From Gemmatimonadetes bacterium SCN 70-22 (GTDB taxonomy: Bacteria > Gemmatimonadota > Gemmatimonadetes > Gemmatimonadales > Gemmatimonadaceae), in assembly GCA_001724275.1 (NCBI GenBank), contig MEDZ01000004.1, positions 62,001-126,000 on the forward strand: DNA of 64,000 bases, read 5' to 3'. Each line of letters opens with the position of its first letter. Positions within the stretch are counted from its first letter, which is position 1. The translations under genes were made by a program, and so were the position numbers. Shown here in pieces: positions 1-64,000 of the stretch. Under the pieces are notes generated by a model. It saw only the letters and a program-made list of their open reading frames with translations, had not been told where the DNA came from and did not search any database.

Positions 1-1279
1 TGATGTCGGCCTTGGGAAGGTGGGCGGGCATCGCCGTGCCGATGACGACCGTGACCGCCGCGCGCGCCAGCGCGGGAAGGTCCGACTCGCTGAGGTCGGC
101 GTCGGCGACGACGAGGGCGTCGCCCGCCTGCAGCACGTCGAGCGGGGAGGCGTGCCGTGTGAAGCCCAGGAGCTGCGCTCCGGTGACGTTGGCGGCGCGG
201 TCGGCGCGGAGCGCGAGGTCGTCGACGCCGGGGAGCGGCGCCTCGGCGCCCTGTGCCACCCGGAAGACCCCCGCCCCGCCGCTCTTGCGCACGAGGCGCG
301 ACAGGAGGTGCAACGCCTCGTTGGAGAGGTTGGGCGACGCGAGGACGACGGCACGCTTCCCCTTGAGGACGCGGGCGGCGGCCTCGAGCGCGACCTCCCA
401 GTCGACCGTGGCGTGGCCGCCGGCCCCCAGGATGCTGGGGACCTCGAGGCGGTCGCGCCGGTTCATCCACCGGTAGTTCGCGCGTCCGTGGTCGCACATG
501 AAGAACTGGTTCACGCTCTCGTTCGAGCGCGGACGCAGGCGCATCACGGTGTTGTCGCGCGTCTCGACGATGATGTTGCACCCCTGCGAACAGCTGGTGC
601 ACACCGAGGCCGTGCGGTCGAGTTCCCAGGCGCGCGCCTTGTTGAGGAAGTCCTTGCTGACGAGGGCGCCGACCGGGCAGACGTCGATGACGTTGGCCGC
701 CCACGCGTGCGTGAGGTCCTTCCCCTCGAACTTCCCGATGAAGGCGCGATCGCCGCGTTCGCTCACGTTGAGCACCGTGTCGTGCGCCACGTCATCCATG
801 AAGCGCACGCAGCGCGTGCACAGGATGCAGCGGTTCTGCACGTACAGGACGTCGCCGCCGAAGTCCTCGGCCGGGCTGAAGCGCTTGGGGTCGCGGAGGC
901 GTGACTCCTTCGGCCCTTCCTGATACGTGTAGTCCTGCAGCTCGCACTCCCCCGATTGGTCGCAGATGGGGCAGTCGAGCGGGTGATTGATGAGGAGCAT
1001 CTCGAGGACGCCCTTGCGCGCCTCGCGGGCCTTCTCGGAGTGCACGTGCACCACCTGACCCTCGGCCACTGCCGTCGCGCACGACGGTGCGAGCTTCGGG
1101 AACTTCTCGACCTCCACGAGGCACATGCGGCACGAGCCGGCCACGGAGAGCCCCGGGTGGTAGCAGTAGTGCGGGATGAGGACGCCCGCCGTCTTCGCCG
1201 CCTCGAGGATCGACGTCCCCGGGGCGACGGCGACTGGGCGCCCTTCGATCGTGAGGTTGACGAGAGGAGTGTCGGCCAT
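1..1279 (-). CDS. nuoG: NADH-quinone oxidoreductase subunit G (NuoG), N-terminal part; gene runs off the left edge
   Basis: Complex I subunit carrying the N1b, N4 and N5 iron-sulfur clusters of the peripheral arm, which pass electrons from NuoF toward NuoB. Reading minus from ATG at 1279, the first ~250 residues show the 2Fe-2S ligands (CYHPG..SCRMC..C), the His/Cys cluster HPLDCPICDQSGECELQ, the CILCTRC 4Fe-4S motif with its VCPVGAL partner, and then the start of the molybdopterin-oxidoreductase-like domain (CTSCSQGC). The ATG overlaps the nuoF stop (TGATG), so translation is coupled. The frame stays open to base 1; the C-terminal portion lies outside the window. The assignment is firm. Confidence 0.95.
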   Translation of the reverse strand, partial: MADTPLVNLTIEGRPVAVAPGTSILEAAKTAGVLIPHYCYHPGLSVAGSCRMCLVEVEKFPKLAPSCATAVAEGQVVHVHSEKAREARKGVLEMLLINHPLDCPICDQSGECELQDYTYQEGPKESRLRDPKRFSPAEDFGGDVLYVQNRCILCTRCVRFMDDVAHDTVLNVSERGDRAFIGKFEGKDLTHAWAANVIDVCPVGALVSKDFLNKARAWELDRTASVCTSCSQGCNIIVETRDNTVMRLRPRSNESVNQFFMCDHGRANYRWMNRRDRLEVPSILGAGGHATVDWEVALEAAARVLKGKRAVVLASPNLSNEALHLLSRLVRKSGGAGVFRVAQGAEAPLPGVDDLALRADRAANVTGAQLLGFTRHASPLDVLQAGDALVVADADLSESDLPALARAAVTVVIGTAMPAHLPKADI

Positions 1280-2595
1280 CAGGCCACCACCGTGGGTACG
1301 GTGTGGATCGTCTTCTTCGTGATGAGGGCTTCGAACTCGTGGCGGAACTTCTGCAGGCCGCTCGCGACGGGGGTCGCGCACGAGTCCGAGAGGACGCAGA
1401 TCGTCTTCCCGGTCATGTTCTCGCCGATGTCCAGGAGCGTATCCAGGTCTTCGGCCGTCCCGTCGCCGGCGACGATGCGGTCGAGAATCTTGCTGCTCCA
1501 CGCCGTGCCTTCCCGGCACTGCGTGCACTGGGCGCAGCTCTCGTGCGCGTAGAAGCGCACGAGGCGCGCGATCTGCTTCGGCATGGACTGCGCGCTGTCG
1601 AGGACGATGCAGCCGGCGGAGCCGAGCATCGTCCCGACCGTCATCATCCCCTCGTAGTCCATCAGGGCGCGCTCCGCCTCCTCGATCGTGATGATCGGGA
1701 CCGACGAGCCGCCGGGAATGATCGCCTTGAGCGTCCGCCCCGGAAGGGCACCGCCACACACCTCATGCAGGAACTCCCCGAACGGGAAGCCCATCTCGAC
1801 CTCGTAGTTGCCGGGGCGCGCGATGTTGCCGCACACGCTCCACAGCTTGGTCCCGGTCGACTTCGGGTTGTCGGGGCGCGACATCTTCTTGTACCAGTCG
1901 GCGCCGTTGTTCAGGATGTGCGGCACGGCCGCCAGCGTCTCGACGTTGTTGATCGTCGTCGGCTTGGCGAAGAGCCCGGCCACCGCGGGAAACGGCGGCT
2001 TGATGCGCGGATTGCCGCGGCGCCCCTCGATGGAGTTCATGAGGGCGGTTTCTTCACCGCAGATGTAGGCGCCGGCCCCCTTGTGGACCCAGACGTTGAT
2101 CGTCTTGCCGGTCCCCATCGCGTTCCGGCCGATGATGCCGGCCGCGCGCGCCTCGGCCAGGGCCGCCTCCATTCGCTGGATCGGCTCGGTGAACTCGCCG
2201 CGAATGTAGATGTACGCCGTCTCGGCCCCGATGGCGTACGCCCCGATCGCGACCCCCTCGATGAGGGCGTGGGGCGTCCAGCGCATGATCTCGCGGTCCT
2301 TGAACGTCCCGGGCTCCGACTCGTCGGCGTTGCAGCACAGGTAGTGCGGCTTGCCGTCGCCGAGCTTCATGAACGACCACTTGAGCCCGGTCGGGAAGCC
2401 GGCGCCGCCGCGGCCGCGCAGCCCCGACTCCTTCACCACGTTCTGGATGGCGACCGGGTCCATGCCTAACGCCATTTCCAGCGCCTTGTAGCCGCCGCGC
2501 TTCTTCCACCCCTCCAGCGAGCGCGCCTCGGCATCGCCGAAGTGCCTCGACAGGACGAGCGTCTCGCGGGGATGCGGCTGGTGCGGATAACCCAT
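1279..2595 (-). CDS. nuoF: NADH-quinone oxidoreductase subunit F (NuoF), FMN and NADH binding
   Basis: The 438-residue flavoprotein of complex I oxidises NADH via FMN and hands electrons to the N3 cluster. Visible motifs are the glycine-rich NADH site RGRGGAGFPTGLKW (~60-73), the FMN-site stretch NADESEPGTFKDRE (~90-103), a second glycine-rich GAGAYICGEETAL and the N3 ligands CAQCTQCREGT with the distal Cys in GKTIC. Length is normal. It lies in nuoABCDEFG, separated from nuoE by a short spacer filled with a 7-bp tandem repeat, and its stop overlaps nuoG. One CGTTAGG heptamer lies in the N-terminal part (Ala-Leu-Gly, TTA codon). Confidence 0.97.
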   Translation of the reverse strand: MGYPHQPHPRETLVLSRHFGDAEARSLEGWKKRGGYKALEMALGMDPVAIQNVVKESGLRGRGGAGFPTGLKWSFMKLGDGKPHYLCCNADESEPGTFKDREIMRWTPHALIEGVAIGAYAIGAETAYIYIRGEFTEPIQRMEAALAEARAAGIIGRNAMGTGKTINVWVHKGAGAYICGEETALMNSIEGRRGNPRIKPPFPAVAGLFAKPTTINNVETLAAVPHILNNGADWYKKMSRPDNPKSTGTKLWSVCGNIARPGNYEVEMGFPFGEFLHEVCGGALPGRTLKAIIPGGSSVPIITIEEAERALMDYEGMMTVGTMLGSAGCIVLDSAQSMPKQIARLVRFYAHESCAQCTQCREGTAWSSKILDRIVAGDGTAEDLDTLLDIGENMTGKTICVLSDSCATPVASGLQKFRHEFEALITKKTIHTVPTVVA

Positions 2596-2606
2596 AGCAG
2601 ATCAGT

Positions 2607-2634
2607 CGGGAGACGGGAGACGGGAGACGGGAGA
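2607..2634. repeat. Tandem heptamer CGGGAGA x4 in the nuoE-nuoF spacer
   Basis: Four perfect copies of CGGGAGA (TCTCCCG in the nuo mRNA) occupy most of the 56-bp gap before nuoF. The mRNA ahead of nuoF is therefore pyrimidine-rich and shows no Shine-Dalgarno sequence. Related short repeats occur in other operon spacers of this window (near 3210-3240, 8115-8150, 40915-40950, 56815-56842, 62886-62909). The function is unknown. Confidence 0.9.
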
Positions 2635-2651
2635 ATCGATCCCCCGCCTTC

Positions 2652-3197
2652 TCACTGGTACTTCTCGAGGACGTGCGGGACCGAGTCCGGGGTGATGGAC
2701 TCGAGGAAGTCGCTGTTGACCATCACGGGGGTGGCGAAGCCGCAGGCGCCGAGGCATTCGACCTCGATCACCGTGTAGCGGCCATCCTCCGACGTGACCC
2801 CCAACTCGCCGCAGCCGGTCTTCTCCAGGAAGGCCTTCACCACGTCCTCTGCCCCGCACACGTTGCACGGCGAGGTGGTGCACACCTGGATGAAATACTT
2901 CCCCACCGGGTGCTGGTGGTACATGGTGTAGAACGTCACCACCCCCTTCACGTACGCCGGGGTGATGTCGAGCAGTCCCGCGATCTCGGCCATTCCCTGC
3001 TCGCTCACCCAGCCGCGGGCTTCCTGCAGCATCCAGAGCGCCGGGAGGAGGGCCGCCTGCTTGGTGGGATAGCGCGTGAGGAGCTCGTCGAGCTTCGCCC
3101 GCGCTTCGCCCACGAAGACCGGAACGTAGGGCTCGTCGTGATGCCCATGCGATGGCTTGAGCGCGGCGCCGCCGGCCGCGGAAGGACCGTGGCTCAT
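2652..3197 (-). CDS. nuoE: NADH-quinone oxidoreductase subunit E (NuoE), 2Fe-2S thioredoxin-like
   Basis: The 181-residue thioredoxin-like subunit of the NADH-dehydrogenase module holds the off-path N1a 2Fe-2S cluster. The four cluster cysteines are visible in CTTSPCNVCGA and VECLGACGFA. The N-terminal half is the helical region typical of the family (LLPALWMLQEARGW). There is a short His-rich N-terminal extension (residues ~14-22). A GGAGGG stretch lies about 9 nt before the ATG on the minus strand. It sits between nuoD and nuoF in the same operon. Confidence 0.96.
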   Translation of the reverse strand: MSHGPSAAGGAALKPSHGHHDEPYVPVFVGEARAKLDELLTRYPTKQAALLPALWMLQEARGWVSEQGMAEIAGLLDITPAYVKGVVTFYTMYHQHPVGKYFIQVCTTSPCNVCGAEDVVKAFLEKTGCGELGVTSEDGRYTVIEVECLGACGFATPVMVNSDFLESITPDSVPHVLEKYQ

Positions 3198-3243
3198 CGC
3201 GCCATCCCTCCCGTCGCCCGACTCCCGTCTCCCCTCTCGGCTC

Positions 3244-4554
3244 TCATCGGTCGATCTCTCCCATGACGATGTCGATGCTCGCGTTGATCGCGATGACGTC
3301 GGAGAGGAGGTGCCCCTCGACCATCTTCGGGATCGCGCTCAGGTTCACGAACGACGGGGGACGAATGCGCCAGCGCACCGGCTTGGCCGTCCCATCCGAC
3401 ACGAAATAGTAGCCCTTCTCTCCCTTCGGGCTCTCCACCGGGAGGTACACCTCGCCCACCGGGGGGCGAGGCCCCTCCATCACGATCTTGAAGTGGTGGA
3501 TCATCGACTCGATCTCGCTCGTCGCCTTGTGCTTCGGCGGGAGGATGACGCGCGGGTCGTCGACATTCACCGGGCCGTCGGGGAGGCGCTGGACCGCCTG
3601 CTCCAGGATCCGCACCGACTGGCGCATCTCCTCCATGCGGACCAGGAAGCGGTCGTACACGTCGCCGTTGACCCCGATGGGGACGTCGAAGTCGTATGTC
3701 TCGTAGTCGAGGTACGGGAAGTCACGGCGCGTATCCCACGCCACGCCCGAGGCGCGGGCCATCGGGCCCGAGAGGCCGTAGTTGAGCGCCTCCTCCGGCG
3801 TCATCACGCCCAGCCCGATCGTGCGCCCCACCCAGATGCCATGGCGGGTCACCATCTTGTCGACTTCCGCGATGGTCTTGGGGAAGGTGTGCAGGAACCC
3901 CTTGAGCCCGTCGAGCCATCCGTCGGGAATGTCGGCCGCCATCCCCCCGACGCGCGACATGCTCGTCGTCAGGCGCGCTCCCACCCATCCCTCGAGCAGG
4001 TTGTAGATGTTCTCACGCTCCTGGAAGGCCCACAGGAACGGGGTGAACGCCCCGATGTCGATGCAGGTCGTCCCGACCCACACCAGGTGCGAGATGATGC
4101 GCGACAGCTCGAGCGCGATCACGCGCAGCACCTTGCAGCGCTCCGTGATCTCCACGCCGAACAGGCGCTCCGCACCCAGCGCGAACGCGATGTTGTTCCC
4201 CGGCGAGTTGAGGTAGTCCTCGCGGTCGGTCCAGGGGATGATCTGATTGTATTGGCGGTATTCGCCGATCTTCTCGAAGCCGCAGTGCAGGTACCCGATG
4301 TGCGGGATGCACCGCACCACCGTCTCGCCGTCGAGCTCGAGCACCAGGCGCAACACCCCGTGCGTGGCCGGGTGCTGCGGCCCGATGTTGATGAGCATGT
4401 GCTCGCCCTCGAGCTCCGGCTCCAGCGCCGGCGGCGCCTCGAGGGCCGTCAGCTGCCCCGAGCCGTCGACCACCAGCGGCGTCCGCTGCGGCCGGCCCTC
4501 GCGGTCGAGCCCCGTCGTCGAGAGCGCGACTTCGATCGTTCGCTTGGTAGCCAC
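3244..4554 (-). CDS. nuoD: NADH-quinone oxidoreductase subunit D (NuoD), 49-kDa subunit
   Basis: The 436-residue subunit lines the quinone-binding cavity of complex I and is related to the large subunit of NiFe hydrogenases. The diagnostic motif IGPQHPATHGVLRL is near residue 52, and the family C-terminus GEIDR is present. Initiation is GTG, two bases after the nuoC stop, so the two genes are almost certainly coupled. NuoC and NuoD are separate proteins here, not the fused NuoCD form. The N-terminal ~45 residues before the conserved domain are longer than in many homologues. Confidence 0.96.
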   Translation of the reverse strand: MATKRTIEVALSTTGLDREGRPQRTPLVVDGSGQLTALEAPPALEPELEGEHMLINIGPQHPATHGVLRLVLELDGETVVRCIPHIGYLHCGFEKIGEYRQYNQIIPWTDREDYLNSPGNNIAFALGAERLFGVEITERCKVLRVIALELSRIISHLVWVGTTCIDIGAFTPFLWAFQERENIYNLLEGWVGARLTTSMSRVGGMAADIPDGWLDGLKGFLHTFPKTIAEVDKMVTRHGIWVGRTIGLGVMTPEEALNYGLSGPMARASGVAWDTRRDFPYLDYETYDFDVPIGVNGDVYDRFLVRMEEMRQSVRILEQAVQRLPDGPVNVDDPRVILPPKHKATSEIESMIHHFKIVMEGPRPPVGEVYLPVESPKGEKGYYFVSDGTAKPVRWRIRPPSFVNLSAIPKMVEGHLLSDVIAINASIDIVMGEIDR

Positions 4555-4555
4555 G

Positions 4556-5257
4556 TTACTCCCCCGTCCGTTCGCCGCCCTTGAGGCGGCGTTGCATGTC
4601 CTGCGGCAGGTCGTCGAACGCGTCGGCGATGGCCAGCTCCTCCATCGAATACTTGGCCTCCGGGTTGGCCGACAGCGCCTGCCGCAGCTGCTCGGCGCGC
4701 GAGAAGCGGCCGCGCAACGGGAAGTCCTTCCGGAGCGGGAACCCTTCCCGGTACTGCTCCCACATCAGGATGCGCCGGAGGTCCGGGTGCCCCTCGAAGG
4801 TGATGCCGAACATGTCGTAGCACTCACGCTCGAGCCAATCCGCCGCCTTGTAGACCGCGTGCACGCTCGCGACGCGCAGCGGCTCCCCCTTGGGGAGCTG
4901 GGCCTTGACGCGCAGGAAGCGGCGATACGGGATCGATCGCAGGTGCCACACGACCTCGAGCGGCTGCTCCAGGTCGCGATACTCGACCGCGGTCACGTCC
5001 ACGAGGTAGTCGTACTGCTCCCCGGCGTCGTCGTGGAGCCAGCGCACCACCTCGAGCGCCCCCTCGGGACGAATGAAGACGGTCGTGTCGCCCCACACCG
5101 CCTCGGACCTAACGAAGAATTGCGGGAAGCGGGCCTGGAGGCGTTCCGCGCTCGGGTTCAGCGGCCCGCCCCGGTGCGGCAGCGCGCCCGGCGTGCGCGG
5201 CGCGGCGGCGCCGGGGACCGCCTGCCCGGCATGGATGATGGTGAACGGCGCGCTCAC
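4556..5257 (-). CDS. nuoC: NADH-quinone oxidoreductase subunit C (NuoC), 30-kDa subunit
   Basis: A 233-residue peripheral-arm subunit of complex I. The family signature [20 protein letters not shown] and the following [18 protein letters not shown] are visible in the C-terminal half. The start chosen is GTG at 5257 because it overlaps the nuoB stop (GTGA) and directly follows the upstream gene; no in-frame ATG lies between it and the conserved domain. A longer open frame extends upstream but lies inside nuoB. One CGTTAGG heptamer is read here as Val-Arg (GTT AGG). Confidence 0.93.
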
Positions 5258-5880
5258 AGCCCCGACCGGGTTTGGTGGACCGAATTCCCGAACGGCTCCG
5301 ACAGCTCGTCGATCACCGACGGAGGGATGTACAAGGCACTCGCCGGATCCGGATCCAGCTCCTCGCGGATCGACGTGTCGCTCATCCGTTCCCGCTTCAC
5401 CTTTTCCTGCAACATCATGATCCCGTACATGAGCCCCTCCGGACGCGGGGGACACCCCGGCACGTAGACGTCCACCGGGATGATGGTGTCGATTCCCTGC
5501 GTCACCGCGTACGTGTCGAACATCCCGCCCGTCGACGCGCACGCGCCCATCGAGATGACCCACTTCGGCTGCGGCATCTGCTGGTAGATGCGCCGGATGA
5601 CCGGGGCCAGCTTGAACGGGACGCGCCCGGCGCAGATCAGCACATCCGACTGGCGCGGCGAGAACGACATGCGCTCCATCCCGAAACGGGCGAGGTCGAA
5701 GCGCGCCGCCGCCGAGGCCATGAATTCGATGGCGCAGCACGCCGTGCCGAACGGCATGGGCCACAGCGAGTTGGCGCGCCCCCAGTTCACCAGCATGTCG
5801 AGGCGTGTCGTGACCCACCCCTCCTGATCCTGGGGGGCGTAGCTGACGACGTTCGCGTCAGGGCGAGGTGCTAATCCCAT
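5254..5880 (-). CDS. nuoB: NADH-quinone oxidoreductase subunit B (NuoB), N2 cluster
   Basis: The 208-residue subunit carries the N2 4Fe-4S cluster, the last electron carrier before quinone. The consecutive-cysteine motif [10 protein letters not shown], the [12 protein letters not shown] segment and [10 protein letters not shown] provide the cluster ligands. The ATG at 5880 overlaps the end of nuoA by 10 bases. The C-terminus extends ~25 residues past the conserved core. It is followed by nuoC with a GTGA overlap. Confidence 0.97.
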
Positions 5881-6275
5881 TGCAGCGCTCCCTTCTTCCA
5901 GACGTAGACGAACCCGACGACGAGGATCGCCATGAAGACGAGCATCTCCCCGAGCCCGAAGAACGAGACGTTCCCGGCCGGACAGGCATTGTTCACCAGT
6001 GCCACCTTGCACGACAACTGGCGGTAGTAGACCCCCCACGGGATCATGAACACGGTCTCGATGTCGAAGATGATGAAGAGCATCGCGACCATGTAGAACT
6101 TCACGGAGAAGCGTTCCCGCGCATCTCCCAACGGCGGAATGCCGGATTCGTACGGCGTGTCCTTCACGGGGGTCGGGCGTCGCCGGATGACGAGCGTCGA
6201 CAACGCCACGATCAGCACGGCGTTGAGCGCGACGAATCCAAGCAAGAGCAGGACGGGCAGGTACGTGCGATCCAT
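5871..6275 (-). CDS. nuoA: NADH-quinone oxidoreductase subunit A (NuoA), membrane subunit
   Basis: A 134-residue membrane subunit with three hydrophobic helices (about residues 7-30, 62-85 and 106-125) and the conserved loop [20 protein letters not shown], followed by IIFDIETVF. It is the first gene of the nuo operon, preceded by GGGAG about 5 nt from the ATG and by a strong promoter-like sequence. An insertion containing two cysteines sits in the second loop (residues ~88-100). The membrane-arm genes nuoH to nuoN, if contiguous, would lie beyond nuoG, outside the window. Confidence 0.95.
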
Positions 6276-6300
6276 GTCGCTCCCAGTGCACTCCGAAGTT

Positions 6301-6316
6301 CGTGAAAGATTTCACG
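6301..6316. promoter_or_regulatory. Rex-like palindrome in the nuo leader
   Basis: The 16-bp dyad CGTGAAAGATTTCACG is a perfect inverted repeat (7-bp arms, 2-bp centre). Its core GTGAA-N4-TTCAC matches the core of the known operator of the NADH/NAD+-sensing repressor Rex (TTGTGAA-N4-TTCACAA), although the outermost bases differ. It lies about 8-23 bp downstream of the predicted nuo transcription start, a position where binding would block transcription. Regulation by Rex is inferred; no rex gene is in the window. Confidence 0.5.
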
Positions 6317-6330
6317 TGTTCAGCGGGCAT

Positions 6331-6360
6331 AACCTACCCGAATGAGTGGGAGGGTGTCAA
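6331..6360 (-). promoter_or_regulatory. Predicted sigma-70-type promoter of the nuo operon
   Basis: On the minus strand, TTGACA (6360-6355) and TAGGTT (6336-6331) are separated by 18 bp, giving a predicted start near 6323 and a leader of about 50 nt. The TAnnTT form of the -10 box recurs in six other putative promoters of this window. Confidence 0.6.
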
Positions 6361-6460
6361 CGGAACTAAGGCGAACCGTACGAGGGAGTTGGCAGCCGTT
6401 GCACCCCGCGCCTCGCATCGCTCCACTTTCCCGGGATCCCCCTCCGCCTCACGCGCGGCG

Positions 6461-6501
6461 CGGGCGGTACTCGGGCGGTACTCGGGCGGCACTCGGGCGG
6501 C
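6461..6501. repeat. 11-bp tandem repeat (CGGGCGGTACT), about 3.7 copies
   Basis: Two identical copies of CGGGCGGTACT are followed by one copy with a single substitution (CGGGCGGCACT) and a partial fourth. The period is one helical turn. It lies between the nuo promoter and dcd. A second, unrelated 11-bp tandem repeat occurs near 40963. Confidence 0.85.
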
Positions 6502-6632
6502 GCCCAGGGCGTCTCCCTCCCGTGCCGCATCCCCACGGCACGATGCGGGCGTTACCTTTCGCCGGCCGTGGCGCCGGCCGAGTCCCGTGCGCCGTCCAGA
6601 CCCCCACCCCCGATCAGGGAGCACGCTGGCGC

Positions 6633-7184
6633 ATGTCGATTCAGAACGACCGTTGGATCACCGAGATGGCCACCAGGCACGGGATGATCGACCCCTTCGA
6701 GTCGAGCCAGGTGCGATCGGGGGTCATCTCGTACGGGGTCAGCTCCTACGGCTACGACATGCGGGTGGCCCGCGAATTCCGCATCTTCACCAACGTCCTC
6801 AACTCGATCGTCGATCCCAAGGCCTTCGACCCCAAGTCGTTCGTGGAGTTCGAAGGCGACGTCTGCATCGTCCCACCCAACTCCTTCGCGCTGGCTCGCT
6901 CCGTGGAATACTTCCGGATCCCGCGCGACGTGGTCACCATCACGGTCGGGAAGTCGACCTATGCACGCTGCGGGATCATCACGAACGTGACGCCGTTCGA
7001 ACCCGAGTGGGAGGGACACGTCACGCTCGAAATCTCGAATACCACTCCCCTCCCGGCCCGGATATACGCCAACGAGGGCATCGCGCAGGTCCTCTTCTTC
7101 AAGGGCGAGCCGCCCCTCGTGTCGTACAAGGACAAGGCCGGCAAGTATCAGGGACAGCTCGGCGTGACCCTTCCACGCCTCTGA
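6633..7184 (+). CDS. dcd: dCTP deaminase
   Basis: A 183-residue enzyme that deaminates dCTP to dUTP for thymidylate synthesis. The family signatures are visible: [18 protein letters not shown] near the N-terminus, the catalytic region [22 protein letters not shown] with its Arg and Glu, and the C-terminal [11 protein letters not shown]. The ATG at 6633 is chosen because homologues start just before this segment and AGGGAG lies upstream; the open frame extends further 5' without conservation. It is the only plus-strand gene in the first 35 kb and stands alone, with a terminator downstream. Confidence 0.93.
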
Positions 7185-7270
7185 CGGGACGCGCTGGCGT
7201 ACGGGGCGCCGGGTCACCGGCGCTCCCCCCAGGCCGGGGCACGCGGACCGGCGGGCCGATGCCCGGCGAA

Positions 7271-7309
7271 CGAAACCGGCGGCCCCTCAGGAGGGGGCAG
7301 CCGGTTTCG
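7271..7309. terminator. Bidirectional terminator between dcd and sdhB
   Basis: An inverted repeat CGAAACCGGC..GGCCCC / GGGGCAGCCGGTTTCG with a short loop sits between the convergent ends of dcd and sdhB, flanked by a few T residues. The stem has small mismatches. It would serve both genes. Confidence 0.7.
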
Positions 7310-7334
7310 CTTTGGCGCGAGGATCGTTCGACGC

Positions 7335-8108
7335 TCAGTCTCCGCCCCCCGCCCGCGACTCCTCTGGCTCCAGCGCGGCGCCGTAGATGAAGTCGCGGTT
7401 CATGCGGGCGATGGCATCGATCGAGATCTCCTTGGGGCACGCCTCCTGGCATTCCCCATGGAGCGTGCACCCGCCGAAGCTCTCGAGGTCCATCTGGGCG
7501 ACCATCTGCCGGGCGCGGCGGTAGCGCTCGGGCTGCCCCTGCGGGAGATGCCCCAGGTGCGAGATCTTGGCCGCCGTGAAGAGCGAGGCGCTCCCGTTGG
7601 GACAGGCGGCCACGCACGCCCCGCACCCGATGCAGGCCGCCGCATCCATGGCGGCGTCGGCGGCGGGCTTGGGAATGGGGATCGCGTTGCCATCGGGGGC
7701 ATTGCCGGTCGAGACCGAGATGTACCCTCCGGCCTGGATGATCCGGTCCAGGGCGCTTCGGTCCACGCACAGGTCGCGCAACACCGGGAAGGCCGCCGCG
7801 CGCCACGGCTCCACCGTGATGGTGTCGCCGTCGGTGAACGAGCGCATGTGCAACTGGCAGGTCGTGGTCGCCTTCATCGGGCCGTGCGCCACACCGCTGA
7901 TCATGAGGCCGCACATGCCGCAAATGCCCTCGCGGCAGTCGTGGTCGAAGGCGATCGGCTCCTCGCCCTTCGACGCCAGCCCCTCGTTGATGACGTCCAG
8001 CATTTCCAGGAACGACATGTCGGTCGAGATGTCGCGTGCCTGGTACTCGACGAACTTGCCGGCGGCACTCGGACCGGGTTGCCGCCATACGCGCAACGTG
8101 AGGTTCAT
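7335..8108 (-). CDS. sdhB: Succinate dehydrogenase / fumarate reductase iron-sulfur subunit
   Basis: A 257-residue subunit of complex II linking the flavoprotein to the membrane haem subunit. The 2Fe-2S ligands [10 protein letters not shown] with a later TTTCQLH, and the ferredoxin-type motifs [15 protein letters not shown] and [15 protein letters not shown], are all present. Its order (sdhC-sdhA-sdhB) and the single large membrane subunit place it with the type-B complex II of Bacteroidota, Bacillus and epsilonproteobacteria. It is separated from sdhA by a 76-bp spacer rich in AGGACGAG-like repeats. Confidence 0.95.
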
Positions 8109-8114
8109 ATGGCC

Positions 8115-8150
8115 AGAAGACGAAGGGACGGGAGGACGAGAGGACGAGGG
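8115..8150. repeat. Degenerate AGGACGAG-type repeat in the sdhA-sdhB spacer
   Basis: A purine-rich plus strand (AGAAGACGAAGGGACGGGAG followed by two AGGACGAG units) fills the gap just upstream of sdhB, giving a pyrimidine-rich mRNA with no obvious Shine-Dalgarno. It resembles the heptamer and octamer repeats in other spacers of the window. Confidence 0.6.
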
Positions 8151-8184
8151 GTCGGCACCGGAGCCGAAGCGGGCGAGGACTCGC

Positions 8185-10097
<1,913 letters not shown>

Positions 10098-10098
<1 letters not shown>

Positions 10099-10868
10099 CA
10101 GCGGGCTCCTTCGGTGAACGCGCTCACCGTCTGGCGCTCTTCCATGATCGGCGTGTCGTCGGTGAAGAGACCCAGGGCGGCGCCGATGGGGACGGCCGCG
10201 AAGCCGAGGGCGGTGATGACCGCGATGGCGATCGCGATGTTGCGGTGCAGCGGCTGGGACGAGGGACGGCGGGCGCCGAGGGTCCGCAGCGAGGCCCAGG
10301 CGCCGTGGTACAGGTGCAACCCCAGTGCGGCCATCGCGACGAGGTAGAACGCCAGCGCCCACCAGCGGCTGAAGCCGTTGCGCAGGTTGTTGTAGGGATC
10401 GAGGTGACGGAAGTCCGGCACCCCGAGGCCGAACGTCATGTCGGCGATGTGGAAGACGATGAAGGCGAGGAGGATGATCCCGCCCACGCGCATCGTGCGG
10501 GAGGCGATGGTCGAGACCTGGGGCTTCAGCAGGCCGTACGCGACGGGGCGCGCGGCCCGGTTGCGCGCGATGAGCTGGAGCGCCGCCGTCACGTGCAACG
10601 CGACGGCACCGAGCAGGACGCCGCGGACGAGCCAGAGGAGACCGCCGGTCTTGCGCAGGAGCACGGCATAGTCGTGCATGGCCTGGGCGGCGCCGGTCCC
10701 CTTGAACATCTGGAGGTTGCCGGCCATGTGCCCGACGACGAAGCCGATGCCGATGATCCCGGTCACGGCCATCACGACCTTCTTGCCGACGCTCGAGTCC
10801 CAGAAGCGGCGCAGACGACTCGTCGACACCCGGGACGAATCACGCGCCGGCATCGCAGCTATTGCCAT
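10098..10868 (-). CDS. sdhC: Succinate dehydrogenase cytochrome b558-type membrane subunit
   Basis: A ~256-residue integral membrane protein of five hydrophobic helices that binds two haems and quinone in type-B complex II. Conserved histidines lie in [36 protein letters not shown] and [12 protein letters not shown]. The start at ATG 10868 is preferred because the protein then begins just before the first helix region. A GTG at 10925 or ATG at 10853 cannot be excluded, since no good ribosome site is visible for any of them. It is coupled to sdhA by TGATG. Confidence 0.88.
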
Positions 10869-10908
10869 GTGGAAGAAGGGGAAAGGGTGTGGGGCGAGGG
10901 GAGCCGAG

Positions 10909-10947
10909 ACGGGGACGGGGCGCACGATCCGCGCGCCCCGTCCCCGT
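10909..10947 (-). terminator. Strong hairpin between mdh and sdhC
   Basis: A perfect 15-bp stem, ACGGGGACGGGGCGC (10909-10923) with GCGCCCCGTCCCCGT (10933-10947), encloses a 9-base loop. On the minus strand it starts a few bases after the mdh stop and is followed by a pyrimidine-rich tract. It should end or attenuate mdh transcription before sdhCAB. Confidence 0.75.
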
Positions 10948-10952
10948 GGCCG

Positions 10953-11949
<997 letters not shown>

Positions 11950-11970
11950 CATCCGCCCCCCGGGCGCACC

Positions 11971-12954
11971 TCACCCGCCCACCTGCGACAGGGCGCGCAG
12001 CCCGCCCACCTGCATCTGCAGCAGGTGATGCTCCTTGGGCTTCTCGGCCAGCGCCTTCCGGAACAGCGGCTCCAGCGGCTCGCCGCGGCGCAGCGGATCG
12101 CGCAGGTTGACCTCATGGTCGCCGTACAGGCAGGTCCGCAGCCGCCCGTCGGCCGTTAGGCGCACCCGGTTGCACGAGCTGCAGTAGGTGTGCGTCATCG
12201 GGGTGATGACCCCCACCGTGCCGGGGGAGTCCCCGATCCGGAAGTAGCGCGCCGGCCCGTTCCCCTTGGGCCCCTCGTCGCTCGTTAGGACCCCGAGGGA
12301 TGCGACCCGCTGCAGGACCTCCTCGCTCGGCACCACGTGCTCCCAGGTGAGGTCGCGCATCTCGCCGACCGGCATGAGCTCGATGAAGCGCACGTGCCAG
12401 GGGTGGTCCATGACCAGACGGGCGAAGTCGACCACCTCGTCGTCGTTGATGCCGCGCATCACAACGACGTTGATCTTGATGGGCCCAAGCCCTGCATCCT
12501 CAGCGGCTTGCGCCGCCTGGACCGGTGAGAGCCCGAGGTTGCGGCGGGCGATCGCCACGATGCGATCCGGGCGCAACGAATCCGCGCTCATGTTCACCCG
12601 GTCGAGCCCCGCCTCGCGCAGCGCGCCGGCCAGCTGGGGGAGCTTGACCCCGTTCGTCGACAGGGCGATGTCACGGATCTCGGCGATCTCGCGCAGCTGG
12701 CGGACCAGCGCCGGGAGGTCGGGCCGGATGGTGGGCTCGCCACCGGTGATCCGCAGCCGCCGCAGCCCCAAGGGGGCCAGCTGGCGCACCACTTCGGCAA
12801 TCTCCTCGTACGACAGGATGTCGCGCTTGGGGAGCCACTCCATCCCCTCCAGCGGCATGCAGTACAGGCAGCGGAAGTTGCAGCGATCGGTGACCGAGAT
12901 CCGCAGGTATTCGATCCCGCGCCCGAACTGGTCGCGCAGTACCACCTCGCTCAT
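11971..12954 (-). CDS. moaA: GTP 3',8-cyclase MoaA (molybdopterin biosynthesis)
   Basis: A 327-residue radical-SAM enzyme for the first step of molybdenum cofactor synthesis. The N-terminal radical-SAM cluster CNFRCLYC, the SAM-binding GGEPT, the C-terminal second cluster CSSCNRVRLTADGRLRTC and the conserved C-terminal Gly-Gly are all present. The ATG at 12954 overlaps the moaE stop (ATGA). Two CCTAACG heptamers occur in it, read as Leu-Thr. Together with moaE and moaD it forms a compact molybdopterin operon, but moaC and mog/moeA are not in the window. Confidence 0.96.
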   Translation of the reverse strand: MSEVVLRDQFGRGIEYLRISVTDRCNFRCLYCMPLEGMEWLPKRDILSYEEIAEVVRQLAPLGLRRLRITGGEPTIRPDLPALVRQLREIAEIRDIALSTNGVKLPQLAGALREAGLDRVNMSADSLRPDRIVAIARRNLGLSPVQAAQAAEDAGLGPIKINVVVMRGINDDEVVDFARLVMDHPWHVRFIELMPVGEMRDLTWEHVVPSEEVLQRVASLGVLTSDEGPKGNGPARYFRIGDSPGTVGVITPMTHTYCSSCNRVRLTADGRLRTCLYGDHEVNLRDPLRRGEPLEPLFRKALAEKPKEHHLLQMQVGGLRALSQVGG

Positions 12955-13388
12955 CGCCCCGCCTCCTCGTGGGCGCGCGTGGGATCGACCCACTCGCGCG
13001 TGCCGTCCGCGTAGTGCTCGCGCTTCCAGATGGGGACGCGCTTCTTGACTTCCTCGATCAGGTATCGCGCCGCGTCCATCGCGGGGGCGCGCCGCGGGTG
13101 CGACACCACGATGGCGATGCTCGCCTCGCGGAGCGCCAGGTAGCCCAGGCGGTGCTCCATCACCACGTGCGGCGTCCCGAAGCGCCCCACCGCCTCGCTG
13201 GCGATTGCCTCCATCTCCTTCAAGGCCATCGCCTCGTACGCGGAGTAGTCGATGCCCCGTACCTCCCGTCCGTCGTTGACGTCACGTACGGTCCCGACGA
13301 AGAGCGTCGTCGCCCCGGACGAGGCGGAGCTCACCTCGGCCACGAGCGCCGCGGCGTCGATCGGGGTCGTCACGAGGGCGACTCGCAT
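12951..13388 (-). CDS. moaE: Molybdopterin synthase catalytic subunit MoaE
   Basis: A 145-residue large subunit of molybdopterin synthase. The family motifs FVGTVRDVND, YEAMALKEME, HRLGYL and the C-terminal KKRVPIWKREHY with its catalytic lysines are visible. The start at ATG 13388 overlaps the moaD stop (TGATG), so the two subunits are translated in tandem. The open frame continues upstream only as a shadow of moaD. Confidence 0.95.
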   Translation of the reverse strand: MRVALVTTPIDAAALVAEVSSASSGATTLFVGTVRDVNDGREVRGIDYSAYEAMALKEMEAIASEAVGRFGTPHVVMEHRLGYLALREASIAIVVSHPRRAPAMDAARYLIEEVKKRVPIWKREHYADGTREWVDPTRAHEEAGR

Positions 13389-13633
13389 CACCCCCCCGCC
13401 ACCGGAGGAATGATCGCCACCTCGTCGCGATCCCGCACGAGGTCGTCGAGGCGCGCGTAGCTCGCGTTGACCGCGACGAGGGGAGCAGGCGGGAGGCGGT
13501 CGGCCCCCGGGCGCTCGCGCACCGTGGCCAGCACGTCGCGCACCCGGGCCGCCCCGCCCACCTCGACGTCGATCGCGGTGGCGCCAAGCGCCTCGGCATA
13601 CGAGGCAAAGAGGAGAACGCGTACAGTCGGCAT
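13388..13633 (-). CDS. moaD: Molybdopterin synthase sulfur-carrier subunit MoaD
   Basis: An 81-residue ubiquitin-fold sulfur carrier that ends in Gly-Gly, the thiocarboxylate-bearing tail required for sulfur transfer. The core LLFASYAEALGATAIDVEV and DEVAIIPPVAGG are typical. ATG at 13633 gives a normal-length protein; an upstream in-frame start at 13669 would add 12 residues. It is the first gene of moaD-moaE-moaA. A weak promoter-like pair (TTGCGC, 16 bp, TAGTCT) lies just upstream. Confidence 0.9.
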   Translation of the reverse strand: MPTVRVLLFASYAEALGATAIDVEVGGAARVRDVLATVRERPGADRLPPAPLVAVNASYARLDDLVRDRDEVAIIPPVAGG

Positions 13634-13716
13634 ACGGAGGAAGACTATGGGGTGCCTCCCGTCGCGCAACGGGGAGGTGTCCGGCTCGCCCGCCCGGATC
13701 GCTTCCGAAAGCAGGC

Positions 13717-13745
13717 GTGCCCCGGTCGCGGGGCGACCGGGGCAC
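13717..13745. terminator. Perfect 13-bp hairpin downstream of the HU gene
   Basis: GTGCCCCGGTCGC and GCGACCGGGGCAC pair without mismatch around a 3-base loop, 30 bases after the stop of the HU-family gene on the minus strand. The following sequence contains CTTTCGG but no long T tract. It separates the HU gene from the molybdopterin genes. Confidence 0.75.
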
Positions 13746-13774
13746 GTTGGGCGACTCGGGAGGGGCGACCGGCG

Positions 13775-14137
13775 CTATGCCTCGCTCATCTCCTCTTCTT
13801 CATGATCGTCATCCCAATCCTCCACCGCGCCTTCGAGCGGCTCGAGCTCGGCCACCATGGCACGAAGCTCCTTGGACGGCTTGAAGACCGGGACCGGACG
13901 AGCCGACACCTCGACCGGCGAGCCGGTCCGGGGGTTGCGCGCCATGCGGGTCTTGCGGTGACGGATCTTGAAGGTGCCGAAGCCGCGGACCTCGATGTTC
14001 TTCTGCGCCTGCAGCGCCTCCTTGATCGCGTCGAGGAACGCGTCCACGACACGCGCGCAGTCCTTCTTGGAGATCATGGGACCGGCCGTGCGGGAAATCT
14101 GCTGCGTGACGCGCTCGACGAGGTCGGCTTTGGTCAT
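13775..14137 (-). CDS. HU/IHF-family DNA-bending protein with acidic C-terminal tail
   Basis: A 120-residue nucleoid protein. The first ~92 residues are a normal HU/IHF fold: MTKADLVERV start, the EVRGFGTFKIRHRKTRMARNPRTG core with the DNA-intercalating RNPRTG arm, then PVPVFKPSKELRA. The last ~25 residues are a strongly acidic tail (DWDDDHEEEE), absent from ordinary HU (~90 residues). Such a tail could tune DNA affinity or mimic DNA. Its own promoter with a perfect -35 box is visible upstream, and a hairpin follows, so it is monocistronic. Confidence 0.9.
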   Translation of the reverse strand: MTKADLVERVTQQISRTAGPMISKKDCARVVDAFLDAIKEALQAQKNIEVRGFGTFKIRHRKTRMARNPRTGSPVEVSARPVPVFKPSKELRAMVAELEPLEGAVEDWDDDHEEEEMSEA

Positions 14138-14185
14138 TGCGTGGTCTCGAACAGGACGGGGTCCAGGCGCTCGAAAGTTCGGTCG

Positions 14186-14215
14186 AACATAGAACGCTTA
14201 GCTATTGTGTGTCAA
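14186..14215 (-). promoter_or_regulatory. Predicted promoter of the HU-family gene with a nested inverted repeat
   Basis: TTGACA (14215-14210), 18 bp and TATGTT (14191-14186) on the minus strand; the -35 box overlaps the carA stop codon. The spacer is embedded between inverted arms AACGCTT (14193-14199) and AAGCGTT (14214-14220), which could be an operator or a weak carA terminator. Confidence 0.6.
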
Positions 14216-15345
14216 GCGTTTGGACCACTTCGCCCTGCCCCGTCCCGGACCGCCTTGATGAACTGTTTGAACAGCGGTCGAGCGTCGTGCGGACCCGGCG
14301 CGGCCTCCGGGTGGTACTGCACCGAGAAGATCGGGAGGTCGCGGTGACGGAGCCCCTCGACGGTCCCGTCGTTGAGGTTCACGTGCGTCACCTGGAGCGA
14401 CGGAGCCCCGGGAATCTCGTGTTCGTCCCCCTGCACCGCGAAACCGTGGTTCTGCGACGTGATGAGGACGCGCCCCGTTTCCAGCTCCTTGACCGGGTGA
14501 TTCCCCCCGTGATGCCCGAACGGCATCTTCACGGTCGACGCCCCGTAGCTCAGGCCGATCATCTGGTGGCCGAGGCAGATCCCGAAGACGGGGACGCCGG
14601 CATCGCCGATCGTTCGAATGGCGTGCGGGGCGTAGCTGACCGCCGCCGGGTCGCCCGGTCCATTGGAGAAGAAGACGCCGCTGGGCTTGAGCGCCAGCAC
14701 CTCCTCGGGGGGCGTCGTGGACGGCACGACGGTGACGTGGCAGTCGTTGGCCTCGAACAGGCGCAGGATATTCTGCTTGATCCCGTAGTCGTAAGCCACG
14801 ATGCGGTAAGGAGCTGACTCGCTCCCCCACGTGAAGGTGCGATCTGTCGTGACGACCGACGCGAGGTCGAGCCCCTCCATGGAGGGGCAGGCGTCGAGCG
14901 CCGCGAGCACCTCCTTGGTCACCTCGGTGCCCGCGGCGATGACCCCTCGCATCACGCCGGCCGACCGCAGGTGCTTGGTCAGTTGCCGGGTGTCGACGCC
15001 CTCGAGAATCGGGACGTTGGCGGCGGAGAGCCAGCTGAGGAGATCGCCGCTCGCCCTCCAGTTGGAGTAGGTGCGCGATAGCTCGCGGACCACGACGCCG
15101 GCAACCTGAGGGCGATCGGACTCGGGATCCTCGGCGTTGACACCGTAGTTGCCGATCATGGGCGCGGTCATGACCACGATCTGGCCACGGTATGACGGGT
15201 CGGAGAAGGTCTCCTGATAGCCGGTCATGTTCGTGGTGAACACCACCTCGGCCACCGTCATCGGGGCGTGGCCGGCGTGGCGGCCACGAAAAAGGGTTCC
15301 GTCCTCGAGGAGAAGGAACCCAGGGATTTCGTCGTGAGAGGTCAC
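14212..15345 (-). CDS. carA: Carbamoyl-phosphate synthase small subunit
   Basis: A 377-residue glutaminase subunit supplying ammonia for carbamoyl phosphate in arginine and pyrimidine synthesis. The N-terminal [17 protein letters not shown] domain, the class-I amidotransferase nucleophile FGICLGHQM, and the His-Glu pair in [15 protein letters not shown] are visible. The start is GTG at 15345 with no clear ribosome site. It follows secG by 9 bases, so it is probably the last gene of the long gapA/secG-side operon. carB is not in the window. Confidence 0.95.
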
Positions 15346-15354
15346 GTCAGGGGA

Positions 15355-15738
15355 CTACTGCTTCTTGGTCTCGGGAGCGGGAGTCGCGGGCGCCTTTTCG
15401 AGGGGGACGGCCGGAGCGGCCGCCGGTGCCTGTCCCTGCGGAGCCGGCGCCGTGGCGGGCGACTGCGTGAGCGGCGTGTCCAGGATCGATTTCGGCGTCC
15501 GCGTCCGCACGGACATCAGCTGCAACACGAAGGCGAGGAAGAGGAAGATTCCGCCCCCCCACCAGCTCACGCGCGTCAGGAGGTTCCCCGCCTGCCGCGT
15601 CCCGATGAACGAGTCGGAAGACGACGACGCGCCACCGAACGACGCGGCGAGTCCGCCCCCCTTCCCCGACTGCAGGAGGACCGCCGCAATCACGGCGAGG
15701 CTGACGAGAATCAGGATGATGAGCAGGAAGGTGTACAT
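15355..15738 (-). CDS. secG: Preprotein translocase subunit SecG
   Basis: A 127-residue inner-membrane protein of the Sec translocon. Two hydrophobic helices (residues ~3-22 and ~56-76) flank the family loop LLQSGKGGGLAASFGG. The C-terminal ~45 residues form an Ala/Pro-rich tail ending in ETKKQ, longer than the typical SecG. Placement after tpiA is common in bacteria. A weak promoter-like sequence overlaps the end of tpiA. Confidence 0.9.
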   Translation of the reverse strand: MYTFLLIILILVSLAVIAAVLLQSGKGGGLAASFGGASSSSDSFIGTRQAGNLLTRVSWWGGGIFLFLAFVLQLMSVRTRTPKSILDTPLTQSPATAPAPQGQAPAAAPAVPLEKAPATPAPETKKQ

Positions 15739-15779
15739 GCGCCTGGCGCTGGGTTGGGCGTGTTCGTGCTAAGCACGGA

Positions 15780-15808
15780 ATATTGCGGCACTTACGCGCC
15801 CGAATCAA
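15780..15808 (-). promoter_or_regulatory. Possible secG promoter
   Basis: TTGATT (15808-15803), 17 bp and CAATAT (15785-15780) on the minus strand, overlapping the tpiA stop. The -10 element is poor and lacks the TAnnTT form, so this is tentative. A small inverted repeat CGTGCT-A-AGCACG lies just downstream. Confidence 0.3.
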
Positions 15809-16554
15809 GTGCGAACGATCGTCGACCACCCCTCGGCGTCCAGCGAGGCCCCCCCGACCAGCAATCCGTCGACCTCCGGAGCCTCCAGGAGCGACGCCGC
15901 GTTGCCGCGATTCACGCTCCCGCCGTAGCAGATCGGGACATTCTGCGCCCGCTCTCCCAGCATTCCCACGAGCTCCTGGCGAATGATCACGTGGATCGCG
16001 CCGGCGTCGTCGGGCGTCGCGGTTCGCCCGGTCCCGATGGCCCACACCGGTTCGTAGGCCACGAGCAGGCTCGCGGCATGGTGCGGGTCGATGTCGGCCA
16101 GCCCGGCGCGAAGCTGGCGGAGGACCACCTGCTCGGTCGCACCGGCCTCGCGCTCCTCGAGCGTCTCCCCTACACACAGCATCGGAAGGAGACCGGCTCG
16201 CACCGCGGCGGCGACCTTGAGTCCGGTCTCCTCGTCGCGCTCCCCGAAGACGTGCCGACGTTCCGAGTGGCCGACGAGGGCCAGCGTGGCCCCCGCGTCG
16301 CGGGCCATGCCGGCGGAGAGCTCACCGGTGAAGGCGCCCTTGTCCTCCCAGTGGATGTTCTGCACGCCGACGACGATGTCCTGCCGTTCCTTGAGCGCAT
16401 CGACGACCGTCGTGAGGCTCACGGCGGGAGGAAAGAAGATGACCTGCCGGTCGGGGCGGCGGGCGTAGTGCGCGAGAAACGAGCGCATGAAGGCCCGGGC
16501 ATCGCTCGGCCCGTGGTTCATCTTCCAATTGGCGGCGAAGACAGGGTGTTGCAC
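15805..16554 (-). CDS. tpiA: Triose-phosphate isomerase
   Basis: A 249-residue TIM-barrel enzyme interconverting dihydroxyacetone phosphate and glyceraldehyde-3-phosphate. Active-site segments are visible: AANWKMNHG (Asn/Lys), the histidine in LVGHSERR and the catalytic glutamate in AYEPVWAIGTG, with CYGGSVN near the end. GTG at 16554 is chosen because a GAGGTGA ribosome site lies five bases upstream and the protein then starts at the first barrel strand. It follows pgk by five bases. Confidence 0.95.
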   Translation of the reverse strand: MQHPVFAANWKMNHGPSDARAFMRSFLAHYARRPDRQVIFFPPAVSLTTVVDALKERQDIVVGVQNIHWEDKGAFTGELSAGMARDAGATLALVGHSERRHVFGERDEETGLKVAAAVRAGLLPMLCVGETLEEREAGATEQVVLRQLRAGLADIDPHHAASLLVAYEPVWAIGTGRTATPDDAGAIHVIIRQELVGMLGERAQNVPICYGGSVNRGNAASLLEAPEVDGLLVGGASLDAEGWSTIVRT

Positions 16555-16559
16555 CGGGC

Positions 16560-17756
16560 TCACCTCTCGTCGAGGGCGTCGACCCCCGGGAGCGCCTTCC
16601 CCTCGAGAAACTCGAGCGAGGCGCCGCCACCGGTCGAGACATGGCTCATCGCTCTGTCCAACCCCGCTTCGGCGACCGCAGCCGCCGAGTCGCCGCCGCC
16701 CACGATGGTCGTGGCCCCGCCCTTGGTCGCCTCTGCCATCGCGCGGGCAATGGCGAGCGTCCCCTCGTTGAACGGCGGGTTCTCGAAGACCCCCATCGGT
16801 CCGTTCCAGAGCACCGTCTTGGCCGAGGCGATCGCGCGGGCATACGAGCGCATCGTGTCGGGGCCGATGTCGAACATGGCCTCGTCGGCGGGGATGGCGT
16901 CGCGCCGCGTGGCATGGGCGCCGGCGCCGTTGTCGATCGCGGTCGAGACGACCGCATCGTGCGGGAGGGTGAGGCGGAACCCTCCCCGCTCGAGGAGCGA
17001 GGCCGCGAGCTCCACCCGGTCGGGCTCCACCAGCGACTTGCCCGTCTCGAGCCCCATCGCCTCGAAGAACGTGCACGCCATGGCGCCACCGATCAGGAGG
17101 CCGTCCACCTTGGGGAGGAGCGCCTCGATGACGTCGATCTTTCCCGATACCTTGGCGCCGCCGAGGATCGCGATGAAGGGGCGGCGGGGCTCGGCGATGG
17201 CCTTGCCCAGGTAGTCGAGCTCGCGCTCCATGAGGAAGCCGGCCACGGCCGGCTTGAGGAAGGCGGTGACGCCGGCGGTGGAGGCATGGGCGCGATGTGC
17301 CGAGCCGAAGGCGTCGTTGACGTACAGGTCGCCCAGCGATGCGAAGGCACGGCTGAGCGCCTCGTCGTTCTTCTCCTCCCCCGGATGGAAGCGCGTGTTC
17401 TCGAGGAGGAGGATCTCGCCGTCGGCCAGTCCCCGCGACGCCGCGACGGCCCCCTCATCCGCCGAGGAGGCGTGGAAAGTGACCGGATACTTCGTGAGCT
17501 GGGCGAGTCGTCGTGCGACGGGGGCGAGCGAGTACTTCGGGTCGGGGCCCCCCTTGGGGCGCCCGAGATGCGAGAGCAGGACGACCCGCGCCCCGTGCCC
17601 CGCCAGGTACTCGAGCGTGGGGAGCGCGGCGACGATTCGGGTGTCGTCGCTCACGTTCCCCCTCTCGTCGAGGGGGACGTTGAAGTCGACACGAACGAGG
17701 GCCCGACGCCCACGCAGCTGGGCGTCGGTCAGGTCGCGGATGGTCTGCTTGTTCAT
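16560..17756 (-). CDS. pgk: Phosphoglycerate kinase
   Basis: A 398-residue glycolytic kinase generating ATP from 1,3-bisphosphoglycerate. The N-terminal [10 protein letters not shown], the substrate-binding [10 protein letters not shown] and the nucleotide-binding GGDSAAAV with [16 protein letters not shown] are all in place and the length is standard. It lies between gap and tpiA in the order gap-pgk-tpiA, with gaps of 5-10 bases. Confidence 0.96.
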
Positions 17757-17765
17757 GAACCGGGC

Positions 17766-19569
<1,804 letters not shown>

Positions 19570-19584
19570 CGTGGAGGCGGCGGG

Positions 19585-20409
19585 CTATCGCGCGGCGGCC
19601 GCCTCCAGTGCGCGTCGCATGACCTCCAGGGGGGGCGGACGATGGAACCATTGCTCGAAGGCCGCGGCCCCCTGCACCAGGAGCATCTCCCGTCCGTCGC
19701 ACGCGGCATGACCTGCACGCCGCGCCTCCCGTACCCAGCGCGTCTCGCCGCGACGATACACCAGGTCCATCACGCGAGCGTCACGCGGCAGCTGGTCGGG
19801 CGCGACCGGGACGTCCTCGTCGCGCAGCCCCAGGGGAGTGGCGTTGACCACGAGCTGGGCGCCGTCCAGCGCGTCTCGAAGCGACGGCGCGACCCGGACG
19901 CGATCGCCGAATCGGGCGGCCAGCGCGCGCGCGCGCTGTGGGGTTCGCGCCCACAGTCGCACGAGGGCTCCCGGCCACTGCTCCACCGCGGCGCAGACCG
20001 CCGACGCGGCGCCCCCGCTCCCCATGCACGCGACCACGCAATGCGCCCGCACGACGCCGAGGGCGTCGGCCAGGGCCTCGAAGCCCGCGACGTCGGTATT
20101 GTCGCCGACCAGGGCGTCGTCGTCGCGGGTCCAGAAGGTATTCACCGCACCGACGCGCCTGGCCAGCGGCGTCAGCACATCGCAGGCGGTGAAGACCGAT
20201 TCCTTGTGCGGGACGGTGACGTTTCCTGCCGCGCGCTGGGTGCGCAGGAGGCGCAAGGCGTGGGGCAAGGCCGCGGGTGGAACGTCCAGCGCCTCGTAGG
20301 TGAGGGGGATCCCGGCGTCCCGCAGCGCGGCGTTCTGGAAGGCAGGTGACAACGAGTGGGCCACCGGGTGGCCGATGAGGACCAGCCGCCCGGGACGGTG
20401 CCCCGTCAC
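19585..20409 (-). CDS. aroE: Shikimate dehydrogenase (NADP+)
   Basis: A 274-residue shikimate-pathway enzyme reducing 3-dehydroshikimate. The substrate-binding GHPVAHSLSPAFQNAAL, the catalytic lysine in NVTVPHKES and the glycine-rich CMGSGGAASAV dinucleotide site are visible. The GTG start overlaps the stop of the preceding phosphatase gene (GTGA). Length is normal. Confidence 0.95.
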   Translation of the reverse strand: MTGHRPGRLVLIGHPVAHSLSPAFQNAALRDAGIPLTYEALDVPPAALPHALRLLRTQRAAGNVTVPHKESVFTACDVLTPLARRVGAVNTFWTRDDDALVGDNTDVAGFEALADALGVVRAHCVVACMGSGGAASAVCAAVEQWPGALVRLWARTPQRARALAARFGDRVRVAPSLRDALDGAQLVVNATPLGLRDEDVPVAPDQLPRDARVMDLVYRRGETRWVREARRAGHAACDGREMLLVQGAAAFEQWFHRPPPLEVMRRALEAAAAR

Positions 20410-20864
20410 GCGCGTTCGGTCGCCAGGGCGTCGAAGACGCGCCGGATCTCGCGTTGCAGCTCGTCGAAGGTGGCCCGGTACATCTCCAGGTCGCCGCCGA
20501 AGGGGTCGGACACCCCTGCGGGATCGCCAGCATCCTTCGCGAACGCGGTCAGGACCTGCGCCTTGCCGTCACCGCCTAACGCCTGGACCCGCTCGAGATG
20601 GTGCGGCCCCATGGTGAGGACGAGGTCGGCCCATGCCACCAGATCCGGGGTGAGCTGCCGGGCCGCGTGCCCCCCCAGGTCGAGGTGGCGTTCGAGGGCG
20701 ACGAGGAGGGCGCCGTCCGAAGCCGGGGCGCCATCCCAGGCGCTCGTTCCCGCGCTCGCCACCTCGACGTCCTCACGGCCACGCCCGATCGCCTCGCGCC
20801 TGGCAATGGCCTCCGCGAGCGGGGAGCGACAGGTGTTGCCGGTGCAGACGAAGAGGATCTTCAC
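20406..20864 (-). CDS. Low-molecular-weight phosphatase, probable protein-arginine phosphatase (YwlE type)
   Basis: A 152-residue LMW-PTP fold enzyme. The P-loop VCTGNTCRSPLAEA carries Thr at the position where tyrosine-specific members have Ile or Leu. In Bacillus YwlE this Thr selects phosphoarginine. The distal DPF-type general acid is seen in VSDPFGGDLEMY. The genomic neighbour is a TsaC/Sua5 homologue, as in Bacillus (ywlC-ywlE). The arginine kinase McsB is not in the window. An arsenate-reductase or tyrosine-phosphatase role is the alternative. Confidence 0.8.
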   Translation of the reverse strand: MKILFVCTGNTCRSPLAEAIARREAIGRGREDVEVASAGTSAWDGAPASDGALLVALERHLDLGGHAARQLTPDLVAWADLVLTMGPHHLERVQALGGDGKAQVLTAFAKDAGDPAGVSDPFGGDLEMYRATFDELQREIRRVFDALATERA

Positions 20865-20975
20865 GTACGGCGGAGGGTGGCGGCGGTGAGGTGAGTGACG
20901 AGCGGTCGACGTCGTCCCTGGGATCCTGAAAGTTACCTGCCCCGCACGCGTTTCGCAGTCGCCGCGACGAGCCGC

Positions 20976-21647
20976 CTAGAACTCCCCCATCAAGTGAGGG
21001 ACGCTCTCCCGCAGGACCGCGGAGGGGATGGCGCCCGGGCGAATGACACGGGGGCGCCGTCCGGTGCAGTCGACGACGGTGGAGGGGGGCGACGCGACGA
21101 GCCTCCCGCCGTCGAGGACCCGGATGATGCCGCGGGTGATCTCGGATTGCCACTGCTGCACGATCTCCCCGGCCGACATGGCTGGTGGCTGCCGGGGGCG
21201 ATTGGCGCTCGTCGAGGTGATGGGGTCGCCGTAGGCGCGCAGGAGTCGCTGCAGCCCCTCGTGCGAGGTCCAGCGTACCGCGACGCCACCCTCTGGTCCG
21301 CGCAGCCGCGCGGGGACGCGCCGGTCGCCACCGGTGAGCACGAGGGTGAGTGGTCCGGGCCAATGGCGTGCCGCCAGGCGCGCGGCGTCACTCGTCAGCG
21401 CGAGATCGAGGCGGGTGAGCATGTCGCTCCCGGCGATGAGGAGGAGGAACGGCTTGGCCGGCGGGCGCTGCTTCAGGCGCACCAGCGTCTCCACCGCATC
21501 GTGGTCCACCGCCGTCCCGAAGCCGTAGACGGTCTCGGTGGGATAAGCGAGGACGCCGCGATTCCGCAGGTGGTCGATCGTGGTCCCGAGCGATGCCTCC
21601 ACTTCCGGTGGGGACCAGAACGGGGTGGAGAGCGTCCCCGCGCTCAT
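20976..21647 (-). CDS. L-threonylcarbamoyladenylate synthase (TsaC/Sua5/YwlC family)
   Basis: A 223-residue YrdC-fold protein making threonylcarbamoyl-AMP for the t6A modification of tRNA. The motif GVLAYPTETVYGFG, the basic KQRPPAKPFLLLIAG stretch, PGPLTLVL and ITSTSANRPRQPP match the family. No C-terminal Sua5 domain follows, so it is the short form. The ATG overlaps the ispD stop (ATGA). A 111-bp gap precedes the phosphatase gene downstream; it contains no obvious feature. Confidence 0.9.
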   Translation of the reverse strand: MSAGTLSTPFWSPPEVEASLGTTIDHLRNRGVLAYPTETVYGFGTAVDHDAVETLVRLKQRPPAKPFLLLIAGSDMLTRLDLALTSDAARLAARHWPGPLTLVLTGGDRRVPARLRGPEGGVAVRWTSHEGLQRLLRAYGDPITSTSANRPRQPPAMSAGEIVQQWQSEITRGIIRVLDGGRLVASPPSTVVDCTGRRPRVIRPGAIPSAVLRESVPHLMGEF

Positions 21648-22422
21648 TCCGGGAGGTGCGCCAGGGCGTCGGCGCGGGCGAAATCCTCTTCCTCGGTGAC
21701 CTTCATGGCACGCTCACTCCCCCGCACCACGACGACCGGGAAGGCGAGTCGCTCGCAGAGGGCGGCATCGTCCGTTGCCCCCACTCCCGCGCGGCGCGCC
21801 TCGAGGTGCGCGCGCTCGAGCATCTCCCTGGGAAAGGCCTGGGGCGTCTGCGCGCGCCAGAGGCGGGCGCGATCGACGGTTCGCAGACCACGGGGAGGGC
21901 GGCGATGGCTCCCGTCCCGGCACGGGCCTGGCGGATGACGGCGTCGATCGTCGCGTCGGTCACCAGCGGGCGCGCGGCGTCGTGGACGACGACGATCTCC
22001 ACCTCGTCGTCGAGATCCTCGATCCCGCTCCACACGCTGTCCATGCGTTCGCGCCCTCCCACGGAGACCAGGAGGCGATCGACGTCGCACTGGAAGATCC
22101 ACGGGGGCGGGTCGCCGGCGACCGAACGCGGGAGTACGGCGACGACCTGCGCCACGTCGGCCCGGCGGTGGAAGGCCTGGATGCTGTGCAGGAGCATGGG
22201 CTTTCCCGCCACCCACCGGAACTGCTTGAGCTCCCGGCTCCCCGTCCGGCTTCCGCTTCCGGCCGCGACGATGATCACGCCGACATCGCGCCTGGCCGCG
22301 GTGTCGGGACGCAGCTCGGGCGGGGCCGCCTGGCGCGGGAGGTGGCCGGGGGCGCGCTCGGCGGGGTGCCCGTCGTGTCCTTCCCCCCCGGGGTGATCGG
22401 CGCCCGCCGCGTGGTCGTGCAT
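21644..22422 (-). pseudogene. ispD: ispD (2-C-methyl-D-erythritol 4-phosphate cytidylyltransferase) with internal deletion and frameshift
   Basis: The first frame, from ATG 22422, encodes an IspD N-terminus (VGVIIVAAGSGSRTG, VVHDAARPLVTDATID) and ends its similarity at AALPVV. The second frame carries the C-terminal half (RTVDRARLWRAQTPQAFPRE, MKVTEEEDFARADAL) and ends at 21644. The frames join near 21880-21890. Compared with the family, about 13-15 residues including the conserved DT-x-K segment are missing, and the total length (779 bp) is not a multiple of three. Both ends keep perfect overlaps with radA (TGATG) and the tsaC-like gene (ATGA). This argues for a recent deletion or an assembly error. 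The long His/Pro-rich N-terminal leader (~45 residues) is unusual. Confidence 0.75.
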
Positions 22423-23807
22423 CACCGGAACAGTCCCTTGAACAGGCCGCCTAACGAACCGACGCCGACCGCGCGCACCCCGTCCGGCGTCCGTCGGGGG
22501 ACGCCGCGCTCCGACAGGTACACCGTGCGGAATCCGAGCTGGGCCGCCTCCGCCAGTCGCCGCTCGGCCTGCGACACCGGGCGGATCTCGCCGGCGAGTC
22601 CCACTTCACCGATGAAGACGGCGTCGGGCGGGAGCGCCTGGTCGTACACGCTCGATGCGAGTGCGGCCGCGACGGCCAGGTCACCGGCCGGTTCCTGCAT
22701 GCGCAGCCCGCCGACCACGTTGAGGAAGACATCGAGGGGAGCGAAGGAGAGCCCCGCCCGCTTGTCGAGCACCGCCAGGAGCAAGGCGAGGCGGCGTCCG
22801 TCGAATCCGGTGGCCACCCGCTGCGGGGTGCCGAACCCCGCCTTGGCGGCGAGCGCCTGCACCTCGACGAGCACGGGACGTGTCCCCTCCAGCAGGGCGG
22901 TGATCGCGCTCCCGGAGGCGCGCCCCTCGCGATCGCCGAGAAAGAGCGCCGACGGGTTTCCCACCCCGAGCAGCCCATCTTCCGTCATGCGGAAGACGCC
23001 GATCTCGTCCACCGAGCCGAAGCGATTCTTGGTGGCGCGCAGGATGCGGTGATCGCCGGTCCCCTCGCCCTCGAAGTAGAGCACCGTGTCGACGATGTGC
23101 TCGAGCGTCTTGGGGCCGGCGATCCCGCCGCCCTTGGTCACGTGTCCCACCACGAGGACCGTCGCCCCCGACGACTTGGCGAAGCGCATGAGGCGGGCGG
23201 CGCACTCGCGGACCTGTCCCACGTTGCCCGGCGCGCCCTCGAGCTCCTCCGTGGCCATGGTCTGGATGGAGTCGATGACCACGACGGCGGGACTCGCGGC
23301 GGTGGCCGTCTCGAGGATGGCCTCGAGCGAGGTCTCGCACAGGAGCTGCACGGCATCGGCGTGGCCCAGCCGTTCGGCGCGCAGCTTGACCTGGAGGGGC
23401 GATTCCTCTCCCGAGACGTACAGGACCTCGGTTCCGCCGGCGGTGAGCGAGGCCGCCACCTGCAAGAGGAGCGTCGACTTCCCGATGCCGGGCTCCCCGC
23501 CCACGAGGACCATGGAGCCGGGGACGATCCCGCCGCCGAGGACGAAGTCCAACTCGCTGATGCCGGACGAAAGGCGGGCGGTGCGCGCCGAGCGCACGTC
23601 GCGCAGGCGCACGAGGGGCGATGGGCCGGCGCCGGACGCTGCTCCGGGCGCGGCGCGGGAGCGGGACGCCGCCTTCGGGGGGCGCGCGGCCACCTCCTCG
23701 GCGAGGGTGTTCCACTCGCCGCAGGCGTCGCACCGCCCCGCCCACTTGGGGTGCTCGGCGCCGCACTCGGTGCAGCGATAGACCGTCCGGTTGCGCAGCG
23801 TCGTCAC
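22422..23807 (-). CDS. radA: DNA repair protein RadA (Sms)
   Basis: A 461-residue RecA-like branch-migration helicase. The N-terminal C4 zinc finger CTECGAEHPKWAGRCDAC, Walker A GGEPGIGKSTLL, Walker B VVVIDSIQTM, the RadA-specific KNRFG motif and the C-terminal Lon-like domain (GEVGLAGEIRPV) are all visible. The start is GTG at 23807, overlapping the dnaB stop (GTGA); the longer open frame upstream is inside dnaB. One CGTTAGG heptamer is present near the C-terminus (Ser-Leu-Gly-Gly). Confidence 0.95.
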   Translation of the reverse strand: MTTLRNRTVYRCTECGAEHPKWAGRCDACGEWNTLAEEVAARPPKAASRSRAAPGAASGAGPSPLVRLRDVRSARTARLSSGISELDFVLGGGIVPGSMVLVGGEPGIGKSTLLLQVAASLTAGGTEVLYVSGEESPLQVKLRAERLGHADAVQLLCETSLEAILETATAASPAVVVIDSIQTMATEELEGAPGNVGQVRECAARLMRFAKSSGATVLVVGHVTKGGGIAGPKTLEHIVDTVLYFEGEGTGDHRILRATKNRFGSVDEIGVFRMTEDGLLGVGNPSALFLGDREGRASGSAITALLEGTRPVLVEVQALAAKAGFGTPQRVATGFDGRRLALLLAVLDKRAGLSFAPLDVFLNVVGGLRMQEPAGDLAVAAALASSVYDQALPPDAVFIGEVGLAGEIRPVSQAERRLAEAAQLGFRTVYLSERGVPRRTPDGVRAVGVGSLGGLFKGLFR

Positions 23808-25225
23808 TCCTTGCGCGGCGAATAGTTGTCGAAGCGCGTGTACTTCTTGTGGAAGTACATGCGGACCGTGTCGGTGGGGCCGTTGCGCTGCTTGCCGATG
23901 ATCACCTCGGCGAGGCCGTCGAGCGGCGTGCCGTCGGCCAGGCGCCGCGGCTCGCCGCGCTCGTCGTGCGACCCCTCGTAGTACTCCGGGCGATAGAGGA
24001 ACATCACGACGTCGGCGTCCTGCTCGATGGCGCCCGATTCGCGGAGGTCGGAGAGCTGCGGGCGCTTGTTCTCGCCGGTGCGCTGCTCGGGGCCGCGGGA
24101 CAGCTGCGACAGGCAGATGACCGGGACCTCGAGTTCGCGGGCGAGGATCTTGAGCGAACGCGAGATGTAGCTGACCTCCTGCTGCCGGCTCTCGGAGTCG
24201 GCGGGGCCCTGGATCAGCTGCAAGTAGTCGATGATGATCATCCCGATGTTGTTCTCCGCCTTGAGGCGGCGCGACCGCGACCGGATCTCGAGCACGGAGA
24301 GCCCGGGGGTGTCGTCGATCCAGATGGGGAGCGTACCGAGGATGCCGGAGGCCTTGGCCAGGTTCCGGAAGTCGTCGTCGGTGAGCTTGCCGCTGCGGAG
24401 CTTCTGCGCATCGACCCACCCCTCGGCGGCGAGCATGCGGGTCACCAGCTGCTCCTTGGCCATTTCCAGCGAGAAGAGCGCGACCGGGGTCTTGCCGTAG
24501 TAGGCGGCGTTCTGGGCCACGTTGAGCACGAAGGCCGTCTTCCCCATCGACGGGCGCGCGGCGACGATCACGAGCTCCGAGGGCTGGAAGCCCAGGGTGA
24601 GCTTGTCGAGGTCGTCGAAGCCCGAGGGGACGCCGGTGACGCTCTCGCCGTGGCGGCTGAGCTCCTCGATCTTTTCCATGGCCTGCCAGAGGAGCTCCTT
24701 GATGCGGTGGAACCCTTCCGACTTGCGCGACTGGTTGATCTGGAAGATCCGCTGCTCGGCGACGTCGAGGAGGTCGTGGGAGGTGGACTTCCCTTCGTAG
24801 GCCGAGGTGATGATCTCGGTCGAGGTCTCGATGAGGCGGCGGACGAGCGCCTTCTCGCGAATGATCTTGGCGTGATACTCGACGTTGGCCGAGGTCGGGA
24901 CGACGTCGACGAGCTGGCCGAGATAATCCTTGCCGCCCGACGCCTCGAGTTCGCCGCGCAGGGCGAGTTCGTCGGCGAGGGTGAGGACGTCGACCACCGA
25001 CCCGCGCTCGTTGAGGGCGAGGATGGCGCGGAAGAGGCGGCGATGCGCCTCGCGGTAGAACATCGTGTCATCGACGAACTCGATCGCACGCACGATGGCG
25101 TTGCGATCCATCATCATCGCCGAGATCACCGCCTGCTCGGCGTCCTCCGCGTAGGGAGGGCGCCGATCGCGGAACGGGTCACGCGCCGCGGGCGCGATCG
25201 AGGATTCGTCGAGCAAGCTGGACAT
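23804..25225 (-). CDS. dnaB: Replicative DNA helicase DnaB
   Basis: A 473-residue hexameric helicase. The N-terminal domain begins at AEDAEQAVISAMM, and Walker A is AARPSMGKTAFVLN with GMIIIDYLQLI as Walker B. The conserved LSQLSRGPEQR, SDLRESGAIEQDADVV and C-terminal KQRNGPTDTV segments follow. ATG at 25225 lies 47 bases inside the upstream gene, an unusually long overlap for this operon. No intein is present. It is followed by radA. Confidence 0.95.
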   Translation of the reverse strand: MSSLLDESSIAPAARDPFRDRRPPYAEDAEQAVISAMMMDRNAIVRAIEFVDDTMFYREAHRRLFRAILALNERGSVVDVLTLADELALRGELEASGGKDYLGQLVDVVPTSANVEYHAKIIREKALVRRLIETSTEIITSAYEGKSTSHDLLDVAEQRIFQINQSRKSEGFHRIKELLWQAMEKIEELSRHGESVTGVPSGFDDLDKLTLGFQPSELVIVAARPSMGKTAFVLNVAQNAAYYGKTPVALFSLEMAKEQLVTRMLAAEGWVDAQKLRSGKLTDDDFRNLAKASGILGTLPIWIDDTPGLSVLEIRSRSRRLKAENNIGMIIIDYLQLIQGPADSESRQQEVSYISRSLKILARELEVPVICLSQLSRGPEQRTGENKRPQLSDLRESGAIEQDADVVMFLYRPEYYEGSHDERGEPRRLADGTPLDGLAEVIIGKQRNGPTDTVRMYFHKKYTRFDNYSPRKE

Positions 25226-26294
25226 CTTCCCAGGTCGGGCGCTTCCACGACGGGTTGCGGAGCAACGCCGCCGGGTGGTAGGTGACGATGAGGGGGACCC
25301 CGTGGTAGCGGTGGATCTTGCCGCGCAGTTTGCCGATGGGCTCCCGGGTCTGCAATAGTGTTTGCGCCGCAAAGGTCCCGAGGGCCAGGATCACCTTGGG
25401 CTGGAGCAGCTCGATCTGCCTAACGAGAAATGGCGAGCAGGCCGCCACTTCCTCGGGCGTGGGGTTCCGGTTGCCGGGCGGACGGTGCTTGAGGACGTTG
25501 CAGATGAAGACCTGGTCACGCGACAGGTCGATGGCGGCGAGGATCTTCGTGAGGAGCTGCCCGGCCTGCCCCACGAAGGGGCGCCCCTGCTCGTCCTCGT
25601 TGGCGCCAGGCGCCTCGCCCACGCAGACGAAATCCGCCTCGGGATTCCCCTCACCGGGGACCGCCTGCCGGGCCGTCTTGTGGAGCGAGCACGCCTGGCA
25701 GCGCCGGGTGGCCTCCGCGATCTCGTCGATCGTGTGCCAGGGTGACGTGGAACCGCCGTCGTGGCCGGGCGCCCCGACCACGAGCCCGGCCGGCACCTGA
25801 TCGAGGGGGATCGTGGGGGGCTGCCCTGCGTCGCGGGGGGGGCGATCGGGTGATGGCGCGGGCATCGGGGGCGAGGGGGGGGCGTCGGGGAGGGCGTCCG
25901 AGGGGACGCCCTGGGGAACGCCCGCCAGGGGGGGGCGCGTCGCGGGCGCGGGAGCACGCTCGGCGTCGGTGCGGACCATCGGTGGGGCCTCCGGGCGCTG
26001 CGGCGCGGCTGTGCCCTTGGCTCCCCCGGGCTGCGCGTCCAGGGCGCGGAGCGCTTCGCGCCAGTCGCGTGCTGCGCCGTGGGTGGGAGGGGCATCGGAT
26101 GGCGGCACCGAGGGGCGCACCGGGCGTTCGAGGGAACGCTCCGCCGCGCGCTCGGGGGCGCGACCCGTGGCGCTCCCGCCCGCGCCGAGGAGGCGCATGA
26201 CCTCCTCGACCGACATGGAGTCGAGGACCAGCTCCGACTCGCCCGCATCACGCCTCTGCTCCAGGTAGAGGCGCAGCCGCTCCTTAGCGTCCAC
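25179..26294 (-). CDS. Type-4 uracil-DNA glycosylase with long Pro/Ala-rich N-terminal region
   Basis: A 371-residue protein. The C-terminal ~200 residues are a family-4 UDG that removes uracil from DNA: Fe-S cysteines in RRCQACSLHKTARQAVPGEG, the GEAPGANEDEQGRPFVG active-site loop, CNVLKHRPPGNRNPTP and the HPAALLRNP loop. Residues ~40-165 are a low-complexity Pro/Ala/Arg-rich linker not found in the minimal enzymes (~200 residues). GTG at 26294 overlaps the coaBC end by 11 bases and gives a charged N-terminal helix (DAKERLRLYLEQRRD). One CGTTAGG heptamer is read as Val-Arg. Confidence 0.88.
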   Translation of the reverse strand: MDAKERLRLYLEQRRDAGESELVLDSMSVEEVMRLLGAGGSATGRAPERAAERSLERPVRPSVPPSDAPPTHGAARDWREALRALDAQPGGAKGTAAPQRPEAPPMVRTDAERAPAPATRPPLAGVPQGVPSDALPDAPPSPPMPAPSPDRPPRDAGQPPTIPLDQVPAGLVVGAPGHDGGSTSPWHTIDEIAEATRRCQACSLHKTARQAVPGEGNPEADFVCVGEAPGANEDEQGRPFVGQAGQLLTKILAAIDLSRDQVFICNVLKHRPPGNRNPTPEEVAACSPFLVRQIELLQPKVILALGTFAAQTLLQTREPIGKLRGKIHRYHGVPLIVTYHPAALLRNPSWKRPTWEDVQLARRILDRARGA

Positions 26295-27495
26295 CGAGCA
26301 GCGCCTCGACGCGGTCGAGGATGGCGTCGGCGACGTCGCGCTTGCCCAGGAGCGGGAGGGCGTCGGGGGTGCCGTCAGCCGCAAGCAGGGTGACGCGATT
26401 GGTGTCTCCCTCGAATCCCGCCCCCGCCTCGCGCGCATCGTTGATGACGATGAGGTCGAGCGCCTTGCTCGCCAGCTTCTTCCGCCCGTTGGCAACGACG
26501 TCGTCGGTCTCCAGGGCGAAGCCCACCACGATGGCCCCCGGCCGCCGCTCCGATGCGGTCTCGCGGAGGATGTCGGGCGCAGGGGTGAGCGCGATGGCGG
26601 CGGGCGCCTGGTCCTTCTTGATCTTCGATCCCGCGACCGTGGCCGGCCGGAAGTCGGCCGGGGCCGCCGCCATCACCAGGACGTCGGCGGCGGCGAGGGC
26701 CCGCGACACCGCGCCCAGCATCTCCTCGGCGTCCTCGACGCGCTCGACGTCGAGCATCGGGGGGACGGCAATGCCTAACGGGCCGGCGATGAGGTGCACC
26801 GACGCCCCGCGGCGCCAGGCCGCTTCGGCCACGGCCACGCCCATCTTGCCGCTGCTGCGGTTGGAGAGGAAGCGCACCGGGTCCAGCGCCTCGCGCGTGG
26901 GTCCGGCGGTCACGACGATGCGGCGCCCGGCCAGGGGCGACGACGCCTCGAGGAGGCGCGCGACGTGGTGCATGATCGTCTCGGGCTCCGGCATGCGCCC
27001 GGGGCCGCTCCCCTCCCCCACGGCCAGGTCGCCCGTGTCGGGGTCGAGCACGTGGTATCCCAGCTCGCGCAGGTGCGCGACGTTGCGCGTGGTTTGCGGA
27101 TGTCCCCACATCCGGTCGTTCATGGCCGGGACGACGAGGACGGGGGCGGACGTCGCCAGCAGGGCGGCCGTCAGGAGGTCGTCGGCATGTCCGTGCGCCG
27201 CCCGCGCCAGGAGGTCGGCCGTGGCCGGCGCCACCACGACCAGGTCGGCGGCGCGCGCCAGCCGGATGTGGTCGAGCGCGTGTCCCGCGGCGACGAGGAC
27301 CGTGTGCACGGCGCGTCCCGTGAGCGCCTCGAAGGTGACGGGGCCCACGAACTCCTGCGCCGATCGCGTGAGGACGACGTCCACTTCGGCGCCGGCCTGC
27401 GTGAGCAGGCGCGCCAGCGACGCGGACTTGTAGCTGGCGATCCCTCCCGTCACCCCGAGGAGGATCCGGCGCTTCGCAAACGGACGAACGGTCGT
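26284..27495 (-). CDS. coaBC: Bifunctional phosphopantothenoylcysteine decarboxylase / phosphopantothenate-cysteine ligase, apparent ACG start
   Basis: Coenzyme A biosynthesis enzyme. The CoaC half shows ILLGVTGGIASYKSA, the PAMNDRMW active-site motif and GSGPGRMPEP. The CoaB half shows TAGPTREALDPVRFLSNRSSG and the KIKK-containing segment. There is no ATG, GTG or TTG codon in frame between the upstream rpoZ stop and the first beta strand. The only start that gives a full-length protein (403 residues) is ACG at 27495, positioned as TAACG over the rpoZ stop exactly where TAATG would be expected. GTG at 27453 would remove the first strand. Either ACG is used, or the ATG has mutated or been mis-sequenced. 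Confidence 0.85.
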   Translation of the reverse strand, partial: TTVRPFAKRRILLGVTGGIASYKSASLARLLTQAGAEVDVVLTRSAQEFVGPVTFEALTGRAVHTVLVAAGHALDHIRLARAADLVVVAPATADLLARAAHGHADDLLTAALLATSAPVLVVPAMNDRMWGHPQTTRNVAHLRELGYHVLDPDTGDLAVGEGSGPGRMPEPETIMHHVARLLEASSPLAGRRIVVTAGPTREALDPVRFLSNRSSGKMGVAVAEAAWRRGASVHLIAGPLGIAVPPMLDVERVEDAEEMLGAVSRALAAADVLVMAAAPADFRPATVAGSKIKKDQAPAAIALTPAPDILRETASERRPGAIVVGFALETDDVVANGRKKLASKALDLIVINDAREAGAGFEGDTNRVTLLAADGTPDALPLLGKRDVADAILDRVEALLGGR

Positions 27496-27707
27496 TACTC
27501 CGCGCGACGACGGGCGACGACCTTGTACTCCACGTCGCCGCGGGACAGCTCTTCCATGGCGCGCGTGGTGAGCTTCTTCTCGGCCGCGCTCGGTGTCAGG
27601 CTCTTCGGGATCTCGTTGAGGAGGCGGGCGTACCGCGCCGCCACCAGCACCCCGAGGTACTTGTTGGCGGAATGCGCCGCGATTTCGTCAGGTGTGAAAA
27701 CTCGCAT
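27495..27707 (-). CDS. rpoZ: RNA polymerase omega subunit
   Basis: A 70-residue protein with the omega-family pattern: a short N-terminal helix, AARYARLLNEIPKSL and TTRAMEELSRGDVEYKV. It assists assembly of RNA polymerase beta'. The position gmk-rpoZ-coaBC is the conserved arrangement in many bacteria and supports the call despite the small size. It starts 6 bases after gmk. Confidence 0.88.
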   Translation of the reverse strand: MRVFTPDEIAAHSANKYLGVLVAARYARLLNEIPKSLTPSAAEKKLTTRAMEELSRGDVEYKVVARRRAE

Positions 27708-27713
27708 CTCTCG

Positions 27714-28361
27714 TCAGGTTGCTCGTGCGTATCTCGTGATCTCGCGGTCCAGCCCGTCCAGCAGCTGCCGCACCCGGTGTTCCAGCAGCGGCACCCGGCG
27801 GTGCCGAACCGTCTCTGCCTCGACGATGGAGGCGACCTGCATGAAGGCGCGTTCCAGGTCGTCGTTCACCACCACGTACTGGTAGCTTCCCACCGCCGCC
27901 AGTTCGTCACGCGCTCCCGTCAGGCGGCGCAACACCGCATCCGGTGACTCGGTGTTGCGAGCCGTCAGGCGGCTCAGGAGCGTCTCCGCGGAAGGCGGCA
28001 GCAGGAAGACTAACACCGACTCCGGGTATGCGGCTACGAATTGCCGTGCCCCCTGGATGTCGATGTCCATCACGACGTGCCGCCCCGTGGCGAAGATCCG
28101 CTCGACCTCGCTCTTGAGGGTCCCGTACAGGTTCCCATGCACCTCGGCGGACTCGGCGAAGTCCCCCCGCTCGCGCCGGGCCAGGAAATCGCCGCGGTCC
28201 AGGAAGTAGTAGTCCGCCCCGTCGCGCTCCCCGTTGCGGGGAGCGCGCGTGGTGCAGGAAATCGAGTACCCCACATCGGCACGTCGCCCGAGGAGCATCC
28301 GGGCGATGGTCGTCTTTCCTCCCCCCGACGGCGACGAGAGGATCAGGGGAAACGGGATCAC
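27714..28361 (-). CDS. gmk: Guanylate kinase
   Basis: A 215-residue GMP kinase. The P-loop SSPSGGGKTTIA (the usual GPSGAGKST), the GMP-binding SCTTRAPRNGERDGADYYF and the DIDIQGARQF segment are visible. The start is GTG at 28361, overlapping the yicC stop (GTGA). It sits between yicC and rpoZ in the conserved yicC-gmk-rpoZ order. Confidence 0.95.
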   Translation of the reverse strand: MIPFPLILSSPSGGGKTTIARMLLGRRADVGYSISCTTRAPRNGERDGADYYFLDRGDFLARRERGDFAESAEVHGNLYGTLKSEVERIFATGRHVVMDIDIQGARQFVAAYPESVLVFLLPPSAETLLSRLTARNTESPDAVLRRLTGARDELAAVGSYQYVVVNDDLERAFMQVASIVEAETVRHRRVPLLEHRVRQLLDGLDREITRYARAT

Positions 28362-29230
28362 TCGAGGTTCTCCACCTGCTCGCGAATCCGCTCCAGCTCC
28401 TCCTTGATCGTGACCACGTCGGCGAGCATTCGCGCGTCGTTCGCCTTGCTACCGGTCGTGTTGGCCTCGCGCAGCATCTCCTGCAGCAGGAAGCCGAGCC
28501 GCTTGCCGATGGGCTCGCCGTCCCGCCGCGCCAGCGTCTGACGGAACGACGCGTTGTGCGACGCGAAGCGAGACAGCTCCTCACTGACGTCGAGGCGGTC
28601 GGCGAGGACGGCGATCTCCATCGCGAGGCGCTGCTCGTCCACAGCCACCCCGTGCGCCAATTCGGCGACGGCGGCGCGCAGGCGATCACGCTGCTCCACG
28701 AGGCGGACCGGGGAGCGCTCCGCGATGCGCGCGAGTGCGTCCTCGACGATGGCCAGCCGTTCCAGCAGGTACACCGCGAGCCGCTCCCCCTCTTCCTCAC
28801 GCGCGCGGGCCAGCGCCGCCGCCGAGGCGTCGACGATGGCAAGCAACTCGCTCACGTCGCCCTCCTCGCCCTCCGAGATGGATGACATCACGTCGGGCAT
28901 GCGGAGCACGGCGGCGACGTCGATCTGCCCGTCCAGCTCGTAGCGCTGCTGCAGGCGGCGCAGGAGCTCGACATACGCGCCGAACCGTGTCTCGTCGATG
29001 GCCGGCGCACCCGCGACGCCGCGCTCGACCCGGGCCGAGAGGGAGATGTTCCCCCGGCTCACGCGCTTGCGCAGCGCCTCACGCACCTCACCCTCCCATC
29101 GGGCGAGCTCCGAGGGGAGGCGGATGTTGGCGTTGAAGAATCGATGGTTGACGGAGCGGAGTTCGACGGAGACGCGCGCGGCGCCCACCGTCCCTTCCGC
29201 CGCGCCAAAGCCGGTCATGCTTCGGATCAT
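28358..29230 (-). CDS. YicC-family endoribonuclease-like protein
   Basis: A 290-residue YicC/YloC family protein; family members have been linked to RNA cleavage. The start MIRSMTGFGAAEG, the SVNHRFF element and the C-terminal KANDARMLADVVTIKEELERIREQVENL are characteristic. It heads a very tight operon. A promoter-like sequence lies so close that the transcript leader would be about 6 nt, and no Shine-Dalgarno is visible, suggesting near-leaderless translation. Confidence 0.92.
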   Translation of the reverse strand: MIRSMTGFGAAEGTVGAARVSVELRSVNHRFFNANIRLPSELARWEGEVREALRKRVSRGNISLSARVERGVAGAPAIDETRFGAYVELLRRLQQRYELDGQIDVAAVLRMPDVMSSISEGEEGDVSELLAIVDASAAALARAREEEGERLAVYLLERLAIVEDALARIAERSPVRLVEQRDRLRAAVAELAHGVAVDEQRLAMEIAVLADRLDVSEELSRFASHNASFRQTLARRDGEPIGKRLGFLLQEMLREANTTGSKANDARMLADVVTIKEELERIREQVENLE

Positions 29231-29242
29231 GGGAGGCCGCGC

Positions 29243-29271
29243 AAGTTATTGCGCCACAACAACCTTGTCAA
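29243..29271 (-). promoter_or_regulatory. Predicted promoter of the yicC operon
   Basis: TTGACA (29271-29266), 17 bp and TAACTT (29248-29243) on the minus strand, with the -35 box overlapping the stop of the receptor gene. The predicted start is within about 6-7 bases of the yicC ATG. Confidence 0.6.
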
Positions 29272-31319
29272 TTGAAGAAGTACCAGCGAACACCGTAGTA
29301 CTGCACCGGCCGGTGCATGAAGTAGCCGGGGACCTGCTGGTATTGCTCGTTGAGCAGGTTCCGGAACTGGTAGCTGAGCGTGGCCTGCAGCAGCCTGATC
29401 TCCAGCTGTGCGTTGATGGTCCGGTACTGCGAGGCCGCCACCCTCCCGTCTCCGGTGAGGAAGTATGCCTGGGTTCGGTACTCGTGCGTCACCGCCGCGA
29501 GGATGTTGAAGTTCCCCGTCGGGAAGCGCCCAAGCCAGCTGGTGTTGAGGTACAGCTGCGAGCGCGTCTGGTACTGCGGGCGATAGGCGCCTGCGGAATC
29601 CCACTTGATGGCGGACACATCGAATCCCACGTCCTTCCAGATCTTTCCGCGCAGGGTCACGAAGGTTCCGGTCATGGCGCCGGTGGCGCTGGCCACGAAC
29701 GACGTGTCGTAGACGATCGGGGCGACCAACTGGGCGGTGTCGCGAGACATGATCCCCCCGGAAAGCCAGGCGCGGCTGATGCGCAGACCGACCTCGCCAC
29801 GATACGCCAGCGTCGTGGGATGGGCGCCCACTTCGGTGGGGGCGAATCGGCTGACGGCCCCCGAGATGCCGAGCCACGACAGGGGGAGGAGCCGCCCCGA
29901 GACCTCCGTGCGACGCAGCTTCAGCTCGTCCTGCTGTTCGGCGAAGGCCGCGAGCGCGAGCCGCGGCGTCGTGAAGGACAGGCGGGCCGAGGGGGTGAAG
30001 AAGCTCAGGGTGTCGATGCGACGCATGCGCCCGGTGGCCGACAGGGCGAAGGGACCGCGCTCCCACCCCGCGGCGGCGATGAGCTGGCGGCGCGAAGGGG
30101 TCAGCTGCGAGGGGAGCCGCTTGTAGGGAATCTTGACCGTGTCGGTGAACGCCAGGTTGTTCTGCGTGTGCGCGAGACTCGCCGCGGTGACCTGCGCCCA
30201 CACTCCCCGCGTCGTGTCGGTGAAGGCCGCGCGGGCGTACGCTTCGGTTTGCTGGCCATCGAAGGGGGGGAGGTTGCCGCCCGCGGACGTGTCGCGGAGC
30301 TGTTCCGTCCGGTCCCTCGAGGTGCGCAGGAACGACGCATCGGCGCTGAAACGCCCCTTGGCCCATCCGAATCGTCCGAAGAGCGAGAGCCCGTCGGCGT
30401 CGCCCGCGCTCCGGTTGTCGCGCGAGGAGAATTGGCTCGCCCCGACCTGGAGCGCGAGGCCGTTGCGCCAGCGCCGGCCGAAATAGCCGCGATATCCGTT
30501 CGTCTCCAGGTCGCCGGTGCCGATGTCGACCCGCGTCGCCGGGGTCGTGCTCTTCACGCGCCACGACCGCAGGTGCACACGGATTTCACTCGCGCCGCGC
30601 TCGATGCGAACCTCCTCGAGCTGCCAGAGCTGGATGAACGACAAGTCGTGAACGCCACCGTTCCGGGGGTCGAGGGCATCGAGTTCGATGCCGTCGTAGA
30701 AGATGCGCAGCCGCTGGAAGTCCCCCAACATCGCCCCGACCTGTGGAGAGCCGATCCATCCGGAGTGGAAGACCGTGACGCCGGGGATGGCATCGAGGAG
30801 GTCGCCTAACGTGAGCGCCCCCGAGGCCGCCAGTTCGTCGCGTCCCCAGCGATAGCCGCCATCGAGGTCGGTGAGCGTCGGCATCTCCGCGGCGGGGGTC
30901 GGCGCCTTGACGGTGTCGCCGCGACGAACCTGCGCGGCCAGGATCGCCAGGTTCTCCTTCTCGAGCGAGTCGATCCGGAGGGAATCGGCGACGAGGGAGT
31001 CGCGGCGCGCGCGCAGCGAGTCGGCGCGGTGCCGGAGCGAGTCTCCCTTCTGCTGGAGCGAGTCCGCCTTCGGCCGGAGGGTGTCGCCCTTCTGCCGGAG
31101 CGTGTCGGCGGCGGACGTCTTCGTCGAATCGCGCGCCGTCTTCAGCGAGTCGGCCCGCTTTTTCACCGTGTCGACCGCCGGGCGTGCCACCTTCGTCGAA
31201 TCCGGGCGCGGCGCGACTCGGCGCACGGGAGGCTTCTGGGCCAGCGCCGTCCCGTGCAAAACGGCCCCGACCGCGAGGCCGAGGCCGGCGAGACGGAGGA
31301 ATCGGGCGATGCGGATCAG
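29268..31319 (-). CDS. TonB-dependent-receptor-like outer-membrane protein with periplasmic heptad-repeat region; apparent CTG start
   Basis: A predicted 683-residue protein. A signal peptide (residues ~1-26, ending LHGTALAQ) is followed by a region of repeats with consensus [KR]xDSLRx (~40-105). A plug-like domain (LGDLLDAIPGVTVFHSGW, RIFYDGIELDAL, LEEVRIERGASE) comes next, and then a long beta-rich barrel ending ...RWYFFN. No ATG, GTG or TTG precedes the signal peptide. CTG at 31319 overlaps the pepA stop as CTGA and has AGGGGGAG six bases upstream, so CTG is the likely start. The substrate is unknown. It follows pepA and precedes yicC. Confidence 0.75.
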   Translation of the reverse strand: MIRIARFLRLAGLGLAVGAVLHGTALAQKPPVRRVAPRPDSTKVARPAVDTVKKRADSLKTARDSTKTSAADTLRQKGDTLRPKADSLQQKGDSLRHRADSLRARRDSLVADSLRIDSLEKENLAILAAQVRRGDTVKAPTPAAEMPTLTDLDGGYRWGRDELAASGALTLGDLLDAIPGVTVFHSGWIGSPQVGAMLGDFQRLRIFYDGIELDALDPRNGGVHDLSFIQLWQLEEVRIERGASEIRVHLRSWRVKSTTPATRVDIGTGDLETNGYRGYFGRRWRNGLALQVGASQFSSRDNRSAGDADGLSLFGRFGWAKGRFSADASFLRTSRDRTEQLRDTSAGGNLPPFDGQQTEAYARAAFTDTTRGVWAQVTAASLAHTQNNLAFTDTVKIPYKRLPSQLTPSRRQLIAAAGWERGPFALSATGRMRRIDTLSFFTPSARLSFTTPRLALAAFAEQQDELKLRRTEVSGRLLPLSWLGISGAVSRFAPTEVGAHPTTLAYRGEVGLRISRAWLSGGIMSRDTAQLVAPIVYDTSFVASATGAMTGTFVTLRGKIWKDVGFDVSAIKWDSAGAYRPQYQTRSQLYLNTSWLGRFPTGNFNILAAVTHEYRTQAYFLTGDGRVAASQYRTINAQLEIRLLQATLSYQFRNLLNEQYQQVPGYFMHRPVQYYGVRWYFFN

Positions 31320-32791
31320 TGCGCTCTCCCCCTGACGAACTCGATGAACGTCCCCGTCGGGACCCCGGTGGGCCCCTTGGGAATGATGGTCAGGTCCGAC
31401 TCGCTGTATGCGGTGCCGGCCACGTCGAGGTGCACCCATGGATACGACACGAACTCGCGGAGGAACATCGCGGCGGTGATGGTGCCGGCCGCGCGCCCGC
31501 CGGTGTTCTTGATGTCGGCGACGTCCGACTTGATGAGCTCCCGGTAGTCGTCGGACATCGGGAGCTGCCAGGCCGGCTCGCTGGCCCGACGGGCGGCGCC
31601 GACGACTTCCGCCACGAGGGTGTCATCGTTACCGAGGGCGCCCGTGGTGAAATTGCCGAGCGCCACGACCACGGCGCCGGTGAGTGTCGCGGCATCGACG
31701 ACGACCGCCGGGTCGAATCGCGTGACCCAGGAGAGGACGTCGGCGAGGACGAGGCGCCCCTCGGCGTCGGTGTTGATGATCTCGATGCTCTTCCCGTTCG
31801 ATGCCGTGACCACGTCGCCGGGCTTGAGCGCCGTTCCGGAGGGCATGTTGGTCGTGGCCCCGAAGACGCCGACGACGTTGACCGGGAGGGCGAGGCGAGC
31901 GATGGCCTCCATCGCCCCGATGACCCCCGCCGCGCCGCACATGTCGAACTTCATGAACTCCATTCGCTCGGCGGGCTTGATCGAGATGCCCCCCGTATCG
32001 AAGCAGAGCCCCTTCCCGACGAGGACGATCGGCTTCTCCCCTTTAGGGCCGCCGCGGTACTCGATGGCGACGAGCTTCGGATCCTGCGGTGTCCCCTGGG
32101 CGACGCCGAGGAACGAGCCCATCTTCGCGCGCTCCATCTCCTTTCGTCCGAGGACCGTCACCTTGAGGGAGTGGCGGGTACCGACGTCGCGCGCGGTGTC
32201 GGCAAGGAGGTCGGGCGTGCACAGATTGCCCGGCATCTGGGCGAGGCGCCGGGACAGGTCGTAGCCGGCGCCGATGGCGATGGCATTGTCCACGACCGAG
32301 CCCAGCGCCTTGGCGTTGTCGGCGATGAGGGTCGCTTCGGTGAGGGGGGCACGACGGTCGGCCTCGGGGGGCGGGGTGCGAAGGTCGGTGAACTCCCAGC
32401 AACCGAGTTGCAGGCCGACCAGGACCTGCTCGGCCTCGCGCGCGTCGACGGCGCCGGCGAGCAGGGCGAGCGACCCCGCCCCCAGCCGATGCGCCTGGCG
32501 GGCGGCAAGGGTCGCGGCACGGCGCAGTGCGAGGGGGCGGTCGGTCGGCGTGCCGTAGCCCACCAGGAGGACGCGACGCGGCCCTCGGGATCCACCGGTC
32601 AGGTGCAGCACCTCGTCGCGCCCCCCGCGGAAGTCGCCGCGCCGGAGGGTCCGCCCGATCGCGCCACCCACCGCCTTGTCCAGCGCTTTCAGGTGCGTCG
32701 GGAGCTCGGTCCCGGTGGGCAGCAGGGCGACCAGCAACGGCGTGTTGAGCGTGGCCGGGTTGGCGGCGCGCGCGGAGATGGTCAGGGGCAT
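31316..32791 (-). CDS. pepA: Leucyl aminopeptidase (M17, cytosol aminopeptidase)
   Basis: A 491-residue bimetallic aminopeptidase. The M17 signature NTDAEGRLVLADVL, the metal-binding GKGLCFDTGGISIKP and MKFDMCGAAGV are visible. ATG at 32791 is chosen because homologues begin near this point; 16 further codons upstream are open but arginine/proline-rich. It has a predicted promoter (TTGCCG-17-TAGCTT) and is followed immediately by the receptor-like gene. Confidence 0.94.
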   Translation of the reverse strand: MPLTISARAANPATLNTPLLVALLPTGTELPTHLKALDKAVGGAIGRTLRRGDFRGGRDEVLHLTGGSRGPRRVLLVGYGTPTDRPLALRRAATLAARQAHRLGAGSLALLAGAVDAREAEQVLVGLQLGCWEFTDLRTPPPEADRRAPLTEATLIADNAKALGSVVDNAIAIGAGYDLSRRLAQMPGNLCTPDLLADTARDVGTRHSLKVTVLGRKEMERAKMGSFLGVAQGTPQDPKLVAIEYRGGPKGEKPIVLVGKGLCFDTGGISIKPAERMEFMKFDMCGAAGVIGAMEAIARLALPVNVVGVFGATTNMPSGTALKPGDVVTASNGKSIEIINTDAEGRLVLADVLSWVTRFDPAVVVDAATLTGAVVVALGNFTTGALGNDDTLVAEVVGAARRASEPAWQLPMSDDYRELIKSDVADIKNTGGRAAGTITAAMFLREFVSYPWVHLDVAGTAYSESDLTIIPKGPTGVPTGTFIEFVRGRAH

Positions 32792-32884
32792 GGAAGGTCG
32801 GGGGGCGCGGGAATTGCCCGGGCCGCACGCCATGCGCAAGACGTATGCGCCGCGGCGGCGACGGCTGCTCGGTGACGGGGCGGA

Positions 32885-32913
32885 AAGCTAGGGGAGGCGC
32901 GGTGGAGCGGCAA
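32885..32913 (-). promoter_or_regulatory. Predicted promoter of pepA
   Basis: TTGCCG (32913-32908), 17 bp and TAGCTT (32890-32885) on the minus strand, about 90 bases before the pepA ATG. A short inverted repeat GCGGAA-TCG-TTCCGC (32939-32953) just upstream may terminate the preceding gene. Confidence 0.5.
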
Positions 32914-33021
32914 GCGAAAGTCCTATTAGGTCCTGGCTGCGGAATCGTTCCGCGTGCAACGATGCATGGTCGGCGTCACGTCCGCGTCACGTGGCTCGCC
33001 GCTCGGGGGGGGCCCCGCTCG

Positions 33022-33993
33022 TCAGGCGACACGATCCGGCGGCGCCTCACCCCGGACGAAGGCGGTGATGTTGCGCACGGCACACTCCCCCATCGCGACC
33101 CGCGACGCCGTGGTGGCGCTTCCGAGGTGCGGGAGCGCATAAACGTTGGGGAGCGACCGGAGGGGCTCCGGGACGTCCGGCTCGTGCTCGTAGACGTCGA
33201 GTCCCGCGCCGGCAATCCGCCCCTCCTCGAGCGCCGTCACCAGCGCCAACTCGTCGACGACATCACCCCGGGAGGTGTTCACGAGATAGGCGGCTGGACG
33301 CATCACGGCCAGTTGGGCGGCGCCGATCAGGTGGTGCGTTGCAGGGGTGGCCGGGCAATGCAGCGACACGATGTCGCACTGCGACAGGAGCGACTCCAGC
33401 ACCGGGACAAACGTCGCCCCGCAACGCGTCTCCGCGTCGGGAGCGGCTTGGCGGCGCGAGTGATAGAGGACGCGCATTCCGAACCCCGCGCTGGCGCGGC
33501 GCGCGACCGCCTGGCCGATACGCCCGAAGCCGACGATACCCAACGTCGCCCCGGTGACGCGAGTCCCGAGGAGGTGTGTGGGACGCCATCCGGTCCAGGT
33601 GGCGGAGCGCAGCTCGCGCTCCCCCTCGCGCGCCCGACGCGCGGCGGCCAGGATGAGGAGCATGGTGAGGTCCGCGGTGTCGTCGGTCAGGACCCCAGGG
33701 GTGTTGGTGACGACGATGCCCAGGCGACGCGCCGTGTCGAGGTCGATGTGGTTGGTCCCGGCGCCGAAGTTGGCCAGCAGGCGCACGCGACCGGCTCCTC
33801 CCTCCAGCACCTCCCTGGTCAGGCGATCCGTCAGCGTGCAGAGCACGATGTCATGCGTGGCCAGCGCGTGCCTCAGCTCGGACGCCGTGAGCTGCACGTC
33901 GGGCTCGTTGAGCGTGGCCCCGAAGGTACGCTGCAGTGTCTCCTCGACGGAGTCGGGGAGACGACGGGTGACGAGTACGGAGTGAGGGGACAT
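33022..33993 (-). CDS. D-2-hydroxyacid dehydrogenase (glyoxylate/hydroxypyruvate reductase-like)
   Basis: A 323-residue NAD(P)-dependent D-isomer 2-hydroxyacid dehydrogenase. The dinucleotide motif LGIVGFGRIGQAVARR and the catalytic Arg (NTSRGDVVDE), Glu (DVYEHEP) and His (LPHLGSAT) are present. The substrate cannot be told from sequence; glyoxylate reductase is the closest guess. ATG at 33993 starts before the first strand SVLVTRRLP. It lies downstream of the tRNA-Leu terminator, and no separate promoter was recognised. Confidence 0.88.
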   Translation of the reverse strand: MSPHSVLVTRRLPDSVEETLQRTFGATLNEPDVQLTASELRHALATHDIVLCTLTDRLTREVLEGGAGRVRLLANFGAGTNHIDLDTARRLGIVVTNTPGVLTDDTADLTMLLILAAARRAREGERELRSATWTGWRPTHLLGTRVTGATLGIVGFGRIGQAVARRASAGFGMRVLYHSRRQAAPDAETRCGATFVPVLESLLSQCDIVSLHCPATPATHHLIGAAQLAVMRPAAYLVNTSRGDVVDELALVTALEEGRIAGAGLDVYEHEPDVPEPLRSLPNVYALPHLGSATTASRVAMGECAVRNITAFVRGEAPPDRVA

Positions 33994-34016
33994 GATCACG
34001 GCGGTGGAGGGAAGCC

Positions 34017-34048
34017 AAAGGGGACATCGCATGTGCGACGTCCCCTTT
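34017..34048 (-). terminator. Intrinsic terminator of tRNA-Leu
   Basis: On the minus strand the hairpin AAAGGGGACGTCGCA / TGCGATGTCCCCTTT (15-bp arms with one G-U pair, 2-base gap) begins about 10 bases after the tRNA 3' end, and the stem itself ends in TTT. It is the best intrinsic terminator in the window. Confidence 0.8.
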
Positions 34049-34058
34049 GCTCGTGGCA

Positions 34059-34142
34059 TGCCCAGGACGAGACTCGAACTCGTATACCCCGAAGGGTGGG
34101 GGATTTTGAGTCCCCTGCGTCTACCAATTCCGCCACCCGGGC
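34059..34142 (-). tRNA. tRNA-Leu (CAA anticodon)
   Basis: On the minus strand, acceptor GCCCGGG pairs with CCTGGGC and A is the discriminator. The D-arm contains GGCGGAATTGGTAGACGC. The anticodon stem GGGGA/TCCCC encloses loop CTCAAAA (anticodon CAA), followed by a long variable arm (CACCCTTCGGGGT) and the T-arm GAGTTCGAGTCTC. The long variable arm and sequence fit class-II tRNA-Leu reading UUG. CCA is not encoded. A promoter lies 10 bases upstream and a terminator follows. Confidence 0.96.
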
Positions 34143-34151
34143 GTGGCGCGG

Positions 34152-34180
34152 AATGTAGCCGCTGGAAAGCGGTGGCTCAA
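34152..34180 (-). promoter_or_regulatory. Predicted promoter of tRNA-Leu
   Basis: TTGAGC (34180-34175), exactly 17 bp and TACATT (34157-34152) on the minus strand, with the mature tRNA beginning 10 bases after the -10 box. The close spacing to a well-defined RNA 5' end makes this the most reliable member of the TAnnTT promoter set. Confidence 0.7.
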
Positions 34181-34208
34181 CGATCCCGTCCGGCCACGCC
34201 GTCGGGCG

Positions 34209-34778
34209 TCACGGTGCTCCGCCCCCCGGACGCCGCGGCATCGGGCGCCGGGGACCCGCCGCGCCTGGGGGGGGGCCGAAGGAGTCTCCCAGCGTGTCTC
34301 CCTCCGCTCGGCGGCGCATCTCGTCGGCGCGCCTGCGCAACTGCTCCTGGATTCCCATGTACTTCGCCCGCTGCGTCGGCGTGAGGAAGGCGGAGAGCTC
34401 CTGCTGCTCGGACTCCAGCAGGTCGAGGCGGGAGCGCTGCACGCGAATGGCGCGCTCCATCAGGTCGGCCACCCTGGCTTCATTGCCCTGATCGTCGGCC
34501 GCCTGGAGCGCGTCGCGCATCTCCCGGCGCACCTTGCGCTCCTCGGAAAAGAGCTCGCGGCGCCGGCCGTCGAGGCGCTTGTTCACCTCGACGAGCTGCG
34601 CGAGCTGGGCATCGGTGAGCGCGAGACGCTCCTTCACGACCTGCTCGAAGCGCTCGCGGAAGCGCTGCTCGAGCATCGCGCGGTCGCGTCGCGCGCCCGG
34701 CTGGGCCACGGGACGCTGGGCGCCTCCGTCGCCAGCCACAACGACGCAGAGCACGAGTACGGTGAGGAATCGGGACAT
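34209..34778 (-). CDS. Secreted Spy/CpxP-like protein
   Basis: About 189 residues with an N-terminal signal peptide (MSRFLTVLVLCVVVAGDGGA) and a highly helical Arg/Glu-rich body. LTxxQ-like motifs occur twice (LALTDAQLAQL and FLTPTQRAKYMG), as in the periplasmic chaperones Spy and CpxP and the metal sensor ZraP. The tail is Pro/Gly-rich. It is the third gene of an ECF-sigma / anti-sigma set, so it is probably an output or modulator of an envelope-stress response. ATG at 34778 is preferred over 34787 because AGGAG is then about 10 bases away. Confidence 0.75.
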   Translation of the reverse strand: MSRFLTVLVLCVVVAGDGGAQRPVAQPGARRDRAMLEQRFRERFEQVVKERLALTDAQLAQLVEVNKRLDGRRRELFSEERKVRREMRDALQAADDQGNEARVADLMERAIRVQRSRLDLLESEQQELSAFLTPTQRAKYMGIQEQLRRRADEMRRRAEGDTLGDSFGPPPGAAGPRRPMPRRPGGGAP

Positions 34779-34791
34779 GGTCTGCATTCTC

Positions 34792-35406
34792 CTACGAACC
34801 GATGATCGCCCCGTAGAGGGCGCGGCCACCGGGGTTCACTTCCGGTTCCGCCAGGGGGGCGGCTTCCATCTGGTCCAACTCGCCAAGGAGGGACTCGAGA
34901 TCCGCGTCCCCCAGGTCGCTGATCGAGGGGTGCACCGCCAGCCCCGAGTAGGCCCGGGACGCCGCACGCGGGGTATCGGCGCGCGCCAGCGTCGGCATCC
35001 CCGAGAGGGAGTCGTCCTTCCAGGCCATCACGCTGTCGACCGCCGTCGCCGGCGCGTCGCCCAGGAACGAGCGCACGACCGCGACCGAGATCCCGCCCAG
35101 GGAAATGAAGGTGATGGCGGCCGCGAGCCGGAAGAGCATCGGCGACCGTCGCGCCGGCTGCGGCCGACGGCCCGCCGGTGCCACGGGGCGCGGCAACGCG
35201 GCGACGATTCCCGCGGTGTCGACCGCCGGCACCCGAAGCCCCGCAAACGCACGCCGGGCCGAGCGCAGCACCGCGAACTCGGCTGCACAGCTCTCGCACG
35301 CGGCGAGGTGCGCCTCGACCCGCTCCCGCTCGGGGGCGGGAAGCGCGTCGTGCAGGAGTTCGGGCAACAGCTCCCGCATCTCGATGGACGAACAGTCAGT
35401 CGGCAT
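34792..35406 (-). CDS. Anti-sigma factor with zinc-binding domain and one membrane helix
   Basis: About 204 residues. The N-terminal ZAS-type motif HLAACESCAAEF (His-x3-Cys-x2-Cys) is the hallmark of zinc-containing anti-sigma factors, and a single transmembrane helix lies around residues 105-125 (MLFRLAAAITFISLGGISVAVV). The rest is presumably periplasmic. It overlaps the ECF sigma gene by 11 bases, so it very likely binds and silences that sigma factor. Confidence 0.85.
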   Translation of the reverse strand: MPTDCSSIEMRELLPELLHDALPAPERERVEAHLAACESCAAEFAVLRSARRAFAGLRVPAVDTAGIVAALPRPVAPAGRRPQPARRSPMLFRLAAAITFISLGGISVAVVRSFLGDAPATAVDSVMAWKDDSLSGMPTLARADTPRAASRAYSGLAVHPSISDLGDADLESLLGELDQMEAAPLAEPEVNPGGRALYGAIIGS

Positions 35407-35953
35407 GGAGCGTCTCCTTGACCTGCCGCAGGGCGTTGTGATAGTGCACGCGTGCCGCTCCCTCCGTGGTGCCCACCACGCCTGCAATTTCCTTGTAGGA
35501 CATTCCGTCGTTCACGCGCAGCATGAACACCTCGCGCTGGGTCGCTGTCAGTCGCCCGATGGCGAACCGCATCTTCTGTTGCGCTTCGTCGGCGATGAGC
35601 GTGTCCAGCGCGTCATATTCCGTCGCCACATCGCCGTCCTGCAATTCCGTCATTTCCCGCTGTCGCCGTCCGGTTCGACGCCGGTCCAGCACCAGCCGCC
35701 GCGCGATCGTGAACAGCCAGGTCCGCAGCGAACTCTCCCCGCGAAAGGCATCCAGCGACCCGAAGGCCCGCACGAACGCGTCCTGCACCACCTCCTCCGC
35801 CCCCTCGCGCACCCCGAGGCTGGCCACGTAGCGCGCGACCGCCGGGGCATGCCGCGCCACCAGGCGGCTGGCTGCCCGTTCGTCACCCGCGCGCCAGCGC
35901 GAGATCAACTCCTCGTCCGGCGATTCGACGCCCGGTGCAGTTTCCGCAGTCAT
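35396..35953 (-). CDS. ECF-type RNA polymerase sigma factor
   Basis: A 185-residue group-IV sigma factor. Region 2 (ELISRWRAGDERAASRLV, EEVVQDAFVRAF, SSLRTWLFTIARRLVLD) and region 4 (LTATQREVFMLRVNDGMSYKEIAGVVGTTEGAARV) are both visible and separated by an acidic linker. ATG at 35953 starts shortly before region 2. It is cotranscribed with its anti-sigma factor and a Spy-like protein, and diverges from the phosphodiesterase gene. The stimulus is unknown. Confidence 0.92.
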   Translation of the reverse strand: MTAETAPGVESPDEELISRWRAGDERAASRLVARHAPAVARYVASLGVREGAEEVVQDAFVRAFGSLDAFRGESSLRTWLFTIARRLVLDRRRTGRRQREMTELQDGDVATEYDALDTLIADEAQQKMRFAIGRLTATQREVFMLRVNDGMSYKEIAGVVGTTEGAARVHYHNALRQVKETLHAD

Positions 35954-36051
35954 GCGTTTCCGTCCCGTGAGACGCCCTCCGGGGCCCGGTGTTAAGATGG
36001 ATGACACCACACCGCACTTCGCGACGGGAACACCCGAACCGCTCCCGAGGA

Positions 36052-36750
36052 ATGGAAGTCATTGCCCATCGCGGCATGCCGCGCCAGGCACCAGAGAATA
36101 CACTCGCCGGCTTTGCCCTCGCCATCGAGGCCCACGCCGACGGCATCGAGCTGGACGTCCACGCGACGCGCGATGGCGTGATCGTCGTGCATCATGACCC
36201 GTCCCTTCCCCGCCCGGTCAGCGCTCCCGCGGGGGAGACGGGGCGAGCGATCGCTTCCGTGACCCTGGCGGAGCTCCGCGTGGCAATCGCGGGAGTCGTG
36301 GCGGTGCCGACGCTCGAGGAGACACTCGCCCTCGTCGCCGGACGCGCGACGGTCTACGTGGAGATCAAGGCGGCGGGAATCGAGTCCCTGGTGGTCGATT
36401 GCCTTCGGCGGTACGGGGGATCCTGCGCCGTGCATTCGTTCGATCACCGCGTCTCCAGCCGAGTTCACGAGCTGAACCCCGCTCTCCCCACGGGAGTCCT
36501 CTCCGCCAGCTACCTGCTGGAGCCCGAGCGCGCCCTGCGAGTGGCAGGGGGGCGCGACTTCTGGCAGTGGTGGGAGATGATCGACGCGCCGCTCGTCGAG
36601 CGCGTGCACCACGCCGGTGGGCGCGTCGTGGCGTGGACGGTGAACGCCCCGGAGCACGTGGCCCGCCTCGAGGCGCTCGGTGTCGACGCCATCTGCACCG
36701 ACGTCCCCGACCAGATGGCACGAATCGTACGGGGCGCTCACGTGCGCTGA
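36052..36750 (+). CDS. Glycerophosphodiester phosphodiesterase
   Basis: A 232-residue GDPD-fold TIM barrel hydrolysing glycerophosphodiesters. It opens with IAHRGMPRQAPENTLAGF (the HRG...ENT signature) and ELDVHATRDGVIVVHHDP (metal and catalytic residues), ending with WTVNAPEHVARLEALGVDAICTDVPD. No signal peptide is seen, so it is probably cytoplasmic. ATG at 36052 abuts the conserved strand; AGGA is directly adjacent to it. It diverges from the ECF sigma gene. Confidence 0.9.
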   Translation: MEVIAHRGMPRQAPENTLAGFALAIEAHADGIELDVHATRDGVIVVHHDPSLPRPVSAPAGETGRAIASVTLAELRVAIAGVVAVPTLEETLALVAGRATVYVEIKAAGIESLVVDCLRRYGGSCAVHSFDHRVSSRVHELNPALPTGVLSASYLLEPERALRVAGGRDFWQWWEMIDAPLVERVHHAGGRVVAWTVNAPEHVARLEALGVDAICTDVPDQMARIVRGAHVR

Positions 36751-36859
36751 GCGGGGATCCTCCGGCCTGCGCCGTCCCGACACTGGCCGCATGCCGGACC
36801 CCGGCGTAAGCTTCGCGCGCCCGAGTCTCTTGCCCCTCCTCAGGAGTATTGCGAGTCAC

Positions 36860-38305
36860 ATGAGAGCGACCCTCCCCCTCGTGCTCGGGGCGACGACGTT
36901 GGCGTGCGCGACACGACAGCCGTCCAGTGCCCCGGCCCCCACCCCCACTCCATCCGTCGCCCAGGCGGACACGGGAACCAAGGCGCCCCCTGCCCCGGCG
37001 GCGCTCAGCCTCCCGAATGCCGATCCGTTCCCGAGCACGTACCGGCCGTTCCCCTCGCGGGCCACGGTCATCAGGAACGCGACGATCATGACGGCGGCGG
37101 GACCGACGATCCGCGGAGCGTCGATTCTCCTGCAGGGCGGCAAGATCGCGGCGGTCGGGGCCAACATCGCCGTGCCGTCCGACGCCGTGGTCATCGACGG
37201 CTCGGGGAAGTACGTCACCCCGGGAATCATCGATACGCACACGCACCTGGGCGTGTATCCGGCGCCGGGCGTGGATGCCCTCAGCGACGGCAACGAGGCG
37301 ACGAACCCGTCAACGCCATACGTCTGGGCCGAGCACTCGGTCTACGCGCAGGATCCGCAGTTCCCACGAGCGCTGGCCGCCGGGGTGACGACCATCCAGG
37401 TCCTCCCCGGCTCGGCGAACCTGATCGGGGGACGGAGCGTCGTGCTCAAGGTCGTCCCCTCGCGCACCGTGCGCGGGATGAAGTTCCCGGGCGCCAAGTA
37501 CGGACTCAAGCAGGCGTGCGGCGAGAATCCCAAGCGCGTGTACGCCAACCGCGGCCCCTCCACCCGCATGGGGAACGTGGCCGGGTGGCGCGCGCAGTAC
37601 ATCCAGGCGGAACAATACCGTCGCCGGTGGGATCGCTGGCTCGCGGATCGCAAGGGCGAGCCCCCCGCGCGCGACCTCGGGCTCGAGACGCTGGCCGAGG
37701 TGCTTCGCGGAAACATCCTGGTACAGTGGCACTGCTACACGGCCAATGACATGGAAGGGGCGATGGAAGTCGCCGACGAATTCGGCTTCCAGATCCGCTC
37801 GTTCCATCACGGCGTGGAGGCCTACAAGCTCGCCGACATCCTGGCGCAGAAGGGGATCGCTGCGTCGCTCTGGTCCGATTGGGGCGGCTTCAAGATCGAG
37901 GCGATGGATGGCGTACGAGCCAACCTGGCGCTCGTGCACGCCGCCGGCGCGCGCGCGATCGTGCACTCGGACGACGCGAGCGGGATGCAGCGACTGAACC
38001 AGGACGCCGCCAAGTCCATTGCGGAGGCGCGGACCCTGGGCATCGACATCACGGAGGACGAGGCCATTCGCTGGCTCACCATCAACCCGGCGTGGGCGCT
38101 GGGGCTCGACGACCGCATCGGAACGCTGGAGCCGGGCAAGAATGCCGACGTCGTCCTGTGGAGCGGGAATCCCTTCAGCATCTACTCCAAGGCAGAGAAG
38201 GTCTGGACCGATGGCGCCCTCCTCTTCGACATGCTCGATCCGTCAAAGCGGTGGCGTACCGACTTCGAGCTCGGCTTCGTCCCCCCGGCCGAGGGAGGGC
38301 GCTGA
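36860..38305 (+). CDS. Exported amidohydrolase-family metalloenzyme (catalytically complete member of a tandem pair)
   Basis: A 481-residue protein. A hydrophobic N-terminus (LPLVLGATTLACA) suggests export, possibly as a lipoprotein although the lipobox is imperfect. The amidohydrolase core has TPGIIDTHTHLG (HxH, ~126), histidines in VQWHCYTAND and RSFHHGVEAYK and an aspartate in IVHSDDAS, the usual metal set. C-terminal LEPGKNADVVLWSGNPF is typical of imidazolonepropionase- or dihydroorotase-like members. The substrate is unknown. It is followed after one base by a paralogue without metal ligands. Confidence 0.85.
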   Translation: MRATLPLVLGATTLACATRQPSSAPAPTPTPSVAQADTGTKAPPAPAALSLPNADPFPSTYRPFPSRATVIRNATIMTAAGPTIRGASILLQGGKIAAVGANIAVPSDAVVIDGSGKYVTPGIIDTHTHLGVYPAPGVDALSDGNEATNPSTPYVWAEHSVYAQDPQFPRALAAGVTTIQVLPGSANLIGGRSVVLKVVPSRTVRGMKFPGAKYGLKQACGENPKRVYANRGPSTRMGNVAGWRAQYIQAEQYRRRWDRWLADRKGEPPARDLGLETLAEVLRGNILVQWHCYTANDMEGAMEVADEFGFQIRSFHHGVEAYKLADILAQKGIAASLWSDWGGFKIEAMDGVRANLALVHAAGARAIVHSDDASGMQRLNQDAAKSIAEARTLGIDITEDEAIRWLTINPAWALGLDDRIGTLEPGKNADVVLWSGNPFSIYSKAEKVWTDGALLFDMLDPSKRWRTDFELGFVPPAEGGR

Positions 38306-38306
38306 G

Positions 38307-39590
38307 ATGAAGACCATCAACCACGCCCTCGCGGCGCTCGCTTGCGCGGCGACCCTGCTTGCCAGCGCCCCGGCCCAGGCGCAGGTCCTGGCCATCACGG
38401 GGGCCAAGGTCTACCCGGTGAGCGGACCGGCCATCGAGAACGGAACGGTCCTGGTCCGCGATGGCCGCATCGTGGCCGTCGGGAGCAACGTCACCATCCC
38501 GGCCGACGCGCGGCGCATCGATGCCACGGGCAAGTGGGTGACGCCGGGCATCTTCAATGCCACCACCTCGCTCGGACTCACGGAAATCGGCGCCGTGCAG
38601 GCGACGGTCGATCTCTCCGCCCGCGGACAGGGCGACGGCATCACCCCCTCGCTGCGCGTGTGGGAGGGGTTCAATCCCGCGTCGCCACTCCTGCAGGTGA
38701 CGCGCAATGACGGCGTGACCACGGCGGGGCTGATTCCACGCGGTGGATTGGTGGGAGGCCAGGGGGCGGTCGTCGTCCTCGGCGACGGGACGCTGGGCGA
38801 CGTCCTCCTCAAGGGACCGGTGGCGGTGTTTGCCGACATCGGCTCCAAGGGGAGCGATCGCGGCGCCTCTCGCGCCGAAGTCTACCAGCGTCTCCGCGCC
38901 GTGCTGGCGGAGGCGCGCGAGTGGCCCCGCCGGCGCGACCGCTACGATGCCAACGGCTCGCGACCGCTTGCCGCACGGCCGGTGGACCTGGAGGCGTTGC
39001 AGCCGGTGCTGCGCGGCGAGATCCCGCTTGCCGTCGACGCCGACCGGGCCAGCGACATCCTGGTGGCGCTCGACATCGCCAAGGAGTTCGGGCTCAAGCT
39101 CGTCCTGACCTCGGCGACCGAGGGGTGGAAGGTGGCCGACCGGATCGCGGCGGCCAATGCCTTCGTGGTGGTGGGGGCGCTGAACAACATCCCCCGCGAC
39201 TTCTCCACGCTGGGGGCGCGCCAGGAGAACGCCGCGCTGTTGCAGCAGGCGGGGGCGAAGGTGGTCATCGCCGGCGGAGCCGACGCCTTCAACGCCCGCA
39301 ACGTCAAGTACGAGGCTGGGGTGGCGGTGGCGTTCGGGATGCCGTGGGACGCGGCGCTGCGCGCGGTGACGCTCACGCCGGCCGAGATGTACGGCGTCGC
39401 CAACCGGGTGGGCTCGCTCCAGCCGGGGCGCGACGCGACGCTGGTCATCTGGAGCGGCGACCCGTTCGAGCTGTACACGCGTGCCGAGAAGGTGTACGTC
39501 CGCGGCGTAGAGGTGCAACGTCCGTCGCGCCAGGACGAGTTGATGCGGCGCTACCGGACGCTTCCGCCGGACTACAGGGCGAAGCCCTGA
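38307..39590 (+). CDS. Amidohydrolase-fold paralogue lacking the metal ligands (probable pseudoenzyme)
   Basis: A 427-residue protein with signal peptide (ALAALACAATLLASAPAQAQ). The fold markers are kept (GTVLVRDGRIVAVGSNV; LQPGRDATLVIWSGDPFELY). The HxH site, however, reads TPGIFNATTSLG, and the later His and Asp positions are replaced (ILVALDIAKEF, LVLTSATEGWK, VIAGGADAFN). Hydrolysis is therefore unlikely by the normal mechanism, and a structural or regulatory partner role for the preceding enzyme is plausible. It starts one base after the stop of gene one (GCTGAGATG), so co-translation is expected. Confidence 0.82.
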   Translation: MKTINHALAALACAATLLASAPAQAQVLAITGAKVYPVSGPAIENGTVLVRDGRIVAVGSNVTIPADARRIDATGKWVTPGIFNATTSLGLTEIGAVQATVDLSARGQGDGITPSLRVWEGFNPASPLLQVTRNDGVTTAGLIPRGGLVGGQGAVVVLGDGTLGDVLLKGPVAVFADIGSKGSDRGASRAEVYQRLRAVLAEAREWPRRRDRYDANGSRPLAARPVDLEALQPVLRGEIPLAVDADRASDILVALDIAKEFGLKLVLTSATEGWKVADRIAAANAFVVVGALNNIPRDFSTLGARQENAALLQQAGAKVVIAGGADAFNARNVKYEAGVAVAFGMPWDAALRAVTLTPAEMYGVANRVGSLQPGRDATLVIWSGDPFELYTRAEKVYVRGVEVQRPSRQDELMRRYRTLPPDYRAKP

Positions 39591-39627
39591 TCCGCCGCGC
39601 GATCGGCGTGGGCGAGGAACTCACGGA

Positions 39628-39651
39628 GGGGCACGCCTGATGGCGTGCCCC
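39628..39651. terminator. Hairpin between the convergent amidohydrolase and small-protein genes
   Basis: A perfect 10-bp stem, GGGGCACGCC / GGCGTGCCCC with a TGAT loop, is followed on the plus strand by TCTCTCGT. It can serve both converging transcripts. Confidence 0.7.
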
Positions 39652-39677
39652 TCTCTCGTGACGCGCGGGTCGCCCTC

Positions 39678-40073
39678 TTACAAGCCGACGCGATCGGGTG
39701 AGGCGTCGCCCATCGCGTCGGATGTGGTGGGCGGTGGCGACGTGCCCGAAGGCTCGGCCGCCGCCTCGGGCGGCGGCGGCTCGTCGCGCGGCGGGACGCG
39801 GCCGGTGAGGTCGTGCAATCGCGCCTCGAGCGCCGCGAGGTCACCCTCGCGCTCGCGCACGGCGTCGACGAGACGCTGCAAGGTGGCGTCGTCGGGCGCG
39901 CCATCGCCGGCGGTGCGCGCGCGATAGACGGCGTAGCCCAGCGCCTGCGCGGCGCGGTCCACCAGCTGGCGGGCGCGGAAGACTTCGAGTCGGAGCTTCC
40001 CCTCGTCGAGGGCACCCTGCGCCACCCGTCCGGCGCGATCGAGCTCCGTCTTGAGCTTGTCCCAGATGGGCAT
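39678..40073 (-). CDS. Hypothetical coiled-coil protein
   Basis: A 131-residue protein not assigned to a known family. The first ~90 residues are helical and charged (MPIWDKLKTELDRAGRVAQ, LRLEVFRARQLVDRAAQALGYAVYRA, DLAALEARLHDLTG), and the tail is Pro/Ala-rich. No membrane segment or signal peptide is visible. ATG at 40073 is the first start that gives this helical body; the upstream open frame is arginine-rich and unconvincing. Such short amphipathic proteins often bind membranes or the cytoskeleton, but no function is inferred. Confidence 0.65.
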   Translation of the reverse strand: MPIWDKLKTELDRAGRVAQGALDEGKLRLEVFRARQLVDRAAQALGYAVYRARTAGDGAPDDATLQRLVDAVREREGDLAALEARLHDLTGRVPPRDEPPPPEAAAEPSGTSPPPTTSDAMGDASPDRVGL

Positions 40074-40189
40074 GGTGATCCTGATCCTGTGGATAGTACG
40101 GCGAGACCGGGCGACCGCGTCGCCCGCTTCCCCTATACTACGCCCCCGCGGGTCGTCCGGTTGCGCCTCGGAGTCGTGGCGCAAGCAAA

Positions 40190-40214
40190 CGCCCCCGGCG
40201 CGGGGCCGGGGGCG
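40190..40214 (-). terminator. Terminator of rplU-rpmA
   Basis: A 10-bp GC-rich stem CGCCCCCGGC / GCCGGGGGCG with a 5-base loop lies about 20 bases after the rpmA stop on the minus strand and is followed by GTTTGCTTG. Confidence 0.7.
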
Positions 40215-40233
40215 CGTGGATGGAGCGAGCGGA

Positions 40234-40512
40234 TCAGGCCGCGGTCACCGACTCGGTCGGGAACGGATCGACGCTGACCTGCTGGCGCTTCTTGTCCTTG
40301 TGGTGGAAACGGACCACCCCATCGACGAGCGCGTAGATCGTGTAGTCGGTGCCGAGGCCGACGTTGCGTCCTGGGTGCCACTTCGTGCCGCACTGGCGCA
40401 CGATGATGTTCCCGGCGCGCACGGCCTCACCGCCGTACTTCTTGATACCGCGGTACTTCGGGTTGCTGTCGCGGCCGTTGCGAGACGAGCCGACGCCTTT
40501 CTTGTGTGCCAT
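40234..40512 (-). CDS. rpmA: 50S ribosomal protein L27
   Basis: A 92-residue ribosomal protein. It starts [20 protein letters not shown] and carries [21 protein letters not shown], which are the L27 signatures. The N-terminus shows no cleavable extension of the Firmicutes type. It follows rplU by 12 bases; obgE, often next, is absent here. Confidence 0.96.
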
Positions 40513-40524
40513 GGTGTCCTCTCG

Positions 40525-40842
40525 TCAGCCGAGCGTGATGTCCTTGATGCGGACTTCGGTGAATCCCTGCCGGTGCCCCTGCTTGCGGGAGTAGTTCTTC
40601 CGGCGCTTGAACTTGAAGACGACGATCTTCTCGCCACGCCCGTGCTTGACGATCTCGCCAGTCACCTTGGCGCCGGCGAGATACGGGACGCCCGTACGGA
40701 CGGTCTGGCCGTCGGAACCGAGCAGGATTTCGTTGAATTCGACGGACGCACCGGCGTCGCCGGGGAGCGTCGCAATGCGCAGCGTCGTCCCGGGCTGAAC
40801 CCGATACTGCTTGCCGCCGGTACGGATGATGGCGTAAGTCAT
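40525..40842 (-). CDS. rplU: 50S ribosomal protein L21
   Basis: A 105-residue ribosomal protein with [16 protein letters not shown] at the N-terminus and [24 protein letters not shown] at the C-terminus. ATG at 40842 is the family start; 16 upstream in-frame codons are not conserved. It has a clear promoter upstream and forms a two-gene unit with rpmA. Confidence 0.96.
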
Positions 40843-40874
40843 GGTCTCTGAATCGATAAAGTCGCGAGCCTCGA

Positions 40875-40903
40875 AACGTAGTCGGGGCATCGACTTCGGT
40901 CAA
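40875..40903 (-). promoter_or_regulatory. Predicted promoter of rplU-rpmA
   Basis: TTGACC (40903-40898), 17 bp and TACGTT (40880-40875) on the minus strand, about 32 bases before the rplU ATG. It fits the TAnnTT set. Confidence 0.6.
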
Positions 40904-40962
40904 TGTCTGGGAAGAACGGACGGGAGAGGGGAGACGGGGGACGGGAGTGGCAGGCGCGTGTC

Positions 40963-40999
40963 GGCCCGTGCCAGGCCCGTGCCAGGCCCGTGCCAGGCC
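40963..40999. repeat. 11-bp tandem repeat (GGCCCGTGCCA), about 3.4 copies
   Basis: Three identical copies of GGCCCGTGCCA and a partial fourth lie between the RNase G stop and the rplU promoter, next to a purine-rich GGACGGGAGA-type stretch (40915-40950). The copies could fold into alternative hairpins (GGCAC/GTGCC). Confidence 0.85.
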
Positions 41000-41011
41000 G
41001 CGCCTCGCGCC

Positions 41012-42571
41012 CTAGGCGACGGCGTACTGTTGGGTCACGTCGCGGCCCGCCCCTTTCACCACCAGCTTGAACTCGTCTGGCCTGAGCAGGGGGTCGTCTC
41101 GCATCTCCATGGCGAAGCCGGCCAACTTCTCCAGCTTCCTGAGATAGTCCTTCTCCTGGTCCAGCACGTACAGCGCGACCTCGGGATGGAGCTTCACCAC
41201 GATGGGCTCGCGCTTCCCTTCGACGGCCATCCGCTTGACCGACCGCTCGACGCGCCGGGCGATGGTCTCCGGGGTGAAGATCCGCCCCGTGCCGTGGCAG
41301 ATGGGGCACGCCGCGGTCATCTGCTGGAGATGGCTCTGGCGGACGCGCTGGCGGGTCATCTCCACCAGCCCCAGATCCGACACGGGGAAGGCCTTGGTCC
41401 GCGCCCGGTCGCGCCCCAGGTGCGTCCGCAGCTCCTGGAGGACCCGGTCACGATTCCCCTTGCTCTCCATGTCGATGAAGTCGCACACGATGATCCCCCC
41501 GATGTCGCGGAGACGGATCTGGCGGGCGACCTCACGCGCAGCCTCGAGGTTCGTCTTCAGGATCGTCTTCTCGGGGTCCTTCTTCCCGGTGAACCGCCCG
41601 GAGTTCACGTCGACGGAGACCAGCGCCTCGGTCGGCTCGATGATGAGGTAACCGCCCGACGGGAGCTCGCAGCGGCGCTTGAAGAGGTCCCGAATCTCGG
41701 TCTCGATCTCGGCCTTGTCGAAGAGGGGGACGTTCCCTTCGTACAGCTGCACCCGCTCGATGAGCTCGGGGGCGATCCCCTTGAGGTATTCCACGATCTC
41801 GTTGAACACCTGCTTGGAGTCGACCTGGATCGACTCGACCTTCGTGCTGAAGATGTCGCGGATGATCCCGCGGGTCAGGCTGGTCTCGCGATGGAGCTGC
41901 GCCGGCGCCCGCACGAAGGTCGTCTTCTTCTTGGCTCGCTTCCAGGTGGCCATCAGCGTGTTGAGCTCTCGCTCGAACGCCTCCGGCGTCGCGTCCTCGC
42001 CCACCGTCCGGACGATGACCCCTCCCGACTTGGGCGGGAGGATTCCCTCCACCTGCTCGCGAAGGCGCGCCCGCTCGGTGCGGTCGCCGATCTTCCGGCT
42101 CACCCCCACACGCGAGGCGTGCGGCATGTAGACCAGGAAGCGTCCCGCGAGGGAAACCTGCGCCGTGACGCGCGGCCCCTTGGTTGAAATCGGTTCCTTG
42201 GAGACCTGGACGATCAGGGTGTCGCCCTTCTTCAGGACGTCCTGAATGGGGGGCGCCTTGGCTCGGCGCGAGTGGCGCGGTGACTCCTCGCCGTCCTCGC
42301 CCTCGTCATCTCCCTCCTCCTCGTCACCTTCTTCGTCTTCGTCGGGGACGACGAGGTCGGATGCGTGCAGGAACGCACTCTTTTCCGTGCCGATGTCGAC
42401 GAAGGCGGCCTGGATGCCGGGCTGCACCGCCTCGACCCGTCCGAGGTAGATGTCGCCAACCATCCGGCGCGCTTCCGGACGGTCGACCAGGAGTTCAACG
42501 AGCTGGTCGTCCTCGATGATGGCGACGCGGATTTCCCGCGACGTCGAACTGATGAGTATCTCGCGTTTCAT
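41012..42571 (-). CDS. rng: Ribonuclease G/E family endoribonuclease
   Basis: A 519-residue Rne/Rng protein that cuts single-stranded RNA and matures 16S rRNA. The S1 domain (GDIYLGRVEAVQPGIQAAFVDIG) is interrupted by an acidic low-complexity insertion (~80-105, DEDEEGDEEEG...). The catalytic region shows IIRDIFSTKVE, VDVNSGRFTG, DIGGIIVCDFIDM with the metal Asp residues, and the zinc-link CPICHGTG. There is no C-terminal degradosome scaffold, so it is of RNase G size. It lies upstream of rplU-rpmA, an arrangement common in many phyla. Confidence 0.92.
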   Translation of the reverse strand: MKREILISSTSREIRVAIIEDDQLVELLVDRPEARRMVGDIYLGRVEAVQPGIQAAFVDIGTEKSAFLHASDLVVPDEDEEGDEEEGDDEGEDGEESPRHSRRAKAPPIQDVLKKGDTLIVQVSKEPISTKGPRVTAQVSLAGRFLVYMPHASRVGVSRKIGDRTERARLREQVEGILPPKSGGVIVRTVGEDATPEAFERELNTLMATWKRAKKKTTFVRAPAQLHRETSLTRGIIRDIFSTKVESIQVDSKQVFNEIVEYLKGIAPELIERVQLYEGNVPLFDKAEIETEIRDLFKRRCELPSGGYLIIEPTEALVSVDVNSGRFTGKKDPEKTILKTNLEAAREVARQIRLRDIGGIIVCDFIDMESKGNRDRVLQELRTHLGRDRARTKAFPVSDLGLVEMTRQRVRQSHLQQMTAACPICHGTGRIFTPETIARRVERSVKRMAVEGKREPIVVKLHPEVALYVLDQEKDYLRKLEKLAGFAMEMRDDPLLRPDEFKLVVKGAGRDVTQQYAVA

Positions 42572-42994
42572 CGGAGATCCCCCCGCGCCGGCTTCCTCGC
42601 GACTCGAGGACTGCGGCGGGGCGGACACATGAGAGGGTGGGTGCGGTGGCACGGAACGACGGCAGGCGTGACACGCGCGCGGAAGGGACAGGTGGCCTGA
42701 CGGAATGCGCGATCGACCACATCGCGGCCGTCACCCGAGGGCGCCCCGATGCCTGGATAGGCACCGGACGCGACCAGGGCGAGAATCGGCCGGACGTGCG
42801 ATACCGGGGAGTCACCCCCGAGACGCACACCACAGCGCCGGCCGAGCCGAGGCGGCGCGACACGCGCTCCGCCGGCTGCGGCCTCTGATGCCGGACGTGC
42901 GCGAGTCGCGCGCCCGCCCGTGAGAACAGCACTGCCACCCGGGAGAACATGCGCCCACACACGTGGGCGAGCGCGCGCGCGTGGGCGCGGCGCC
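42572..42994. other. 423-bp region without a convincing gene
   Basis: Very GC-rich sequence between the rng start and the end of the membrane methyltransferase gene. An 83-codon plus-strand frame (42637-42888) is arginine-rich and looks spurious. A perfect 7-bp hairpin CGCCCAC-ACAC-GTGGGCG lies near 42950-42970, in position to terminate the methyltransferase-side transcript or precede rng. No tRNA or TAnnTT promoter was recognised. Confidence 0.5.
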
Positions 42995-43540
42995 TCACAC
43001 GATCCCCCGGAGTCGCAGGTACAGCCAGGTCATGGCCCCAAGATACCCCAACGCGGCTCGCCATTCGCCATGGCGCATGTAGAGCCCGGGGCTGAAGGGG
43101 GTCGATTCCCCTCCTCCGCGCCAGGGGGTGAGCCGCGGAAAGAACGCCGGCACGTTCTGTTCGAAGGCCGGGTACGCCTCCGGAAACATCGCGAGGATCT
43201 TGTTCCGCTCGCGCTTGATCGTCGGGCCGTAGATCAGGAGCCAGAAGAGGGCAACGACGAGCAGCAGCGCCCAGTGCGCGGCGAGGGCGAAGCCGCACGC
43301 GATCAGGAAGCTCCCGAAGTAGAGCGGATTACGCGTGTGCGCATACGGTCCGGTGGTCGCGAGCCGGTCATTCTTGACGATGTGTCCCGATGCCCAGGCG
43401 CGCACCAGGAGCCCGGCGAGGGCGATGATCGCCCCGACGATCAGGGCCTCGCGCGTGGGACGCGCGAAGGCGAGGTAGAGCCCGCCCAGCACGAAGCCGA
43501 GGGGGAGGCGAAGTCGCGCCGCCAGCCGTGCGAAGTTCAC
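42995..43540 (-). CDS. Isoprenylcysteine carboxyl methyltransferase-like membrane protein
   Basis: A 181-residue protein with about four hydrophobic segments and the family motif [20 protein letters not shown] (RNPxY) followed by a basic [13 protein letters not shown]. These match the SAM-binding ICMT/PEMT-like fold (DUF1295-type). The true substrate in bacteria is generally unknown. The acyl-CoA dehydrogenase stop overlaps its start by about 4 bases, so the two are probably cotranscribed. Confidence 0.78.
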
Positions 43541-44757
43541 GCGTTCATTTCACGAAGGAGCTCGCGGGAGATGACCAGGCGCTGGATCTCGCTCGTCCCC
43601 TCCCCGATCTCGCAGATCTTGGCATCGCGCATCATGCGCTCGACCGGGTACTCCTTGGTGTATCCGTAGCCGCCGTGCACCTGGATGGCCTTGATGGTGG
43701 TGCGCATCGCGAGCTCGGAGCAGAAGAGCTTGGCCATGGCGGCGGCCTTGGTCACGTTGTCGCCGCGCTGCAGCTTGGCCGCCGCGTGGTAGACGAGGTG
43801 CTTCCCCGCCTCGATCTGCGTCGCCATGTCGGCCAGCTGGAACGAGATGCCCTGGAAGGCCGAAATGGGCTGCCCGAACTGCTTGCGCACGGTCGAATAC
43901 TTGAGCGCCTCCTCGAAGGCCCCCTCGGCGATACCTAACGAGAGCGCGGCGATCCCGATGCGCCCGGCGTCGAGCGTCCGCATGAAGTTCGCGAACCCCT
44001 CCCCCTCCGTCCCGAGCAGGTTCTCGGCCGGGACCTCGACATCCTCGAAGATGAGCTCGCGCGTATCCGAGGCGCGCCATCCCAGCTTGTCTTCCTTGCG
44101 CCCCGACTTGAAGCCCGGCATCGCGGTGAGTTCGGGCGCGTGTCCGATGCCGTGCTCCTGGGCACGCGCCAGGTCGTCGTTCCGCTTGGTGAGGATGAAC
44201 GACGAGATCCCGCCTCGCGTCCCCTTGGAAGGGTCGGTCACGGCGGTGACGACGAAGATCTCGCCGACGCCGCCATGCGTGATGAAGCGCTTGGATCCGT
44301 TGAGGAGGTAGCGGTCGCCCTTCCTCACCGCCGTCGTGCGGGTCCCCCCGGCGTCGCTCCCGGCGCTTTCCTCGGTGAGCCCGAAGCCGCCCATGACCCG
44401 GCCGGAGGCGAGGAGCGGGACGTACCGCGCCTTTTGCGCCTCACTCCCGAAGTGGACGATGGGGGACGTGCCGAGCGTCGTGTGCGCGGAGACCGTGAGC
44501 CCATGCGACGCATCGACCTTGGCCAGCTCGTGGATGACGATCATGTAGCTGATGAGGTCGAGCCCCGCGCCCCCCAGCTCTTCCGGCCATGGGACGCCCA
44601 GGAGGCCGAGCTCTCCCATCTTCCGGATGTTCTCCCAGGGGAACTCGGCGATGGCGTCGAAATGGGCGGCGACAGGGGCGACTTCGTCGCGGGCAAAGGC
44701 CCGGACCATGTCGCGCACCTGCAGGTGCTGCTCGGAGAAGTACTGCGAGTCGTCCAT
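43537..44757 (-). CDS. Acyl-CoA dehydrogenase
   Basis: A 406-residue FAD enzyme of fatty-acid or branched-chain acyl-CoA oxidation. The FAD-binding [23 protein letters not shown], the [28 protein letters not shown] helix and the C-terminal [23 protein letters not shown] match the family. The sequence around the latter (YPVERMMRD) fits short-chain or isovaleryl-type enzymes. One CGTTAGG heptamer is present (Ser-Leu-Gly). The specific substrate is not determined. Confidence 0.92.
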
Positions 44758-44844
44758 TTCACGCTATGTCGTACGGGGAGCCCGTGGCAGGGTTCCCGGG
44801 GATCGTATGGGAGGCGCCGCGACACGCGATATACGCGCGCGGCC

Positions 44845-46536
44845 TCAGGAAAGTGTCCCGCGACGCGTCCCGCAAACGTCGCAGGCGTGGCACGAGCCCG
44901 CCGGGGTGTCCTCGCCGAAATATCGAAGCAGGACCGTTCGACGGCAACGCGGGGACGTCACCATTCGTGCGACCTGTGCGAATCGCCAGGCGTCGCGCGC
45001 CCGGCGCGACGTGTGGCGCACGGCGAGCCGCTCGAGTTCGGCGCCCGGCGGATGGGCGCGCACGCGCCACGGCCATTCCAGCGCCTGCCACACCGCCAGC
45101 TGTCGGGCTTCCAGTCGGTGGAGGAAGCGGGGGGCGTCGCCGTCGGGCGCAACGGCGGCCACGTCGGCGAGCGTGAGGGGGCGACGGCCGGTGGCGGGCG
45201 CTCCAAGCAGGCGCAGCGCCGCGATGTCGTTCGCGGGGAGCGACGGATCGGTCGCCAGGCGTGCCTGGGTGGCGAGCATCCGGAGCACCCCGGTCGCCCC
45301 GCGCCGTTCGAGCGCGCCCGCCTCGAGCAGCAGGCGCAACGCAGCCGCGGCCTCCTCGGCGGTCGCGCCGAGGGCCCGGGCAAGGCGGGCGAGCACGTCC
45401 CGCTCTCCTCCCAGTCCGTGCGATGTGGCGAAGGGGGCGTCGAGGAGGCGGAGGAGCGCGCGAAGCCGGTCGGCGGTCACCATGCCCCTTGAGAGCCGGA
45501 GGCGCGCGCGCGCCAGGTCGTGAGGGCCGAGGAGGAGGACGCAGAGAGCCGGGGCGCCGTCGCGCCCGGCGCGCCCCGCCTCCTGGTAGTACGCCTCGAG
45601 TGTGAGCGGCGGCGCGGCGTGAACGACCAGGCGCACGTCGGGCTTGTCGACCCCCATACCGAAGGCATTGGTGGCGACGATGACGGAGATGTGATTGCCC
45701 AGGAATCGGTCCTGCAGGGTGCCGCGCTCCTCGGTCGGGAGGCCGGCGTGAAACGGGGCGGCGGCCACGCCGATGCGAACGAACTCCGCCGCCAGGCGCT
45801 CGGTTTCACGTCGCGTCGGAGCATACACGATCGCCGGCCCGGGGGCGCCGCACACGAGCGCGTGGAGCCGCGCCGCGCGCTCCCCCTCCCCGCTCACGCG
45901 CCTGACCTCCAGCCGCAAGTTGGCACGATCGAAGCCGCCACTCACGCGCAGCGGATCGCGGAGGGCGAGCCGCTCGACGATATCGCGCGCGGTCCGGGGG
46001 GTGGCCGTGGCGGTGAGGGCGATGGTCGGCGGGGCGCCGAGCGCCTCACGGACGCGTCCGAGCGTCAGGTACGAGGGGCGGAACGACTCGCCCCACTCGG
46101 AAATGCAGTGGGCCTCGTCGACGGCGAGCAGTCGCGGAGCGGCGCGCGCCAGGCGCGCCACCGTTGCCCGGGAGGCCAGGGCCTCGGGGGAGAGGTAGAG
46201 GATGGTGAGGGTTCCATTCTGCAGCGCCCCCCAGGCGCGTTCGCGCTCCGGAACCGTGACCGCGCCGGACAGTTGGGCGGCGGCGATGCCGCGCCGACGG
46301 AGGGCGTCCACCTGGTCCTTCATGAGGGCGACCAGCGGGGACACCACCACGGTGGGCGTCATGCCGCTCGCCGCCGGGAGCTGGTAGCAGAGCGATTTTC
46401 CGCCGCCCGTGGGGAGGATGACGAGGACGTCGCGCCCGACGGCCAGGGCGAGGAGCGCGGACTGCTGCGCGGGACGCAGGGCGGTGACCCCAAAGCGCCG
46501 AAGCAACTCGGCGGGGGGCGAGATTAGGGGAGACAT
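44845..46536 (-). CDS. RecQ-family ATP-dependent DNA helicase, Zn-binding motif at the extreme C-terminus
   Basis: A 563-residue superfamily-2 helicase. The N-terminal lobe has Walker A LPTGGGKSLCYQLPA and the DEAH box VDEAHCISEWGESFRPSY; lobe two has YYQEAGRAGRDG (~330). After it comes ~195 residues with helix-rich, winged-helix-like character. Only then is there the RQC zinc motif CRRTVLLRYFGEDTPAGSCHACDVC, at the very end. In E. coli-type RecQ the zinc motif follows lobe two much more closely and an HRDC domain ends the protein. ATG at 46536 starts before SPPAELLRRFGV. Confidence 0.88.
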   Translation of the reverse strand: MSPLISPPAELLRRFGVTALRPAQQSALLALAVGRDVLVILPTGGGKSLCYQLPAASGMTPTVVVSPLVALMKDQVDALRRRGIAAAQLSGAVTVPERERAWGALQNGTLTILYLSPEALASRATVARLARAAPRLLAVDEAHCISEWGESFRPSYLTLGRVREALGAPPTIALTATATPRTARDIVERLALRDPLRVSGGFDRANLRLEVRRVSGEGERAARLHALVCGAPGPAIVYAPTRRETERLAAEFVRIGVAAAPFHAGLPTEERGTLQDRFLGNHISVIVATNAFGMGVDKPDVRLVVHAAPPLTLEAYYQEAGRAGRDGAPALCVLLLGPHDLARARLRLSRGMVTADRLRALLRLLDAPFATSHGLGGERDVLARLARALGATAEEAAAALRLLLEAGALERRGATGVLRMLATQARLATDPSLPANDIAALRLLGAPATGRRPLTLADVAAVAPDGDAPRFLHRLEARQLAVWQALEWPWRVRAHPPGAELERLAVRHTSRRARDAWRFAQVARMVTSPRCRRTVLLRYFGEDTPAGSCHACDVCGTRRGTLS

Positions 46537-46672
46537 ATCCGCAACGCTGCCTCGAGACGCGCCCCTTACCCTCATCCGGACCGCCGCCTATCATGCCATT
46601 TGGTTGCAGCACGAGGGGCCGCGCGGGTCCGCCCGGCACGCCACGTGCGACGCCACCGGTCACCGGACACCA

Positions 46673-48292
46673 ATGACAGTTTCGTTGGTCGACATCGCGC
46701 TGCTGCTGGCGGCATCGACGTTAGGCATCGTCGCGGCGTGGCTCCTGCTCACGAGGCTCCGACGGGGCGGCTCCGGCACGCGGGAGCCGCTGGGCCAGGG
46801 CGCGGCGACGCTGGCGCTCCTCGCCGTGGCCGTGGTGACGGCCACCCTGTCTCTCGCCTCGCTGGCCGAGGCGGCATCGCCGGTCCCCAGGGCGATCCTT
46901 GCGGCCGTCGGGACGGCGCTGGCGCTGACCGCGGCGGCCCTGGCGGTGGCGCTGCGTCGGGCGACGCCGCGGCCCGAGGCGCCGCCCGATGACCTCGCGG
47001 CGATGCTGCAGCAGCGCGTGGCGGCGAGCGCGGGGGCGTCGTCGGCTCCACTCACGGGGTCGCGCCTCGCCGGCCTCCTGCTCGAAGGGAGCGCCGACGC
47101 CATCGGGGTTCCCCTCCCGTCGGATCCCGAGGAGTTCGATTCCCGCCTGGTGCACGCCAATCGCATGCAGAGCATCGGGCGACTGGCCGGCGGCATCGTT
47201 CACGACTTCAACAACCTGCTGACGTCGATCCTCACCAGCGCCGAGCTGGCCCAGGAGGCGCTCCCGGCAGAGCACGGCGCGGCGCCCGACCTCGAGGAGA
47301 TCAGGCGTGCGGGGACCCGGGCGTCCGAACTGACCCGTCAGCTGCTCGCCTTCGCTCGGCGCGACGTGAGCCGTCCGCGGGTGATCGACATCAACACCCT
47401 GGTGGGGAACCTCGCCACCATGCTGCGGCGCGTGCTGGGGGAGACGATCACGCTCCGCCTCACGCTGGCCAGCGACCTCCCCCTCGTGTACGCCGACTCC
47501 GCGCAGTTGGAGCAGGTCATCGTCAACCTGGCGGTCAACGCGCGCGACGCGATGCCCCACGGGGGAGAACTCGACCTGTGTACGCGCCGGGGGGTCCCCC
47601 GTCACTGGAGCGGGACGGCGGCTCCCCCCGAAGGCGTCATGCTCGACGTCAGCGACACGGGCGTCGGCATGAACCATGAAGTGCAGGAGCGCCTCTTCGA
47701 ACCCTTCTTCACGACCAAGACCGCCGGACGCGGCACCGGGCTCGGGCTCTCCACGTGCCAGAGCATCGTGACCGCCCACGGGGGAGAGATCACGGTGGAG
47801 AGCGCCCAGAATGAGGGGTCGACCTTCCACGTCTGGCTCCCCCCGACGGAGGAGCTGGACGAAGGGCGCGCCCATGCCGGGCATCCCTTCACCGCGTCGA
47901 CCGACGCATCGCGCCAGCGCCGGGTCCTGTTCGTGGAGGACGACGCCGATGTGCGACACACGACCGTGCGGGCGCTGCGGGCGGCGGGGTATGTGGTGTT
48001 GGAGGCGGCCAACGGCGCCGAGGCGCTCGATCGGGTCGCGGCGGAGCGCGATCCCATCGACCTCGTCATCGCCGACGTCGTGATGCCCCAGATGGGCGGG
48101 GTCGACCTGGTACGGCGGCTGCGCGAGCGCTGGCCCGCGGTGCAGGTCCTCTACACCTCGGGATATCCCGGCGACTCGCCGCAGGTGGTGGAGGCAGAGG
48201 CGATGGGCGGGCCGGTGCTGTCCAAGCCGTTCACGCCGTCCATCCTCCTCTTCGAGGCGCGCCTTCGCCTCGACGCCACGCATCCCGCCTGA
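46673..48292 (+). CDS. Hybrid sensor histidine kinase with C-terminal receiver domain
   Basis: A 539-residue protein. The N-terminus has two to three hydrophobic helices (~5-25, 43-62, 66-87) without a large extracellular loop. The HisKA box GRLAGGIVHDFNNLLTSIL carries the phospho-acceptor His, the N box is NLAVNARDAMP, and G boxes are DTGVGM and GRGTGLGLS. A receiver domain follows (VLFVEDDADVR, aspartate in LVIADVVMPQMGG, lysine in LSKPF). No PAS or other sensor domain and no partner regulator adjoin it. ATG at 46673 diverges from recQ. One CGTTAGG heptamer lies in the first helix. Confidence 0.88.
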   Translation: MTVSLVDIALLLAASTLGIVAAWLLLTRLRRGGSGTREPLGQGAATLALLAVAVVTATLSLASLAEAASPVPRAILAAVGTALALTAAALAVALRRATPRPEAPPDDLAAMLQQRVAASAGASSAPLTGSRLAGLLLEGSADAIGVPLPSDPEEFDSRLVHANRMQSIGRLAGGIVHDFNNLLTSILTSAELAQEALPAEHGAAPDLEEIRRAGTRASELTRQLLAFARRDVSRPRVIDINTLVGNLATMLRRVLGETITLRLTLASDLPLVYADSAQLEQVIVNLAVNARDAMPHGGELDLCTRRGVPRHWSGTAAPPEGVMLDVSDTGVGMNHEVQERLFEPFFTTKTAGRGTGLGLSTCQSIVTAHGGEITVESAQNEGSTFHVWLPPTEELDEGRAHAGHPFTASTDASRQRRVLFVEDDADVRHTTVRALRAAGYVVLEAANGAEALDRVAAERDPIDLVIADVVMPQMGGVDLVRRLRERWPAVQVLYTSGYPGDSPQVVEAEAMGGPVLSKPFTPSILLFEARLRLDATHPA

Positions 48293-48336
48293 CGGGGGAC
48301 CGGGGATCACGATCGCGATCTCGCGTCAGGCACGCA

Positions 48337-48358
48337 CGCCGGGTGGTCGCGCCCGGCG
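48337..48358. terminator. Possible terminator between the histidine kinase and U32 peptidase genes
   Basis: CGCCGGG / CCCGGCG, a 7-bp stem with an 8-base loop, lies between the convergent gene ends. It lacks a T tract, so the call is moderate. Confidence 0.45.
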
Positions 48359-48397
48359 CAGGGACGGGATCAGGACCACCGTGCAACACCGCCGAGA

Positions 48398-50884
48398 TCA
48401 GACGGCGCGCGTGAAGTGCCCGCGGGTGAAGTGGTGCGCCAGGCGCTCGCGCACGGCGAGTGCCGGGGGCGCCTCATGGCGTGCGAGTGCCCCCAGCAGC
48501 CGGGCGTAGTCGCCGACCAGTTCGGCGATCGGATCGCCCGGAAGGTTGAAGAGCATCCGGAAGGTTCGGATCCCCGCCTCCCACAGGCGCGGGACGAACT
48601 CCGACCCCTCGATGGGGCGCGAGTGCAGGAGCCGGTTGCGGCACGCGGCATCGGTGGCGACAGGGAAGGTGTAGCCCGCCGGGTCTGTCAGCTCGACGAC
48701 GGGATGCTTCTGCACGCACAGGTCCCGGCAGGTGGTCGCCACGCGGTCGAACGCGGCCGAGAGGACGCAGTGCTCGATCGTCATCCCCTCGGGGCGTCCG
48801 TACACGACGACGTCGAAGCCGCGCCCCTTCCATGGGGCGACGAGCTGGGCGATCTCCTCGACCGTGAGCTCCACGGAGGCGGCCATCCGCGAAATGCCGC
48901 GGCGGAAGAACTCCGCGGCGGTGTGCGCGTTGAAGACGTTGAGCGCGTAGTCGGTGGCCACGTCGCGCCCGGCCGCCGCCAGCTCCACGGCCAGCCCGGC
49001 GTGCCCGGTGAGTACCGGCAGCTGCAAATCGAGCCACTTGTCGAGCGCGCGACGCTCCTCGGGGCGGACGATGGTGGGCGTGCGCAGGCGCACCACGACG
49101 CCCCCTTCCCCCAGCTCGGCCGCCAGCGCCCGCAGGCGTGCAGCTGGCGGCACGGGGTGGCGCAGGAACGGGTCGACGACGATCTCGGTGGCCCCGGCCG
49201 CTGCCGCCGCGCGCGCCTCGTCCAGCGACCATACCTCCACCGAGAGTGTCCACCCGTCACGTGGGGGGGCGCCGGGGCCGAGCGGTGCAGCGATGGCGGC
49301 GTGGATGCGCGCCGCACGCTCGGCCTCCTCCGCCGAGCGCGCCCAGTCCCGGCGAAGAAGCAACGCGTCGACGGCCCCCTGCCTGAGCTTGTTGAGCTCG
49401 CTCACCGGGAGAAAGAGCCCATCGGCGAGCCCGGCGATGTCGAGCGCGCCGAGCGTGAACGGCGTCTCGCCCAGCCGCCCCAGCTGCTCGCGCAGGCGGG
49501 AGTGGTCGAGGGCACGCTGTGAGGCCGGGGCGAGCGCGACCTCGCTGCGGACCTCCACCTGCTCGCCTCCCGCCGCGAAGACGGCCTTGAGGGGGGCCCC
49601 CGCGTTGCCGAAGAGCCGGACATCGAGGCGCTGGCGCCGCCCTCGCGCGGGAATCGGGAGCGCCGCGAACGAGGCGCGGGCGCGCTCCAGCAGCGCCGCC
49701 TCGGAGCTGCGCACCACGCGCCACCCGGCCGGGACGCGATCGCGAGCATGGATGGCCTGTCGCATCACGCCATTTCGAGCCGACACGGTTCGCACCCGGG
49801 TCACGGCGAAGCCGGTCGACCGTGCACGCGCCCCCGGCGGCGGCTCGAAGCCCAGCCCGTCGCCCGGCTGGATGGCGTGCGTGACCTCGACCAGGAGATC
49901 CTGCCCGTCGCGACCGAGGACGATGCCGATTTCGTGTCCGCGATTGTCGGGCTGCTCCCGGGTGATGTAGTCCCGCCCCGCCCGGCCGGTGAACATCCCG
50001 CTGGTGAAGCCGCGCGAGAAGATCTGCACCAGCGGGCGGACCTCCTCGGCGGTCGGATGCGCCGCGTCGCCAGCCGCAACGCGATCGAGGAAGTCGCGGT
50101 AGGTGCGCGTGACGGTGGCGACGTATTCAGGCTTCTTCTTGCGCCCCTCGACCTTGAGGCAGTCCACGCCAGCCTCGGCCAGCTCGCGCAGCTGGTCGTA
50201 CGCCGCCAGGTCCTTCGCCGAGATGAGGTAACCGCGGTCCAGCTCCTCTCCGCTCCGCGCGTCGGTGAGTACGTAATCCTTGCGGCACGACTGCGCACAC
50301 GACCCGCGGTTCGCGCTCCGCTCCGAGATCATCCCCGACATGAAGCACTGTCCCGAGTAGGAGATGCACAGCGCCCCGTGCACGAAGGTCTCGAGCCCGA
50401 GCGCCGGCGCGGCGGCGCGAATGGCGCGCACGTCGTCCAGCGTGTTCTCGCGCGCCAGGACGACGCGCTCGAGTCCGATGTCGTGCATCAGGAGCGCCCC
50501 GCTCGCGTCGTGCACCGTCATCTGCGTGGAGCCGTGGATCTCGAAACCGGGATACACCTGCTGAATCAGGCGGATGATCCCCAGGTCCTGCACGATGGCC
50601 GCATCGATGCCGCGGTCGATCGCTTCGCCGAGCAGGGCGAGCGCGTCGGCCAGTTCGGCCGGCTTGACCAGCGTGTTCAGCGTCAGGTAAACGCGCGTCC
50701 CCCCGCCGTGGGCGATGAGGCAAGCCTGCTCGAGCTCGTCGAGCGTGAGCTGGGCGCCCTCGTCCCGGGCATTGAATCGCTCGGCGCCGAGGTACACCGC
50801 GTTGGCGCCGTTGGCCACGGCCGCGCGAACCGCATCGAGCGAGCCGGCGGGGGCCAGGAGTTCGGGAATGGGACGCTGGGACAT
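48398..50884 (-). CDS. U32-family peptidase-like protein with DUF3656-type C-terminal region
   Basis: An 828-residue protein. The N-terminal U32 domain opens PELLAPAGSLDAVRAAV and has the family cluster region FVHGALCISYSGQCFMSG with the cysteines of GSCAQSCRKDY, and KVEGRKKKPEYVATVTRTYR. Several U32 proteins (RlhA, TrhP, UbiU/V) are in fact Fe-S hydroxylation factors for RNA or ubiquinone. RlhA and TrhP homologues have this length and layout, so a role in RNA hydroxylation is as likely as proteolysis. Two more cysteines lie near the C-terminus (TTCRDLCVQKH). It is monocistronic as far as can be seen. Confidence 0.85.
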   Translation of the reverse strand: MSQRPIPELLAPAGSLDAVRAAVANGANAVYLGAERFNARDEGAQLTLDELEQACLIAHGGGTRVYLTLNTLVKPAELADALALLGEAIDRGIDAAIVQDLGIIRLIQQVYPGFEIHGSTQMTVHDASGALLMHDIGLERVVLARENTLDDVRAIRAAAPALGLETFVHGALCISYSGQCFMSGMISERSANRGSCAQSCRKDYVLTDARSGEELDRGYLISAKDLAAYDQLRELAEAGVDCLKVEGRKKKPEYVATVTRTYRDFLDRVAAGDAAHPTAEEVRPLVQIFSRGFTSGMFTGRAGRDYITREQPDNRGHEIGIVLGRDGQDLLVEVTHAIQPGDGLGFEPPPGARARSTGFAVTRVRTVSARNGVMRQAIHARDRVPAGWRVVRSSEAALLERARASFAALPIPARGRRQRLDVRLFGNAGAPLKAVFAAGGEQVEVRSEVALAPASQRALDHSRLREQLGRLGETPFTLGALDIAGLADGLFLPVSELNKLRQGAVDALLLRRDWARSAEEAERAARIHAAIAAPLGPGAPPRDGWTLSVEVWSLDEARAAAAAGATEIVVDPFLRHPVPPAARLRALAAELGEGGVVVRLRTPTIVRPEERRALDKWLDLQLPVLTGHAGLAVELAAAGRDVATDYALNVFNAHTAAEFFRRGISRMAASVELTVEEIAQLVAPWKGRGFDVVVYGRPEGMTIEHCVLSAAFDRVATTCRDLCVQKHPVVELTDPAGYTFPVATDAACRNRLLHSRPIEGSEFVPRLWEAGIRTFRMLFNLPGDPIAELVGDYARLLGALARHEAPPALAVRERLAHHFTRGHFTRAV

Positions 50885-50996
50885 GGGGGCGAAATCTAAC
50901 GACCGGTGGAATGCCCCTTCGGGAGGGCCCCCGCTGGTGCGTCCCGCTACGAGGCCCCGGCTGGGAGGCCCCGCCTCGAATGTCGCAACGAGCCGC

Positions 50997-51668
50997 TCAG
51001 CCGACGAACGTGCGCCACCCCAGCATCACGCCGACCACGGCGCTGGCGATGGCCGCCCCGATGCGGATGCGGCGTGCGTACACGAGGTTCCGCGCTGCGG
51101 CGGCGCCGGCGACCGCTCCGGTGAGGAGCGAAACGACCGACATCCCCGCCACCGTCCCGAGCCCGAACGCCGCCAGGTATCCGAGCTGGGCCTCCCTGGT
51201 CGAGGCGGCCGCCACCATCAGGACGATGACGGCCCCGCTCCCGGCCATCCCGTGCGCGACGCCGAACCAGAGGGAGCGCGCGACGGTGCGGATCCCGGGA
51301 TCGTGCGAATGCGGGAGGTGCGCATCGTGGGCGTGCGCGTGCGGCTCCCCGAGCTCCCGCCGATGTCGACGCGCCTCGGCCACGAGCGACGAGACGCCCA
51401 GGGCGATCAGGAGCAGCGCGACTCCCAGCTCCGCCGTGCGATAGAAGGACTCGGGGACGTGAATGCCGAGGACGATGAGCGCCAGCGACACCACGGCGAC
51501 GCTGGCGGTGTGCCCCACGCCCCAGGCGACTCCGAGTCGCGCCGCGTGCGCGAGGCCACGATGCCGAGTCGCGAGGGTCGTCACGGCGGCCAGGTGATCC
51601 GGCTCGAAGGCGTGGCGGAAGCCGACCAGGAAGCCCACCCCCACAATTGTCAGGATTCCCAGGAACAT
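50997..51668 (-). CDS. Nickel/cobalt permease (NicO/UreH-like) beside the hyp genes
   Basis: A 223-residue membrane protein with about six hydrophobic helices. Helix one carries VGFRHAFEPDHLAAVTTL, a variant of the RHA-x4-DH metal-transport signature, and a later helix has WGVGHTASVAVVS. A cytoplasmic or periplasmic loop is His-rich (HAHAHDAHLPHSHD, ~110-123), as in metal-buffering permeases. It starts 10 bases after the hypF stop, so nickel uptake appears cotranscribed with hydrogenase maturation. Cobalt transport is the alternative. Confidence 0.8.
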   Translation of the reverse strand: MFLGILTIVGVGFLVGFRHAFEPDHLAAVTTLATRHRGLAHAARLGVAWGVGHTASVAVVSLALIVLGIHVPESFYRTAELGVALLLIALGVSSLVAEARRHRRELGEPHAHAHDAHLPHSHDPGIRTVARSLWFGVAHGMAGSGAVIVLMVAAASTREAQLGYLAAFGLGTVAGMSVVSLLTGAVAGAAAARNLVYARRIRIGAAIASAVVGVMLGWRTFVG

Positions 51669-51677
51669 CTGCCGTCC

Positions 51678-53966
51678 TCACGCGTGGGCGGCGACCAGCG
51701 CCTGTCCGAGCGCGAGCCCGCCATCGTTAGGTGGAACCTTGTGGTGCAGCAGCACCGTGAATCCGGCCGCGCGCAGGCCGTCCTCGGCGAGCGCGAGCAG
51801 GAGGACGTTCTGGAACACGCCGCCCGTCAGCCCCACACGGTCGATCCCGCGCGTCTCCCGAAGGCGGGATGCGACGGCGACGATCGCGCCGGCGACGGCC
51901 ACATGCACCGCCCGCGCCATGTCTCGCCTGTCGCGTCCGACGGCCGCGTCGGCCGCAACACCGCGCAGCACGGGCGCGCCGTCGAAGATAATCACATCGC
52001 CGGGCGAGTCGGAGCACTCGAAGTGGTACGCGGGACCGCGTGCGGCTCCCTCACGGGCCATCCCCTCGAATTCGATCGCCGCCTGGCCCTCGTAGCTCAC
52101 GGATTGGCGCCCTCCGGCGAGCGAGGCGGCCGCATCCAGGAATCGTCCCATCGACGTGGTGTCGACGCAGTTGATGCGCCGCTCGAGCTGGGTGCGGAGG
52201 ACGCGGCGCTCCCCGGCGGCCAACGCCGCCGCGGCGTGCGTTCCCTCCCATGGCAGGCCGGCAGCCCACAGTTGGGCCAGCGCCGTCCGGGCGGGGCGCC
52301 GTACGGCGGCGTCGCCTCCGGGGAGTGGGGCGGGCGCCAGGTGGGCCACGCGCTCGAAGCCGGCATAGCCGCCAAGCAGGACCTCGCCACCCCAGATCGT
52401 GCCGTCGGTCCCGTAGCCGGTCCCGTCGAAGGCGAAGGCGAGGATGGCGTCGCGCGCTCCCAGGCCGTGCTCGCCCATGAGGGCGGCAAGGTGCGCATGG
52501 TGGTGCTGGACTTCGATCACTGGCAGGCGCTGCTCGGCGGCCAAGCGGCGCCCCCACTGGGCCGAGAGGTAGCCTGGGTGCATGTCGCAGGCGAGACGCT
52601 CCGGCACCACGCGAAAGAGGCGCGCCAGATGGTCGCACGCGCGCTCGAGCGCGGCGAGCGTCTCCAGGTTGCCCACGTCGCCGATGTGGGGCGTGAGGAA
52701 GGCGTAGCGGTCGCGCGTGAGGCAGGCGGTGCCCTTGAGCTCTCCCCCCACCGCCAGCACCGCTGGCGCTGGCGCGGGGAGGCGCACCGGATACGGGGCA
52801 TAGCCGCGTGACCTGCGCAGGGGAAGCTCGCGTCCCTGGTGCACCCGAATCACCGAGTCATCGCAGACCACGTGGATCTCGCGATCGTGCAGCAGGAAGC
52901 CGTCGGCGAGGGAGGCCAGGCGCTCGAGCGCCTCGGCGTTGTCGCGGGCAATCGGCTCCTCGCTCAGGTTTCCGGATGTGAGAACGAGCGGCCCAACTGC
53001 GGCCAGCAGGTGGTGCAGCGGCGTGTAGGGGAGCATGACGCCGAGGGTCGCCTGCCCCGGCGCCACTTCACGGGCCACGGCGATGTCGGGGGCGCCCCGA
53101 CGCTGCAGGAGGACGATGGGGCGCGCCGGCGACGTGAGGAGGCGCCCTGCATCGGGTGAGACCTCCGCGAAGCGACACACCTCGGTGACGTCCCGGGCCA
53201 GGATGGCGAATGGCTTGTCCGACCGTCGTTTGCGGGTCCGCAGCGCCATCACGGCCTCCGGCCTTGTGGCGTCGCACGCCAGATGAAAGCCGCCAATTCC
53301 CTTCACCGCCACCACGCCCCCGCTCCGTAGCGTATCCAGGGCGGCCGCCAGCGCCGCTTCGCCCGTGAGGGAGTCGCGCTTCTCGTCGCGCGTGCGCCAA
53401 CCCAGGCGGGGACCGCAGGCCGGGCATGCGTTCGGTTGCGCGTGGAAGCGCCGGTTGCGCGGGTCGTGGTATTCGTGCGCGCACGCCTCGCACATGACAA
53501 ACGACGCCATGGTGGTGAGCGGGCGATCGTACGGCACGTCGCGTATGATGGTGTAGCGCGGTCCGCAGTTCGTGCAGTTGATGAACGGGTAGCGATAGCG
53601 GCGATCGGCGGGATCGTGCAGTTCGCGGAGGCAGTCGTCGCACGTGGCGACGTCGGGAGAGACCGGCGTCACCTCCCCCGGGAGGGCTTCGCTGGCAAGG
53701 ATGCGGAACTCGCGCTCTCCCTGCGTCGGGACGGACTCGACGTGCACCTCCTCGATGCGGGCGAGCGGGGGAGCCTCGCGCTCGAGCGATTGGAGGAAGG
53801 CGGCCACGTGCCCGGCGTCTCCCTCCAACTCCAGAAAGACGCCCGCTCCGTCGTTGCCGACGTGGCCGGCCAGGCCGAAGTGCGCGGCCAGGGAATGGCA
53901 GAAGGGGCGGAACCCGACCCCCTGCACCACGCCGCGGACGTGCACGCGACGCCTAACGCGTTCCAC
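51678..53966 (-). CDS. hypF: Carbamoyltransferase HypF ([NiFe]-hydrogenase maturation)
   Basis: A ~762-residue enzyme transferring carbamoyl to HypE, the first step of cyanide-ligand synthesis. The N-terminal acylphosphatase domain reads HVRGVVQGVGFRPFCHSLA. Zinc fingers CDDCLRELHD..CTNCGPR and CEACAHEYHD..CPACGPR follow, then the YrdC-like domain (GIGGFHLACDA, KRRSDKPFAILAR) and the Kae1-like domain (VQHHHAHLAALMGEHG, TGGVFQN). GTG at 53966 is preferred because GGAGGA lies just upstream and the acylphosphatase strand starts there; GTG at 54038 would add 24 unconserved residues. Two heptamers of the CGTTAGG/CCTAACG type occur in it. Confidence 0.93.
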   Translation of the reverse strand: MERVRRRVHVRGVVQGVGFRPFCHSLAAHFGLAGHVGNDGAGVFLELEGDAGHVAAFLQSLEREAPPLARIEEVHVESVPTQGEREFRILASEALPGEVTPVSPDVATCDDCLRELHDPADRRYRYPFINCTNCGPRYTIIRDVPYDRPLTTMASFVMCEACAHEYHDPRNRRFHAQPNACPACGPRLGWRTRDEKRDSLTGEAALAAALDTLRSGGVVAVKGIGGFHLACDATRPEAVMALRTRKRRSDKPFAILARDVTEVCRFAEVSPDAGRLLTSPARPIVLLQRRGAPDIAVAREVAPGQATLGVMLPYTPLHHLLAAVGPLVLTSGNLSEEPIARDNAEALERLASLADGFLLHDREIHVVCDDSVIRVHQGRELPLRRSRGYAPYPVRLPAPAPAVLAVGGELKGTACLTRDRYAFLTPHIGDVGNLETLAALERACDHLARLFRVVPERLACDMHPGYLSAQWGRRLAAEQRLPVIEVQHHHAHLAALMGEHGLGARDAILAFAFDGTGYGTDGTIWGGEVLLGGYAGFERVAHLAPAPLPGGDAAVRRPARTALAQLWAAGLPWEGTHAAAALAAGERRVLRTQLERRINCVDTTSMGRFLDAAASLAGGRQSVSYEGQAAIEFEGMAREGAARGPAYHFECSDSPGDVIIFDGAPVLRGVAADAAVGRDRRDMARAVHVAVAGAIVAVASRLRETRGIDRVGLTGGVFQNVLLLALAEDGLRAAGFTVLLHHKVPPNDGGLALGQALVAAHA

Positions 53967-54263
53967 CGCTCCTCCATCCGGCACCGCACGGCGCGCGTCC
54001 CGTGCACCGGCCACGGCGCTGAGGGGGGCGAGGGGCACTCACCCGATCTCCCATGGCATGAAGGTGCCGCGCCCCACGCGCCCACGGATAGTGGGATTCC
54101 CGGGCGCAACTGCCCTCCAATCGCCGACACGGCACCCCGCCCTTTCGTCGCACCTTGGCCTCCAGGTGCCAGGTAGCGAGCTTTCGCCCTTCCGGCCCGC
54201 GCCCCCCGAGGCGGCCGCGCTGGTCCGGGCGAACCGCTTCGTCACTCCGCTTATCTGTCTTCG
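53967..54263. other. Divergent hypF-hypA intergenic region
   Basis: About 300 bp that must hold the start signals of both hyp transcripts. TGGCA-containing sequences occur, but GG and GC doublets are spaced one base short of a sigma-54 promoter, so none is assigned. No TTGnnn-N17-TAnnTT pair was found. If hypF starts at 54038, the region shrinks to 225 bp. Confidence 0.4.
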
Positions 54264-54611
54264 ATGCACGAGCTCTCGCTGGCGCAGGGAATTGTCGAGC
54301 AATCCGTGGAGGCCGCGCAGCGCGCAGGCGCGGCGAAGGTGCTCTCCGTCCGCATCAAGGTGGGGGCGCTCGCCGGCGTGGAGTCGGGCGCCCTGCAGTT
54401 CTGTTACGAAGCGGCCAGCCAGGGGACGCTACTGGAGGGGTCGCGCCTGGAGATTCTCGACGTACCATTGGTGGTATGGTGCGCCCATTGCCTGAAGGAG
54501 GTCGAGTTGGCTGGGGTGCAGAGCTTTCGCTGTCCCACCTGCGGCACCCCGTGCGGGGAGATCCGGCAGGGGCGTGAATTGCAGGTCGAATCGGTGGAGA
54601 TCGAATCATGA
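54264..54611 (+). CDS. hypA: Nickel incorporation protein HypA
   Basis: A 115-residue metallochaperone delivering Ni to the hydrogenase large subunit. The N-terminal MHELSLAQGIVE supplies the nickel-binding His2, and the zinc-binding cysteines are in VWCAHC and RCPTCGTPC. It is first in hypABCDE and overlaps hypB through ATGA. Confidence 0.95.
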   Translation: MHELSLAQGIVEQSVEAAQRAGAAKVLSVRIKVGALAGVESGALQFCYEAASQGTLLEGSRLEILDVPLVVWCAHCLKEVELAGVQSFRCPTCGTPCGEIRQGRELQVESVEIES

Positions 54612-55327
54612 GCCAGACCCGGATCGTCGAGGTTCGCGCCGGAATCCTGAAGAAGAACGACGAGCTGGCGCGGGGGCTGCGCGCGCGCTTCGAGGCTGCG
54701 GGGGTCTACGTCGTGAACCTCGTCTCGAGCCCGGGCACGGGGAAGACGCAATTCCTGGAGCATACGCTTCGCGACCTTCTGGCGTCGGGCGCGCAGGCCG
54801 CGGCGCTGGTGGGGGACCTCGAGACCGACAACGATGCGCAGCGCCTGGCGCGGAGCGGAGCGCCGGCGCGCCAGATCAACACGCACGGACGCTGTCACCT
54901 CGAGGCGGAGATGATCGGCGACTTCCTGGGGGACTGGGACCTGGCGTCGCTCGACTTCCTCTTCATCGAGAACGTGGGCAACCTCGTCTGCCCGGCGAGC
55001 TACGACCTGGGCGAGGCACTGCGGGTGGCGCTCCTGTCGGTGACGGAGGGCGAGGACAAGCCGCTCAAGTATCCCACCATGTTCAACTCGGCCGACGTCG
55101 CCGTCGTCACCAAGATGGACCTGGCCGAGGCGTGCGAGTTCGACCGAGCCAAGGCGCACCGCGCCATTCACGAAGTACGCCCCGGGATGACGATCCTCGA
55201 GGTGTCGTCGAAGTGCGGGAGCGGGATGGAGCAGTGGATGACGCTGCTTCGCGAGCGGCGGGACGAATGGCAGGGACGCTTGGGCGCCGCGCTGGCCCCT
55301 TCCGCCAGCGAGCCTGGTGCTTCATAG
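54608..55327 (+). CDS. hypB: GTPase HypB (nickel insertion)
   Basis: A 239-residue SIMIBI GTPase. Walker A is VSSPGTGKTQFLEH, the metal-site region QINTHGRCHLEAEM carries the conserved Cys-His pair, followed by FIENVGNLVCPA and the KMDL guanine motif. There is no N-terminal His-rich or CxxCGC metal-storage stretch, so nickel storage may rest on the adjacent His-rich permease. It overlaps hypA; 38 bases separate it from hypC. Confidence 0.94.
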   Translation: MSQTRIVEVRAGILKKNDELARGLRARFEAAGVYVVNLVSSPGTGKTQFLEHTLRDLLASGAQAAALVGDLETDNDAQRLARSGAPARQINTHGRCHLEAEMIGDFLGDWDLASLDFLFIENVGNLVCPASYDLGEALRVALLSVTEGEDKPLKYPTMFNSADVAVVTKMDLAEACEFDRAKAHRAIHEVRPGMTILEVSSKCGSGMEQWMTLLRERRDEWQGRLGAALAPSASEPGAS

Positions 55328-55365
55328 TCGTCGAGCGTGAACGGTCACCCTCCGCAACGCGAACC

Positions 55366-55668
55366 ATGTGCCTCGCCGTTCCTGGACGCATCGTCGACAT
55401 CTTCGAGGCCGGGGGCGCCCGGATGGGGCGCCTCGACTTCGGGGGGATCCAGAAGCAGGTCTGCCTCGAGTACCTCCCCGACGCGGTCGTGGGCGACTAC
55501 GCGATCGTCCACGTCGGCTTTGCCATCTCCCGTGTGGACGAGGCGTCGGCGCACCAGACGCTGCAGCACTTTCGCGAGCTGGGAATCCTCGAGGAGGAAC
55601 TGGGCGAGGTGCCGGACGAGGCGTATCGCCCACCGGACGCCTGCCCCCTCCCACCTCAGCTGCAATGA
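55366..55668 (+). CDS. hypC: Hydrogenase assembly chaperone HypC
   Basis: A 100-residue chaperone whose N-terminal cysteine (MCLAVPGRI) is essential for transferring the Fe(CN)2CO group with HypD. The following GRLDFGGIQKQVCLEYLPDAVVGDYAIVHVGFAISRVDE is the typical OB-fold. The ATG lies within a longer open frame that begins inside hypB; the MCLAVPG start decides. The stop overlaps the original hypD ATG (ATGA). Confidence 0.95.
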   Translation: MCLAVPGRIVDIFEAGGARMGRLDFGGIQKQVCLEYLPDAVVGDYAIVHVGFAISRVDEASAHQTLQHFRELGILEEELGEVPDEAYRPPDACPLPPQLQ

Positions 55669-55748
55669 GGTACCTCACGGAGTTCCGCGACGGCGCCATC
55701 GCCCAGCGGCTCGCCGCCGACATCAGGGCGATCACCACGCGCCGCTAG
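55665..55748 (+). other. hypD: 5' fragment of hypD cut off by an in-frame TAG
   Basis: ATG at 55665 overlaps the hypC stop as ATGA and encodes the HypD N-terminus RYLTEFRDGAIAQRLAADIR. Codon 28 is TAG (55746-55748). Reading continues in the same frame as [11 protein letters not shown]. In homologues this position, just before the IMEVCGG motif, is commonly Trp, so one G-to-A change (TGG to TAG) would explain it. Readthrough, an internal restart or a sequence error are the options. Confidence 0.8.
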
Positions 55749-55754
55749 GCGATC

Positions 55755-56774
55755 ATGGAAGTGTGCGGCGGGCAGACGCACAGCATCCTCCGCAACGGGA
55801 TCGACCAGCTCCTCCCCGACGGGATCGAGCTGATCCACGGGCCGGGCTGCCCGGTGTGCGTCACGCCGCTCGAGGTGATCGACAAGGCGCTGGCGATCGC
55901 GGCACGCCCCGGGGTGATCTTCACCTCGTTCGGCGACATGCTCCGGGTCCCGGGCAGCGAGCGGGACCTCTTTCGCGTGAAGAGCGAGGGCGGCGATGTC
56001 CGCGTCGTGTACTCCCCGCTCGACGCCGTGCAGCTGGCGAGGGCACACCCCGACCGGGAGGTCGTCTTCTTCGGGATCGGCTTCGAGACCACGGCGCCGG
56101 CCAACGCGATGGCCGTGCACCTGGCCAAGCGGGAGGGACTGCGGAACTTCACCATGCTCGTCTCGCACGTCCTCGTCCCGCCCGCCATCGATGCCATCAT
56201 GCGCGCTCCCGCCAATCGGGTGCAGGCGTTCCTGGCGGCCGGGCACGTCTGCAGCGTCATGGGGTTCTGGCAGTACCCGGCGCTGGCGGCCGAGCACCAC
56301 GTCCCCATCGTCGTCACCGGCTTCGAGCCGCTCGACGTCCTGGAGGGGATCCGTCGCGCGGTGTGGCAGCTCGAGCACGGGGAGGGCCGGGTGGAGAACG
56401 CTTACGAACGGGTCGTCACCTTCGACGGCAACCGTCCGGCGCAGGCACTCCTCGGACAGGTGTTCGAGGTCACCGACCGTGCGTGGCGCGGCATCGGCGT
56501 CATCCCCGGGAGCGGGTGGCGGCTGAGCGATGCGTATCGCGACTTCGACGCCGAGCGCCGGTTCGACGTCGGGCGCATCGCGACGCGCGAATCGACGCTG
56601 TGCCGCGCGGGCGAGGTGTTGCAGGGCGCCCTCAAGCCCAACCAATGCGCGGCGTTCGGCCGCGAGTGCACGCCCCGCACCCCGTTAGGCGCGACGATGG
56701 TGTCGAGCGAGGGAGCGTGCGCGGCGTACTACAACTACGGAAGGTTCGTCACCCTCCAGCGCACCACCGCGTGA
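55755..56774 (+). CDS. hypD: Hydrogenase maturation protein HypD (downstream open frame after an amber codon)
   Basis: HypD is the Fe-S scaffold on which the Fe(CN)2CO group is assembled with HypC. The 339-residue open frame keeps the catalytic [20 protein letters not shown], the [11 protein letters not shown] motif, [14 protein letters not shown], the G-x-C-S motif [12 protein letters not shown] and the C-terminal cysteines of [15 protein letters not shown]. The full gene should start at 55665; the 30 upstream codons are in frame but contain TAG at codon 28. ATG at 55755 is a possible restart, with a weak TAGG five bases upstream. It lies between hypC and hypE and contains one CGTTAGG heptamer. 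Confidence 0.85.
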
Positions 56775-56814
56775 CGCCGTCCCTCGTGGACGCGGCTGCG
56801 CCGCCAGCCGGCGC

Positions 56815-56842
56815 ACTCCCGTCTCCCGTCTCCCATCTCCCG
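56815..56842. repeat. Tandem heptamer TCTCCCG (4 imperfect copies) in the hypD-hypE spacer
   Basis: ACTCCCG-TCTCCCG-TCTCCCA-TCTCCCG fills the gap 17 bases before the hypE GTG. It is the same heptamer as in the nuoE-nuoF spacer, again leaving the downstream gene without a visible Shine-Dalgarno. Confidence 0.85.
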
Positions 56843-56859
56843 TCCATCGTGCGGCTCCC

Positions 56860-57912
56860 GTGACCATCGACCTCGCCGCCTGGTCGTGTCCCCTCCCGCT
56901 CAGGGACTACCCGGCGATCGTACTCGGGCATGGCGGAGGAGGCCAGCTCACCAACGAGCTGGTCGACCACTTGTTCAAGCCCGCCTTCTCGAACCCGGCG
57001 CTCGACCGCATGACCGACTCGGCCGTGCTCGCCCTGCCGCCGGGGCGCATCGCGTACTCCACCGACTCCTTCGTGGTGCGCCCGCTCTTCTTCCCCGGCG
57101 GGAGCATCGGGACGCTGGCGGTGAACGGGACGGTCAACGACGTCGCGATGAGCGGGGCAACGCCGCTCTTCATGAGCGCGGGGTTCATCATCGAGGAGGG
57201 ATTCCCCACCGCGTCGCTTGGGCGCGTGGTCGCCGAGATGGCTGCGGCCGCCCGCGCGGCCGGGATCAGCATCGTCACCGGCGACACCAAGGTCGTCGAG
57301 CGCGGCAAGGGCGACGGCCTGTACATCAACACCTCCGGCGTGGGGATCGTCCCCGACGGCGTGGCGATCGCGCCGCAGCTGGCGGTCCCGGGCGACCTCG
57401 TCCTCCTCAGCGGAACGCTCGGGGATCACGGCATGGCGATCATGAGCGTGCGCGAGGGGCTCGAGTTCGAGACGACGATCGAGAGCGACTGCGCCGCGCT
57501 CCACACGATGGTGCGCGACCTCCTGGCCGCTGCCCCCGGCGTGCACGTCCTGCGTGACCCGACGCGCGGAGGGCTGTCTTCGGCGCTGAACGAGATCGCG
57601 ACCCAGGCGTCGGTCGGCATCGTGGTGCAGGAGGACCGGATCCCCGTGCGCCCGCAGGTCCGGTCGGCGTGCGAACTGCTCGGCCTCGACCCCTACTTCG
57701 TGGCAAACGAAGGAAAGCTGATCGCGATCGTCGAGCGGGCGCAGGGCGACGCCGCCCTGGCCGCCCTTCGCGCCCATCCGCTCGGCGCCGACGCGGCGAT
57801 CATCGGCGAGGTGACCGCTGCGCACCCTGGAATGCTCATCGAGCGCACCGCGATAGGTGCGAGCCGCGTGGTCACCATGCAGATCGGGGAGCAGCTGCCG
57901 CGCATCTGTTGA
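56860..57912 (+). CDS. hypE: Carbamoyl dehydratase HypE ([NiFe]-hydrogenase maturation)
   Basis: A 350-residue PurM-like protein that dehydrates the carbamoyl group on its C-terminal cysteine to cyanide. The chain ends LPRIC, the exact modified-cysteine tail. ATP-site segments VLGHGGGGQLTNELV, STDSFVVRPLFFPGG and the PTRGGLSSALNEIA stretch are visible. The start is GTG at 56860. It is the last gene of hypABCDE; no hydrogenase gene follows. Confidence 0.95.
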   Translation: MTIDLAAWSCPLPLRDYPAIVLGHGGGGQLTNELVDHLFKPAFSNPALDRMTDSAVLALPPGRIAYSTDSFVVRPLFFPGGSIGTLAVNGTVNDVAMSGATPLFMSAGFIIEEGFPTASLGRVVAEMAAAARAAGISIVTGDTKVVERGKGDGLYINTSGVGIVPDGVAIAPQLAVPGDLVLLSGTLGDHGMAIMSVREGLEFETTIESDCAALHTMVRDLLAAAPGVHVLRDPTRGGLSSALNEIATQASVGIVVQEDRIPVRPQVRSACELLGLDPYFVANEGKLIAIVERAQGDAALAALRAHPLGADAAIIGEVTAAHPGMLIERTAIGASRVVTMQIGEQLPRIC

Positions 57913-57924
57913 TCCGCCGCGGCG

Positions 57925-57956
57925 CGTGGGCGCCACCGCCGCGACCGGGGCCCACG
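57925..57956. terminator. Possible terminator after hypE
   Basis: CGTGGGC (57925-57931) and GCCCACG (57950-57956) form a 7-bp stem with an 18-base loop between the convergent ends of hypE and a small membrane protein gene. There is no T tract. Confidence 0.4.
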
Positions 57957-57958
57957 GC

Positions 57959-58141
57959 TCACCCTTCCGGAGGGCCGTCCGAGGACGCCGGTTTCGACTT
58001 GATGAATCGCATGGCCCACGCCACCGCCACGAGGACGATCGCGATCACGCGGAGGCGTGCATCGTCGAGGCGGACGCCAGCGGCGAAGATGATCAGCCCC
58101 ATGACCGTCAGCGCGAGCTTGGCCTTCGTGACCGTGCCCAT
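57959..58141 (-). CDS. Small two-helix membrane protein
   Basis: A 60-residue protein not assigned to a family. Two hydrophobic helices (about residues 6-24 and 29-47) are joined by RLDDARLR, with a basic-polar tail KSKPASSDGPPEG. Its ATG at 58141 lies 11 bases after the AtuA-like gene, so it appears to be the last gene of the acyl-CoA cluster. It could be a spurious frame, but composition and spacing support a real small gene. Confidence 0.55.
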   Translation of the reverse strand: MGTVTKAKLALTVMGLIIFAAGVRLDDARLRVIAIVLVAVAWAMRFIKSKPASSDGPPEG

Positions 58142-58152
58142 CGCGGCTGGCC

Positions 58153-58506
58153 TCAGTGCGCGACCGGAAGGCCGAGCGCCGCGACCTCGGCTTCGGGGAG
58201 GTCGAGGACCATCCGCAGCATGGCGGTCGAGAAGACCTTTCCCTGCGCGTCGGTCTTGAGGGAGAGCGTCCCGCCCCCGTCGAGCGCCCCATGCAGCAGG
58301 AAGTTCAGCGCGTGCAGGTTGGGAAGCTCGTAGCGCTGCACTCCGCCGGTGATGACACCGCGAAAGTGCCTCGCCACCCGGTCCACCGTGAGCTCGCGCG
58401 CGAGGAGGGGATACCACTCGGGCTTCAGGGCGATGACGCCGACGTTGGCGGTGTCACCCTTGTCCCCGGACCGGGCATGGGCGAGGTCGAGGAGCCGCAC
58501 CTTCAT
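58153..58506 (-). CDS. AtuA-related small protein
   Basis: A 117-residue protein matching the small domain found next to, or fused with, AtuA in acyclic-terpene and related acyl-CoA clusters. The N-terminal [22 protein letters not shown] is characteristic, with a later [20 protein letters not shown]. The function is not established. ATG at 58506 overlaps the AtuA stop, so the two act together. Confidence 0.8.
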
Positions 58507-59876
58507 CGCACCACCTCCACCTGGGTCGTGACGACGCTCTTGTCGATGAGCGCCGGCCAGTAGGCGACGATCTCTTCCACCTTCGGGCGTCCCGCCGCGA
58601 AGCCGGTCACACTCGGCGGGCCGTTGAGGACCATCGGGATCAGCTCGCGCGTGAAGCGTTCGACCATCGCCTTGTCCTGGCCGCGGACGCCGACCCGCAG
58701 CTGCACCTCCGGGGCATCGCGATGATCGCCCGCCAGCGGGCCATGGGTCGCGTTGGCGCCGACGAACTCGGTGACGATGGTGTCGAACGTGAGCCCCAGG
58801 TACTCCAGGCGCCGGCGCAGCACCTGGTCGGCGGCCTGTGCCTTCGCCAGGGCATCGGGCCACGCATAGACCAGGGTCCCCACCGCCTTGTAGCCGGAGC
58901 GGTACGCGATCGACACCTTGAGCTTGTCGGTCGGGGGGCGCCCCTTGATCCCGAAGACCCTCACGCGGTTCTCGCCCGACGGCGCGAGCTGGATCGAGGT
59001 GAAGTCGGCGACGACGTCCGGGGTGATGTAGGAGTGCGGGTCGCCCATCTCGTACACCAGCTGCTCGGAGACCGTCGAGACGTCGATACGCCCGCCGGTG
59101 TCGGGGTGCTTGCAGATCTCGAAGGTCCCGTCGGGGCGCGCATCCACGATGGGGTAGCCGATGTTCCAGACGTCGGGAATGGTGTCCCAGTCCTTGAGGC
59201 AGTTGCCACCCGAGCACTGGGCGCCGCACTCGATGATGTGGCCGGCGATGATCCCGGCGGCGAGCTTGTCCCAGTCGCCTGGCCCCCACCCGAACTCGTG
59301 GCGCAGGGGGGCCATGGTCAGCGCCGTGTCGGTCGAGCGCCCCGTGATCACCACGTTCGCGCCCTTGGCCAGCGCCTCGATGATGGGGTCCGAGCCGATG
59401 TAGGCGTTGGCCGAGAGGACCCGGTCGCGCACGATCGACAGCGGCTCGCCCGTGTCCATGTTGGCGAGCGCATGCCCCTCGGCCAGCAGCGCGTCGAGGC
59501 GCGGCAGGAGGTCGTCACCGGTCACTACGCCTAACGCCAACTTGCCTCGCACGCCCTTCCGGTCGGCGAGGGCGAGGAGGGCGTCGGCGCATGCCCGCGG
59601 GTTCACCCCGCCCGCGTTGGCGATCACCTTCACCCCGCGCTCGACGATCCCCGGCAGCACCGACTCGATCGCCCCGATGAAGTCGCGTGCATACCCCATC
59701 TTCGGGTCGCGCTCCTTCTGCTTCTGGAGGATCGACATCGTCACCTCGGCCAGGTAGTCGAGCATGAGGTAGTCGACGGGGCCTCCCTCCACCTGGCGGC
59801 GGGGCGCCTCGAGCCAGTCGCCCCAGAATCCCTGGCCGGATGCGACCCTGACGAGCGACTTCATCGGCGCACTCAT
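58503..59876 (-). CDS. AtuA-family protein (DUF1446, acyclic terpene utilisation)
   Basis: A 457-residue protein of the AtuA family, encoded with acyl-CoA carboxylases in many bacteria; the reaction is unknown. Recognisable stretches are [60 protein letters not shown] and [13 protein letters not shown] at 59876 overlaps the carboxyltransferase stop (ATGA); a much longer open frame upstream is a shadow of that gene. One CGTTAGG heptamer is present (Ala-Leu-Gly). Confidence 0.85.
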
Positions 59877-61489
59877 CGTGCAACCTCCGGTTGCGGCGGA
59901 AGGACGAAGGCCCCGATGTGCGGGCCCGGGTTGCGGAGCGCGGCGCGCAAGGCCATGGCGATGACGTCGCGCGTCTCCTCCGGATGGATGATGGCGTCGA
60001 CGTAGCCGCGCGCGGCCGCGTAGCGGGCGTCGAGCTGGTGTTCGTAGTCGGCTCGCATCTCCTCGACGGCCTGCAGCACCTCGCCCGACGGAGGGTGGCC
60101 GGCCTTCTTCGCCGCCTCCAGCGCCGGGCCGTGGACCGCCTGGATCGCGGATTCTCCCTCCATCACCCCCATGCGCCCCGTGGGCCACGAGAAGATGAAG
60201 TCGGGGTCGAACCCCTGCCCCGCCATCGCGTAGTAGCCCGCCCCGGACGCGTGGTTCACGGTCAGGACGAGCTTGGGGACGCGTGCGCAGGCCATGGCCT
60301 CGACGAATCGCGCCCCGGCGCGGATGATCCCCTCGTGCTCGGCCTCGGCGCCGACCATGAAGCCCGACACGTCCTGCACGAAGAGGAGCGGGATGCCCTG
60401 TCGATCGCAGCGGTCGATGAAGTACGCCACCTTCTCGGCGCTCTCCGCATAGAGGATCCCGCCGAAGCGCGGCTTCTCCCCCGGGCGCCCCTTGATGAGG
60501 CCGCGCTGGTTGGCGATGACGCCGACGGCGATTCCCTCGATGTGCCCGTCGCCGCAGATCATCTCTCGCGCGAGGCCGGGCTGGAACTCGTCGAGCGTTC
60601 CGTCGTCGAGGACGGAACGCAACACCGCATGCATGTCGTAGGACATGCGGTGGTCGGCCGGGAGGAGGTCGTAGAGGGCGTCCGGTGAGGCGCCCGACGG
60701 GCGCGGGGAGACGCGAGCGGGGAGTGCGGCTCCCTGCGGAAGCCGCGCGACGAGTTCGCGAATCTTCGCCAGGCAGGCGGCGTCGTCGTCCAGGGCGTAG
60801 TGCGCCACGCCGCTGACCTCGGTGTGCGTCGACGCCCCGCCTAACGTCTCGCCGTCGATCGTCTGGCCGGTGGCCCCCTTCACGAGGTTGGGGCCGCCGA
60901 GCCCCATGAACGACGTCCCCTTCACCATCAGGATGACGTCGGAGAGCGCGGGAAGGTACGCACCGCCGGCGATGCACGGCCCCATGACCGCGGCAATCTG
61001 CGGCACCCGGAGGTAGCGCCGCATGATCGAGTTGTAGTAGAAGATGCGCGCCGCCCCGTACTGCCCCGGGAAGACCCCCCCCTGGTACGGGAGGTTGACC
61101 CCGGCCGAGTCGACGAGGTAGATGATCGGGATGCGGCAGCGCATCGCGATCTCCTGCGCGCGCAGGATCTTTCGGATCGTCTCCGGCCACCAGGAGCCGG
61201 CCTTCACGGTGGCGTCGTTCGCCACGATCACGACCTCGCGGCCGTGCACCTGACCGATTCCCGTCACCACGCCGGCGCCCGGCGCCTGGCCGTCGTACTG
61301 GTCGTAGGCCACCAGGAGGCCGATCTCGAGGAACCGCGAGCCGACGTCGCACAGCGCCTCGATGCGCTCGCGCGCCGTGAGCTTTCCCTGCTTGTGCTGT
61401 CGGGCCACCTTGTCGGCGCCGCCGCCGGAGCGCAGCGTCGCCTCGAGCTCGCGCACCGCCGCGCCGAGCTCCCGCAATCGTGACGTCAT
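59873..61489 (-). CDS. Acyl-CoA carboxylase carboxyltransferase (beta) subunit, methylcrotonyl/geranyl-CoA type
   Basis: A 538-residue biotin-dependent carboxyltransferase. It has [13 protein letters not shown], the acyl-CoA binding [36 protein letters not shown] and [19 protein letters not shown], and C-terminal [20 protein letters not shown]. The GPxLVKxATG and HYALDD features resemble 3-methylcrotonyl- and geranyl-CoA carboxylases more than propionyl-CoA carboxylase. The biotin-carrying alpha subunit is not in the window. ATG 61489 overlaps the preceding B12-domain gene. Confidence 0.88.
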
Positions 61490-61896
61490 GCCGCCGGCTG
61501 CCGGGACTGGAACCACCCCTGGATGTAGTCGATCAGCGCCGATGTCGGGGTGCCGGGGCCGAACAGCTCCCCGATCCCCTGGGCGCGCAGCGCCTCCATG
61601 TCCTCCTTGGGGATGATCCCGCCGCCCGTGACGAGGATGTCATCCCGCCCCGCCTCCACCAGCAGCTGGCGGACCCTGGGGAAGAGCGTCATGTGTGCCC
61701 CGCTCAGGATCGACAGCCCGATCACGTCGACGTCCTCCTGCACGGCGGCGTTGGCGATCATCTCGGGGGTCTGGTGCAGCCCGGTGTAGATCACCTCCAT
61801 CCCGGCATCGCGCAGCGCGGCGGCCACCACCTTGGCGCCGCGGTCGTGGCCATCGAGGCCGGGCTTGGCAATCAGGACACGAATCGGTCGGGACAT
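61486..61896 (-). CDS. Cobalamin-binding small subunit of an acyl-CoA mutase
   Basis: A 136-residue stand-alone B12-binding domain. It contains [16 protein letters not shown] (DxHxxG, His being the lower cobalt ligand), GLSILSGAH (SxL) and VTGGGIIP (GG), as in the C-terminal domain of methylmalonyl-CoA mutase and in small subunits of split mutases. With the substrate-domain gene at 62915 it should form the holoenzyme. ATG at 61896 is followed at once by the first strand. Confidence 0.9.
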
Positions 61897-62045
61897 AGGG
61901 TGCTCGGTCGTGGGGCGTACCGTGTGGAAGCGTTCAACGACGAACGGCGCGCGGCGTGTTCCAGCGCCGGCGAGCGGCGTGTTCCGTCGCCGGCGAGCGG
62001 CGACCGGAAAACTAGCCCCCGTTCGCTGGGGAAGGCACCTCTCGC

Positions 62046-62873
62046 CTAGTGCTCCTTCCTGGCAACGAGGAGCATCTCGCCGGAGCTGCGCCGGAGCGGG
62101 CGGTCGCGCCATCCATCGAACGCCTGCTCGACGACGAGCCCGGCGTCGGCGCAAAGCTCGGCGAGGCGCGTGGCGGTATAGAGCCGGAGTCGGTGCTCTC
62201 GCTCCCCGTTCACGCCGGCGCCGCGAAACGTCGAACGGATCGTCAGGATTCCAGCGAGCGGGTCGAAGGTGCGCTCGTGGGCCACGACCGTCCCGTCGGT
62301 CGTCGTCCACCAGTCCTTCGACACGAAGCGCGCCATCACGCCGTCGCGGTTCCCGCCGTGCCACACCAGGATGCCGCCGGGGCGGAGGACGCGCGCGAAC
62401 TCGGCGATGGTGCGCGCATCGTCCGCCGGTTGCGTGAAGAAGCCGAACGAGGTGAAGAGATTGAGCACGGCGTCGAAGCGTCCGCTCCACCTGGCCGGCA
62501 GGCGGCGCATGTCACCCTGCGTGTACCGCAGCGTGGCTCCCGTTCCGCGTGCCCTGGCCTTCTGCAGCAGCTCGCGTGAATAATCGAGCCCGTCGACGTC
62601 GAAGCCGGTCTCCGCCAGGAGGTGCGCATGTCGCCCCTGTCCGCACGGCACGTCGAGCACGCGCGCCCCGACGGGGAGCTCCAGGATCTCGATCAGCCGG
62701 GCGACCTCGCGCCGGTCCTGCGCCAGGTCGAAGATCGGCTCGTACTCGAGCAGGTACTGCGCGTCGAAGTACGACGCCCACCACTCCCCGCGAGCGGACG
62801 AGGCGACGTGGGGGCGAGCCGACGAGGGTGAGCGACCCTCGCCGCGCCGGTTCCCGGCGCCCGCGGAAGCCAT
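62046..62873 (-). CDS. Class I SAM-dependent methyltransferase
   Basis: A 275-residue methyltransferase. Motif [37 protein letters not shown], and [13 protein letters not shown] with [13 protein letters not shown] are clear. The substrate cannot be deduced. The first ~30 residues are Ser/Ala/Arg-rich and precede [20 protein letters not shown], typical of this subgroup. It lies between the two subunits of a split mutase, an odd position. A 149-base gap separates it from the B12 subunit gene, and an 8-bp tandem repeat precedes its start. Confidence 0.82.
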
Positions 62874-62885
62874 CCTTCGTCGTCC

Positions 62886-62909
62886 CGTCTTCTCGTCTTC
62901 TCGTCTTCT
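62886..62909. repeat. Tandem octamer CGTCTTCT x3 upstream of the methyltransferase
   Basis: Three perfect copies (AGAAGACG on the coding strand) lie between the mutase large-subunit stop and the methyltransferase ATG, next to CGTCCCGTC. The coding-strand orientation is purine-rich here, opposite to the nuoF and hypE spacers. Confidence 0.85.
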
Positions 62910-62914
62910 GGTGC

Positions 62915-64000
62915 TCAAAAGAAGACCGGCTCCCGGTACGCGCCGAAGACTTCCTCCATCGCCGCACGGATCTCGTACAAGGTGCAATAGGCGCGGGCGC
63001 AATCGAGGATGTAGGGGATCAGGTTGGCGTCCGTACGCGCCGCGTCGCGCAGCGCGCCCAGGCGCTGCTGGACGAGGGTGGAGTCGCGTGTGGCGCGCAG
63101 CTGGGCCAGCCCGGCGCGCTGCGTGTCGTCCGCCTCCTTCCCCACCTTGAGGACCGGGATGGTCAGCTCCGGCTCCTCGGTGACGAACTCGTTCACCCCC
63201 ACCACCAGGCGCCGGCGCTGCTCGATCTCCCACTGCTGGCGCATGGCGCTCTCGGCGATCTTGCGCTGGAACCACCCCTGTTCGATCCCCTTCACCACGC
63301 CGCCCTGCTCCTCGACCTGGGCGAAGATCTCCTCGGCCTCGCGCTCGAACTGGTCGGTGAGCGCCTCGACGTAGTAGGACCCGCCCAACGGGTCGCTCAC
63401 GTTGGCGACGCCGGTCTCGTAGGCGAGGACCTGCTGCGTGCGGAGCGCCACCTGCACCGCCGCCTCGGTGGGGAGGGCCAGCGTCTCGTCCATGGAGTTG
63501 GTGTGCAGCGACTGCGTCCCGCCGAGCACCGCGGCCATCGCCTGGTAGGCCACCCGCACGATGTTGTTCATCGGCTGCGGCGCGGTGAGCGTCACCCCTG
63601 CCGTCTGCGAGTGGAAGCGCAGCATCCACGAGCGCGGGTCCCGCGCCCCGTACACGTCGCGCAGGCGCCTGGCCCAGATGCGGCGCGCGGCGCGCAGCTT
63701 GGCGATCTCCTCGAAGAAGTCGTTGTGGATGTCGAAGAAGAACGACAGGCGCGGGGCGAAGGTGTCGACGTCGAGGCCGCGCGCCATCCCGCGCTCCACA
63801 TACGTGAAGCCATTGGCCAGGGTGAAGGCGAGCTCCTGCGCCGCCGTCGCCCCGGCTTCGCGGATGTGGTAGCCACTGATGGAGATGGTGTTCCACTTGG
63901 GCGTGTTCGTCGCCGCCCACTCGAACAGGTCGACGATCAGGCGCAACGCGGGCTCGATCGGGTACACCCACGCGTGCTGCGCCATGTACTCCTTGAGGAT
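62915..64000 (-). CDS. Acyl-CoA mutase large subunit (methylmalonyl-CoA mutase family), C-terminal part; truncated by the right edge
   Basis: At least 361 residues of a B12-dependent acyl-CoA mutase substrate domain. Visible are [21 protein letters not shown], the [21 protein letters not shown] segment, [38 protein letters not shown] and [13 protein letters not shown]. The frame is open at base 64000, so the first ~180 residues lie outside. The B12 domain is not attached but encoded at 61486. Methylmalonyl-CoA or isobutyryl-CoA mutase are both possible; the residues distinguishing them were not resolved. Confidence 0.92.

Follow-up and report, generated by a model that had tools for sequence, protein, structure and literature searches.

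How a bacterium comes to keep two exported amidohydrolases side by side, one with a complete set of metal ligands and the other without metal-binding histidines, is the question raised by a pair of adjoining genes, A and B, in Gemmatimonadetes bacterium SCN 70-22. The pair lies in the window, the whole 64,000-nucleotide stretch of DNA that was analysed, and its features are listed in Table 1. A and B are paralogues with 29% identity (124 of 425 aligned positions). Both proteins pass the Pfam model Amidohydro_1 (PF01979) with scores of 68.8 bits for A and 40.7 bits for B against a cut-off of 25. A previous sequence-only reading had described tandem exported amidohydrolases encoded one base apart, and both genes are indeed found in that arrangement on the same strand.

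The closest solved relative of A and of B by sequence is 3ooq, an amidohydrolase from Thermotoga maritima. Matches to NCBIfam models are all below threshold among the best 25 for each protein. In the own genome of the pair, the nearest relatives are A and B themselves and another cluster, located on contig C36. A GDPD-family gene is located upstream of the pair. A scan for promoters and terminators found none.

Judged by eye, both proteins carry N-terminal signals that would direct them out of the cytoplasm. A may be a lipoprotein, because its N-terminus ends in GATTLAC. Of 235 A rows, 145 have a motif resembling a lipobox in a crude scan, and the TLAC of the window protein is an atypical, non-canonical version of the box.

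Table 1. Features of the A and B genes in the window
Feature	Coordinates	Strand	Basis or remark
Gene A (P0001), exported amidohydrolase with full metal-ligand set, 481 aa	36860..38305	+	Best PDB match 3ooq, E 3.5e-69
A, N-terminal export signal, possibly an atypical lipoprotein signal (..GATTLAC)	36860..36907	+	Sequence; crude lipobox scan of relatives
A, HxH ligands H127 and H129 (DTHTH)	37238..37246	+	Alignment, ligand tally
A, ligand H291 (QWHCY)	37730..37732	+	Alignment, ligand tally
A, ligand H317 (SFHHG, H316/H317)	37808..37810	+	Alignment, ligand tally
A, ligand D371 (VHSDD, D371 and D372)	37970..37972	+	Alignment, ligand tally
Junction TGA-G-ATG, A stop and B start 1 base apart	38303..38309	+	Overlap in most relatives
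Gene B (P0002), exported amidohydrolase paralogue without metal-binding His, 427 aa	38307..39590	+	Sequence, AF2, Foldseek
B, predicted signal peptide, Sec-type	38307..38381	+	Sequence, by eye
B, NATTS replacing D-x-HxH	38556..38570	+	Alignment
B, D244 (AVDAD) replacing H291	39036..39038	+	Alignment
B, S269 (LTSAT) replacing H317; usually Gly in B relatives	39111..39113	+	Alignment
B, A325 (AGGAD) aligned to D371, followed by D326, an acidic residue beside the old ligand	39279..39284	+	
B, conserved C-terminal tail specific to B (R408, L412, R415, Y416)	39528..39554	+	Unconserved or absent in A

Metal ligands of the two proteins

The HTH motif, two later histidines, and aspartate that the sequence-only reading had noted in A correspond to H127, H129, H291, H317, and D371. 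In B, these five residues are replaced by T, S, D, S, and A, respectively. The ligands were tallied over loci L001–L115 and L131–L260 minus the duplicate L211, with the sequences that are too short or split (B of L168, L195, L246, L257, and L260, and A of L247) left out. All five ligands are kept in 239 of 242 A rows, and the other three rows are fragments with gaps. Of 239 B rows, 211 contain none of the four histidines and 28 contain one, and an HxH motif is present in no row. When the aspartate is included, 191 B rows keep no ligand, 43 keep one, and five keep two. Loss of the histidine ligands is a family trait of B.

Loss of the aspartate is less certain than that of the histidines, since D326 of B directly follows the aligned position. 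Among the 239 B rows, the aspartate column contains Asp in 25, and Asp or Glu is present there or in the next column in 158. The claim that B is stripped of every metal ligand thus stands firmly for the four histidines and less securely for the aspartate. The acidic residue in 158 rows and the single histidine in 28 rows mean that traces of the old site persist.

Several acidic residues (D385, E272, D250, and E388) are strongly conserved in B and could belong to an enzyme of different chemistry that is metal-free or uses another metal site. However, no His or Cys column exceeds 41% in an alignment of 137 non-redundant B rows, and the alternative metal site that the sequence-only reading had envisaged as a counter-case was not found in this alignment. 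In addition, the residues at the old histidine positions vary widely, except for a preferred glycine at the place of H317. A different chemistry for B is accordingly quite improbable.

Pairing and fusion across bacterial groups

To the extent that relatives were sampled, A and B occur together. A set of 298 Gemmatimonadota genomes was searched with B and with A; few candidates were scored per genome, and short fragments may escape this search. At the cut-offs used, 119 genomes carry both A and B and none carries just one. B relatives with at least 41% identity are present in at least 119 genomes and A relatives with at least 54% identity in at least 118. The difference is due to genome G119, whose A sits in the fetched locus L079. 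In the 115 loci that were fetched, with B relatives of 41–100% identity, A is located directly upstream of B on the same strand in 114. In the exception, L100 of genome G036, the two genes are on different contigs, each cut at the contig end, and A is partial. The A and B coordinates also adjoin in the genomes that were counted and left unfetched (G093, G194, G207, G245, and G270). The commonest other neighbour cluster is present in 66 of 260 loci, a count in which flank lengths vary and clusters include shadow frames. As the other neighbours occur in at most 66 loci, the adjacency of A and B is not simply that of a frozen region.

A contig scan with an alignment of active forms yielded at least 405 relatives in at least 591 stretches. 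The best 80 of the at least 405 relatives were taken, and a B unit directly follows A or resides on the same chain in all 80. These loci comprise four from Gemmatimonadota, a majority from Alpha- and Gammaproteobacteria, a few from Myxococcota or Deltaproteobacteria, and unclassified records. B is truncated at a contig end in L168 and spread over two frames in L133. The 80 loci were chosen by A and hence test for the presence of A without B.

Whole genomes were searched with a natural fusion as query, covering 195 Myxococcota (E cut-off 1e-40), 142 Alphaproteobacteria (1e-30), and 185 Gammaproteobacteria (1e-30); weak or fragmentary lone genes may escape these cut-offs. The A–B system is present in at least 57, 5, and 11 of these genomes, respectively, and both units occur in 57 of 57, 5 of 5, and 11 of 11. 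The Myxococcota genome G314 gave two matches in the range of A and none in that of B among the matches listed; on inspection, a B-like gene without HxH adjoins each of its A-like genes (L260 and L272). The A and B units of G320 and G332 are on different contigs. G643 carries the X–A type described below. The inactive form thus accompanies the active one in all carriers found in the four groups, and B without A, which the sequence-only reading had named as a counter-case, was found in none of the groups at the cut-offs used.

The reading frames of A and B are coupled. The two genes are on the same strand in all 203 loci in which they are separate. When the start of B is assigned by a simple rule, a start codon followed by a hydrophobic stretch, which was possible in 189 of the 203 loci, the junction has a median of −4 nt, with overlapping frames in 163 of 189 pairs. 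The one-base gap seen here is local to this window. Of the 57 Myxococcota genomes, 35 encode A and B in a single stop-free frame, as does the Deltaproteobacteria assembly L210. All of these 36 fusions have the order A–B. An additional fusion in the gammaproteobacterium G805, taken from an open-frame figure, was rejected: the locus contains two separate frames and a short A.

The constant pairing and coupled frames would also fit a helper that is dedicated to the folding or assembly of A and dissociates once A is mature. Such a transient role for B is improbable, as B stays on the chain of A in the 36 fusions.

A related arrangement, X–A–B, is found in 15 loci (L116–L130) with B relatives of 34–40% identity, one of which is the C36 cluster (G000:C36) in the genome of the pair itself. 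In 11 of the 15 loci, a chain of about 900–1170 residues starts with an inactive unit, X, and ends with an active one, and is followed by a separate inactive gene. The three units are separate in L122 and L127, and contig ends truncate the loci L124 and L125. Ligands were tallied for 12 sets, with L121, L124, and L125 left out. The active unit keeps five of five ligands and the B-type unit none of five in all 12 sets. The X unit keeps none in nine sets and one in three, with the D371 column being a gap in all X rows. Together with A–B, the X–A–B loci combine dead and live units in two ratios. The long tX branches in the tree could be drawn to B by artefact.

In a tree built from a selected subset of 85 sequences, one branch splits the active from the inactive forms with a support of 100/100. 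Four relatives that occur as single genes (three in Bacillota, one in an actinomycete) keep the HxH motif and have no second amidohydrolase within 3 kb on each side. They fall on the active side of the tree, also with a support of 100/100. A single loss of activity would be the simplest account that fits this topology; the tree is unrooted, and a midpoint root was used for drawing.

B is under purifying selection. The dN/dS ratios (Nei–Gojobori method, eight close pairs within the phylum) are 0.02–0.22 for A and 0.015–0.35 for B. B is less conserved than A, with a mean entropy of 2.01 versus 1.43. Loss of the catalytic histidines could be taken as a mark of a decaying duplicate without function. 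Yet decay is contradicted by the low dN/dS of B and by its presence in every examined genome that has A above the cut-offs, and it is the least credible account of B, with hardly any chance of being right.

The distances among A sequences and among B sequences correlate with an r of 0.86 over 237 loci. Any co-inherited genes with a functional link would be expected to show adjacency, co-inheritance, and correlated distances; these features do not by themselves show that A and B are in contact.

Predicted structures and residues specific to B

The structure of B was predicted by AF2 from a 37-row alignment with a pLDDT of 89.9 and a pTM of 0.90. Foldseek identified 3ooq as the best PDB match of the model, with TM scores of 0.84–0.88. 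B is thus predicted to retain the amidohydrolase fold, in line with what the sequence-only reading had proposed for it.

The A–B fusion of Pyxidicoccus, an 870-residue chain, was modelled with an alignment of 36 rows made of fusion sequences only. The model has a pLDDT of 79.7 and a pTM of 0.83, and its best PDB match is again 3ooq. The other four models of this fusion have lower pLDDT values of 63.9–72.9. By the definition of pTM, two similar halves placed at random should give a value of about 0.5, and the value of 0.83 suggests a defined arrangement. The model therefore suggests that the two halves of the fusion are positioned relative to each other with some confidence.

Positions conserved specifically in B include R133, D250, I251, W274, V287, P296, F299, G338, D385, and E388. 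The C-terminal tail of B is conserved as well, and may be a candidate site of contact with the partner.

Some of these residues suit a periplasmic binding protein, whose pocket would still bind what A consumes or produces. B would then act as a reservoir, a sensor, or the decoy that the sequence-only reading had also suggested, in no stable complex with A. B possesses a conserved motif G269-x-x-E272-x-W274, along with V287 and P296, where A has HGxEAYK. An acidic residue is often retained near the old aspartate position, and B carries a signal peptide. On the other hand, the overlapping frames and single-chain fusions point to a fixed pairing, and the C-terminal tail is conserved in B and not in A. 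A free-standing binding role for B is therefore unlikely.

Proposed assembly and comparison with known systems

A and B are probably two subunits of one exported heteromeric amidohydrolase in which B is catalytically dead. Their occurrence together across several bacterial groups, sometimes as one protein, suggests an integral role for B as the partner of A. The heteromer with a pseudoenzyme partner put forward by the sequence-only reading gains support from the co-occurrence, the conserved order, the overlapping frames, the 36 fusions, and the single inactive clade. We infer that the A and B proteins bind each other and that A needs B.

In this enzyme, A would hold the sole complete metal site and perform the chemistry, and B would be an inactive paralogue whose role is that of a structural or regulatory subunit. 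B would be made beside A from abutting or overlapping frames, and on the same chain in many myxobacteria. Most likely, a single-gene ancestor of the 3ooq type was duplicated and one copy lost its metal site, after which the enzyme would have become dependent on the dead copy as a subunit.

The substrate may be a peptide or a related amide, as weakly suggested by neighbouring POT transporters and M16 peptidases in some clades. Of 260 loci, 23 have a relative of a POT-type peptide transporter on the strand of the pair; by record title these are mostly from sphingomonads and other Alphaproteobacteria. A relative of an M16-peptidase-domain protein is likewise encoded on the strand of the pair in 31 of the 260, in Gemmatimonadota. 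The suggestion is a weak one because the neighbours differ between clades. A Qipengyuania plasmid is annotated with a peptide MFS transporter, an amidohydrolase (A), and an amidohydrolase family protein (B) in a row.

A broader proposal, more speculative and somewhat less than an even bet, is that these proteins represent a widespread class of exported hetero-oligomeric amidohydrolases. Each active unit would be built with one dead paralogue (A–B) or two (X–A plus B), in a ratio that would be an inherent feature of the enzyme. All dead units would trace back to one ancient event in which the metal site was lost. The dead units would have acquired a new job, for example allosteric control or the positioning of a long peptide substrate. 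If B is indeed a dead subunit of the enzyme, many database entries named amidohydrolase would be non-catalytic subunits, and the Qipengyuania pair bears such names. Assays of A alone may also fail for want of B. The separate, fused, and triple versions, along with the single-gene relatives that keep HxH, make it testable why a dead copy is kept. Among the papers listed in a literature search whose coverage excludes most subscription journals, no description of an active and inactive amidohydrolase pair of the A–B type was found.

Among known structures, 3ooq, which we take to be TM0814, shares with A an aligned set of HxH, His, His, and Asp ligands. The 3ooq entry contains one kind of chain, whereas the A–B system has two. 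A literature search for a paper on this Thermotoga maritima protein found none among the texts listed.

Peptidase-type amidohydrolases are weaker matches of A and B. They include the L-Arg/L-Lys carboxypeptidase Cc2672 (3mtw) and the Caulobacter Xaa-Pro dipeptidase type (NCBIfam NF051886), the latter with scores of 61.1 and 54.1 bits, far under the NCBI cut-off of 500. We know of no inactive partner for amidohydrolases of these types. CRMPs, or dihydropyrimidinase-related proteins, are animal signalling proteins that have an amidohydrolase fold, have lost metal ligands, and form hetero-oligomers. Such chains are weak PDB matches of A and B, with weak sequence similarity.

B is not a member of the family of dihydroorotase and pseudo-dihydroorotase (pDHO), as dihydroorotase models match both proteins weakly (NCBIfam; at best 43.8 bits of 786 for A, and 22.5 of 442 for B) and the best structure is 3ooq. 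The pDHO of Pseudomonas aeruginosa provides a clear precedent for how such a pair could work. This pDHO is reported to be an inactive dihydroorotase homologue that associates 1:1 with an active aspartate transcarbamoylase and is needed for its activity (PMC7053772). Fused pseudo-DHO domains without zinc ligands are also described in the introduction of that report (PMC7053772). Both systems would feature a catalytically dead amidohydrolase-type chain as the partner of an active enzyme. The active partner of pDHO is a transcarbamoylase, whereas the active partner in A–B shares the fold of the dead chain, and both A and B carry export signals.

Additional pairs and a second, related system

Some genomes carry two pairs of an active amidohydrolase (A) and its paralogue lacking the metal-binding histidines (B), or of genes resembling them. 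In G314, each pair consists of an amidohydrolase with HxH and an adjoining gene without it. The A of one pair (L260) branches below every other paired active form in a tree of 85 chosen sequences, whose root is not fixed. The alphaproteobacterial genome G511 contains two separate A-B pairs (L270 and L271).

The related X-A-B system, in which an inactive unit X precedes the active unit, is present in the window's own genome. Its X-A chain is a 1101-residue frame of one inactive and one active unit, and the separate inactive amidohydrolase is 472 residues long. A plasmid locus of Hymenobacter volaticus is probably a Bacteroidota version of the triad; its annotated gene boundaries fall within the active unit.

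Features discussed in the text, with their coordinates
Feature	Location	Strand	Genome or replicon
Two divergent pairs	L260:2642-5363 and L272:3648-6226		G314
X-A chain, then separate inactive amidohydrolase	G000:C36:13716-18436 (= L130:5717-10437)		same as window (G000)
Candidate X-A-B triad	L263:4215-7478		H. volaticus plasmid NZ_CP095062.1
Possibly interrupted A-B locus	L269:1426-7396		G158
Short A before B gene	L267:1036-3714		G805
Putative anti-sigma factor, zf-HC2	window 34792-35487	-	window
ECF sigma factor	window 35396-36010	-	window
GDPD gene	window 35989-36750	+	window

Unusual A-B loci and upstream genes

In G158, a 681-residue ATPase-like gene comes after a full A; beyond it lie a second, partial copy of A (its 3′ part) and then B. 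The ATPase-like protein contains a P-loop, GMNEAGKS, and by eye resembles OLD-type nucleases. The arrangement looks like an insertion plus partial duplication of A. In G805, the A frame preceding B ends early, at 397 residues, and matches profile positions 33-387; it may reflect a frameshift or a true truncation.

Upstream of A in the window, the ECF sigma factor and then the putative anti-sigma factor form a minus-strand pair (34792-36010), divergent from the GDPD gene.

Residues of the active and inactive forms

In the B rows, most of which have lost all four His, an acidic residue often persists in the column of the former Asp ligand or the adjoining one (columns of A371/A372), where it may serve a non-metal role. 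The Lys of GLKxACGENP (residue 168 of window 37007-38302) is invariant in the active-type alignment (26/26 rows). A Lys bridges the metals in other amidohydrolases, and this one is a candidate for such a role.
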